Origin: Desulfobacteraceae bacterium
Lineage (GTDB): Bacteria; Desulfobacterota; Desulfobacteria; Desulfobacterales; Desulfobacteraceae
Length of the DNA stretch: 38,786 bases
Direction of reading: 5' to 3'
NCBI GenBank assembly: GCA_024226935.1
Contig: JAAELK010000573.1
Coordinates: 1-38,786 of the forward strand
Shown: positions 1 through 38,786 of the stretch, in pieces
Position numbering within the stretch: the first letter of the stretch is position 1
Layout: every line of letters begins with the position of its first letter
Made by a program: the position numbers and the translations under genes
The notes under the pieces: generated by a model
What the model was told of the DNA's origin: nothing
Database searches by the model: none
What the model saw: only the letters and a program-made list of their open reading frames with translations

Positions 1-112
1 ACAGTTATCGGATGAGAGAAGAGAAACAATAATTATAATTTAGCCGGGCTGGCAGTTCAAAAATAGTGATCTGTCAGTCTTTTTTAACATACATTTTTAA
101 ACCAGGGACTTT

Positions 113-445
113 ATGACATTTTCACACCCCCGCCAACAGGCAGTCCAGGATCAGGAAAAAGCCTGGTTGCTTCATGACTATATGCTTGAAAACATACCGG
201 ACATTAAGGCTGATGGTTTTGATTTCATACTGAAATATGGCAAAGAGATCGGACTTGATTTTACAAAACTGTCCCAGGACATGTTCAGTCAAAAAGTAAG
301 AGATCTGCTCAGAGCAGATCTAGAGGAAGGGAAAAAATTTAAACTTCAGGGAACTCCCACATTTTTCATCAATGGTATTAGTATCACCGGTGCCATGCCA
401 ATGGGTGAATTCACCTCTCTCATTGATACAATGCTTAAAAAATAA
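113..445 (+). pseudogene. DsbA/thioredoxin_4-like C-terminal fragment
   Basis: The 110-residue product matches the C-terminal half of periplasmic DsbA-type disulfide oxidoreductases. The helical segment is followed by the cis-proline loop (QGTPTFFING, about residues 79-88) and the closing segment GAMPMGEFTSLID. The N-terminal thioredoxin half with the CxxC active site is absent, and an in-frame TAA at 98-100 closes the frame upstream, so the fragment cannot extend to the window edge. No signal peptide is visible. The family is normally about 200 residues or more. I read it as a decayed gene with no redox activity. It lies beside the type VI cargo pair and could be a scar of an earlier insertion. 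Confidence 0.6.
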
Positions 446-554
446 AAGACCGCCTCAAAAAGCTAAATTTAAGTAATACCCCAAATTTTGTGAAGAGTCC
501 CCCCAGCCCAAGAGCCGTTAGAAACTCTCCACATTGACGCCAACCCCAATGAAA

Positions 555-1313
555 TCACTTATACATATTTGTTTCCAATCTTGGCCTTGCCCGGATATAT
601 GCAAGCTGTCTTTTGGTTAAACCAGGGGCTTTTTCATCCAACATTAAATCATTTGTTTGAACATATTCAAATTGTTTCTTTGTTATTGCAATTCCAGGAA
701 CCTTATTATATTTTTCAAGGGGTGTCATATCAAACCCGTCTGATTCTATTGATCCATAATCACCATCGGAAAGGGCAAGATAATATAAGATATCTTTTTT
801 TCCGGCAGAGTAATATTTTGAGCCATCAGGGTATCCTGTATATGACAAATCAGTTAAATCTGTTTTACCCATTGCCTTTGATTCAAGCATAAGCCTGCCG
901 CATGATATCTGGATATAATATTCAGTATGATTCTTTGGTTTTTTGGGCATCTTAATTTGGGGGTCAGGATCAAAAGCATAATAATAAGTATCAGAACCAG
1001 GTACAAATCTGGAATATTCATGGGTTCTTTCATACTCGATATCTCTTTTATAATTTACCCAGCAGGCTCGAATCTCTCCATCGGGTAATCCTTTAAATGG
1101 ATAAACATCCCAACCGGAAATGCTACCCTGCATTGTACCTCCACCGGCCTGATTATACTGACCAAATTTTACAAATGAATTTGTTTTATATCGGTCTTTG
1201 TAAGTCATGTAAGCATCATGGTCGCCCGATGGGCAAAATGTAATAAATGTATCATTTTTTGAACAAGAAAATATTGTTAATATTATGAATATTAATATAA
1301 ATAATTTTTTCAT
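555..1313 (-). CDS. Lipoprotein, probable immunity protein of the Hcp-Tle1 effector
   Basis: I chose the ATG at 1313 because it gives a classic lipoprotein signal (MKKLFILIFIILTIFSC), with a hydrophobic core and a lipobox-like cysteine at residue 17. A start at 1355 would lie inside the upstream gene. The mature protein of about 235 residues is rich in Tyr, Trp and Gly (for example QAGGGTMQG and SYTGYPDGSKYY) and has no enzymatic motif that I recognise. It begins one base after the stop of the Hcp-Tle1 gene, so the two are almost certainly co-transcribed. Periplasmic lipoproteins encoded next to Tle-type phospholipase effectors are known immunity proteins (Tli1 role), and I infer that role from position and export signal. 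The exact family is uncertain. Confidence 0.7.
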   Translation of the reverse strand: MKKLFILIFIILTIFSCSKNDTFITFCPSGDHDAYMTYKDRYKTNSFVKFGQYNQAGGGTMQGSISGWDVYPFKGLPDGEIRACWVNYKRDIEYERTHEYSRFVPGSDTYYYAFDPDPQIKMPKKPKNHTEYYIQISCGRLMLESKAMGKTDLTDLSYTGYPDGSKYYSAGKKDILYYLALSDGDYGSIESDGFDMTPLEKYNKVPGIAITKKQFEYVQTNDLMLDEKAPGLTKRQLAYIRARPRLETNMYK

Positions 1314-1314
1314 T

Positions 1315-3948
1315 TTATGCCTCTTCAAAATCATTATATTTGGGGTTGTTTTCACCTTTGTTGATATTTGGTTTATTAACTTTTTTTATAACAGAACTGA
1401 TTCTTTCAATATAATTATGGTGTCTTCTATTTTTAAATACCTTTCTGTACAAAGCCGAACCAGGGAGATCAACAGTTGGACCCATGCCAGGAGTTTTATT
1501 AAATGGACTGTGGGAAGTGTGAATTTGCTTTTCTAAAATATCATATTCAGCCAAAAAATTATCGACTTGAATTTTATCCATACCAGTACCTTTGGACATT
1601 TCAGCTTTATGTATTTTTACTGCCTGCTTTGTTGATTCTATCGATTGTTTATCTTCATCATAAGCAAGCTGGTCTGCCATGTCATAAGCAATCTGGTCTG
1701 CCATAAATTGTAGACTTGTTTCTGTAGAAGCTGCAACCATTTGTCTATTTTTATCAAACTTTTTTTCAATAAATGTAAGATAACTTTTAACAGATTTATA
1801 GTTCAGATGCTTTATATATAAACCATCAAATTTTTCATAATATGAATCTATTTTTTCTAATTGTGCTGCTATTGTGATTAGTTTTTTATTCGGTATAAAT
1901 TTTTGAAAAGGTACACCCTTATCAACTGCATACATAAGCATCTTGTTTAAATAAACATGGGATAAAAGATTGCCCTTGGCATTTTGTTCAAACTCACTTT
2001 TATGGTATCCTCCACCAATATCTGTATGGACACCCGGCCATAATTCCTCAAGGATATTTTTTTTCTCATATATTTTTCTTGTAAAAGGCCCTCTTTTTAC
2101 AAGACCATAAAAATCCGATGGAGATAATCCATCGGATTTTCCCGGAATAAGAGACTGCACAGGAAAATTTTTTCTTTTTTCATCCTCAGAGACAAGATGA
2201 TATATGTATTTTGAACTTGATTCATCTATAAAAAATTCATACCAGTCATCATTGTCTCCGGGTATTCCAAAGGATCCCACAGTATCAAAAACACCAAGAA
2301 AACTAACTTCTATTTTTGATATGATGGAGGACAATGCCCTGCTGTAATCTCCAGTAAAAGAAATTTTTCTTTGATTGATCAGATTTGTGAAATGTCTTGC
2401 AAGGGCGGCTCCCCTGCTGAAACCAAAAACATCCAGTTTTATTTTTGAGGGTAATAGCTTGAATTTTTTATATCTTTCTTCAAGTCTTTTTTCAACAAAT
2501 GTAACCGCCTTTTCCAGCCTTTCATCGCCATCAATGCCAAAACTACCGCCTGTTGCTTTTTCATAATGACTGCCGGTTCCCACCCCCCTGATATATGTTT
2601 CTTCTTGAAAAAATTTTTCATAATTATATAAGTCACGAAGCTTTTTTATGTTTGAAAATTTATTCTTATCTTTATCATCATTGCCGGTACCGTCAAAAAA
2701 GATTCCAAGTCTTAAAACTTGACTTTTATGGGACATTTTTTTTAGATGAATTATATATGTTTTATCCGAGGCAAGTTCAGACTTTGTCCAGGATTGTGGC
2801 ACAAAAACCATCACCGGCTGATTTTCATCATCAAAAACAAGGGCAGTGCCTTGCCCTGTTTTTTTAAATGCTTCAACATCCTTATTCCAGCTTGCCAGAT
2901 CATCTTTTCCTTTTTTTGAAGATGTTTGAGGCCAATTAAAATAGTTCAGCTCTGCCGCGGTAATATTATACAAAGCTGCAATATCAGCAATGGTTTCATT
3001 TTCTTTAACATGGTGTTCAATGATTTTTGCTATATAATTTATTGTTTTCCAATGGTTTGACTTATGGTAGCTGTCTTTGGGTTCTTTAACTTTTGCATAT
3101 GAGTTTATTCCGACTTCTTCAAATTTTGTTATGTGGTATGTGTTTAAAATGGAAACTTTTGCATCTCTTTCCAGGTCAAGACCTGATAATTCATAATTAC
3201 CTTTTTCAATCTTTGTAAATCTTGTTGTTCCGTTTTTGCAGGCAGTTTCAACATATTTTTTATCTGGATAAATTATCTTTGTTTTAATTCTATTAATTTT
3301 TTTTTCATTGTTTTCATCCACAAAAACAAAAGATATTTCCGAATCCTTTTTCTTTTCCGGTTCTTTTAGAGCTTTTTTTCTTTTTGCTCTTTCTTCACTA
3401 TCTATAGAACTTTGATAAAATGCCGGTAAAGTTGCATCTGTTTGATTCTCATCTTGAACCGTTCCCTTATATTCAGGAACACTATCCATAGCCTCAGAGT
3501 TATTAAGCTCATCCACCCAGAAAATTGATTGATAAGAAAAGGAGACATATTCCATATATCTATAGGGCTCATTTTTTTTCAGAAAGGTTGTTTTTAACTC
3601 CGGTGCTATGCGTATGATATTTGCATTCTCAATGGTTATGGTAAAATAGTTTATTTCTGATCCCCTACCATCATGTTTATAAAATCTAAAAATTACCTGA
3701 TCAAGAAAATCCCCGGTAACAAGATACTGATTAAGGATAGGTGTTGAGGCATCTATTTCTTTGAAAATAGTGATGGGATGATGAATAGTACTGCTTAATT
3801 CTGTTTCACTCATTTCTTCCAACGATAATGAAACTTTATGTTTGAAGCTGTAAACAGGGATAATATCCTTTAATCCATAAAGAGTGCCGGAGCCTTTTAT
3901 CTCTCCATGTTTTTTACTGTATATTTCTACAATTGATGGTAATGGCAT
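1315..3948 (-). CDS. Hcp-LysM-DUF2235 (Tle1-like) type VI effector fusion
   Basis: 877 residues in three parts. Residues 1-150 resemble Hcp, the type VI secretion tube protein: it has HHPITIFKEIDASTPILNQY, a stretch with FRFYKHDGRGSE, and EYVSFSYQSIFW. A middle section contains a LysM-like module at about 312-345 (HHVKENETIADIAALYNIT). The C-terminal half is a DUF2235/Tle1-type alpha/beta hydrolase. It starts with LRLGIFFDGTGND, has the nucleophile elbow GFSRG with Ser511, a likely acidic residue Asp555 (GVFDTVGS) and a likely catalytic His641 (WPGVHTDIGGGY). Tle1 enzymes are phospholipases delivered into rival cells. Fusion to Hcp means the toxin would be loaded as part of the tube. The start ATG follows a GGAGG. 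No other type VI genes are in the window, so the apparatus must be elsewhere. Confidence 0.85.
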   Translation of the reverse strand: MPLPSIVEIYSKKHGEIKGSGTLYGLKDIIPVYSFKHKVSLSLEEMSETELSSTIHHPITIFKEIDASTPILNQYLVTGDFLDQVIFRFYKHDGRGSEINYFTITIENANIIRIAPELKTTFLKKNEPYRYMEYVSFSYQSIFWVDELNNSEAMDSVPEYKGTVQDENQTDATLPAFYQSSIDSEERAKRKKALKEPEKKKDSEISFVFVDENNEKKINRIKTKIIYPDKKYVETACKNGTTRFTKIEKGNYELSGLDLERDAKVSILNTYHITKFEEVGINSYAKVKEPKDSYHKSNHWKTINYIAKIIEHHVKENETIADIAALYNITAAELNYFNWPQTSSKKGKDDLASWNKDVEAFKKTGQGTALVFDDENQPVMVFVPQSWTKSELASDKTYIIHLKKMSHKSQVLRLGIFFDGTGNDDKDKNKFSNIKKLRDLYNYEKFFQEETYIRGVGTGSHYEKATGGSFGIDGDERLEKAVTFVEKRLEERYKKFKLLPSKIKLDVFGFSRGAALARHFTNLINQRKISFTGDYSRALSSIISKIEVSFLGVFDTVGSFGIPGDNDDWYEFFIDESSSKYIYHLVSEDEKRKNFPVQSLIPGKSDGLSPSDFYGLVKRGPFTRKIYEKKNILEELWPGVHTDIGGGYHKSEFEQNAKGNLLSHVYLNKMLMYAVDKGVPFQKFIPNKKLITIAAQLEKIDSYYEKFDGLYIKHLNYKSVKSYLTFIEKKFDKNRQMVAASTETSLQFMADQIAYDMADQLAYDEDKQSIESTKQAVKIHKAEMSKGTGMDKIQVDNFLAEYDILEKQIHTSHSPFNKTPGMGPTVDLPGSALYRKVFKNRRHHNYIERISSVIKKVNKPNINKGENNPKYNDFEEA

Positions 3949-3976
3949 TTTCCTCCAATACTACATAATCACAATT

Positions 3977-4152
3977 CAAGGTTAGGTTGTCAAAAAAAAC
4001 TACCGCAAAATTGAGGCTTAACCTTGTATACTTGGAAGAGATAAAAATCAATAGGTAGGAATCATTGAGAAAAAAAGAGGCAATCCAACAAGCCCGGACC
4101 AGGTCGATCATGAAATCAGGCCACTACAGCTATCCCCCCCCTCTTCCAAGTA
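3977..4152. repeat. Two inverted repeats between cargo pair and plasmid block
   Basis: CAAGGTTA at 3977-3984 pairs with TAACCTTG at 4019-4026. The perfect 12-bp arms TACTTGGAAGAG (4029-4040) and CTCTTCCAAGTA (4141-4152) flank a 100-bp stretch with no open reading frame. The region separates the minus-strand type VI cargo from the plus-strand block. It could be a hairpin terminator for converging read-through, a regulatory site, or the footprint of a past insertion. No transposase is present. Confidence 0.5.
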
Positions 4153-4181
4153 AATTAACGTATCAATGCAAAAAAATTTTA

Positions 4182-4209
4182 TTGATTATTATATTATTTA
4201 TAATATAAT
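4182..4209 (+). promoter_or_regulatory. Promoter of the 1154-aa polyvalent protein operon
   Basis: TTGATT at 4182-4187 and TATAAT at 4204-4209 are separated by 16 bp, and both are close to sigma-70 consensus. The -10 lies in a 20-bp palindrome: TTATATTAT (4189-4197), TT, ATAATATAA (4200-4208). A similar palindrome overlaps the ssb promoter, so this may also be an operator. Confidence 0.6.
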
Positions 4210-4238
4210 AACTATCAAAAACTAAAAATTAGGTGACC

Positions 4239-7200
4239 ATGGGAACATATTTACGATTACAACTGACAATTCCGGAACTATCCAGGGATATAAATCATTT
4301 TCTCGAAATCTATGAAACGATTTCAAACAAACAAAATATCCAAGAGTTCATGCGTCTTTCTTTCAATGAAACAGAAAGCCCCCAATGCAAGCTTGGCAGT
4401 GATTATTTCAAAGTTTCTAAAACCTCTACTGACCAGGCTGAAATAGATTATTTTTTCGAAACAATTGAGGCCGTTAAAAATAAATTCGGCAATATTATTG
4501 ATTGGTCGCCCTCTTTTGAGGGGCCAGGAAGTGATTATCCGTCTAATTTGGAACGTCTTTCTTCGGGCCAGGTTAAGGTTGTAAAAACCAAACCAGATGA
4601 ACAAAACCCAATTCAGTGGTTTGATACAAAAGCCTGTGGTGTTGAACTATTTACAGATTTTTCTTTCACTGACAAAAATAAAAATTTTATTATAGAAAAA
4701 ATTCAAGGTCAAAACTTCAGACCAGACTTGGAACTGAAATTATTAAACGCCGGCTTTAAAAAACTCACTCCTGAGGAAAGCGAAAAAGCGTATGGTTATC
4801 CTTTAGATGGTTACGCAGCCCCAGTTTTAAAAAGTACTGCTGTAGCTATCAAAAGTCTTCCCCGGGCCAGGGCCATCAAAATAACAGATCCTACACGGAT
4901 ATTTCGAGTCCATAAACAAACTGCCGGTAACAAAATAGCGTATGAAATCATGGATGAACTTTTTCAGGAACCAGAAAAGAATACGTCCCTCTCTCCTGAA
5001 ACCTCAATGGATTATGCTGTAAAGAAAATTCTTAATAACCTTGAGTTGCCTTCCCAAAACGCTGCTATTGATACGCCTATCCTTAAAAAAGGAAATCATA
5101 CGAGTTTAAAAAAAATAGGAGTCGGTTATACTTGGCATTCCCCTGAAGGAAACCGGGAAATAATTGAAAAAGCAGGTGCAGGCACCTTTGAGTATTACAA
5201 AGTACAAACGATCGGATCCACCAATAAAAAAATTATATCTGCAAAGGATATTAATAAACATATTACCAGGGACCTTGAAGCGGTATCTTCTTCCGACAAA
5301 TTAACTATCAAAATCCCCAAAAAAGGTAACTCAGAATTCAATGGATTTCTAAATACCATTTTTAAATCCCGTAAAAACCGTATAACCAATGCCTTAAATA
5401 AAAAAAAAGATAATTCCCAGACTATGGGACATATTGTTGAGCATTATATTCAAACTGGACATACAGTTGGATTTAAGAACTACAGCGAACACAAGAAAAA
5501 AGGAATGATCTCCAGTAATGGTAATTTCCTGGACACATTTTCAAAAATAGAACTTGAATATGCTGAATACCTCCTCTCGTTAAACAGTCCTACAGCTGAA
5601 AATACTATTACAGAAAACATGGCGCGGTTTTCATCAAAAACGGACTCTCTTTCTGAAACTATTCGCTTTTTTGATGAAAACAAAAAAATGATTGTCCATG
5701 TTGGCCAGAGTCTTCCTCATGGGAACTATACTTTTTATAGAACAGCTGACCCCAATAAACAGGGATCTCGAATCAAAAGCCGCGATAACTGGTTTCCTAC
5801 TATTGAAGAAGCCCAGTTTGCATTGCCGGTATACGCTGCAAAACGCAACTTCATCCCGGCAACACAGGAGCACATAGAGGATTTAACCCGTAAGGCGTTT
5901 AAATTACCTAAAATCAAATCAGATATCCCTGGGCATCTCAAGTGGCTTGCCGCAAGAGCATGGAGCCACGACAATGCTTATGAATTTAAGCAGGCCATGC
6001 TCCAATATGTGCCTGTTTCAAAGACACCCACGGTTATTATACAGGATATAAAAAATGCCGGGTTCAAAGACTTAACTGAGTTTTTCAATGCTTCAAAAAA
6101 GGAAGCGGAAAAACTCGGTCCAGAGGCCGTTGCTCATCTCAATAAACAACGGCAGGAAAATAACTCAATTCCTGATAATGCAAATTCGAAAAAAGAGAAT
6201 CCTTTCCCCTCAAGTACGATTGCCAGCCTTGCCCGGGAAGACGAGCTTGTTACACCGGAAGAAGTTGCTGAAAAGATAGCCAATTATAAAAATTGGTACA
6301 ATCTTAATCCTACCCCAAAACAAATTAAAAACCGATCAAAATCATTAAAAGACTTACAACAAAAAGACTATAATTTAGACCATATCAACAATTCATTTGA
6401 AAAAAAACACGAAGAACTTATGGATCAAATTATCCAACTTCATGCGGAAGAACTTACCGTGGGTAAAATGGCTGTAAGAATCCAGCAAGAACGGCCTTCT
6501 GGAGCTTCGAAGTATTTTGATAAATCCAAAGAAATTGACGATAAAATTCATACCCTGGTCCAGAAACTGCTCGATGAAAAAATATTCCATGCAGCCGCAA
6601 ATATACAATGGGGTATTAAAAATTTTCAAAAAAAAGAAACTTCATTTGAAAAAGCGAAAGAATATCTTAAACAAGCGTACAAAGGCAAGGGATACACCCT
6701 TTATTATAAATATAATGAAAATTCCTGGAACTTAACCGTAAAAGAAACCATTGAAATTAATGATCAACAAATTACTCCTGGAGAAGTTCGTCTTACACTT
6801 GAAAAAGATGAGTTCTTGAATATTGATCATTGCATCAAACAGATTAAACAACTCTTACCTACTTCAAAAAAGCAAGATACAACTGATCAAGAAACATCAA
6901 AGAAGTACCCGGCTGTCCTATCATATAAACATCAAAAATCTCAATCAACCAAATACATAGGCAAATTGTTCAATGACCTGGGTATTGCCGAAGAAATTGC
7001 CAATAACGAAGACTATTACCGCAAAGTTTTTAACGAACCATGGCTGCCATTGACTATTGAACGGCACAATGATGAGATTTTCTTGACCCATTACTATGAA
7101 CAAAATGGGGATCTGGTTATGGACGGTGAAATGGTATTCAAAATCCAACCAGAGACCGGGCGTCTATTTTTAAAAGAAACTGCTGTTCAGAACCCCATTC

Positions 7201-7703
7201 TGGGCGGAGAGCATAGAGCATATGACTCAACCTTTGCTAATATTTTTGCAAAAAATATTAATGGTCAAAAATTTGGAGAATGTAAAGCTATTGATCCTCG
7301 CAAGGAAAAACCACCAAAAACAAGAACCCAACCTGATTTTGCTGTAGATGAAGTTGAACAAGACATTCCCCTCATGCCTGATGAAATACAAGCAGATACT
7401 GCCCTATTCTTTGATGATGATGGTATCAACCTACAGTTTTTACTCAAACAAGGAGGCCTGCCCAGGGATCCTAAAAAGCTGCTTTCCCTGCTTGAAGAAA
7501 AACAGCAAACAATTGAACACCAATTAGAAGAACAAATTCAAAAATATGAAATGATTCTGAAACTGCCCAGTAGCAAACCAGAGGTAATCCAAACAAATGT
7601 AAGTGCAATACAAGATTTAAAAGGACGGCAAATTGTTTTTCAGCAGGCCATAGAAGAACAAAACGAACTCACTGAGCAGGAAGATCATGCCCTAAATTAC
7701 TAA
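4239..7703 (+). CDS. Very large plasmid polyvalent-type protein, function unknown
   Basis: 1154 residues from the ATG at 4239. An in-frame GTG at 4233 overlaps the Shine-Dalgarno-like AGGTGA and is less likely. There is no signal peptide or membrane segment. The protein is hydrophilic and lysine/glutamate rich, with multiple low-similarity segments. The region near residue 950, with LTHYYEQNGDLVMDGEMVF, resembles a conserved segment I remember from large polyvalent proteins of plasmids and phages. The last 100 residues (from about SLLEEKQQTIEHQ) should form a coiled coil. Such proteins are often carried into the recipient during conjugation and hold several small enzymatic domains, but I cannot assign a catalytic site here. 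It heads a co-directional run of four genes with short gaps. Confidence 0.75.
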   Translation: MGTYLRLQLTIPELSRDINHFLEIYETISNKQNIQEFMRLSFNETESPQCKLGSDYFKVSKTSTDQAEIDYFFETIEAVKNKFGNIIDWSPSFEGPGSDYPSNLERLSSGQVKVVKTKPDEQNPIQWFDTKACGVELFTDFSFTDKNKNFIIEKIQGQNFRPDLELKLLNAGFKKLTPEESEKAYGYPLDGYAAPVLKSTAVAIKSLPRARAIKITDPTRIFRVHKQTAGNKIAYEIMDELFQEPEKNTSLSPETSMDYAVKKILNNLELPSQNAAIDTPILKKGNHTSLKKIGVGYTWHSPEGNREIIEKAGAGTFEYYKVQTIGSTNKKIISAKDINKHITRDLEAVSSSDKLTIKIPKKGNSEFNGFLNTIFKSRKNRITNALNKKKDNSQTMGHIVEHYIQTGHTVGFKNYSEHKKKGMISSNGNFLDTFSKIELEYAEYLLSLNSPTAENTITENMARFSSKTDSLSETIRFFDENKKMIVHVGQSLPHGNYTFYRTADPNKQGSRIKSRDNWFPTIEEAQFALPVYAAKRNFIPATQEHIEDLTRKAFKLPKIKSDIPGHLKWLAARAWSHDNAYEFKQAMLQYVPVSKTPTVIIQDIKNAGFKDLTEFFNASKKEAEKLGPEAVAHLNKQRQENNSIPDNANSKKENPFPSSTIASLAREDELVTPEEVAEKIANYKNWYNLNPTPKQIKNRSKSLKDLQQKDYNLDHINNSFEKKHEELMDQIIQLHAEELTVGKMAVRIQQERPSGASKYFDKSKEIDDKIHTLVQKLLDEKIFHAAANIQWGIKNFQKKETSFEKAKEYLKQAYKGKGYTLYYKYNENSWNLTVKETIEINDQQITPGEVRLTLEKDEFLNIDHCIKQIKQLLPTSKKQDTTDQETSKKYPAVLSYKHQKSQSTKYIGKLFNDLGIAEEIANNEDYYRKVFNEPWLPLTIERHNDEIFLTHYYEQNGDLVMDGEMVFKIQPETGRLFLKETAVQNPILGGEHRAYDSTFANIFAKNINGQKFGECKAIDPRKEKPPKTRTQPDFAVDEVEQDIPLMPDEIQADTALFFDDDGINLQFLLKQGGLPRDPKKLLSLLEEKQQTIEHQLEEQIQKYEMILKLPSSKPEVIQTNVSAIQDLKGRQIVFQQAIEEQNELTEQEDHALNY

Positions 7704-7731
7704 ACTGATACTACCTATGGAGGCCAGAACC

Positions 7732-8736
7732 ATGCATGAACCCTGGATAGATTTAAGCCATGCAAATCTTGAACTTTTTTATGCAGACAAAAAACAATCA
7801 AATTATTTAATCTTGCCCAAAGACAAGCATTTTCTCTCTCAAGAAACCATTGGCTTATTCAAGAGTATGAATTTTCAACCCTATGGGAATGGCTTTTTGA
7901 CGCAGGCAACTGCCGAAGACTTTGCACTAATTAAAAATATCCCTGGTGCAAATTCTGTTCTCCACTCCCACTGCCCGGTTTATAAAGAATATCTTCACAA
8001 AGTAGAAATTTTCCCACATGAAGATGGATCGGTTGTGATCTGTAATTATGATATCGATGCCGTGATTGGAAGCCGAGAATCCATGGAAGATGCTATTGCC
8101 GACTACTCTGTACCTGTAACATTTATTCCCAATACAAACTGGGCTTTAGGGGAACAAAGAAAAACTTTTTGTATCCCTTTTAACGGTTGGATCCGGACCA
8201 CCCTGGAAAATTGTTCCGGAGAAAAAACGTATGAAGTGGTTACTGGCCTTAAAAACAACCACAAAATTATCCAGATGTGTCCTGGCAAATTCTCTTTTCA
8301 AATTCAAGGTACTGAATACCCCTCCTGGAATATCCTGAACCGATTTGAAGAGATTATTCGCCCAAGGGGTTACAAAGAATTTTTGATTGTAAAGCATGGC
8401 TTTGACTTGGAACGGGTTGCAGGAAGGCCTGTAATAATCCCAGGGTATGAAAATCACGAATTCTTTATACACCAGAATGAAATCGATGGACTTGATCTGA
8501 AAGAGACCACCACTGGTAGAAATGTTACCACCACGGTCAATGGGAAAATCTCTCACAAAGCCTTGATACAAAAAGCTCAATCAACCATCAACTCTCTCCT
8601 CATCGACAACCAGAAGAGTTTTAAAGACATTGTAAACACCCTACCTATAATAAACAAGCCAAACCATAATAACGGTCTTTTCATCAACTCTTGTATCATG
8701 CTTGATGAAACCGACTGTATATCACTTACAATGTAA
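7732..8736 (+). CDS. Unrecognised plasmid protein
   Basis: 334 residues from the ATG at 7732, which sits 8 bases after a GGAGG. The upstream in-frame ATG at 7717 overlaps that ribosome-binding site, so I discarded it. The product begins MHEPWIDLSHANLELFYADK, is soluble and has no recognised motif. The N-terminal third has a pattern (LPKDKHFLSQETIGLFKSM, QPYGNGFLT) also seen in small repeated modules of polyvalent proteins. This is an impression only. It follows the 1154-residue gene by 28 bp and precedes the 100-residue gene by about 40 bp, so it is probably in the same operon. Confidence 0.7.
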   Translation: MHEPWIDLSHANLELFYADKKQSNYLILPKDKHFLSQETIGLFKSMNFQPYGNGFLTQATAEDFALIKNIPGANSVLHSHCPVYKEYLHKVEIFPHEDGSVVICNYDIDAVIGSRESMEDAIADYSVPVTFIPNTNWALGEQRKTFCIPFNGWIRTTLENCSGEKTYEVVTGLKNNHKIIQMCPGKFSFQIQGTEYPSWNILNRFEEIIRPRGYKEFLIVKHGFDLERVAGRPVIIPGYENHEFFIHQNEIDGLDLKETTTGRNVTTTVNGKISHKALIQKAQSTINSLLIDNQKSFKDIVNTLPIINKPNHNNGLFINSCIMLDETDCISLTM

Positions 8737-8777
8737 AAAAAGAATCTGCCAAGTGTCAATAAAATCAAGGAACGATT

Positions 8778-9080
8778 ATGGAGAAAACAACTTTTATTGC
8801 AATCTATAAAAATGCTTCAGAAACACTTGAACCTGGACCGTATAGGTTTCATGCATTTACTGCCCCTTATCAAATAGCCGGGTATTTAACAATTTTAAGA
8901 GAAGAGTTTCCAGAGTACTGGAATCGCATGATAGAAATGGAAAAAACTATTATTGGTCGGCCAGATCAGATTATCGGTTTTCAGGGGAAAACCTCATTTT
9001 TAGAAATTGACCATAAGATGGCCATTGATGCCGGTGAAATCGCCAATAAAAACGAAGAATGCTGTTTGTTCAATCTATAA
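8778..9080 (+). CDS. Small unrecognised protein
   Basis: 100 residues, ATG preceded by AAGGAACGATT. The product (MEKTTFIAIYKNASETLEPG...) is soluble, with no signal peptide or clear motif. It is the third gene of the operon and ends 16 bp before the start of the papain/GNAT gene, whose ribosome-binding site overlaps the intervening bases. Its size and position suggest an accessory domain of the same polyvalent set that has become a free-standing gene, which is inference only. Confidence 0.65.
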   Translation: MEKTTFIAIYKNASETLEPGPYRFHAFTAPYQIAGYLTILREEFPEYWNRMIEMEKTIIGRPDQIIGFQGKTSFLEIDHKMAIDAGEIANKNEECCLFNL

Positions 9081-9096
9081 ACCAGGAGAAATCAAA

Positions 9097-10404
9097 ATGC
9101 CTATTTCTGAAATACAATCCAAACGTCTCCTTGCTGAATTAAAAAAAAAGGAGGAACTTTACCACATTTGCCTCTCCAATCTTGGGGCAGGCCCCCTTGA
9201 TGGAGGATGTTATGCTGTGGCAAAAGCACTACAGGAAAATCTTGGAGGGGAACTTTATACGCTATGGGGCCGCAGCCGGGAATCTGATATCAAGCAGGGG
9301 CAGCATATCCTTTTAAGACTGGGGAATAGCTTATGGGATGCAGATGGGAAGCACTCAGAAGTGAACTTAACAAAGCTCTGGGAAAAAGAAGAAAGTTTAT
9401 ATGATATTAGCATTTTACCATTTATACAAACAGATATCCCAGAATCCTCAAGAGAAGAATCATTTGTTGAAACGCTGAAACATTATTTTAAATCGGTCCT
9501 TGAAATAGATCCCAGTGTGACAGCCCAAGTCAGATCTATTGTTTACCAGGTGGATAACCTTCCTGAAAAAAACAACACGCCGGCAACTGTGATTCCTCAA
9601 TTACTGAAGTCAGACGAATGGAACTCTTTGACTCCGTATGAAATCAACAATGACAATTGTGATCAATTTGCCTTTGACATAGTCAAAAACACAGGAGGAG
9701 AGGTTTGGGAAACAAAGTTAGATTGTGATTTACCAACCCACTTTTTTATTAAGTGGCAAGACAAATTTTATGACGCTCAGACTCCCCAGGGTGTTTCAAA
9801 CTGGAAAATGCTGCCTGTTTACCGCCCAGCACTTGATTTTCATATAGAACACAAAGATTACCACTCCGGTCAAAATGATTACACCATTGTAGCAAAGCAA
9901 GATAACCAAACCGTTGGCTATCTTGATTATTCTGAATACCAAGAAACTCCTGCCATTCAATTTCTTCAAGTATCAAGACATAATCGTCGCAAAGGAATCG
10001 CCACAGAACTTATTCTCAAACTCCAAGAAAATTATCCGGACATGGAAATTAAATGGGGCCAAATGTCCCAGGCTATGTATAAACTTTATAAATCGATCCC
10101 AAAACTTAAGGTTCCCATTGATAAAGTCATTGCACACCAAGAACAGTTAAAAAATGTTCGTAATAAGTTATCTGAATATGCCCTGAAAGCAGAAGCCTTT
10201 AGGAAAATTGAAAATCCAACAAAGGAACAAAGACAAACCTATGATGAGGAAACTGCAGATTGGGACGAACTCCATGACCTCGATACAATTTTGGAAGAGT
10301 TTTATGAGAATGAACCATCACACAAAACATTAATAGATATCCCAATTACACTTCCTAATAAAAGCATTGATGCAGAACACGAGTTTTCCATGGAAATGGA
10401 ATAA
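9097..10404 (+). CDS. Double papain-like and GNAT acetyltransferase polyvalent protein
   Basis: 435 residues from the ATG at 9097, which follows AGGAGAAATCAAA. A longer frame from 9007 overlaps the previous gene and lacks a ribosome-binding site. Two related segments each show a Cys, His, Asp series. The first has GGCYAVAKAL (Cys38), QHILLRL (His70) and LWDADG (Asp81). The second has NNDNCDQFAFDIV (Cys188), THFFIKW (His215) and FYDAQTP (Asp226). They are consistent with duplicated papain-like folds. Residues 258-345 form a GNAT acetyltransferase domain with acetyl-CoA motif VSRHNRRKGIATELI. The last 90 residues are acidic and helical. Such combinations occur in proteins of conjugative elements that act on host targets, but the substrate here is unknown. 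Confidence 0.7.
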   Translation: MPISEIQSKRLLAELKKKEELYHICLSNLGAGPLDGGCYAVAKALQENLGGELYTLWGRSRESDIKQGQHILLRLGNSLWDADGKHSEVNLTKLWEKEESLYDISILPFIQTDIPESSREESFVETLKHYFKSVLEIDPSVTAQVRSIVYQVDNLPEKNNTPATVIPQLLKSDEWNSLTPYEINNDNCDQFAFDIVKNTGGEVWETKLDCDLPTHFFIKWQDKFYDAQTPQGVSNWKMLPVYRPALDFHIEHKDYHSGQNDYTIVAKQDNQTVGYLDYSEYQETPAIQFLQVSRHNRRKGIATELILKLQENYPDMEIKWGQMSQAMYKLYKSIPKLKVPIDKVIAHQEQLKNVRNKLSEYALKAEAFRKIENPTKEQRQTYDEETADWDELHDLDTILEEFYENEPSHKTLIDIPITLPNKSIDAEHEFSMEME

Positions 10405-10426
10405 TATCCAGAGCCTTGGAATGAAC

Positions 10427-10451
10427 CCTCTTTTTCAAAAAAGAAAAGAGG
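10427..10451 (+). terminator. Possible terminator after the polyvalent operon
   Basis: CCTCTTTT (10427-10434) pairs perfectly with AAAAGAGG (10444-10451) across a short A-rich loop, 22 bases after the stop of the papain/GNAT gene. The following T tract is weak (TTAGTCTTT), so termination may be incomplete. Confidence 0.45.
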
Positions 10452-10483
10452 TTAGTCTTTACCATATCTTTAATAGGCTTGTT

Positions 10484-10638
10484 TTAATCTATTAAGTCTA
10501 TTTTCATAGCTTAATAGCATTATTTCAAACTATTAAAAAAAATTATATTGCAATATCGATATCATATTAGTTATAATAGTTTTAAATTAATCTATTATGA
10601 TTAGATTTTTGGGTTAACAGATTTATATTAATCTATTA
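10484..10638 (+). promoter_or_regulatory. hipBA operator repeats
   Basis: TTAATCTATTA occurs three times, at 10484-10494, 10587-10597 and 10628-10638. The core TTAAT-NN-ATTAA is palindromic, as expected for a dimeric HTH repressor such as HipB. The last copy lies just before the hipB ribosome-binding site. Autorepression of hipBA through such repeats is the known mode, and I infer it here from spacing and palindromy. Confidence 0.6.
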
Positions 10639-10652
10639 AATAAGAGGTTGCT

Positions 10653-10961
10653 ATGGATTTATATTTCATGAACGATACAGATATCGGTAAGGAGCTTGGA
10701 CACCGAGTTAAAACTATGCGATTGAATAAAAACTGGACACAACAAGAAATTTCAGACTTCAGTGGTATTTCTTTAAGTGCAATTAAGTCAATTGAGGGTG
10801 GCAAAGGAACGATTCTCAGTCTTATTAAGATTCTAAGGGCATTGAAAAGCCTAGATGCCTTGAACAGTTTCTTACCAAAGCCGACCATTTCTCCAAAACA
10901 ACTTGTTAAACTTAAAGGCAAACAACGAACAAGGGCAACAGGAACTAAAAAAAATAGGTGA
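10653..10961 (+). CDS. hipB: HipB-like antitoxin, XRE-family HTH
   Basis: 102 residues, ATG preceded by AGAGGTTGCT. Residues 14-65 form an XRE helix-turn-helix: LGHRVKTMRLNKNWTQQEIS, then DFSGISLSAIKSIEGGKG. The basic C-terminal tail (KGKQRTRATGTKKNR) is unlike the short tail of E. coli HipB. It lies 3 bp upstream of hipA, and three palindromic repeats lie upstream. The expected role is to bind and neutralise HipA and to repress the operon. On a plasmid the pair would also act in post-segregational stabilisation. Confidence 0.85.
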   Translation: MDLYFMNDTDIGKELGHRVKTMRLNKNWTQQEISDFSGISLSAIKSIEGGKGTILSLIKILRALKSLDALNSFLPKPTISPKQLVKLKGKQRTRATGTKKNR

Positions 10962-10964
10962 AAT

Positions 10965-12317
10965 ATGACAGAATATGCAACAGTTAGATTATGGGGACAA
11001 GATGTTGGATATATTGCCTGGGATAATGATAAAGGCTATTCCTCTTTTGAATATGAACCCAAATTTCTAAAGTCAGGCTTGGACTTTACCCCCTTTTACA
11101 TGAACCTTGATGAAGCAAGGAGAGGTGATATTATTTTTACCTTTCCTGAGAACAGAAACAAAACATTCTTAGGGTTGCCCGGGGTGCTGGCTGATGCACT
11201 ACCGGATAAGTTTGGAAACAGAGTCATAAATACCTGGTTAGCAAGAAACGGCCGCAAATCTGAATCCTTCACCCCAATAGAACGCCTGTGTTATATTGGA
11301 ACAAGAGGTATGGGGGCTCTGGAATTTTTTCCTCAATATCATCCAACTCGGTTCAACAAGCCTACCTCTATTAAAATACAAGAGCTCGTCAGCCTGGCTC
11401 AAGACATTATGGATGAAAGGAATCAATTAGATACCAATCTTGGAACAAATGGTAATGAAAAAACTGAAGCAATGATGGATATCTTAAAAGTTGGTATCTC
11501 AGCTGGTGGTGCCAGGCCCAAGGCCGTTATTGCGATGAATGGTACTGGCAGCATTCTCTCCGGACAAGGCTCTATCCCCGAAGGATATGATCATTGGCTT
11601 TTAAAATTTGATGGTGTCACAGATCAAGAGCTGGGTGAACCAAAAGGATATGGCAGAATTGAATTCGCCTATTACTTAATGGCCAAAGATGCCGGAATAG
11701 ATATCAAAGAAAGCCAACTCCTTGAGGAGGGTGGCCGAGCTCATTTTATGACCAAACGGTTTGATCGCAATGGGAATGAAAAAATTCATATGCTCTCTTT
11801 CTGTGGCATGGCTCACTATGACTTTAATAAAGCCGGGGAATACAGTTACGAACAGTTATTCAGTGTCATGCGCGAATTAAAAGATATCGGAATGCAAGAT
11901 ATCACGCAGCAATATAGACGGATACTGTTCAATGTTATTGCAAGAAATCAGGATGACCATACTAAAAATATTTCTTTTTTGATGACACAAGATGGAATAT
12001 GGAAACTATCTCCAGCATATGATGTAACATATTCCTATAACCCTGATGGATTATGGACGAATGTTCACCAAATGAGCCTGTGTGATAAACGAGATAATTT
12101 TACGGCTCAGGACCTGTTAGATTTAGGGTCATTTGCCGGAATTTCCAATGCAGAACAAATCATTGATGAAATACTTGAAACCGTAAAGTCATGGCCAGAA
12201 TATGCAAAATTATCAGGTGTAGAAGAATCGCAGATAAATGCGATTCAATACACCCATAGAGTTAAAAGTATCAAGAACTCCTTAGATACCGACTTTGATA
12301 ATTCGCCAGGATTTTAA
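10965..12317 (+). CDS. hipA: HipA-like serine/threonine kinase toxin
   Basis: 450 residues, the usual HipA length. The N-terminal subdomain has VRLWGQDVGYIAWD. The loop GISAGGARPKAVI (about 177-189) matches the ATP-binding region. The catalytic segment ARNQDDHTKNISFL (about 326-339, Asp331 as likely catalytic base) is followed by PAYDVTYS with the metal-binding Asp353. All key residues appear present, so the kinase is probably active. HipA kinases phosphorylate aminoacyl-tRNA synthetases or other translation targets and cause dormancy. The substrate of this family member is not known. It is translated from the same mRNA as hipB. Confidence 0.9.
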   Translation: MTEYATVRLWGQDVGYIAWDNDKGYSSFEYEPKFLKSGLDFTPFYMNLDEARRGDIIFTFPENRNKTFLGLPGVLADALPDKFGNRVINTWLARNGRKSESFTPIERLCYIGTRGMGALEFFPQYHPTRFNKPTSIKIQELVSLAQDIMDERNQLDTNLGTNGNEKTEAMMDILKVGISAGGARPKAVIAMNGTGSILSGQGSIPEGYDHWLLKFDGVTDQELGEPKGYGRIEFAYYLMAKDAGIDIKESQLLEEGGRAHFMTKRFDRNGNEKIHMLSFCGMAHYDFNKAGEYSYEQLFSVMRELKDIGMQDITQQYRRILFNVIARNQDDHTKNISFLMTQDGIWKLSPAYDVTYSYNPDGLWTNVHQMSLCDKRDNFTAQDLLDLGSFAGISNAEQIIDEILETVKSWPEYAKLSGVEESQINAIQYTHRVKSIKNSLDTDFDNSPGF

Positions 12318-12367
12318 CTATTCCAACCTAAATAAATATTTGGGGTCTTTTCTGGTTTGTTTTCGTG

Positions 12368-12383
12368 TGTTATAATATTATAA
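12368..12383 (+). promoter_or_regulatory. ssb promoter with palindromic -10 region
   Basis: TGTTATAAT (12368-12376) is an extended -10. It overlaps the perfect 14-bp palindrome TTATAATATTATAA (12370-12383). The palindrome is followed by AACTATCAA, which also follows the -10 of the 4239 gene, suggesting a shared operator. Confidence 0.55.
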
Positions 12384-12404
12384 TTAACTATCAAGGAGGT
12401 TGTT

Positions 12405-12899
12405 ATGGCAAGTATAAACAAAGTTACACTTATTGGTAATTTAGGACAAAAGCCGGAACTTCGATATACTCAACAGGGACTGGCTGTGATTAATTTTTCA
12501 ATCGCCACCAGTAAATCATGGATTGATAAGACCACCGGACAAAAGCAGGAAAAAACTGAATGGCATCGTATTTGTTCCTTTGGCAAACCAGCTGAAACTC
12601 TGGAAAAATATTTATCAAAAGGCAGTCAAATTTATATTGAGGGCTATCTTCAAACCCGGAACTGGGAAAAAGATGGGCAGACCCATTATACCACTGAAAT
12701 TATTGTCTCCACTTTCCAGTTTCTGGGAAGAAAGCAGGATAATCAAGGTACTGGTCACTCTCAAAGTGATAGCAATTACCAGAACGCCAAGGCTCCTTCC
12801 CAGGGGAACTCTATGTCTAACAGCAATAATTATCCGAGTCAGACCAACCCTGATATGACCGATGGACAGGATTCCATTCCAGACGATGATATTTTTTAG
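12405..12899 (+). CDS. ssb: Single-stranded DNA-binding protein
   Basis: 164 residues, ATG 6 bases after AAGGAGG. Residues 1-110 form the OB fold with [39 protein letters not shown] and [18 protein letters not shown] Gln/Ser/Asn-rich linker leads to the acidic tip DDDIF, which recruits replication and repair partners in the family. Plasmid-borne SSBs protect single-stranded DNA during conjugative entry and replication. It is followed at 80 bp by the RdgC pair, which also acts on DNA. Confidence 0.95.
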
Positions 12900-12978
12900 A
12901 AAAGCCAGAATTTCATTTTTTACTCAAGAAAAAAAGCAAACCTTGTTTGCATAACCTAAACAAACGGAGATAATAGGA

Positions 12979-13602
12979 ATGAGTCTACTCTCGTCTAACA
13001 CTGCTTTTACTCGATATTTGATCCACCCTCCCCCAGCCGAAAATAAGGCAAACAATATCAAGGAACGTATTTTCAAAGGCCTCAAAGCCAATACAATGCC
13101 TAAGGTTCAAAGTCCCCAGGAGGAGATGATAGTTGGATGGGTACCATTCGAAAAACCTTTCAAACCTGACTTCAATACAGATACATTTACCTATGGCGTG
13201 GACATGCTCTTTTCTCTAAGGATTGATAAGAAAAAAATCCCAGCCAAACTTGTACAACGAGAACTGGAAGTGGCCACTGAAAAAAAAAAAGAAGAGCAAA
13301 ACCGAAAAGTCATATCCCGCTCTGAAAAAAATGAGCTAAAAGAACAAATTCTGGATCAACTAATGGTAAAAACACCTTTTAATTCAGACATTCATAATGT
13401 CTGTTGGAATTTAAATACAAATGAACTCTTTTTTTTAGCAGGCCCCAATGCTGCCAAAGAAATGTTTGAAACTTTGTTCTTAAAGTCATTTGAAATGAAA
13501 TTAATTCCCCTGTTTGCCTATACTCTGGCAAATTTTAAATTGGGTACTCTATCAAACCAAGACAAAGAAAAACTTGTAACCCTTTCCCCTTCAGGAGTGT
13601 GA
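12979..13602 (+). CDS. RdgC-like protein, N-terminal part
   Basis: 207 residues with an RdgC signature. MIVGWVPFEKPF resembles the N-terminal strand region, YGVDMLFSLRIDKKKIPAKLVQREL matches the conserved helix, and VCWNLNTNELFFLAGPNAAKEMFETLFLKSF is characteristic. RdgC is a ring-shaped double-strand DNA-binding protein that limits RecA loading. E. coli RdgC is about 300 residues and this product stops early. The missing half is plausibly the next gene, which starts 5 bp downstream. The two are probably co-translated. Confidence 0.7.
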   Translation: MSLLSSNTAFTRYLIHPPPAENKANNIKERIFKGLKANTMPKVQSPQEEMIVGWVPFEKPFKPDFNTDTFTYGVDMLFSLRIDKKKIPAKLVQRELEVATEKKKEEQNRKVISRSEKNELKEQILDQLMVKTPFNSDIHNVCWNLNTNELFFLAGPNAAKEMFETLFLKSFEMKLIPLFAYTLANFKLGTLSNQDKEKLVTLSPSGV

Positions 13603-13606
13603 TAAA

Positions 13607-14191
13607 ATGGATATTGCAACCATGTTCAACAAATATTCGTTCATAGGCCATGAATTTTTAACCTGGCTTTGGTATGCCACAGAAAAAAGTCCTTGGGACC
13701 TCAATGTACTCAAAGATAAAAAAACGGAACTGACCGTTGGCAATAAAATCACCATTACTAATAAAAAACCACAAGCAGGCAGATCTGCAAAAGTCACCAT
13801 CCAAGGAGAAGAATCCGATCTCAAAGAAGCTATGTTGGCTGTGCAGGATGGAGGATGGGTGTCCAATGTTCATCTACGACTGTCCATTGATGAAGTCAAT
13901 TATGAATTCACTCTGTCTGCACTTGACTTAAAATTTACTGGATTCAAATGCAAACAAGCCTCAAAGGATAACACAAATTCTGACGAGATAGATGGGGCTA
14001 TTTGTGAAAAGATGTATCTCATCTCCGAGGCAATGCGTTTTATTGATCAAGCCTTTGAACGGTTTATAAAATTTCGACTAAACGAAAAATGGGAAAGCGA
14101 TATCCTGCCAGAGCTTTCTGCCTGGGTCAACAATTCTGAAAGCACTGTACCTCACAAGAAGTCTATGAGAGAAAAACTCTTTAACTTATAA
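13607..14191 (+). CDS. RdgC-associated second subunit
   Basis: 194 residues, starting 5 bp after the RdgC-like gene. It opens with MDIATMFNKYSFIGHEFLTWLWY, a segment I associate with split RdgC pairs in deltaproteobacteria-type genomes. The middle is strand-rich (KVTIQGEESDLKEAMLAVQ, NYEFTLSALDLKFTGF) and the C-terminal third is helical. No catalytic motif is visible. The tight spacing and the short first subunit suggest that both products form one complex. I cannot exclude an independent function. Confidence 0.6.
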   Translation: MDIATMFNKYSFIGHEFLTWLWYATEKSPWDLNVLKDKKTELTVGNKITITNKKPQAGRSAKVTIQGEESDLKEAMLAVQDGGWVSNVHLRLSIDEVNYEFTLSALDLKFTGFKCKQASKDNTNSDEIDGAICEKMYLISEAMRFIDQAFERFIKFRLNEKWESDILPELSAWVNNSESTVPHKKSMREKLFNL

Positions 14192-14220
14192 TTGAATAAA
14201 CCTTATTGAAATCAAAACCG

Positions 14221-14250
14221 TTCCCTGCAGTTTTATGACTCCAGGGACTT
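14221..14250 (+). terminator. Probable terminator after the RdgC pair
   Basis: TCCCTG (14222-14227) pairs with CAGGGA (14242-14247) and is followed by CTTTTATTG. It lies 30 bp after the stop of the second RdgC gene and before the CRISPR locus on the opposite strand. Confidence 0.5.
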
Positions 14251-14320
14251 TTATTGTCGAATTAACCAAGCCCTCCCTTGAAAGATTTGAATATCCGGAC
14301 CAAATTAATTGATTCTATCC

Positions 14321-14390
14321 GTTGCACCTGGGACTAAAGTAAATGATCCTGGCCCACATTACGTGCAACTGAGATCACATTAAGTGCCAC
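14321..14390. repeat. Imperfect repeats resembling an insertion-sequence end
   Basis: CCCACATTACGTGCAAC and ATCACATTAAGTGCCAC (within 14353-14390) are degenerate direct repeats, and GTTGCAC (14321-14327) is inverted relative to GTGCAAC (14363-14369). Such short multiple transposase-site repeats occur at ends of some IS families. No transposase remains. Confidence 0.3.
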
Positions 14391-14443
14391 TACAATACTC
14401 CTATCTATTTTATAGTTTTTAAAATGGTGGGGTCGTTAGACTC

Positions 14444-15072
14444 CTTCTAAGCCGCCTGTACGGCGGTTCACTAATGCTAATGTCCATGATAATCAGTTTT
14501 TTACTTCTAAGCCGCCTATACGGCGGTTCACCACAAATCTTTGGAACGAATTGGGCTAAAATACTTCTAAGCCGCCTATACGGCGGTTCACAATTGAAAT
14601 TGAAATACCCAGGACAAAAGATTCTTCTAAGCCGCCTATACGGCGGTTCACACACATTGCATTACAAAAAATCAATTTTACACCTTCTAAGCCGCCTATA
14701 CGGCGGTTCACGATTTTGATTTAATAAAAGTTCACCGATGTGACTTCTAAGCCGCCTATACGGCGGTTCACTTTTTTTTCATCTGTCTTTATCCTTGTTT
14801 GGACTTCTAAGCCGCCTATACGGCGGTTCACTTTTAATCGCCATTGAATTTTTTTCCCATAATCTTCTAAGCCGCCTATACGGCGGTTCACTGATTGCCC
14901 TTGTTTATGATCCCTCGGATTAACTTCTAAGCCGCCTATACGGCGGTTCACATATTTGGTCTGAACAATTTAAAGAATCATACACTTCTAAGCCGCCTAT
15001 ACGGCGGTTCACTTATGGAATTAAAATTACTAAATTTATCATCTCTTCTAAGCCGCCTATACGGCGGTTCAC
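14444..15072 (-). CRISPR. Type I-F CRISPR array 1, 11 repeats and 10 spacers
   Basis: 28-bp repeats start at 14444, 14504, 14564, 14624, 14684, 14744, 14804, 14864, 14924, 14985 and 15045. Spacers are 32 bp except one of 33 bp (14952-14984). On the minus strand the repeat starts GTGAACCGCC and ends GGCGGCTTAGAAG, with a CCGCC-GTATA-GGCGG hairpin typical of I-F. Cas6f cleavage after the stem would leave an 8-nt handle CUUAGAAG. The only variant repeat is the one at 14444 (loop G for A), which marks the leader-distal end. Transcription is therefore on the minus strand from the leader at 15073. Confidence 0.98.
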
Positions 15073-15139
15073 AGAAACAAATACTCACTAACATATTGAA
15101 ATATCAATAAATTATCAAAGAACTACCAAAACAACCTTT
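15073..15139 (-). promoter_or_regulatory. Leader of CRISPR array 1 with IHF consensus
   Basis: Bases 15085-15139 are identical to 16351-16405 upstream of array 2. TATCAATAAATTA at 15102-15114 fits the IHF consensus WATCAANNNNTTR, about 30 bases from the first repeat. In I-E and I-F systems IHF bending of the leader directs Cas1-Cas2 to insert new spacers. Confidence 0.75.
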
Positions 15140-15208
15140 GTTTTAGCTGCCATAAAAATACTCAATAAAAGTAGATAGTTAAGATTTGTCTTGCCAACAA
15201 AGGGTAAA

Positions 15209-15814
15209 TTAAAAAATTGGCAAAGCTACAGGGTTAGCCCGGGTAGACAAACCATAAAAATTAAAACTCCCCACAATTTGAAATTTTTGAGGGTTCGCAT
15301 CTTTTTTAATAAACAAAGAAAATGCTTGCCTGGTACTTTTACTCTGCATCAAAATAAAGGGCAAAGATTTTTTTTGTCGAGCTGAAATTAATTTATGCCG
15401 TCCTGCCAATTTTTTTTCGTCAAGCTCTATACCTTTTTTGGCTAAATGTTTGACCAATCTTAATTCAGATTTTAGAGAGTATAATTCAGTTGCTTTCTCT
15501 GAAAACCGATCTCTTTGAAAAACAGCAAGTTTATGTTTTTCAGGAACTGGTTTGATGTCAGACATGGTAATTGCTCCGGCTTTTAAAAAGAAATCGAGCT
15601 TCCGGTTATCCTTTATGTCTGACAAAGTTTTTTTATCGGAAAATAATCTTATAGTTTTCCCAGGTTTCTGATCAAGATCTGGAAAGGATATTCCGACATG
15701 AGTTATTTTTTGAGCGGCAAAAATTTCATGGATGGTCTTGTATAGTTTTCCCAGGACAGCTTCCAAAGCATTTGTTGTTTCAATAATTTTGCAATCAAAA
15801 TAATTAGTTGTCAT
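15209..15814 (-). CDS. cas6f: Cas6f (Csy4) crRNA endoribonuclease
   Basis: 201 residues, slightly longer than P. aeruginosa Csy4 (187). Conserved blocks are VGISFPDLD, SLPFILMQSKSTRQAFSLFI and the C-terminal SFNFYGLS. The catalytic His is at position 29 (KTIHEIF), as in the model enzyme. The Ser of the SKST segment and the Tyr of FYGLS match the other active-site residues, so the enzyme looks active. It binds the repeat hairpin, cleaves at its 3' base and stays on the crRNA 3' end. The ATG follows AAGGAGAAATAA. The gene sits between the two arrays, and a degenerate repeat (15831-15858) lies just upstream of its ribosome-binding site, so its mRNA is likely the tail of the array 2 transcript. 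Confidence 0.93.
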   Translation of the reverse strand: MTTNYFDCKIIETTNALEAVLGKLYKTIHEIFAAQKITHVGISFPDLDQKPGKTIRLFSDKKTLSDIKDNRKLDFFLKAGAITMSDIKPVPEKHKLAVFQRDRFSEKATELYSLKSELRLVKHLAKKGIELDEKKLAGRHKLISARQKKSLPFILMQSKSTRQAFSLFIKKDANPQKFQIVGSFNFYGLSTRANPVALPIF

Positions 15815-15830
15815 TTATTTCTCCTTTTTT

Positions 15831-15858
15831 TTAAAAAGCCACCTATACGACGGTTCAT
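15831..15858 (-). repeat. Degenerate terminal CRISPR repeat in the cas6f 5' leader
   Basis: On the minus strand the stem reads CCGTC-GTATA-GGTGG. Two changes turn G-C pairs into G-U pairs, so the hairpin can still form. The 3' handle has decayed to CTTTTTAA. It ends 16 bases before the cas6f start codon and marks the leader-distal end of array 2. Confidence 0.85.
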
Positions 15859-16338
15859 ATTTTAACAAATTGTTGTCGTGTCTCTACCAACTTCTAAGCC
15901 GCCTATACGGCGGTTCACTTATACCCTTCATTGTCGGTTGAAACAACTTCCTTCTAAGCCGCCTATACGGCGGTTCACGCAAAATCTTCGGTGCATCAGA
16001 TCCGTTTGACCTTCTAAGCCGCCTATACGGCGGTTCACAGATTATTTATCTTAATTCTAAATAATTTTCACTTCTAAGCCGCCTATACGGCGGTTCACGG
16101 TCATTTGTTTTGCTACTGTACTCGTGGAATCTTCTAAGCCGCCTATACGGCGGTTCACGCTTCTCCGTCGTCGGACACTAACATTTCATCCTTCTAAGCC
16201 GCCTATACGGCGGTTCACTCCTGATCTCTTCCAACATCATTCCAATTTTACTTCTAAGCCGCCTATACGGCGGTTCACTTGCCGGGAATTTATCAACTAC
16301 AGACTCTATCCTTCTAAGCCGCCTATACGGCGGTTCAC
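15831..16338 (-). CRISPR. Type I-F CRISPR array 2, 9 repeats (1 degenerate) and 8 spacers
   Basis: Repeats start at 15831 (degenerate), 15891, 15951, 16011, 16071, 16131, 16191, 16251 and 16311. All spacers are 32 bp. The eight intact repeats are identical to each other and to array 1. The leader lies at the high-coordinate end, between the first repeat and cas7f, so the array is transcribed on the minus strand toward cas6f. No spacer is obviously identical to another spacer or to the rest of the window by eye. Confidence 0.98.
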
Positions 16339-16405
16339 AGGAACAAACGATCACTAACATATTGAAATATCAATAAATTATCAAAGAACTACCAAAACAA
16401 CCTTT
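16339..16405 (-). promoter_or_regulatory. Leader of CRISPR array 2 with IHF consensus
   Basis: Bases 16351-16405 are identical to the leader of array 1. The IHF-type site TATCAATAAATTA is at 16368-16380. The first 12 bases next to the repeat differ slightly between the leaders (AGGAACAAACGA here, AGAAACAAATAC in array 1). Confidence 0.75.
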
Positions 16406-16480
16406 AATTATGCTATCTACAAAAAAATCTAATAAAATCAATTTGTTAAAAACATGACAAAAAATAAAGGGTAAAACAAA

Positions 16481-17521
16481 CTATTTACTGCTTCCACTAA
16501 AAACGCCACCCTTGATAAGACAAGCCATAACATAATGATGATCATTATTAAGTTTTTTCTGACAATCATCAATTAAACTATCCAGGTTTAATAAATGAGA
16601 ATATAAATCTGATTTGTTTTTACTCGGCAATCTCGTGGCTACTGAAAATTGTTGAATAACGCCGTATGGCTCAATAGGTGCTGGAAAAATCGAAGGGTCC
16701 GGATTATCATCAATAAGAGGATACCAAGAATCAATAGTCCGAATTGCATTACCAATTTTCTGGCTATGCATCTGAGCTTGTTTGCCTTTTTCATGGTCAA
16801 CATAAGCAAGAAATTTACCTTTTTTATTCTCAATAAAATCTTGCGATGGATAAATTTCCTGTCCAGAACCAATATTTCCGGACCCAGTTACATTAATTGT
16901 AAAAGATTCAGCATCTCCAGCAAGTGCTTTCGCAATTTTTCCGGTAATCAAATCAAAGTTTTTTTGTTCTGTTTTCCTGACAGCACTCTGAAGATCATTG
17001 GAAGGCATAAATATAAATTCTTTATCATCAAAAACAATCTTAACAGACTTTTCGATTGATACTCGGTTTCTCCAAAACCATCTGGCGTTGATAATATTTT
17101 TCAAATATAACTCTGCCAAGATTGTAAATCCTTTTTTCTTTTTATAAACAGAGAAAAAATCCGTAAGTTTTGCCTGGAATCTTTGGACATTACAGGCTCC
17201 AGGAAACGCTGTGTTATTCAAAAATTTCACAGAAAAGTTAAGAAAAAAAGTATCTATATCATTTGGCAGGTAACAAACATCAATAGTTTGAATATTTGCT
17301 CTTTCAGGATCTAATTGTTTTTCAAGATTGTCCTCGCCTTTCTTTTTATGAACATTGCTGTAATTGCTGATTGTACCTCTAACAGTTTGTTGTTGAATCA
17401 ACACAGGCTCTACGTCCTGTCCTCTTAAATATGTAAACAATCCATTAGAAGGCACAATACTACGAGAATAATTCAACATCGAAGGGATTTCCATTTTATC
17501 CTTTTTAATTTTTGTCGCCAT
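16481..17521 (-). CDS. cas7f: Cas7f (Csy3) crRNA backbone subunit
   Basis: 346 residues from the ATG at 17521, which follows AAAGGAATTGTATC. A frame from 17581 would overlap cas5f. Family blocks are LNYSRSIVPSNGLF near the N-terminus, NIINARWFWRNRVS (about residues 145-158), GSGQEIYPSQDFIE, and APIEPYGVIQQF in the C-terminal third. In I-F complexes six copies coat the spacer part of the crRNA and contact the target DNA. The gene is third in the cas8f-cas5f-cas7f run, and its stop is followed by the leader of array 2. Its length is typical and there is no frameshift. Confidence 0.93.
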   Translation of the reverse strand: MATKIKKDKMEIPSMLNYSRSIVPSNGLFTYLRGQDVEPVLIQQQTVRGTISNYSNVHKKKGEDNLEKQLDPERANIQTIDVCYLPNDIDTFFLNFSVKFLNNTAFPGACNVQRFQAKLTDFFSVYKKKKGFTILAELYLKNIINARWFWRNRVSIEKSVKIVFDDKEFIFMPSNDLQSAVRKTEQKNFDLITGKIAKALAGDAESFTINVTGSGNIGSGQEIYPSQDFIENKKGKFLAYVDHEKGKQAQMHSQKIGNAIRTIDSWYPLIDDNPDPSIFPAPIEPYGVIQQFSVATRLPSKNKSDLYSHLLNLDSLIDDCQKKLNNDHHYVMACLIKGGVFSGSSK

Positions 17522-17552
17522 GATACAATTCCTTTTTTTGTTTCTGAAGTAG

Positions 17553-18428
17553 TTATGTTGTAGTTGTATAATAAAAACCAAATTCTGAATTGTTTTTATG
17601 TTGCCAAAAAATTTTGGAGGGTTCTACCTGATCTATAAAATAATCAGACACTATTCTTTGTATTGGAATAAATTCTCCTATATTAATAATTGGTTCGGCA
17701 TAAATATGAGGTTGTGATCCTCGGACACCTAATCTTTTTTGAGGGGTCTCGATTGCTTGATATCCAACTGCAATTGGAACGATCCAACCAGGTTGTTGAC
17801 GATTCCAGATAGGATTACCTGATTTTTGCTCGACTTTATAAATAATTAAAGCATTCAAAAGTTCATCCAGCGAATCTTGATTATCATTATCATCTATATC
17901 AGCTAACAAATCTGTTCGCTCGACCAAAAAATATCCTTGTGAAATAGTTTCAAGGTAATCCCACAATTCTTGTTCATCAAGAAAATATTCTGCTTCATTC
18001 GTCGGCCAGCAAGTCCCTCCGCATAACGGGAAATCATTAAGAAAGATATGAGCATACTCGCCCACAATTTCTGGCAAATTTTCTGCCGGATCTCCCTGGA
18101 TAGTTACAGAAAAAATTAAAGAAACTATCATGTCGGCCTTAATTTCTTCTAAGATAGGTGGGGCGATCATTTTGTTTTTTACAAGGCCTTCAGTTTCTCC
18201 TGTACATTTTGGATGACCATCATATAGCTGAAAAGTATGAGAGATAATAGATACGCCATTCACGGTTATCCGGTTATCCGGAAAAAGTTCATTAACTTTC
18301 CGTTCGAAAAGATGACCATACCCAGTAAATGATGTAATTGCCGGGAACCCAGTAATATATTGATTTGCCTCAGCATTGAGCCCTTCTACTCGGACATCTT
18401 TAAATAAAATATATCCATTTGGAATCAT
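17553..18428 (-). CDS. cas5f: Cas5f (Csy2) crRNA 5'-handle subunit
   Basis: 291 residues. It begins MIPNGYILFKDVRVEGLNAE and has ITGFPAITSFTGYGHLFERK and VNGVSIISHTFQLYDG, which match the RAMP core of Csy2. The C-terminal part has GWIVPIAVGYQAIETP and EPIINIGEF, also typical. It binds the 5' handle together with Cas8f. The start is 2 bp after the cas8f stop, with AAAGGA upstream. It is a separate gene, unlike Tn7-linked I-F3 systems, where Cas8 and Cas5 are fused. Length is slightly below the P. aeruginosa protein. Confidence 0.9.
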   Translation of the reverse strand: MIPNGYILFKDVRVEGLNAEANQYITGFPAITSFTGYGHLFERKVNELFPDNRITVNGVSIISHTFQLYDGHPKCTGETEGLVKNKMIAPPILEEIKADMIVSLIFSVTIQGDPAENLPEIVGEYAHIFLNDFPLCGGTCWPTNEAEYFLDEQELWDYLETISQGYFLVERTDLLADIDDNDNQDSLDELLNALIIYKVEQKSGNPIWNRQQPGWIVPIAVGYQAIETPQKRLGVRGSQPHIYAEPIINIGEFIPIQRIVSDYFIDQVEPSKIFWQHKNNSEFGFYYTTTT

Positions 18429-18430
18429 AA

Positions 18431-19696
18431 TTAGAATCCTTTCCTAAAAACGGTTTTAAAAATTTCTCTAAACTCTTTTTCAACCGAGTCATTAAGTATT
18501 TTTTCATGATGCCGTCTGATGTTACTCATATTTGTATCCAGCAAAGTTTCTATTTCCAAAGAGCTTATGTTTTTACCGTTCCTGTATTTAGCATCTATTA
18601 ATTTATGTTCAACATCAGAAATGAAATCAAACACCATCTCTGGGCGCTTTATTGAAAACAAATTCCGGGCCAGATAACGAGCATCAAAAAGAATAAAATT
18701 CACAATTTTCCGGATTTCTCGATTTTTTTTTGCCCGGATTTTTCGGTTGTTTGATTGACTTTTTTCAATCTTTTTGAAAACCTCAAAATCCATTTGTTCA
18801 ACCCATACAGATGGAAAAAGAGTTTTATTGGCAGGCAAATACAAAAGGATTCTCTTTAAAATATTCAGCGGTGCTTTTTTCCCGGGGGGCAAGGCCAACA
18901 AATGCTTGTGCCTACCGCCAAGTTCGCTATTGAGCAATCCTGAATTAATTGGGTTTGCCCCAGCTACAACCGTATTGCGAAAAGCTACAAATTGATTTGA
19001 ATTACTCACAACTTTTCCAATTCGACGATGAAATTCATCGCTGAGCCCCGAATGCTGCACCGGAGTAATGACAACATATTTATCATTGTCGCATGGAAAG
19101 AAAATTTGTTTAGAAAAACGGTGAACAGCATCTTTGTTGGGGTTTTCCATATTATTTTGAATAGCCTGTCCAATTTCTTTGGCAATCTTTTCAGGCAAAC
19201 CCATCTCAATTAAAGTTTGCCGAACAAGCGAATCTGTTTTAAATTCAACACCGATACATATGAATTTTTCTTCCAAGATAAATTGATGGGATAAAATCTT
19301 TTGGGCAAACGATATACTTGAGTTTTCCACAGAACCGTATTTTTTGGTCATCATAACTGTTCTGGAAGACACAAACGGTTGAACATCTTTATTTTTGATC
19401 GTCCTAAAAAGAGGCTTGCCGCCGTTATTGGCATTCGGAATTTTTGTATTGAATTCATGAAGCCCTTTTTTAGCCACTGTTAAAAAACCTTTATGTTTCA
19501 AAGGATCAGATAGCAATGCTTCAGTGTTAGCAGAGCCTTTAATACATAGACCTAAATATTTTTTTAACTCTTTTTTTGTTATTTCGATTACCGATTCTTG
19601 TCGAAAAGCGCAAATCTTTTTGTAGATAAATTCAGTCCATTGCTTCTCTGAATCTGTTTCTTGATCTGCTATTTTTAATAGATCTTTAAATTTCAT
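18431..19696 (-). CDS. cas8f: Cas8f (Csy1) large subunit
   Basis: 421 residues from the ATG at 19696, 7 bases after GGAG. The ATG at 19702 is too close to that site. The block ANPINSGLLNSELGGRHKHL LALPP (split here for length, about residues 250-275) corresponds to the conserved GG...NPQN...LN...GG...LPP segment of Csy1. The length is near that of P. aeruginosa Csy1 (434). The C-terminal 130 residues are basic and helical, as in the helical bundle that recruits Cas2-3 in canonical I-F. There are almost no cysteines and no HNH motif, so this is not the Cas8-HNH variant. Cas8f recognises the PAM and begins DNA unwinding. Confidence 0.87.
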   Translation of the reverse strand: MKFKDLLKIADQETDSEKQWTEFIYKKICAFRQESVIEITKKELKKYLGLCIKGSANTEALLSDPLKHKGFLTVAKKGLHEFNTKIPNANNGGKPLFRTIKNKDVQPFVSSRTVMMTKKYGSVENSSISFAQKILSHQFILEEKFICIGVEFKTDSLVRQTLIEMGLPEKIAKEIGQAIQNNMENPNKDAVHRFSKQIFFPCDNDKYVVITPVQHSGLSDEFHRRIGKVVSNSNQFVAFRNTVVAGANPINSGLLNSELGGRHKHLLALPPGKKAPLNILKRILLYLPANKTLFPSVWVEQMDFEVFKKIEKSQSNNRKIRAKKNREIRKIVNFILFDARYLARNLFSIKRPEMVFDFISDVEHKLIDAKYRNGKNISSLEIETLLDTNMSNIRRHHEKILNDSVEKEFREIFKTVFRKGF

Positions 19697-19761
19697 TTTC
19701 ATTCTCCATTTTTTTATTAAACAGATCGTTAAGACCCAAAAGCATCCTGCATTATTCTTTT

Positions 19762-19776
19762 AATCTCATAGAGATT
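19762..19776 (-). promoter_or_regulatory. Palindrome upstream of cas8f
   Basis: AATCTC-ATA-GAGATT is a perfect 6-bp inverted repeat in the 108-bp gap between the 187-residue gene and cas8f. It could be an operator or an mRNA hairpin that sets cas expression apart from the par genes. No strong -35/-10 pair is visible. Confidence 0.35.
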
Positions 19777-19804
19777 CACAATATGAAAAACAATCCCTCT
19801 CCCC

Positions 19805-20368
19805 CTATGATTGATTCTTTCCCGGATATGCAAGAGAGCCTGCTTGAAGCAAAGCGGTGTATGCAAGAAGATATTTCTTGGGATAGCCATGATACAAATC
19901 GAATAGAGATGCAATAAAATTCATCCAATCTTCGATAGTACCGAACTTGGGCTCCCAATAGTGTTCTCTATCTTTCGAAAAATTGGGCTCAAAATCTTTT
20001 GCTTGGCTTTTAACAAACATTCTTAAGAGATAAGTGCTTTTGTCACACACGCACCCATATCCTTCAAACTGATCAATAATCTTGTTCAGATGTTGGTCAT
20101 AAAACTGCCAATTGACAACGACACTACATGCCATTGATGTGGCGGTTTCCCCGAACTTGATTTTCATGGCAGATTTAATCAATTCTTTAACCGGATAGAC
20201 AAGAAGCAATTCAATATTGCTGACATCATCCAGGACAACACCATTCCGATCTGTCAGGTATTGGAACAAAGCCGGATTCTCATTTATAATGTCCTGATCA
20301 AAACAATCAAGCAAAGTTGTTATTACCTGGGAAAAGGACTCTTTTGTGATCTGTTCTTTTGTATCCAT
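19805..20368 (-). CDS. Unrecognised 187-aa protein between the par genes and cas8f
   Basis: ATG preceded by AAAGGAAATTCG. The product is soluble and acidic, mostly helical, with four cysteines, and has no nuclease, helicase, zinc-finger or HTH motif that I can see. The C-terminal half (HYWEPKFGTIEDWMNFIASLF...) is rich in aromatic residues. It lies 70 bp after the ParB-like gene and 108 bp before cas8f on the same strand, so it could belong to either system. It is not TniQ (no zinc fingers), Cas1 or Cas3. It could be a plasmid maintenance factor or a new accessory of this CRISPR locus. I do not assign a function. Confidence 0.75.
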   Translation of the reverse strand: MDTKEQITKESFSQVITTLLDCFDQDIINENPALFQYLTDRNGVVLDDVSNIELLLVYPVKELIKSAMKIKFGETATSMACSVVVNWQFYDQHLNKIIDQFEGYGCVCDKSTYLLRMFVKSQAKDFEPNFSKDREHYWEPKFGTIEDWMNFIASLFDLYHGYPKKYLLAYTALLQAGSLAYPGKNQS

Positions 20369-20438
20369 CGAATTTCCTTTGTTTTAGTATAACGTGGGAT
20401 AGCACAAAAATTCAATTTCCTCTGCACACACTGTCAAA

Positions 20439-20855
20439 TTAAACAATATCCTTAAATTTTTTCAATGCTGCACCATAGATTTTTTCCTGCTGTTCTTGAG
20501 ATTTACTGAAAAAATCATTTAGCAAAACTCGCATAAATCTGTTTTTATTCTTTTCTTTAGGTCGAACACGAAGCATGAAATAATCAATTGTATCCGTCAA
20601 TTTTTCTGTAAAATAAAAAAAGTGTCGTTCTGAATGTTCAATTTTTACGACTTGTTGCTCTATTTCGGCTTTGCGGTTTTGCGGTTTTGCGCTTTTCCCA
20701 AATTCTGAACTTACTGACTCGTTTGGCCTGTTTTCTTCTAAATCTTCAGGATCATCGCCAGATAACAAAGCTTTCATTGAGACCCCACCACTTAACTGGT
20801 CCTTTGCCTTTTCTCCGAACCCAGGTCTTTTTTTTTTCTTATTTTGATCCGTCAT
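20439..20855 (-). CDS. Small ParB-like centromere-binding protein (tentative)
   Basis: 138 residues, start overlapping the end of parA by operon spacing of 1 bp (GGAATAATATG). The N-terminus is basic and unstructured (MTDQNKKKKRPGFGEKAKDQ), as in ParA-activating tails. The C-terminal 65 residues, from RHFFYFTEKLTDTIDYFML, have the strand-helix-helix pattern of a ribbon-helix-helix protein. Partners of plasmid ParA proteins are often small RHH proteins like ParG. I infer that it binds the 8-bp repeats upstream of parA. Confidence 0.65.
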   Translation of the reverse strand: MTDQNKKKKRPGFGEKAKDQLSGGVSMKALLSGDDPEDLEENRPNESVSSEFGKSAKPQNRKAEIEQQVVKIEHSERHFFYFTEKLTDTIDYFMLRVRPKEKNKNRFMRVLLNDFFSKSQEQQEKIYGAALKKFKDIV

Positions 20856-20856
20856 A

Positions 20857-21624
20857 TTATTCCACCCTTCTTAAAAATTCACGAATAAACCCATTAAACT
20901 GTTTTGTCTGTTTAGTATCAGGAGCATATTCCATAACCGACTCCCCATAATATGGACTTTCTTCTAATTTGGTACCCTTACTGATAGAAAATTCAAAAAC
21001 CATATCATTGTATTGAGATTTGAGCTCTTTTTCCAAATCTTTGTGAATATTTGTTTTTTCAACGAGATTCATCACTATTCCAGCTATCTTGAGAGATCTG
21101 TTAAAATTATGTTTTTTTAACATTACTATATTTTTGAATAATGACACCAACCCTTGAATTGCAAAAGGCGCAGGTTTTGTCGGCACTAATACAAAGTCAG
21201 CTGCAATTAAGGCCGCTACATTCAATGGCCCAAAGCTAGGAAGACAATCTATAATGATATAATCATAATTATCAGCAATATTTTCACTGTTATCGTCACC
21301 CGTCAGGTACGTTTTAATTAACAATGGCAAATACATGTTAACATTATCAGCGACCTCGGCAAGCTTAATAGTTGCCCCGATTAAATCAAGATTATTTGTG
21401 ATTTTTTGAGGCTTAAAATCAAATTGCTCTTTAAAAATATTCAAAATGTCGGCTTCAAGATCTTCAGGTTTTTCTAAAATAGAAGTGGTTAAATTCCCCT
21501 GTGGGTCATTATCAATCGCCAGTACATTATATCCTCTACTTGCAAGGCCTTTCGCTAAATTAAAGGTGATCGTTGTTTTACCAACGCCGCCTTTTTGGTT
21601 TGTTATTGCTATAATTTTTGCCAC
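20857..21624 (-). CDS. parA: ParA-type partition ATPase 1
   Basis: 255 residues. The deviant Walker A is at residues 10-18 (QKGGVGKTT), Walker A' at LAIDNDPQGNLT, and Walker B at YDYIIIDCLPS. It has no N-terminal HTH, so autoregulation probably comes from its partner (type Ib ParA). The start is GTG at 21624, with AAGGAGG five bases upstream. It positions plasmid copies by dynamic ATP-dependent binding to the nucleoid. Eleven 8-bp direct repeats directly upstream are the likely centromere. It leads the minus-strand run that continues into the cas genes. Confidence 0.93.
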   Translation of the reverse strand: MAKIIAITNQKGGVGKTTITFNLAKGLASRGYNVLAIDNDPQGNLTTSILEKPEDLEADILNIFKEQFDFKPQKITNNLDLIGATIKLAEVADNVNMYLPLLIKTYLTGDDNSENIADNYDYIIIDCLPSFGPLNVAALIAADFVLVPTKPAPFAIQGLVSLFKNIVMLKKHNFNRSLKIAGIVMNLVEKTNIHKDLEKELKSQYNDMVFEFSISKGTKLEESPYYGESVMEYAPDTKQTKQFNGFIREFLRRVE

Positions 21625-21646
21625 GGTGCCTCCTTTTTAATTGTAA

Positions 21647-21734
21647 GCATAAAAGCATAAAAGCATAAAAGCATAAAAGCATAAAAGCATAAAAGCATAA
21701 AAGCATAAAAGCATAAAAGCATAAAAGCATAAAA
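21647..21734. repeat. Eleven tandem copies of GCATAAAA (candidate centromere)
   Basis: The 8-bp unit GCATAAAA is repeated 11 times without interruption, starting 22 bp upstream of the parA start codon. Tandem short repeats upstream of type Ib par operons serve as parC sites for RHH partner proteins. Iterons of a replication origin are an alternative. Confidence 0.8.
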
Positions 21735-21747
21735 ATAGAATATCTGA

Positions 21748-21897
21748 TTAATATTATTACGTCAATACTGTTTTCCATAAAAACATTATAATATAATAAT
21801 AGTAACCCTGTATTACGATAAAGCAGTTTAATATTATTACGGCTTTATAGCAAATCATTATTATGTTTTAACGGTATTATGTTTTAATATTAAACTG
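21748..21897. repeat. AT-rich region with direct and inverted repeats, possible origin
   Basis: TTAATATTATTACG occurs at 21748-21761 and 21828-21841. CAGTTTAATATTA (21824-21836) is perfectly inverted at 21885-21897. The intergenic region 21625-22072 between divergent parA and the GHKL gene holds these, the 8-bp repeats and the operator at 22001-22039. No open frame is supported. An AT-rich replication origin is plausible but not shown. Confidence 0.5.
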
Positions 21898-22000
21898 TAA
21901 ATACAGTCAGCTTTTCCATAGAGGGCTGTGTTGTAAATTAATACCGTCTTTAATGCTGCCTATGCATATCCTGACCTTTTGCTTACGTGGGGTTTTCACT

Positions 22001-22039
22001 TGTGCTATTTTATAATGTTATTTATAATAAAATAGCACA
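22001..22039 (+). promoter_or_regulatory. Operator/promoter of the GHKL-methyltransferase operon
   Basis: TGTGCTATTTTAT (22001-22013) and ATAAAATAGCACA (22027-22039) form a perfect 13-bp inverted repeat with a 13-bp spacer. TATAAT at 22011-22016 overlaps the left arm and could be the -10. A dimeric repressor bound here would block the promoter. Confidence 0.65.
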
Positions 22040-22072
22040 AAAAAAACAATCGCATTTAAAGGGGGATTTGAA

Positions 22073-22470
22073 GTGACAAAAACAATAAATAAAATTTCTT
22101 TTGACGTTCATCCCAATATTATCCAGGACTTGATACATTCACAAATGGGACGGTTTCAACTGCAATTAGAGAACTTGTCATGAATTCAATTGATGCAGGA
22201 AGTCCTGCGGTTGAAATCATGATAGGAACCAAAACCTTTATTGTTGAGGACCAGGGCAGGGGGTTTCAAAATAAAGAAGAGGTCATGTCTTATTTTAAAA
22301 CATTTGGGGCTCCACACAAAGAAGGACGGTTAAACTATGCAAGGCATATCGTTGCTCATGCTTTCATGGGGCTAAAGAATCCTGAAGAACAAAAAGAACT
22401 GGCAGTATCAATCAATAAAGAGTCTTTTTCATTTTTGATTGATCAAAAAACAAATAGGTTTTCGCGATGA
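22073..22470 (+). pseudogene. GHKL-family ATPase fragment with a frameshift
   Basis: Translation from GTG 22073 (preceded by GGGGGA) gives VTKTINKISFDVHPNIIQDL and stops early. From about 22142 the next frame continues with TNGTVSTAIRELVMNSIDAG, then VEDQGRGF. These are the N-box and DxGxG ATP-binding motifs of MutL/Hsp90-type ATPases. One missing A in the A tract near 22142 would join the halves as SQNGTVSTAIREL. The joined protein has about 133 residues, lacks a clear second glycine-rich lid, and ends with an ATGA overlap with the methyltransferase start. It may be a pseudogene, a sequencing error, or a short ATP-binding partner protein. The internal ATG at 22180 yields 96 residues without the N-box Glu. 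Confidence 0.65.
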
Positions 22471-24041
22471 AAATAAACCAAGTCAGTTATATGAAAGTAG
22501 GGAAGGGCAAAAGTGGTGATAAACGCCTTTGGATGGAAGGCAAACGCATGGCCTTATCAGGATTTGAAAAAGGTAAGGCCTATAAATCCATCCTGGATCT
22601 CCAGTACAAGAGAATAGACTTGGTCTTGGATGAAGGCGGTGACAAGAAAGTTTCCGGCCGGAAACGATATGGTAAAGTGCTGCCAATTATAGATTTATGT
22701 AATTCCACAATCACACAATACATAAAACAAGTTTTAGGAAATGTAGATCGAGTCCGGGTTGTTTTTATGAATCAACGGATCCGGATCTCAATCCACCAGG
22801 ATGATCAAAAAAAATTGGACCGTGAAGAACAAACTCGGGCAAATCTGATCCAGGGGATATTGTCTGAGGCAACACTTTGCGTTGGCGGTGGAATTTCTTC
22901 CTACGCACTCCATAAAGGCTTTAATGAAGCAGGCCTTCATGCGGTATCTGAATTCGTTGTAGATATGGATGGCCGCTACCTACAAAATGCCATAGACAAC
23001 AACCCTTTTATTACTGATGATACAGTAATTTTTGAGGCCACATTGGAAGAAATGGAACCGGTCTTAATTAAGAAAAGCATGAAAGGGAAAAGTCTGGATA
23101 TATTAAATATTTCATTGCCTTGTACCGGTCACTCTAAAGCTGGAAAAGTAAAAAATAAGCTTACACATGCTGAGGAACACACATCTGCCGGCACAGCCAT
23201 TATTGGTTTATTAAACATCATCCAGGCTACCAATCCCTCAAGTATCATTTCTGAAAACGTTCCCCAGTTCAAAAACTCTGCAACAAAAGCAATTTTAGAG
23301 GGTTTTTTGCGCAAATCAGGATATCAGGTATATGAGGCTATCCTTGGCCGTGAATTGGGAGCTTTTGAGGACAGAAACCGGCATATTATAATTGCATTAT
23401 CTTCCGGACTGGCCAAAGACTTCCAACGGGAAGACATTCAACCGTCATCCATTCCACCAGAAACACTTGAAGAGGTCCTGGATGATATCCCGGATGATTC
23501 TCCAATGTGGCAATCATTTGAGTCCCTTGCTAAAAAAGAGCAGCGAGACAAAGAAAACGGCAAAAGTTTTAAACGGCAACTGCTGAACCCCAAAGCCACA
23601 AAAGTGGGTGCAATAGGAAAAGGATACAATAAACGTAGATCAACTGAACCCTTTCTTTTGCACCCCACAGCTCAGGAGAAAAGTCGTCTTTTGACCGTAG
23701 GTGAGCATGCCCGGGTAAAAAATATCCCAGAAGACGCGGTTGCCAACCGGTCAATCACCATGGCACATGAAATACTTGGGCAATCCGTCCTTTTTCCTGT
23801 CTTCAAAAGTCTTGGTAAACTAATCGGTACCCACCTGAGGGATGTAGCACTTGATGAGCCTGAGAATAAAGAGATTATTAATCACTTGCAGGAAATAATT
23901 ATCGAGTCAAAAGACTTTCGAGAGACTCAAATTGAAGAAGGAGATGCCAAATTACTTTTTTTTGAAAACTTGCGAATGGCAGCACAAGAGGTAAGGCAAT
24001 TAAGCCTTTTTGAAAACATGAACGATGGTCTTGGAATGTAA
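22467..24041 (+). CDS. DNA cytosine-C5 methyltransferase, plasmid type
   Basis: 524 residues. An N-terminal extension of about 130 residues precedes the catalytic domain. Motif I is ATLCVGGGISSYALHKGF, motif IV is ISLPCTGHSKAG with the nucleophile Cys219, motif VI is SENVPQF (about 262-268), motif VIII is FEDRNRHIIIAL, and the C-terminal AHEILGQSVLFPVFKSLG resembles motif X. All key residues are present, so it is likely active. No restriction endonuclease is adjacent. I infer an orphan methyltransferase that shields the plasmid from host restriction. It overlaps the GHKL gene by 4 bp, which suggests coupled translation. Confidence 0.87.
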   Translation: MKINQVSYMKVGKGKSGDKRLWMEGKRMALSGFEKGKAYKSILDLQYKRIDLVLDEGGDKKVSGRKRYGKVLPIIDLCNSTITQYIKQVLGNVDRVRVVFMNQRIRISIHQDDQKKLDREEQTRANLIQGILSEATLCVGGGISSYALHKGFNEAGLHAVSEFVVDMDGRYLQNAIDNNPFITDDTVIFEATLEEMEPVLIKKSMKGKSLDILNISLPCTGHSKAGKVKNKLTHAEEHTSAGTAIIGLLNIIQATNPSSIISENVPQFKNSATKAILEGFLRKSGYQVYEAILGRELGAFEDRNRHIIIALSSGLAKDFQREDIQPSSIPPETLEEVLDDIPDDSPMWQSFESLAKKEQRDKENGKSFKRQLLNPKATKVGAIGKGYNKRRSTEPFLLHPTAQEKSRLLTVGEHARVKNIPEDAVANRSITMAHEILGQSVLFPVFKSLGKLIGTHLRDVALDEPENKEIINHLQEIIIESKDFRETQIEEGDAKLLFFENLRMAAQEVRQLSLFENMNDGLGM

Positions 24042-24072
24042 TTTAAGGAATTTTATAAGAATGAAGAAACAT

Positions 24073-24195
24073 TTAACGTAATTCACTTGCCATTTTTTCA
24101 GCGTACCAGAATCGATTAAGGACAGCATGAACATTAGTTATCATTTCAATTTTAGATAAGAACAACTTCTTTCTATCCACAAACCCTTTAATCAT
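24073..24195 (-). CDS. Possible 40-aa small protein
   Basis: Reading MIKGFVDRKKLFLSKIEMIT and onward, with AGGGAAGATAAA before the ATG. It lies alone in the 24042-24382 gap. It is basic, with an aromatic patch (NRFWYAEK) and no known motif. It could be a remnant of a larger gene. The rest of the gap shows no supported feature. Confidence 0.3.
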   Translation of the reverse strand: MIKGFVDRKKLFLSKIEMITNVHAVLNRFWYAEKMASELR

Positions 24196-24382
24196 TTTAT
24201 CTTCCCTATTCTTTTTTTTAAAACTTAGTATCAAATATTCCCGTTATAATCAAGTACCAATAAGGTGGCTCCGCCATAATACAAACACTTTCTTCGTTCC
24301 ATTATCCGCCTTCAGAAGTGATCAGTTTTTTAAAACGTATTTTCCTGGTGTGGTAATTTAAATTAATCCCCCAAAAGACCTA

Positions 24383-25654
24383 TCATGCCCCTTCAATTTG
24401 TATATTCCATTTTTTTTCTAATTCTCGTTTAATAAAAAAACCAAGAGTTCCATCTTCCCGATATTTTTTAGCCTCTAATAACCAACTTGACATGGGTTTA
24501 TTATGATTTTCATATCCAGTTACAATTTCTTCGATAAGCATGGAATCTGTTATAAATCTTTTTTTGGTTTCTTCCATGATTAACTTTTGTTCAATTTCAT
24601 TCTGCTCTTTAATCCGTTCCAGTTTTTTTTGTTCGATGGTTTTAAAGCCAGCTGGAGGTTCAAACCCTGCTCCTTGAACAGCGACTTTATAAAAACATGA
24701 TAAAGCAGATTTTTTAGGCTTTTGTATTTCTTTTATGTGTTCGGCAATTTGGAGTTGCAAATAAAGATCTTGTGGATCTGCTTTTTCTTCTTCAATCCAT
24801 TGTTTAAATTTCTTTTCTGTAAAACCTTTGTTTTGAAGGAGAATAGAATTTTCTGCGAAGTTAGTTAGTTTATTTAAAAACTTACTAACTAACTTATTAT
24901 AAGAGATTTTCGCTTGCTCAGGTACTTGCTCGGTTGCTCGGTTGTTCGGTTGCTCAGGTACTTGCTTGGTTGCTCGGTTGCTCGGTTGCTCAGGTACTTG
25001 CTCGGTTGCTCGGTTGCTCGGTTGCTCTATTTCTGTGGGTCCAAAAAGTTTAAGGCACTGGACTTCGTTAACAATGCAAGTTGAACCATTATTAACCCCG
25101 TCGTTTATACTGAATGGCTTGTTAATATAGCCTTTTCGGATAAGACTATTTAAACTATTTCTAACAGTCCCATATTTAATATTTAAAATTCCACTTAATC
25201 CATTTGGACCCTTTACTTTAAAGGGTCTACAGAAATATATATAGTGTAGTATTTTGAATTGATTGATTTTTAAATTTGTCGGTTTTTTTGATTCATTAAC
25301 AATGTTCGGTTGCTCGGTTGCTCGGTTGCTCGGTTGCCCAGGTGCTTGCTCGGTTGCTCGGTTGCTCGGTTGCTCAGGCACTTGCTCGGTTGTTCGGTTG
25401 CTCGGTTGCTCAGGTACTTGCTCGGTTGTCCGGTTGCTCGGTTGTTCGGGCAAGTGCTCGGGCACGTGCTCGGGCACGTGCTCGGGCAAGTGCTCGGTTG
25501 CTCGGTTGCTCGGTTGTTTGGTTGTTTGGGTTGAAGGAGAGGTAACAATAGCTAAAATGTTTTGTTCTTTTTTTTGTTCTTCTTTTGGGGTATTCGTAGC
25601 ATTTCCAGCTAAAATTCTATCTGCTAAGCTTAGACGTTTTTTCTTTACAGTCAT
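24383..25654 (-). CDS. Winged-helix ParB-like/replication protein with SNRATEQP repeats
   Basis: 423 residues, starting 3 bp after the ParA2 stop. The N-terminus MTVKKKRLSLADRILAGN is basic, like ParA-stimulating peptides. Two repeat blocks (about residues 43-117 and 209-248) consist of SNRATEQP, VPEQ and VPEH units. Between them (about 128-200) is a winged-helix-like domain (NQFKILHYIYFCRPF, GTVRNSLNSLIRKGYI). The C-terminal half is helical and charged and ends FFIKRELEKKWNIQIEGA. Its position suggests the DNA-binding partner of ParA2 or a replication initiator. The repeats are probably a flexible spacer. I cannot name a family. Confidence 0.7.
   Translation of the reverse strand: MTVKKKRLSLADRILAGNATNTPKEEQKKEQNILAIVTSPSTQTTKQPSNRATEHLPEHVPEHVPEHLPEQPSNRTTEQVPEQPSNRTTEQVPEQPSNRATEQAPGQPSNRATEQPNIVNESKKPTNLKINQFKILHYIYFCRPFKVKGPNGLSGILNIKYGTVRNSLNSLIRKGYINKPFSINDGVNNGSTCIVNEVQCLKLFGPTEIEQPSNRATEQVPEQPSNRATKQVPEQPNNRATEQVPEQAKISYNKLVSKFLNKLTNFAENSILLQNKGFTEKKFKQWIEEEKADPQDLYLQLQIAEHIKEIQKPKKSALSCFYKVAVQGAGFEPPAGFKTIEQKKLERIKEQNEIEQKLIMEETKKRFITDSMLIEEIVTGYENHNKPMSSWLLEAKKYREDGTLGFFIKRELEKKWNIQIEGA
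24912..25027 (-). repeat. Coding minisatellite block B
   Basis: On the coding strand the 8-bp unit AGCAACCG and the 12-bp unit for VPEQ alternate. Three 8-bp units equal 24 bp and encode SNRATEQP, each unit being read in a different frame. The composite period is 36 bp. Confidence 0.85.
25304..25529 (-). repeat. Coding minisatellite block A
   Basis: The same AGCAACCG 8-bp unit as block B, with variants giving SNRTTEQP and a run of PEHV/PEHL units. Single-base differences between units show that it is old enough to have drifted. All three frames of the repeat are open, which creates long spurious frames on the other strand. Confidence 0.85.
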
Positions 25655-25657
25655 TTA

Positions 25658-26482
25658 TTAGCCCTCGGAGTTTTTAATGTCTTCGAAAAAGTTTAAAAAT
25701 TCAGTTGCTAAAGTCCTAAAAGCAACTGCTCCTTTGGAACGCATAGCATAAGTAAAAATTGATGTTTGCCTCATTGTTTCGATTGTTTCGAAATCTGATG
25801 AGGTGGGAATAGTAGATTTAAAAATATTGTCAATGCCAAATCGTCTTTCTGCATTAGCTTGATTCGCTTTATGAGCAGATTTTCTACGGTCAATCTTATT
25901 GATAAGGATTTTTAAAAATCTTAAATTTGGATTGCCTTCTTTTTTAACGCTTTCCATTAGTTCTAAAACCCCTTTAACTCCTTCTAATGAATTACCAGAA
26001 CCAGCAGTCATAGGAATCATAACAAAATCTGCACAATAAAGAGCATTAGATACGAAAATGGAAAGGGTAGGGGGGCAATCAATAAATATATAATCATAGT
26101 TTTTTGTGGCATGATCATATATATGATCTCTTAAAAAAGTATTGCTTCTTGGGAAAGCTATTGATAGTGGTATTTCCAAGCCGGAAGTTTCAGAAATATT
26201 AGGTATTATATCTAAATTGGGATGAATAGTTGGATATATACATTCTTTAATATCAGGTTTTTCTTTTGTGTCCGGGTCTAATAAGTCATACATACATTCA
26301 TTAATGGATGTTTGATCTTGGATCAAAGCTCTTGTGGAGTCACTTTGTGGGTCGTTGTCTACTAAAAGTACTTTTTTTTTCTTAATTGCAAGAGCGGATG
26401 ATAAACTGACTGAGGTGATGGTTTTTCCGGTTCCACCTTTATAGTTTGAGATAGCACCTATAAAACCTTTTTTATTTTTCAT
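25658..26482 (-). CDS. parA: ParA-type ATPase 2
   Basis: 274 residues, ATG after AAAAAGGAGTCACA. Walker A is NYKGGTGKTITS (about 13-24), Walker A' is LLVDNDPQSDSTR and Walker B is YDYIFIDCPPTLS. It differs clearly from ParA1 in sequence. It forms an operon with the repeat-containing wHTH protein, whose start lies 3 bp downstream. It probably drives a second partition system or positions another complex. Its upstream region holds two palindromes (26622-26665). Confidence 0.92.
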   Translation of the reverse strand: MKNKKGFIGAISNYKGGTGKTITSVSLSSALAIKKKKVLLVDNDPQSDSTRALIQDQTSINECMYDLLDPDTKEKPDIKECIYPTIHPNLDIIPNISETSGLEIPLSIAFPRSNTFLRDHIYDHATKNYDYIFIDCPPTLSIFVSNALYCADFVMIPMTAGSGNSLEGVKGVLELMESVKKEGNPNLRFLKILINKIDRRKSAHKANQANAERRFGIDNIFKSTIPTSSDFETIETMRQTSIFTYAMRSKGAVAFRTLATEFLNFFEDIKNSEG

Positions 26483-26621
26483 TGTGACTCCTTTTTATCA
26501 TGAATTAATATACCGATATCAATAAAGCCGATGGGTGTCAAGGGTTTTTGATGATCTTATTAGTTTGAATTGTATTTTTTATTAGTATTATTTGATTGGT
26601 TTTTATAATTTGTTGCTTATC

Positions 26622-26665
26622 ATGACTCAAGTCATTGTTCGTTGCAACTATAAAAATTTTTATAG
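26622..26665. promoter_or_regulatory. Palindromes upstream of parA2
   Basis: ATGACT-CA-AGTCAT at 26622-26635 and the perfect 18-bp palindrome CTATAAAAATTTTTATAG at 26648-26665 lie in the 282-bp gap between parA2 and the next gene. They could be partition or operator sites. No open frame in this gap is supported. Confidence 0.45.
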
Positions 26666-26764
26666 AATTCTTTCGTAATATAGGAAGGAAAAAGGCTTTC
26701 TGAGGCTGTTTTTTATATCATATTTCACGATCGCTTTTGTTCGAAAAAGATTATGATGAGATCG

Positions 26765-27271
26765 CTATCTTTGCTCATGAATTTCCACGGGGATATCTTT
26801 TGTGAGAGGCTTTTCCGTAAGAACAAGCTCTTTTTTTGTTTCTCCTGTTTTGAATAAGCCTATATTGATCACTTCTTTTTTGGTCAATATCTTTATCAGT
26901 TTGCTATAAATAGGGATTTTAAGGCTAAAAACTGACAACGATCCTCCTTCAAATTGGATTTCCGGGAATCCCGGGAAAACAATATTGTCGCAGATTAAAT
27001 TTAGAAATGCTGGCGTTTGTTTGTAGACTTGAAGTTTTGTCCAAGGAAGGTTTGTAAACCATTTTTGGGAGGCATCATCTCGCATGGCTAAAAACAATTG
27101 TCCGTCTGCCGGATCCAAAACAAGAGCAAGGCTGTGAACGGTAAAGCTTCGATCAAGAGAGAAAACTCGTTTTCTCTCTTTGCCTATAAGCTTAACCAAC
27201 CCAAGAGATTGTTGATAAGTTAACCACTGTATTGCATCTAATAGAGCAGCAAAATGAATAAGCTTAGACAT
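26765..27271 (-). CDS. Unrecognised 168-aa protein
   Basis: ATG preceded by AAGGAAACACTACAT. It begins MSKLIHFAALLDAIQWLTYQ, which looks like an amphipathic helix and not a signal peptide. The middle is strand-rich (FTVHSLALVLDPADGQLFLA), and the C-terminus is charged. I see no catalytic motif. It is downstream of topoisomerase III on the same strand, but the 292-bp gap with strong hairpins suggests its own RNA-level control. Confidence 0.65.
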   Translation of the reverse strand: MSKLIHFAALLDAIQWLTYQQSLGLVKLIGKERKRVFSLDRSFTVHSLALVLDPADGQLFLAMRDDASQKWFTNLPWTKLQVYKQTPAFLNLICDNIVFPGFPEIQFEGGSLSVFSLKIPIYSKLIKILTKKEVINIGLFKTGETKKELVLTEKPLTKDIPVEIHEQR

Positions 27272-27312
27272 ATGTAGTGTTTCCTTTTTTTATAAGGTAA
27301 TTTTTAAAAAGG

Positions 27313-27415
27313 TTCCCACCGGACCGTCTTTGTTCTCGGGGTATTGGATAGTAGTTCACAAAGCCGATACCGGTGGGAAAAGGGTTGTTTCCTGGAGAAG
27401 AAAAAGGAACAACCC
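27313..27415 (-). other. Structured region: long nested hairpin plus a second hairpin
   Basis: TTCCCACCGG (27313-27322) pairs perfectly with CCGGTGGGAA (27370-27379), and inside it CTTTGT pairs with ACAAAG. Next, GGGTTGTTTCC (27382-27392) pairs with GGAACAACCC (27406-27415) with one bulged T. These GC-rich stems stand out in the AT-rich gap 27272-27563, upstream of the 168-residue gene. Candidates are a structured leader RNA, a small RNA, or a transfer or single-strand origin. There is no credible protein in the gap. Confidence 0.6.
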
Positions 27416-27563
27416 ATTGAAGCCTTTTTTCTATTCATATCTTTTGTTTTTACCATTATGTATAATATCATAACAATTAATACGTGCACGGGAAAAGCCT
27501 TTTTTTAAAAAAACTCATTTTCAAAGAGGAAGAATTTGAGGCTATGAATAATCATATCAATCA

Positions 27564-29744
27564 TCAGCTGGCTTTTTTCTTTTTAACTTTCATGGCATCT
27601 CCAGGAGAACCTCCATTATCAAATCGTATGGGATGAGTTTTATTTTTACATTTCCAATAGAAAAATCCCGGGGTTTTCTTTGATTCCAGTTGAATCATCT
27701 TATCCGGACAATTAGCCTCTGGACATTCTGCATGGGGAAGATCAGTGGTGTCTACTCTTACATATGGTTGTCCTGGATGACCTTTTTCATCAGGAAGGAA
27801 AACGGGTTTGCCATCATGGTGTTTGTCTTCAGCATAACAGGCCCAGAAATATTGTCCTTTTTTCTTTTTTTGTTTATATCGTTTTATGGGGCTTTGACAG
27901 TCTGGACATTTATGTACTATTCCAACTAATTCTTTCGGAAATTTTGTATTTAAGGCTGCTTTGACCATTCCGGGTAACTGGGCTATAGTTTGCTCCATAA
28001 ACTGTTCCATTGTCTGTTCTCCATCTTGAATGAGATTTAAGAATTCATCCCACATTGCTGAAGTGGAAGGATCCGTAAGAGCTTGGGGCACAATATCTTT
28101 GACGAATCTTCCGAGTTTTGAAGAACAAATTTGGGTCCCTTTCCCTTTAATACGCTCTATGTAAGTTCGTTCTTTGATGAGACTGACTATCTCTGTCCGA
28201 GTACCATCAGTACCAATCCCGGCATTTTCCCTTAAAATTGCTTTGACCCGGGGATCCGGAACAAATTTGTCAATGTTTTCCATGGCCACAATTAATTTGC
28301 TTTCAGTAAACCGTGCAGGTGGTTTGGTACTTTTGGTCTGAAGAATAGCATCAAGGCATGTAATATCGTCTTTTTCGTTGATCTTAGGTAAGGATTTTTC
28401 TGTAGAGTCTTGTTTTTTCTTAAGTGCAGTCCAACCAGGCTCTATTACTCTTGTGCCGGATGTTTTCCATTGTTCTCCACCAACATTTGTGATTATTTGT
28501 TGAGATGCATATTGCATTGGAGGGTAAAACTGCATGATAAATCGCTCAACAATTAGATTGTAAATATTTTTTTGATCCGGTGTCAGTGTGCTGGGTTTAT
28601 CACCAGTTGGAATGATAGCATATTTATTGTCATTGCTTTGGGCTTTTTTCCATGTCTTTGATTTGATTGATGGATTTGCTTTTCTGGCTGCTTCATTGCC
28701 GTGAGAAGCAAGATTTTCAAGTGTTTTTACCCCGTCATCAAATTCATCTATATCCAGGTGGGGATTATTTGTTCTAGGATAGGAAATCAACCCAGCCTCA
28801 TAAATGGATTGGGTGATTTTTGCGACTTTTTTAACATCAAGACCGTAAAGGGTAGAAGCTGCATCCAAGAGAGTTCCTTGGGTGTACGGCAAAGGAGGTT
28901 CTTTTTTTTTGATTGAATTGCTGACAGATACAATCACACCAGCCTGCCCTTTAAGGCCAGTAATGATTTTTTGAGCATATTCTTTTTTAATAAGGCGGTT
29001 TTCAGAATCCAGGGGATGATTCTTATTGGGTAACCATATGGCCACAAAATTCCCCTGGGGATGTTTTACCGTGATTTGAGGTACAAAGTAGTTAATAGAG
29101 ACAAACGATTCTATTGCCCGATCCCGGTCCACGACAAGGGTCAAGGCAATAAGTTGAACCCGGCCTCCAGAAAGTATTCTATCAAGGCCATGTTCCCGGG
29201 CGGCAATGCTCATAGCTCGGGTAATATTAAGACCGATTAACCAATCGGAACGTGTCCTGGCCATTGCCGCGTTCGTAGTGTTGATGAATTTACGGTTGTC
29301 TTCAAGCTTGGCAAAGTTTTTAAGCACTTTTTGCTTACTTAATGCCTGTGGGAAAAACCTTTTGACTGGCTTAGTATTGCCAAGATAGTCAAGAATTTCA
29401 TCAATGAGATACTGTCCCTCTCTGTCATTATCCCCGGCATGAATAATTTCTGATGCTTTAGGATAATACTTTTCCATTAAGGCATATTGCCTTCTTACTC
29501 CTGGATTATCTGTCAATTTGATTTGAAACTTATCCGGAATAATGGGTAATGAATTAGCAGTCCATTCCTTTAAAGATTTGTCATAATCCTCAGGCATAAA
29601 CAGTTCAAATAAATGACCAAATGCTGGAATAATAACAGTATCATTGTTTTTATAACAAAGGGCTTTGGTTTTTAATTTTGGAATACCCAGAGCTTTGGCA
29701 ATTGCTTTGGCAGTTTTGGGCTTCTCAGCAAAAATTAAGAGCAT
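27564..29744 (-). CDS. topB: DNA topoisomerase III (type IA)
   Basis: 726 residues. The TOPRIM domain has IFAEKPKTAKAIAKAL (Glu7) and the acidic triad in HAGDNDREGQ (Asp105, Asp107, Glu109). The type IA core shows LSGGRVQLIALTLVVDR, TQGTLLDAASTLYG, and the active-site Tyr322 in GLISYPRTNN. The C-terminal 110 residues hold two cysteine clusters (CPDCQSPIKRY... and CPEANCPD...CKNKTH) for single-strand DNA binding. Plasmid-encoded topoisomerase III, such as TraE of RP4, decatenates and relaxes plasmid DNA during replication and transfer. All catalytic residues are present. An AT-rich promoter-like stretch lies upstream at 29768-29790. Confidence 0.95.
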   Translation of the reverse strand: MLLIFAEKPKTAKAIAKALGIPKLKTKALCYKNNDTVIIPAFGHLFELFMPEDYDKSLKEWTANSLPIIPDKFQIKLTDNPGVRRQYALMEKYYPKASEIIHAGDNDREGQYLIDEILDYLGNTKPVKRFFPQALSKQKVLKNFAKLEDNRKFINTTNAAMARTRSDWLIGLNITRAMSIAAREHGLDRILSGGRVQLIALTLVVDRDRAIESFVSINYFVPQITVKHPQGNFVAIWLPNKNHPLDSENRLIKKEYAQKIITGLKGQAGVIVSVSNSIKKKEPPLPYTQGTLLDAASTLYGLDVKKVAKITQSIYEAGLISYPRTNNPHLDIDEFDDGVKTLENLASHGNEAARKANPSIKSKTWKKAQSNDNKYAIIPTGDKPSTLTPDQKNIYNLIVERFIMQFYPPMQYASQQIITNVGGEQWKTSGTRVIEPGWTALKKKQDSTEKSLPKINEKDDITCLDAILQTKSTKPPARFTESKLIVAMENIDKFVPDPRVKAILRENAGIGTDGTRTEIVSLIKERTYIERIKGKGTQICSSKLGRFVKDIVPQALTDPSTSAMWDEFLNLIQDGEQTMEQFMEQTIAQLPGMVKAALNTKFPKELVGIVHKCPDCQSPIKRYKQKKKKGQYFWACYAEDKHHDGKPVFLPDEKGHPGQPYVRVDTTDLPHAECPEANCPDKMIQLESKKTPGFFYWKCKNKTHPIRFDNGGSPGDAMKVKKKKAS

Positions 29745-29793
29745 AAAGACTCCATTTTTTTGTTTAGTATTATATTATAACAACTATTTTTAA

Positions 29794-30423
29794 CTAAAAC
29801 GTTTTCATGTCAATTGCTGCAGGCCCAACAGCAAAACATTCATCCCATCTGATAACATTACAAAAATCTGTTTGAAACCACGTTTCAATAATTGCATCTC
29901 TTTCGTCTTTCACTGTTGACGAACCACGAATGGAGGACTGGACCTGTTCAAGAATAGTAATAATTTTTCTTGGGTCTTCAATAATTCTTTCGGCCAAAAG
30001 TTGTGGGTCCAATAGGGCTCCACTTGTTTTCTTATAATCTGAATTAATAAGTTTTAAAGCATCATCAATTGCCTGGCAGCACTCTGAATAGGAAAAATAA
30101 GGACATCCTAATCCTGTAAACCAGACAATTGATTGTAACCCATAACTCAGTTTTTTTTTAAGTTTATTCCGTTTGTTCTCATCTATTTGAGAAAGCCATT
30201 TTCTTGAAACCTGAAAGTGATCCAGGTCAAGTTTTCTGCGGAAAATATCAAATTCAGTGATTCCCTGAATTTTTTTTCCGTCCACAAAAACTTCTGCCGG
30301 GAATACATCTTTTTTAGCCATAGAAATGTCCCTTGCGGCTTGAATAATATTTTCACATGCATAGGACGCTATATCTAAAATATCTTTTACGCGATTTTCA
30401 TACAACATATCCAATACCCCCAT
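29794..30423 (-). CDS. Unrecognised 209-aa protein
   Basis: Starts at the ATG at 30423. The in-frame ATG at 30408 follows GGGGGTATTGGAT and may be the real start. The product is helical and soluble, with no signal peptide. Visible segments are DGKKIQGITEFDIFRRKLDL and the cysteine-containing FTGLGCPYFSYSECCQAIDD, but I know no family for them. It starts 17 bp after the ArdC-like gene and precedes topB on the same strand. It is possibly part of a DNA-processing operon. Confidence 0.65.
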   Translation of the reverse strand: MGVLDMLYENRVKDILDIASYACENIIQAARDISMAKKDVFPAEVFVDGKKIQGITEFDIFRRKLDLDHFQVSRKWLSQIDENKRNKLKKKLSYGLQSIVWFTGLGCPYFSYSECCQAIDDALKLINSDYKKTSGALLDPQLLAERIIEDPRKIITILEQVQSSIRGSSTVKDERDAIIETWFQTDFCNVIRWDECFAVGPAAIDMKTF

Positions 30424-30439
30424 AATTGCTTATGGCAAA

Positions 30440-31825
30440 TCAGAGCCCCGGAGTGTTCTCCGTGTCAAGATCATGACTTAGATCTATACTTAAGATGATT
30501 TTACCGTTATGTTCCTCCACGTCGATATTTAAATTTTCGATTTTGTCCTGCAGGATCTCCTGAATCCGGAACGCCTCCAGAACGTCCTTTTCTCCAGACT
30601 GACCTGTTTCTTTATCCATATGCATATCACTACTAAATAAAATTTTATCATCCTCTCCTTTTGTAAAAGCAAAATTTGTATCAAGTGTTGCCATGATTGC
30701 ATGAATTTTAGATACACGTTCGTTGTCATCATGATCAGTATCCAAGTGTGCATCCAGATCTGAAGAACTAAACACCTTAGGCCATGTTGACTTGTCAGGA
30801 AACCAGTCTGCTTTGGGTTGAATACCCTGTGAGAAGTTCACCACAGTATTGATCAGCCTGGTTGCATGAGCAGTCTTGACAATGTGTTTAGGATCTTCTG
30901 CCAGTTGTTTTTCCCAACAGTTTACATATATTTTTTGGGTTGTAGGTTTATATGGCAAGCCTAGAGTTTGACTGGCCACAAGACTAAATGTTTCTGCCCG
31001 AAGTTCTTCAGCGGCCTGATTTAAAATCCCTTCACCTATCTGGCTGGGGCCTTTAAATCTCTCTTCTCTGATCTTTGCACCGGTAGCAGTGTACCATTGA
31101 CGAAGTAGTTGAGCCGCATAGTCCTCTGGGCTTTTAAAAGTCCTCTTTGCTGGCATGTGGATCGTATCAGACCCCAAAGCGTATATCGGGTTTTTGGCCC
31201 CAAATGTAACCTTAATGCCACAAGTATCCACGAGCGTTTCGACAAGCTCACTGATTTGCCAGTCCATAGTTTCATGAACTATCTCAAGAGCCGGAGCATT
31301 GTTGATTTGGGAAGCATGGAAAACCGATATAGGGCGAAAAAATACAATTTTTCCATCGGGGAGCCCTTCAAAAATAGCATTCTGCTCTTCAGCGGAGATT
31401 CCCTGATCCTTGAGCTCTTTATTAGTTATCCCAGGTGGAGGCAATTCAAATGTCTTAGGCTCAAGAATATGAGTCCCTTTTTCACCCTTGAGAATATGGG
31501 TTTTCTCACCAAATTTATGGACCTGGTTCCATTTACAAAATCTGGCATCGTTTGTACCATTATTCAGCATATACTGACTTAGGACAAAACTATTGATCCC
31601 CGAATAAACAGTTCCTGTCACCGGGTTGTACGGTAACGTAGTTGCTGGTGATAAAGATTTTCTTTTGCTACTGGTCAGTAGGTCAATTGTTTTTTTAGCA
31701 TGAGTGTGAAAGAAAAGTTCCAAATTCTCTTTGGTTTGGGCTTTGAACTTGGATTTTTCTTCCTTGGTAAATACTGATCTTTTATTATAGCCGGAATATT
31801 TAATATTAGTCTTTCTCGCTCTCAT
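30440..31825 (-). CDS. ArdC-like protein with a lost zincin active site
   Basis: 461 residues, ATG after GGGAGGTAATA. Residues 65-125 match the ArdC N-terminal single-strand DNA-binding domain (NPVTGTVYSGINSFVLSQYM, HILKGEKGTHI). The following region matches the ArdC metallopeptidase-like domain, but where the family has HELxHxTGH this protein has LLRQWYTATGAK. The downstream EELRAETFSLVASQ segment is kept. ArdC proteins protect incoming conjugative DNA from restriction. The loss of the His, Glu and His residues means that any remaining role must be non-catalytic, such as DNA binding. It is translationally coupled to a 41-residue gene upstream. Confidence 0.75.
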   Translation of the reverse strand: MRARKTNIKYSGYNKRSVFTKEEKSKFKAQTKENLELFFHTHAKKTIDLLTSSKRKSLSPATTLPYNPVTGTVYSGINSFVLSQYMLNNGTNDARFCKWNQVHKFGEKTHILKGEKGTHILEPKTFELPPPGITNKELKDQGISAEEQNAIFEGLPDGKIVFFRPISVFHASQINNAPALEIVHETMDWQISELVETLVDTCGIKVTFGAKNPIYALGSDTIHMPAKRTFKSPEDYAAQLLRQWYTATGAKIREERFKGPSQIGEGILNQAAEELRAETFSLVASQTLGLPYKPTTQKIYVNCWEKQLAEDPKHIVKTAHATRLINTVVNFSQGIQPKADWFPDKSTWPKVFSSSDLDAHLDTDHDDNERVSKIHAIMATLDTNFAFTKGEDDKILFSSDMHMDKETGQSGEKDVLEAFRIQEILQDKIENLNIDVEEHNGKIILSIDLSHDLDTENTPGL

Positions 31826-31931
31826 TATTACCTCCCGCCTTTAAGCTTTCATCAATTAATTCCAGTGCTTCGGCCTCATCTAATGAGACAGGTCCCATTA
31901 GATCGCTCCAGTTTTGGATCGGTTCAGGCAT
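31806..31931 (-). CDS. 41-aa acidic protein overlapping the ArdC-like gene
   Basis: ATG at 31931 after AAAGGATAAATT. The product begins MPEPIQNWSDLMGPVSLDEA and is strongly acidic. Its last 20 bases overlap the start of the ArdC-like gene in another frame, with the latter's ribosome-binding site inside. Good ribosome-binding site, acidic codon pattern and overlap make it credible. Possible role: cofactor of, or coupling peptide for, the downstream gene. Confidence 0.5.
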   Translation of the reverse strand: MPEPIQNWSDLMGPVSLDEAEALELIDESLKAGGNNESEKD

Positions 31932-31996
31932 AATTTATCCTTTAGTTTGTTATAGTTAAATATTATATTAAAGCAATCATAATATGCAATATTTTT

Positions 31997-33145
31997 TTAT
32001 TGATATAGAACTGCCGGTAATTTCGGATAGCCTTTTTCGGGTTTACCAAATAAGTATCCCTGCATATCAAAGCATCCCATTCTTTCTAATAAAGTGGCCT
32101 GGCGGATGCATTCTACCCCTTCTGCAATGCACTCAAGCCCCATGGCCCGGGCAAGGCTTATGGTAGCTTGAATAATAAACGCCACTTTCTGGGTTTCAAT
32201 ATTTTGGACAAACACCTTATCAATTTTGATTTTATCTACAGTTAATATCCGTAAAACTTCAAGGGAATTATATTCCATTCCAAAATCATCAAGGGAAACA
32301 AGAATTCCTTTGTTCCGGACAGACTGGATAATAACATTCACCTTGTCTACATTTGTTTTGGTTATCCCTTTGTTTTCGGTGATTTCCAATTCAAGGAAAG
32401 ACGGGTTTATTCCTGTCTCTTCAAGAACCTGATCTAGGTCATTTAAAAAAACAGGATTTAAAAGATAGGTTGTGGAAATATTAACAGAAATCCGAAGCTC
32501 TTTTCTTTTCAGCTGCCAGGCCAAGCTTTGCCGACACGCTTCATAAAGCGTCCATTTACAAATTAGATCCATCATTCCTTCAGTTTCAGCTATGGGTAAA
32601 AATTCTGACGGCATGATGATTCTCTGATCTTTTTTGGACTGCCACCGGATTAACGCTTCAACTCCAGTATAATTGCCAACCTTGGTATTAATCTGAGGTT
32701 GGTACACCAGAAAAAATTCGTTATCGTCCAGGGCTTTGTGAATAGATTTCCGCAAGCTTTGATTTCCACGAAGGCGTGTTGCTTGATACGCTTTCGTGGC
32801 TAATATTTGCAAGGATTTACCATCTTCAGGATAAAAAACAACTCCGGTTTTACATTTTAAGATTTGTTCAACCTGTTTTATCGCAGTAGTTAATTTAATA
32901 GAATTGATTTCATAAGAGGAGAGAATTATTAACTGATTTTCATCAAGCCATATCGTGATATCAGGCATACCAAAGATATTATTAATTTTATTTATAAGTT
33001 CATCTTTTTTAACACCACAGGTCTCTGGCGCGATATCAAAAAAGATTAAAGCAAATTTCTTTTGGTCAACTGCAATTTCTTTCAAAATTGAAGTTGGCCG
33101 CCAGTCAAAAATCTTAGATAATTTTTGTGAGTTAGGTTTGATCAT
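31997..33145 (-). CDS. EAL-domain c-di-GMP phosphodiesterase
   Basis: 382 residues from the ATG at 33145. The GTG at 33151 abuts the AAAGGAAG ribosome-binding site and is less likely. The N-terminal 130 residues look like a degenerate GGDEF domain without the GGDEF signature. The EAL domain has GVEALIRW (about 161-168), RISVNIS, LELEITEN, LDDFGMEYNSL, IKIDKVFV, AEGVE and MQGYLFGKP. All metal-binding and catalytic residues that I can check are present, so hydrolysis of c-di-GMP to pGpG is likely. There is no membrane or sensor domain. A plasmid that lowers c-di-GMP could change host motility or surface growth, perhaps around conjugation. It is flanked by conjugation genes on the same strand. 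Confidence 0.93.
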   Translation of the reverse strand: MIKPNSQKLSKIFDWRPTSILKEIAVDQKKFALIFFDIAPETCGVKKDELINKINNIFGMPDITIWLDENQLIILSSYEINSIKLTTAIKQVEQILKCKTGVVFYPEDGKSLQILATKAYQATRLRGNQSLRKSIHKALDDNEFFLVYQPQINTKVGNYTGVEALIRWQSKKDQRIIMPSEFLPIAETEGMMDLICKWTLYEACRQSLAWQLKRKELRISVNISTTYLLNPVFLNDLDQVLEETGINPSFLELEITENKGITKTNVDKVNVIIQSVRNKGILVSLDDFGMEYNSLEVLRILTVDKIKIDKVFVQNIETQKVAFIIQATISLARAMGLECIAEGVECIRQATLLERMGCFDMQGYLFGKPEKGYPKLPAVLYQ

Positions 33146-33166
33146 AAACACTTCCTTTAGAATTTT

Positions 33167-33292
33167 TTAATTACAGATTCTGTTTGGTTCTTCTGTTATC
33201 TTTCCAGGGGAAAATAAAGTGCCGCAGTTGAACAATAGCCCTAAAACAGTTGCTAATCCGAATATCAAGAAGATTGTCATAATTGTTTTCAT
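33167..33292 (-). CDS. 41-aa small membrane protein coupled to dotL
   Basis: The ATG at 33292 overlaps the dotL stop codon (ATGA). The product begins MKTIMTIFLIFGLATVLGLL, one transmembrane helix or signal-like segment, followed by FNCGTLFSPGKITEEPNRICN with two cysteines. The cysteine after LLFN is a poor lipobox. The stop-start overlap and hydrophobic pattern support a real gene, perhaps a small accessory of the coupling complex or entry-exclusion type protein. Function unknown. Confidence 0.55.
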   Translation of the reverse strand: MKTIMTIFLIFGLATVLGLLFNCGTLFSPGKITEEPNRICN

Positions 33293-35811
33293 TTCAACGA
33301 AACCTCATTTAAAAATGTATTCATATAATCACTCATTTGTTGTTCTGCATCGATACCGGGCTTTTCAGGTGGAGGTGTGTTAGGGTAGTTTTCCAGGCTT
33401 GCCTCAACTATGTTGGATACGGCCTCTTCACTTCTTTTAATTGCTTGAATCGGAGATGCTCCATAAAGTTTTTCCATTTTTGTCCAGTCTTTTTTAAAAT
33501 TCTGGACAGTCTCTGCCTGATCATTGAATAGGCTGGCAGTACCTTCCATTATGGTTTTAAACCCTTGATATAACTTTTTATCTGGATCAGCGGAAAAAGG
33601 TTTTTCTACTGCCTGCTCGTGCTGTTCTGAGGAGTCTGTTGGATCTTGAGATGTATCCGTTTCTTCTAAACGCTTTTTAAAAATACCAGGAGCAAATTGG
33701 AATGCATCTGGTCTCTGTTTTTGCTTTGGTTCACGCTCAGGAGTAGGGGCCGGTGTTTGAACTGGAGGCGGTTCGGCTTTCTGGTTTTTAGCGACCTCTT
33801 CGCATTGCTCATTGAATGCATCAATTACAACATCTTCACCATGGATCCAATGTTTAAAAGCACATATAGCAATATCATTTTTAGGCAGGCCTCCGGGGTT
33901 ATCAAATACCTGTTTAAGGTTTTTTACAGGTAAAGACATAGCGAGATCCGACAGGTCTTGTTTTTGAGAGTTAATCATCTTGGCAAGAGTGTGAGCACCT
34001 TTTTTAATTTTTCCAAGTTGAAGGCTGATTCTTTGTTTTTGAGGTTTGGCCACAGGCAGCATGTCGTTAATTCTTAACTGTTGGTTTTTTTTCAAAGGCG
34101 GGTTTACAAAAAAGGACCGTGCCCGGACAATTTTCCCTCTGAAAAATAGATGGAATTCACCTTCTATTTGCTCTTGGAAATCTCGGATATCCACCCGGCT
34201 AGCTTGAGTTACCTGGGTTTGACGTTGGTCTTCATAAGAAATTGAGGTCGTCTGATTTTTATCAACAAAAGAACCTGAAGTTTGCATGACCTGGGATTCT
34301 CCAGCAAGTTCTCTGGCAAGCTCCCATGTCTTCTTTGGATCATCCATAGTACCAATACTTTTAACTTTGGCATTGGCTTCAATTTGCTGGGCACAAAATT
34401 CGTCAGCCTTATATAAACCTGCTCTATCTTGTGTCCCAATAATGGCCCCGACACCAAAACCTCTGCCCTGGGTCATAAAAATTTCATAACCTTTTGTTTG
34501 AATTGCTGCATGTTCATCCGTAACGCTTAAAAAAGGAACTCGAAGATCAATTGGTAAAGAGTCCAATACATCTTCAACGGTGCCCATAACCTTGTCACCA
34601 ATGCAGGAAACAAGAGCATTTTTCAAGCCAGATAGATTAATCTGGCCAATATTTTCTGTCTCTTGGTTGGTTTTTTCCACACTTGGAATTAGAGTGCATA
34701 AAATCCGCCGGTTTTTTAAAACATCCTGTAGATCAATTTCACCGTGTTTGGTTTTATAAATATGACCGTATGTGTCACTGAGGCTTGCCAAAAACAGGCT
34801 AAAATATCCACGGGCATATCCAAACTGTTCGTTGAGGTTCTTGCCCTGTTTATCTATGGTTTTTCCTTCTTGCCAGCCAACAGAGGTCAAAAACTGTTTG
34901 ATGGCATTACGGGCAGCTGGAGATATAGATTGGTCTTGAACAACCTCAAGCATTTTGGGAAGGGTTAAAAGTTCTCGCAATTTGATTACATCAAATTCTC
35001 AGTCTCCGCTATCACGTTTTTCTACGGCAGCGTACATGGCAGCTGTTACAAGTACATGGGCATTTTGTCCGAAGATGGCATTGCCACTGTCACTGGATGT
35101 TTTAATGGTGGCCGCAACAAACTGGGTCAAGCTTTCTGCAGATCCATAATTTAATGGATTATTAGTGTTCGTTGTCTTTTTGGGATGATATTCTCTGGGC
35201 GGTTTGCTGCTGACACCGTAGTTTAAAACTCTAAAATCATGGTCACGACCAACGAATCGAGCTAAGGTAAACATTTGAAAGGCGAGTTTTAAGGCGGCCT
35301 TAGCATCAATGTAGGATAAGCCGCCACCTATGGCCAAAGAATTAAATGACATAGAGACCAGGTTCTCGGTTTTGCCAGCGCCTGTGCTTCCGTACATGAG
35401 ATGATGGGTCAACACATCTCTAAAAGCTAACCAAAGTTCTTTTCGCGTATTTCGTTCATTGCCTAAAAAAAATATACCTGCAGCCTTAAAAAAGTTTTTA
35501 CCGTCCGGTTTGCGATCTCCATAATCTTTTTTCTTGTATGTGGAAGGAATTCTTAATGGCAATGTGTCCTTGGTATATGCAAGGTATCTAAAAAGGGTAT
35601 ATAATCCACCGAACAAGAGACAAAAAAGAGTTGATGCTGGCATCAATAGTGGCATGAACATAAGAGCAATCATTATACTCAGAAAAACGATCTGGTTACC
35701 CATTCCAGCGATGATCTGGACAAAAAGCGGCCTGGTATCTCGCAATAAATCCTGCCGGCTTAATATATTGCGGTCCTCAAGTCCTTTAAATTGATGTGAT
35801 TTATTAAGCAT
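33289..35811 (-). pseudogene. dotL: DotL/IcmO (TraD-like) coupling ATPase interrupted by an in-frame TGA
   Basis: Two frames in the same phase, 35811-34999 (270 residues) and 34998-33289, together give about 840 codons, the size of a full DotL. The first part has two membrane helices (about 30-75) and the Walker A MYGSTGAGKTE (about 139-149). The second has LTLPKMLEVVQ and the Walker B-like PFLSVTDEHAA, then QGRGFGVGAIIGTQD and a long proline-rich C-terminal tail. Only the TGA at 35001-34999 separates them. A TTG start at 34980 without a good ribosome-binding site would be needed to make the second part alone. DotL is the DNA pump and substrate receptor of I-type conjugation. Explanations are a nonsense mutation, a sequencing error, or read-through. 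Confidence 0.85.
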
Positions 35812-37039
35812 CCTGCCAATCCTTTGGTATTGCCATCCATCCTGTCATAATCATTTTTTCTTCAAGCCCTTTTACAGCGTTACTTACTTCCGGCTTATTC
35901 AGGCTTTGTTCGACAACATTTTCCGCTTCATAATGTGTCCAGGCACCAGCACCTTCAACCCAGGGTTCTCGGCCTCCCATTTGATTGAGAATATTAAAAA
36001 GTAAATGGTTGACTGGTCGTAACCAGATATACCGGCTGGAAGGTAATACTCCATGTTTGGCCTTTGCATGATCTTCAAGTAATGCAATCATATAGGGATG
36101 AAGATAGGCTGTGTGGTGATTTGTATGATACGCTAAATCTTTATTTGTTTTGTGTTTTTTAATTAGTTCATCTGCCCCTTTGATACTAATATCAAAAGAA
36201 TCGCCTTCAGTATCAGGTTCAACAAAAGTGATAGACATATGATCAAGCAGGGCAAATCCCGCATCTTTATCTCCTGCTCCGATTGCCATGAATGCCGCCA
36301 CAAGTCCTTTGATATAGCCTGGAAGATCATCGATTCCTGTAAATTTGGGGCCAATTTGTTTCATAAAAAGGTCTGTGGCTTTTTCTTTATCCAGTGTTAA
36401 ACTTTTGTTGTTATCTTTCTTTATGATTTTGGATCGCAGATTGGGCAGACCGTGTCTATCAATCAGGTATTTTGTGGCAACTGGGTTCCCTTTTTTATTT
36501 AAAAGCAGTTTATTTTCTGCAACAAATTGGATTGCCATGCGCGGCGTTCTCCATGGCCCTACATCATAAGGTTCTTCAAGAATACTTCGTTTTCTATTGG
36601 CGATGGGTGCCATGCAGGGAAATTCTTCAACATTGTTTTTAATCAAACTGGTCATTGTGAATATTCTACGGTAATAGTCTGAGACTTTATGTTTAGAGGT
36701 AAACCCCCAGGCGATAAATCCCCCAAGAATGGGAATGATAATCCATCTTATATATTTGCCAACATACGCAAACAGATCTATAATCTGGGGTAGGGTGAAG
36801 TCCCAGGGGTCTTTTTCTCCTAATTTAATATACGCATATGCGGTTTCTTCTCCGATTGAACCAGGCAGATGGGCCAAGGCATACAATTGTACCCTGTTAA
36901 ACTCAACTAGAACATAATTAATAGGGCCAGCATTTTTTTTGTAATAGAAACCAATCATAATAATAATTACAATCACGGCTCCGATGGCCACCATTAAATC
37001 AGTCATTAAATCATTATTACCCTGTCCTTGGCTCATCAT
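35804..37039 (-). CDS. dotM: DotM/IcmP (TrbA-like) coupling complex protein
   Basis: 411 residues. Two membrane segments near residues 15-33 and 90-110 are followed by the DotM cytoplasmic domain. Typical parts are PWDFTLPQIIDLFAYVGKYI, MAIQFVAENKLLL, and GAGAWTHYEAENVVEQSLNK. DotM forms the type IV coupling complex with DotL in the Dot/Icm system and corresponds to TrbA of IncI plasmids. The start codon overlaps the stop of the transglycosylase gene (ATGATGA region), and its end overlaps the dotL start by 8 bp, so the three are one operon. Confidence 0.88.
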   Translation of the reverse strand: MMSQGQGNNDLMTDLMVAIGAVIVIIIMIGFYYKKNAGPINYVLVEFNRVQLYALAHLPGSIGEETAYAYIKLGEKDPWDFTLPQIIDLFAYVGKYIRWIIIPILGGFIAWGFTSKHKVSDYYRRIFTMTSLIKNNVEEFPCMAPIANRKRSILEEPYDVGPWRTPRMAIQFVAENKLLLNKKGNPVATKYLIDRHGLPNLRSKIIKKDNNKSLTLDKEKATDLFMKQIGPKFTGIDDLPGYIKGLVAAFMAIGAGDKDAGFALLDHMSITFVEPDTEGDSFDISIKGADELIKKHKTNKDLAYHTNHHTAYLHPYMIALLEDHAKAKHGVLPSSRYIWLRPVNHLLFNILNQMGGREPWVEGAGAWTHYEAENVVEQSLNKPEVSNAVKGLEEKMIMTGWMAIPKDWQDA

Positions 37040-37539
37040 TGTTGAATCCCCACTTGTTTGTTTGCCTGGGTAAGTAACATGTCATAATCCTTGATTGTTA
37101 TGAGGTTGGCCAAAACTTTTTGTTTATAAATCTTTGCTTTTGCTTGTGTTTTAGAATGATACTTTCCTATGGCCTCCCAAATATTACCGGTTTGATTTAG
37201 ATGCGTTTTTAGTATCCAGGCACTGACAAATACATTAAGACATCCTTTATTGCGTAGCTCCTCTTCCGTGATACCTATTTTCTTTAAATCTTCAAGCCAT
37301 ATTGAATTAATTTGCATTGGGCCGTTATCCCGGGATTTATTCGTATTAATTGAATATTTCCCTACGACACCATCCTCGGTGGCAAATATGCCATATAAGG
37401 CAGCAACCGGTAGATGAAAAATTGTTGCAATTGAGTGAATACATTCTCGTGTAATGGGTACTAATTCGTCTGTACGCGCCTCGGAAACAATAAGAAGCAT
37501 TACCAATAGAGCAGTTATTTGATATTTTTTGCATTTCAT
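37036..37539 (-). CDS. Secreted lytic transglycosylase (VirB1/TrbN-like)
   Basis: 167 residues, ATG after GAAGGAGTATAAAAA. A signal peptide covers about residues 1-23 (ITALLVMLLIVSEARTD). The SLT domain has a likely catalytic Glu in YGIFATEDGVVGKYSIN, followed by NGPMQINSIWLEDL and WEAIGKYHSK. Such enzymes open the peptidoglycan so that the secretion channel can assemble. It is the first gene of the operon with dotM and dotL and is divergent from the IcmW-like gene. Confidence 0.88.
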   Translation of the reverse strand: MKCKKYQITALLVMLLIVSEARTDELVPITRECIHSIATIFHLPVAALYGIFATEDGVVGKYSINTNKSRDNGPMQINSIWLEDLKKIGITEEELRNKGCLNVFVSAWILKTHLNQTGNIWEAIGKYHSKTQAKAKIYKQKVLANLITIKDYDMLLTQANKQVGIQQ

Positions 37540-37621
37540 TTTTTATACTCCTTCTCTTTTTGATTGCTATAATATATAATATAACAAAATAACATTTGAC
37601 GAAAGTACACAAGGAAAAATA
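37540..37621. promoter_or_regulatory. Divergent promoter region of the transfer operons
   Basis: The 82-bp gap between the transglycosylase gene (minus) and the IcmW-like gene (plus) contains TATAATATATAATATAAC at 37570-37587, which offers -10 elements in both directions. The sequence resembles the palindromes of the 4239 and ssb promoters. Sharing would let one regulator switch both transfer operons. Confidence 0.5.
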
Positions 37622-38116
37622 ATGAAAGTTTTTTCGATTTTAGATGATGAACAGATTAAAAAATGGATTGATGAGATGGGAATTGATGATCCTATCTTTT
37701 TTCATGATCGTTTGGTTTCTCTGGAGGCTCAGGAAAATTGGACCTTTGAAAAGAATTCAAAGTGCTATCAACAGTTTTCTATGATTGCTGATGCACTCTC
37801 AGATATTTTGGATAGATCTCCGGATAAAAAGGATCCAGTCATTAAGGAAAAGTTAACGGAATTTTTACGGATTATGGCGTACAGAAATATCTCGGCAAGT
37901 TTTCGGTTGTTATCCATTTTGCACAAAATTCAACCGTCTTTAACGGTAAAATTACTGCAACTTTGCCAAACCAGTCAGGTAGAGCACATACAGCCTGAAG
38001 CTATGCTGTTTTTAACCCGTACGCAAATTTTATTAAAAACAGAGTGCCTTAAACGAATTTTTGGCCGACAAAGAAGGGAAGAAATAATAAACCTTTTAGA
38101 AAAGATGGAAGGATAA
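37622..38116 (+). CDS. IcmW-like type IVB adaptor protein
   Basis: 164 residues, ATG after CAAGGAAAAATA. Against Legionella IcmW (about 151 residues, recalled from memory) I see ENWTFEKNSK against ENWTLDGNPE, SFRLLSILHKIQPSLTVKLL against GLRLLQAIDTVHPGSASRVL, and FLTRTQ...CLKRIFGRQRREEIINLLEKME against the C-terminal helices. IcmW, with IcmS, binds the DotL tail and acts as an effector adaptor. Adjacent DotL and DotM fit this role. No IcmS-like gene is in the window. Confidence 0.65.
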   Translation: MKVFSILDDEQIKKWIDEMGIDDPIFFHDRLVSLEAQENWTFEKNSKCYQQFSMIADALSDILDRSPDKKDPVIKEKLTEFLRIMAYRNISASFRLLSILHKIQPSLTVKLLQLCQTSQVEHIQPEAMLFLTRTQILLKTECLKRIFGRQRREEIINLLEKMEG

Positions 38117-38119
38117 CTC

Positions 38120-38593
38120 ATGAAGAGAATAGCAGTACTCATTACGATTTTAATTTTGGCTCTCCCTGGAATATCTCTGGCAACAGAAGAGACCGACGAT
38201 TGTTGTCAGACCATTAACGAGATCATGGATGAGTCTGCCAAAGAATACCGTGAAATGAGCAAAACGGTTATGAAAGAATACATCAAAGAACCGGAGACTG
38301 TAAATATCGAAGATTGTCTGGCCGCGATCAATTCAATTTCTCTTGACTTCTCGTTCAGTTTACCGTCTCTGGATCAGCTGTTGGGCATGGCCTGCGATTT
38401 TGTAAAGGGCGGGATTGACAGCAAATTGGATGAAGTATCAGATCAAATAGAGAATCAATTCTCATTTAAAGCTTACGGTGCTGGAGCTAGTGGAGACGTT
38501 GGTGTGGGTACGGATGGCAACAACAATGTTGACTTTGAAGTTAAGGATAACTCTAAAGAAATTGTTGATTCGATTTGGCGGTCTATTCAGTGA
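38120..38593 (+). CDS. Exported conjugation-associated protein, unknown family
   Basis: 157 residues, starting 3 bp after the IcmW-like gene. A signal peptide is evident (MKRIAVLITILILALPGISLA). The mature part begins TEETDDCCQTINEIMDESAK, is acidic, and has paired cysteines that could form disulfides. The segment SFSLPSLDQLLGMACDFVKG resembles periplasmic transfer proteins in plasmid operons, but I cannot name the family. The C-terminal part is Gly/Asn rich. It likely acts in the periplasm with the transfer apparatus. Confidence 0.7.
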   Translation: MKRIAVLITILILALPGISLATEETDDCCQTINEIMDESAKEYREMSKTVMKEYIKEPETVNIEDCLAAINSISLDFSFSLPSLDQLLGMACDFVKGGIDSKLDEVSDQIENQFSFKAYGAGASGDVGVGTDGNNNVDFEVKDNSKEIVDSIWRSIQ

Positions 38594-38647
38594 TGAAGGA
38601 GCGTTTACGCCTATATGGGCGATTTTGCAGATAGCTTTTACGAGGAT

Positions 38648-38669
38648 AAAACCGATACTGCCCGGTTTT
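38648..38669 (+). terminator. Possible terminator or hairpin after the exported protein
   Basis: AAAACCG (38648-38654) pairs with CGGTTTT (38663-38669), followed by AATTTTATCTTTTTTC. It lies 55 bp after the stop and fits an intrinsic terminator. A frame running through it, 38478-38747, is not supported. Confidence 0.5.
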
Positions 38670-38786
38670 AATTTTATCTTTTTTCTTTCTTTCTCTGAAA
38701 GTATTGTTCCGGTCACTCTTGAAAAGAATAAAAAAAAATTTCGGTAAAGCGTGAAATTTTCCCACACTCCGGGTTTTTTTCTTGTC

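Follow-up and report, generated by a model that had tools for sequence, protein, structure and literature searches.

Does a CRISPR repeat that has degenerated just in front of cas6f control that gene, or is it the ordinary end of an array? The question is raised by a 38,786-nt stretch of a Desulfobacteraceae genome (contig JAAELK010000573.1, assembly GCA_024226935.1; hereafter the window), whose minus strand carries, in order, csy1-csy2-csy3, leader 2, array 2, cas6f, leader 1 and array 1 (Table 1). A first-pass annotation had proposed that cas6f is translated from its own pre-crRNA behind a foldable degenerate repeat, where Cas6f could bind or cut and so govern its own ribosome-binding site; simple decay of the terminal repeat was offered as the alternative.

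Table 1 Features of the type I-F locus in the window, in order of transcription.
Feature	Position	Strand	Basis or remark
csy1/cas8f, divergent	18431..19702	-	PF09611 1.2e-14; under TIGR02564 cut-off
csy2/cas5f	17553..18428	-	PF09614 3.7e-37
csy3/cas7f	16481..17521	-	likely ATG 17521; ORF list: TTG 17581
Leader 2	16339..16470, outer limit approximate	-	52-nt block identical to leader 1
Array 2: eight identical 28-nt repeats, seven 32-nt spacers between	15891..16338	-	repeat calls; CRISPR-DR4
Spacer 8, last of array 2	15859..15890	-	has promoter-like TAGAGA-16-TAAAAT (scan: chance level)
Degenerate terminal repeat, array 2	15831..15858	-	7/28 changed, 60-nt register
16-nt gap, AAGGAG ribosome-binding site 15821-15826	15815..15830	-	sequence
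cas6f/csy4, 201 aa	15209..15814	-	profile matches (TIGR02563 8.9e-25, PF09618 7.2e-31)
Leader 1, end of cas6f to array 1	15073..15203, outer limit approximate	-	shared block
Array 1: eleven repeats, last with one loop change	14444..15072	-	repeat calls

The perfect repeat of array 2, GTGAACCGCCGTATAGGCGGCTTAGAAG, recurs eight times with a period of 60 nt. That array 2 points toward cas6f, as first annotated, is borne out: the Rfam family CRISPR-DR4, which we take to be the I-F repeat class, exceeds its gathering score on the minus strand at 19 repeats (11 in array 1, 8 in array 2), and the leader block lies upstream of both arrays. This block is close to the arrays and identical in both leaders, which diverge further out; the leader-array unit would therefore have been duplicated or acquired from a common source, either as an old duplication or as a second acquisition. 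The two arrays have no spacer in common. CRISPR-DR4 does not match the degenerate repeat, and the leaders and the cas6f 5' UTR match no Rfam family above threshold apart from the repeats. All four effectors (Csy1-Csy2-Csy3-Csy4) pass the Pfam cut-offs; Csy1 and Csy2 stay under those of NCBIfam, and only the central stretch of Csy1 (423 aa) matches its Pfam model. Closely similar repeats occur at the other I-F loci of our comparison sample. By its effector genes and repeat class, the locus is assigned to type I-F.

Neither Cas1 (PF01867) nor I-F Cas3 (TIGR02562) was matched in the assembly (95% complete, 590 contigs), where by these profiles the cas1 and fused cas2-3 of a complete type I-F1 system appear to be missing. 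One weak Cas3_HD match, in a 630-aa ORF on another contig, was rejected: it looks by eye like an HDOD signalling protein. Among the proteins put through general family scans, none matched the tniQ/tns families of the I-F3 transposon at E 0.001. The genes around the locus encode a ParA-family protein, a second ParA-like protein (by eye), a topoisomerase, a DotM C-terminal domain, a TraG/TraD domain, a transglycosylase, an ArdC-type protein and HipA; as annotated, they mark a mobile element of conjugative type. This places an I-F effector set with two arrays (14444-19702) on such an element in an assembly where Cas1 and I-F Cas3 were not found, and the set may bind targets without cutting them, or borrow a Cas3. 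Elsewhere in the window, an RdgC-like protein of 207 aa (12979-13602) matches the first half of its family model only. Head-to-tail AAGCATAA 8-mers (21645-21742) lie just upstream of the ParA-family gene (start 21624) and could be partition-site or operator iterons. Four related TTAATAG-CTATTAA palindromes (10470-10640) precede a small HTH-like gene and hipA, and are likely operators of a HipA-type toxin-antitoxin pair.

The cas6f product can be aligned along its length to other Cas6f proteins and has relatives of solved structure. His29, Ser158, Phe165 and Tyr187, which we take to be the catalytic and RNA-contact positions of Csy4, fall in columns that are invariant among seven Cas6f, and His29 and Ser158 are also invariant among sixteen sequences. 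Cas6f activity is to be expected. An AlphaFold model of the protein was of low quality over the C-terminal half (mean pLDDT 66), and no claim made here rests on it.

Behind the eight identical repeats, in exact 60-nt register, stands the degenerate repeat ATGAACCGTCGTATAGGTGGCTTTTTAA. It is beyond doubt a repeat unit of the array, with the changes G1A, C9T, C18T, A24T, G25T, A26T and G28A; the 16 bases annotated between it and the start codon were confirmed (15830-15815). So was its stem, CCGUC/GGUGG, in which two former G-C pairs are now G8.U18 and U9.G17, and C6-G20, C7-G19, C10-G16 and the GUAUA loop are unchanged. Its energy is -1.5 kcal/mol, against -9.0 for the canonical repeat, and in RNA folds of the region the stem in the Cas6f register is populated to roughly 1-3%: it is possible rather than preferred. 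When seven changes were placed at random, all five pairs survived in 9-22% of trials; with exactly two substitutions in the stem, the probability of keeping five of five is 0.07-0.22, depending on the transition bias, and the kept stem alone is therefore weak evidence. From the register of I-F repeats, a Cas6f cut is predicted after nucleotide 20 (15839/15838). A study of Racr (PMC10651486) describes C6 and G20 as crucial for Cas6f binding and processing, and both are intact here. Racr repeats, stray I-F repeats whose RNA Cas6f binds and cuts, would be comparable; they are solitary and phage-borne, whereas the window repeat is in register with an array.

How unusual is such a repeat at the end of an I-F array? 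In a sample of 119 loci we chained I-F repeats, with at least three good units required for a chain, and examined the terminal unit of every array, accepted at up to 11 mismatches, so that badly decayed ones are missed. Outside the window this gave 93 arrays in 71 loci; 19 ended with the fetched stretch and one contained N, leaving 73 usable. The last repeat is unchanged in 34 of the 73 and carries at least three changes in 29. Among these 29 changed repeats, all five stem pairs are kept in 24 (five have lost at least one), pair 6-20 is kept in 26, and nucleotides 21-28 are altered in 27. Changes hit 45 of 580 positions in nucleotides 1-20 versus 95 of 232 in nucleotides 21-28 (Fisher p 6e-27, with rows that are not fully independent), and if only the first changed terminal repeat of each locus is counted, the full stem is present in 18 of 22. 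The window repeat has 3/20 and 4/8 changes in the same two parts, by itself not significant (Fisher p 0.14).

The degenerate repeat is thus best read as a normal I-F terminal repeat: in register, with its hairpin kept and nucleotides 21-28 changed. Similar G.U-keeping changes (C9T, C10T, C18T) are seen in the terminal repeat of locus L056, which has no cas6f behind it; indeed cas6f follows none of the other terminal repeats examined. A kept stem is usual in changed terminal repeats and is not evidence for control. Since a kept hairpin with a decayed last 8 nt is common among them, including where no cas6f follows, a special control element is unsupported, and this part of the first-pass proposal gives way to its own alternative of terminal decay, which matches the baseline both in stem retention and in the bias toward nucleotides 21-28. 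The division also fits a repeat that still forms the 3' end of the last crRNA. Degenerate terminal repeats, a term used in PMC8092290, are alike in these respects: they lie at the far array end, keep the hairpin and are changed in the 5'-handle part. What differs in the window is that a cas gene with its ribosome site begins 16 nt further on. Of the 93 outside arrays, only one (L095) was followed by an ORF of at least 60 codons that has a ribosome-site-like motif and starts within about 60 nt. Two other terminal I-F repeats, of L103 (a full G-C-rich stem, CTTTTTTA) and L082 (CCTTTTAT), combine a full stem with a T-run and look by eye as if they had turned into intrinsic terminators.

The gene order, on the other hand, is unusual. 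Both csy3 and cas6f were detected in 101 of the 119 loci (the other 18, lacking a detectable pair, were left out), and in none of these 101 other pairs does an array lie between them; from csy3 to the start of the cas6f match there are at most 50 nt in 99. Apparent duplicate contigs (L046/L059 and L043/L060) and near copies among the viral contigs make the distinct cases fewer than 101. The two larger gaps (L092, L146) were discounted: there the csy3 frame breaks off short of its end, and the remainder of csy3, with no repeat, lies in between. In eight plasmid or phage records examined, of 86 with a csy3 match, csy3 again adjoins cas6f with gaps of at most 48 nt; one of the eight, Caballeronia, was judged from tblastn positions. 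Because the two genes are neighbours throughout the sample, the order in the window is most likely derived. Compared with a standard type I-F (Csy) operon, the locus shares the four effector genes, the I-F repeat class, the 28+32 nt period and a leader and array downstream of cas6f; it differs in that an extra leader and array separate csy3 from cas6f, in the divergent Csy1 and in Cas1 and I-F Cas3 not being found in the assembly. Closest in setting are Vitreoscilla filiformis pVF1 and Pseudomonas sp. Leaf58 pBASL58, plasmids with csy1-csy2-csy3-cas6f and no cas3 annotated in the 7-kb stretch (their gene tables are incomplete), although in both csy3 adjoins cas6f, with gaps of 4 and 48 nt.

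Searches for the same arrangement returned the window alone. A pattern-based search by cas6f, which reaches close relatives only, gave no match in genome or viral contigs. At the protein level, cas6f had two matches besides the window among 58 genomes (29-31% identity) and one among plasmids (25%), none sharing the order. A csy1 search at E 1e-3 recovered nothing but the window itself from 389 genomes belonging to the class, and plasmids and viral contigs gave no match; by tblastn, Csy1 gave partial matches in 9 of 19 comparison loci. The repeat was likewise found in the window alone among the 58 genomes and in no viral contig, and a DNA search of plasmids gave no match.

From which RNA is cas6f then expressed? 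Between csy3 and cas6f the scan shows no terminator-like site on the minus strand besides the weak degenerate hairpin. As array 2 and cas6f have no convincing terminator between them, the gene is most likely read from RNA running through the array; transcripts of the csy operon probably also continue into it. A promoter-like TTGATA-17-TATGTT is present in both leaders (16384-16356 in leader 2), repeated because it belongs to the shared block, and leader 2 has a match to the IHF consensus at 16368-16380, from a scan at chance level. With eight perfect repeats upstream on the same RNA, Cas6f would cut its own message regardless of the degenerate repeat. That Cas6f severs its message from the array transcript is accordingly most likely, given the gene order and the known action of the enzyme. 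The 5' UTR would be 84 nt long if Cas6f cuts the final perfect repeat and 24 nt long if it cuts the degenerate one, and the message may be trimmed on both sides, array 1 being downstream. The proposed translation of cas6f from pre-crRNA hence survives as probable read-through, stripped of a special role for the foldable repeat.

We consider the following reading, taken as a whole, to be probable. In an effector-only type I-F locus carried by a mobile element, csy3 and cas6f would have been parted by a second leader-array unit. Transcription starting in leader 2, and probably also that of the csy operon, would then continue into cas6f. Cas6f would free its own message from the pre-crRNA at the upstream repeats, and translation would start from the gene's own AAGGAG site, with no dedicated feedback needed. 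Nucleotides 1-20 of the terminal repeat would be kept as the hairpin that forms the 3' handle of the last crRNA; nucleotides 21-28, which would serve as 5' handle to an unwanted crRNA, would have decayed. This decay would spare the cas6f message a crRNA-type 5' end: with an intact handle, the message would resemble a guide targeting the gene that encodes it. What is observed directly is the order of the genes, the changes in the repeat and the baseline set by other arrays; co-transcription, cutting and the reason for handle decay are what we infer from them. Evidence of selection against an extra crRNA is reported for type V-A terminal repeats (PMC6610086), where the changes disrupt processing itself. 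The parallel is therefore partial, and would have to be extended by analogy to the I-F handle.

The best placed of the other explanations, itself unlikely, gives cas6f a promoter of its own in the last spacer, the array merely ending in front of the gene. Its candidate is TAGAGA-16-TAAAAT (15886-15859), which agrees at 9 of 12 positions, has TG before the second hexamer and is the single promoter-like site found by the scan from leader 2 to the cas6f start. The scan as a whole, however, performs at chance level (24 sites versus 20.4 +/- 5.0 expected), and a transcript starting near 15852 would begin inside the repeat. Moreover, with csy3 and cas6f being close neighbours in the relatives, a dedicated promoter was probably unnecessary for the ancestral gene.

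Somewhat less probable still is an autogenous switch, in which cas6f translation would depend on whether Cas6f binds or cuts the degenerate repeat. The modelled fold has nucleotides 8-12 (GUCGU) paired with AUGAC, which holds the start codon, and nucleotides 21-26 (CUUUUU) partly paired with the ribosome site; by capturing or cutting the competing hairpin, Cas6f would open the start, giving positive feedback. The local fold is suggestive: the start codon is unpaired at 0.04, a value that becomes 0.90 once a canonical repeat is substituted, with both start codon and ribosome site then open. After the cut its three bases are 0.92-0.98 unpaired, and reverting C9T or C18T singly opens it to 0.94 or 0.91. 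Random controls seldom reproduce this. Both sites were equally closed in 1/1500 trials with seven random changes, 0/1500 with three plus four changes and 2/1500 with shuffled sequence, and the start codon alone was as closed in 0.7%, 0.4% and 2.3%, respectively. In these models the closure of the start by exactly the two stem changes would speak against pure decay, with the qualification that the fold feature was noticed before it was tested.

Other properties of the fold weigh against the switch. The ribosome site stays mostly paired after the cut or after reversion of nucleotides 9 or 18 (mean unpaired about 0.28 on reversion), and with at least 104 nt of upstream RNA included the start codon is already 0.17-0.28 open. 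Opening costs 3.96 kcal/mol, the 23rd highest of 31 window-gene rows, three others of which also have a start codon open at 0.05 or less; after the cut the cost is 3.01. As the cost is modest and the drop small, a large translational effect is not expected from the model. The hairpin, moreover, is kept in other arrays with no cas6f behind, and the searches yielded no relatives with the window's order in which to look for covariation. The bound 30S subunit usually reaches to about 25 nt before the ATG or less. With the expected cut, and the end of the hairpin, 25 nt upstream of the A of ATG, it appears unlikely that bound Cas6f would sterically block the ribosome site; this geometry, like the small change in opening energy, tells against the annotated control of that site by bound enzyme. 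Feedback control by Cas6f is, on these models, possible. A short upstream ORF was also considered. It opens at an ATG within the degenerate repeat and closes with a TGA overlapping the start codon of cas6f, and read by eye both stem changes are synonymous in it. We set it aside: the canonical repeat holds the same frame from a GTG, no ribosome site precedes it, and the frame has a one-in-three chance.

A broader variant, in which cas6f acts as a gene-sized spacer, is a shade more doubtful than the switch. The message would be excised on both sides (after nucleotide 20 of the repeat at 15858 or 15918, and of that at 15072), the degenerate repeat would exist in two states, its Cas6f hairpin competing against start-codon pairing, and Cas6f would raise its own translation while making crRNA. 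Very improbable is a terminator or attenuator role for the degenerate repeat with its U-run, by which fewer transcripts would pass from array 2 into cas6f: CCGTCGTATAGGTGG-CTTTTTAAAA is flagged by the scan, and the terminal repeats of L103 and L082 provide terminator-like precedents by eye, but the stem is worth just -1.5 kcal/mol and a strong terminator at this place would cut off cas6f. Least credible of all is an arrangement like CreR, a degenerate repeat beside a cas gene, with which the window shares that adjacency: the last spacer and degenerate repeat would guide the effector to a cas promoter, and yet within the window the longest spacer 8 seed beside CC is 6 nt and none of the three places listed is upstream of csy1, so that a spacer seed with PAM in a cas promoter is disfavoured.

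In the literature surveyed, part of it seen as excerpts and with subscription journals thinly covered, no natural cas6 regulated by its own array was met, which leaves its absence unproven. The DevTRS proteins of type I-C autoregulate by another route, according to PMC8616872. Closer in design are the PERSIST Csy4 circuits (PMC9095627), where an endoribonuclease stands under its own recognition site and positive feedback was built in human cells; unlike the locus in the window, they are synthetic, eukaryotic and use a 3' ON-switch.

For I-F arrays in general, the baseline obtained here means that foldability alone is no reason to call a degenerate repeat regulatory. For the locus at hand, if Cas6f does cut the message that encodes it out of the pre-crRNA, the supply of crRNA would be physically tied to the level of the enzyme, and the arrangement would be a natural counterpart of circuits built in synthetic biology.
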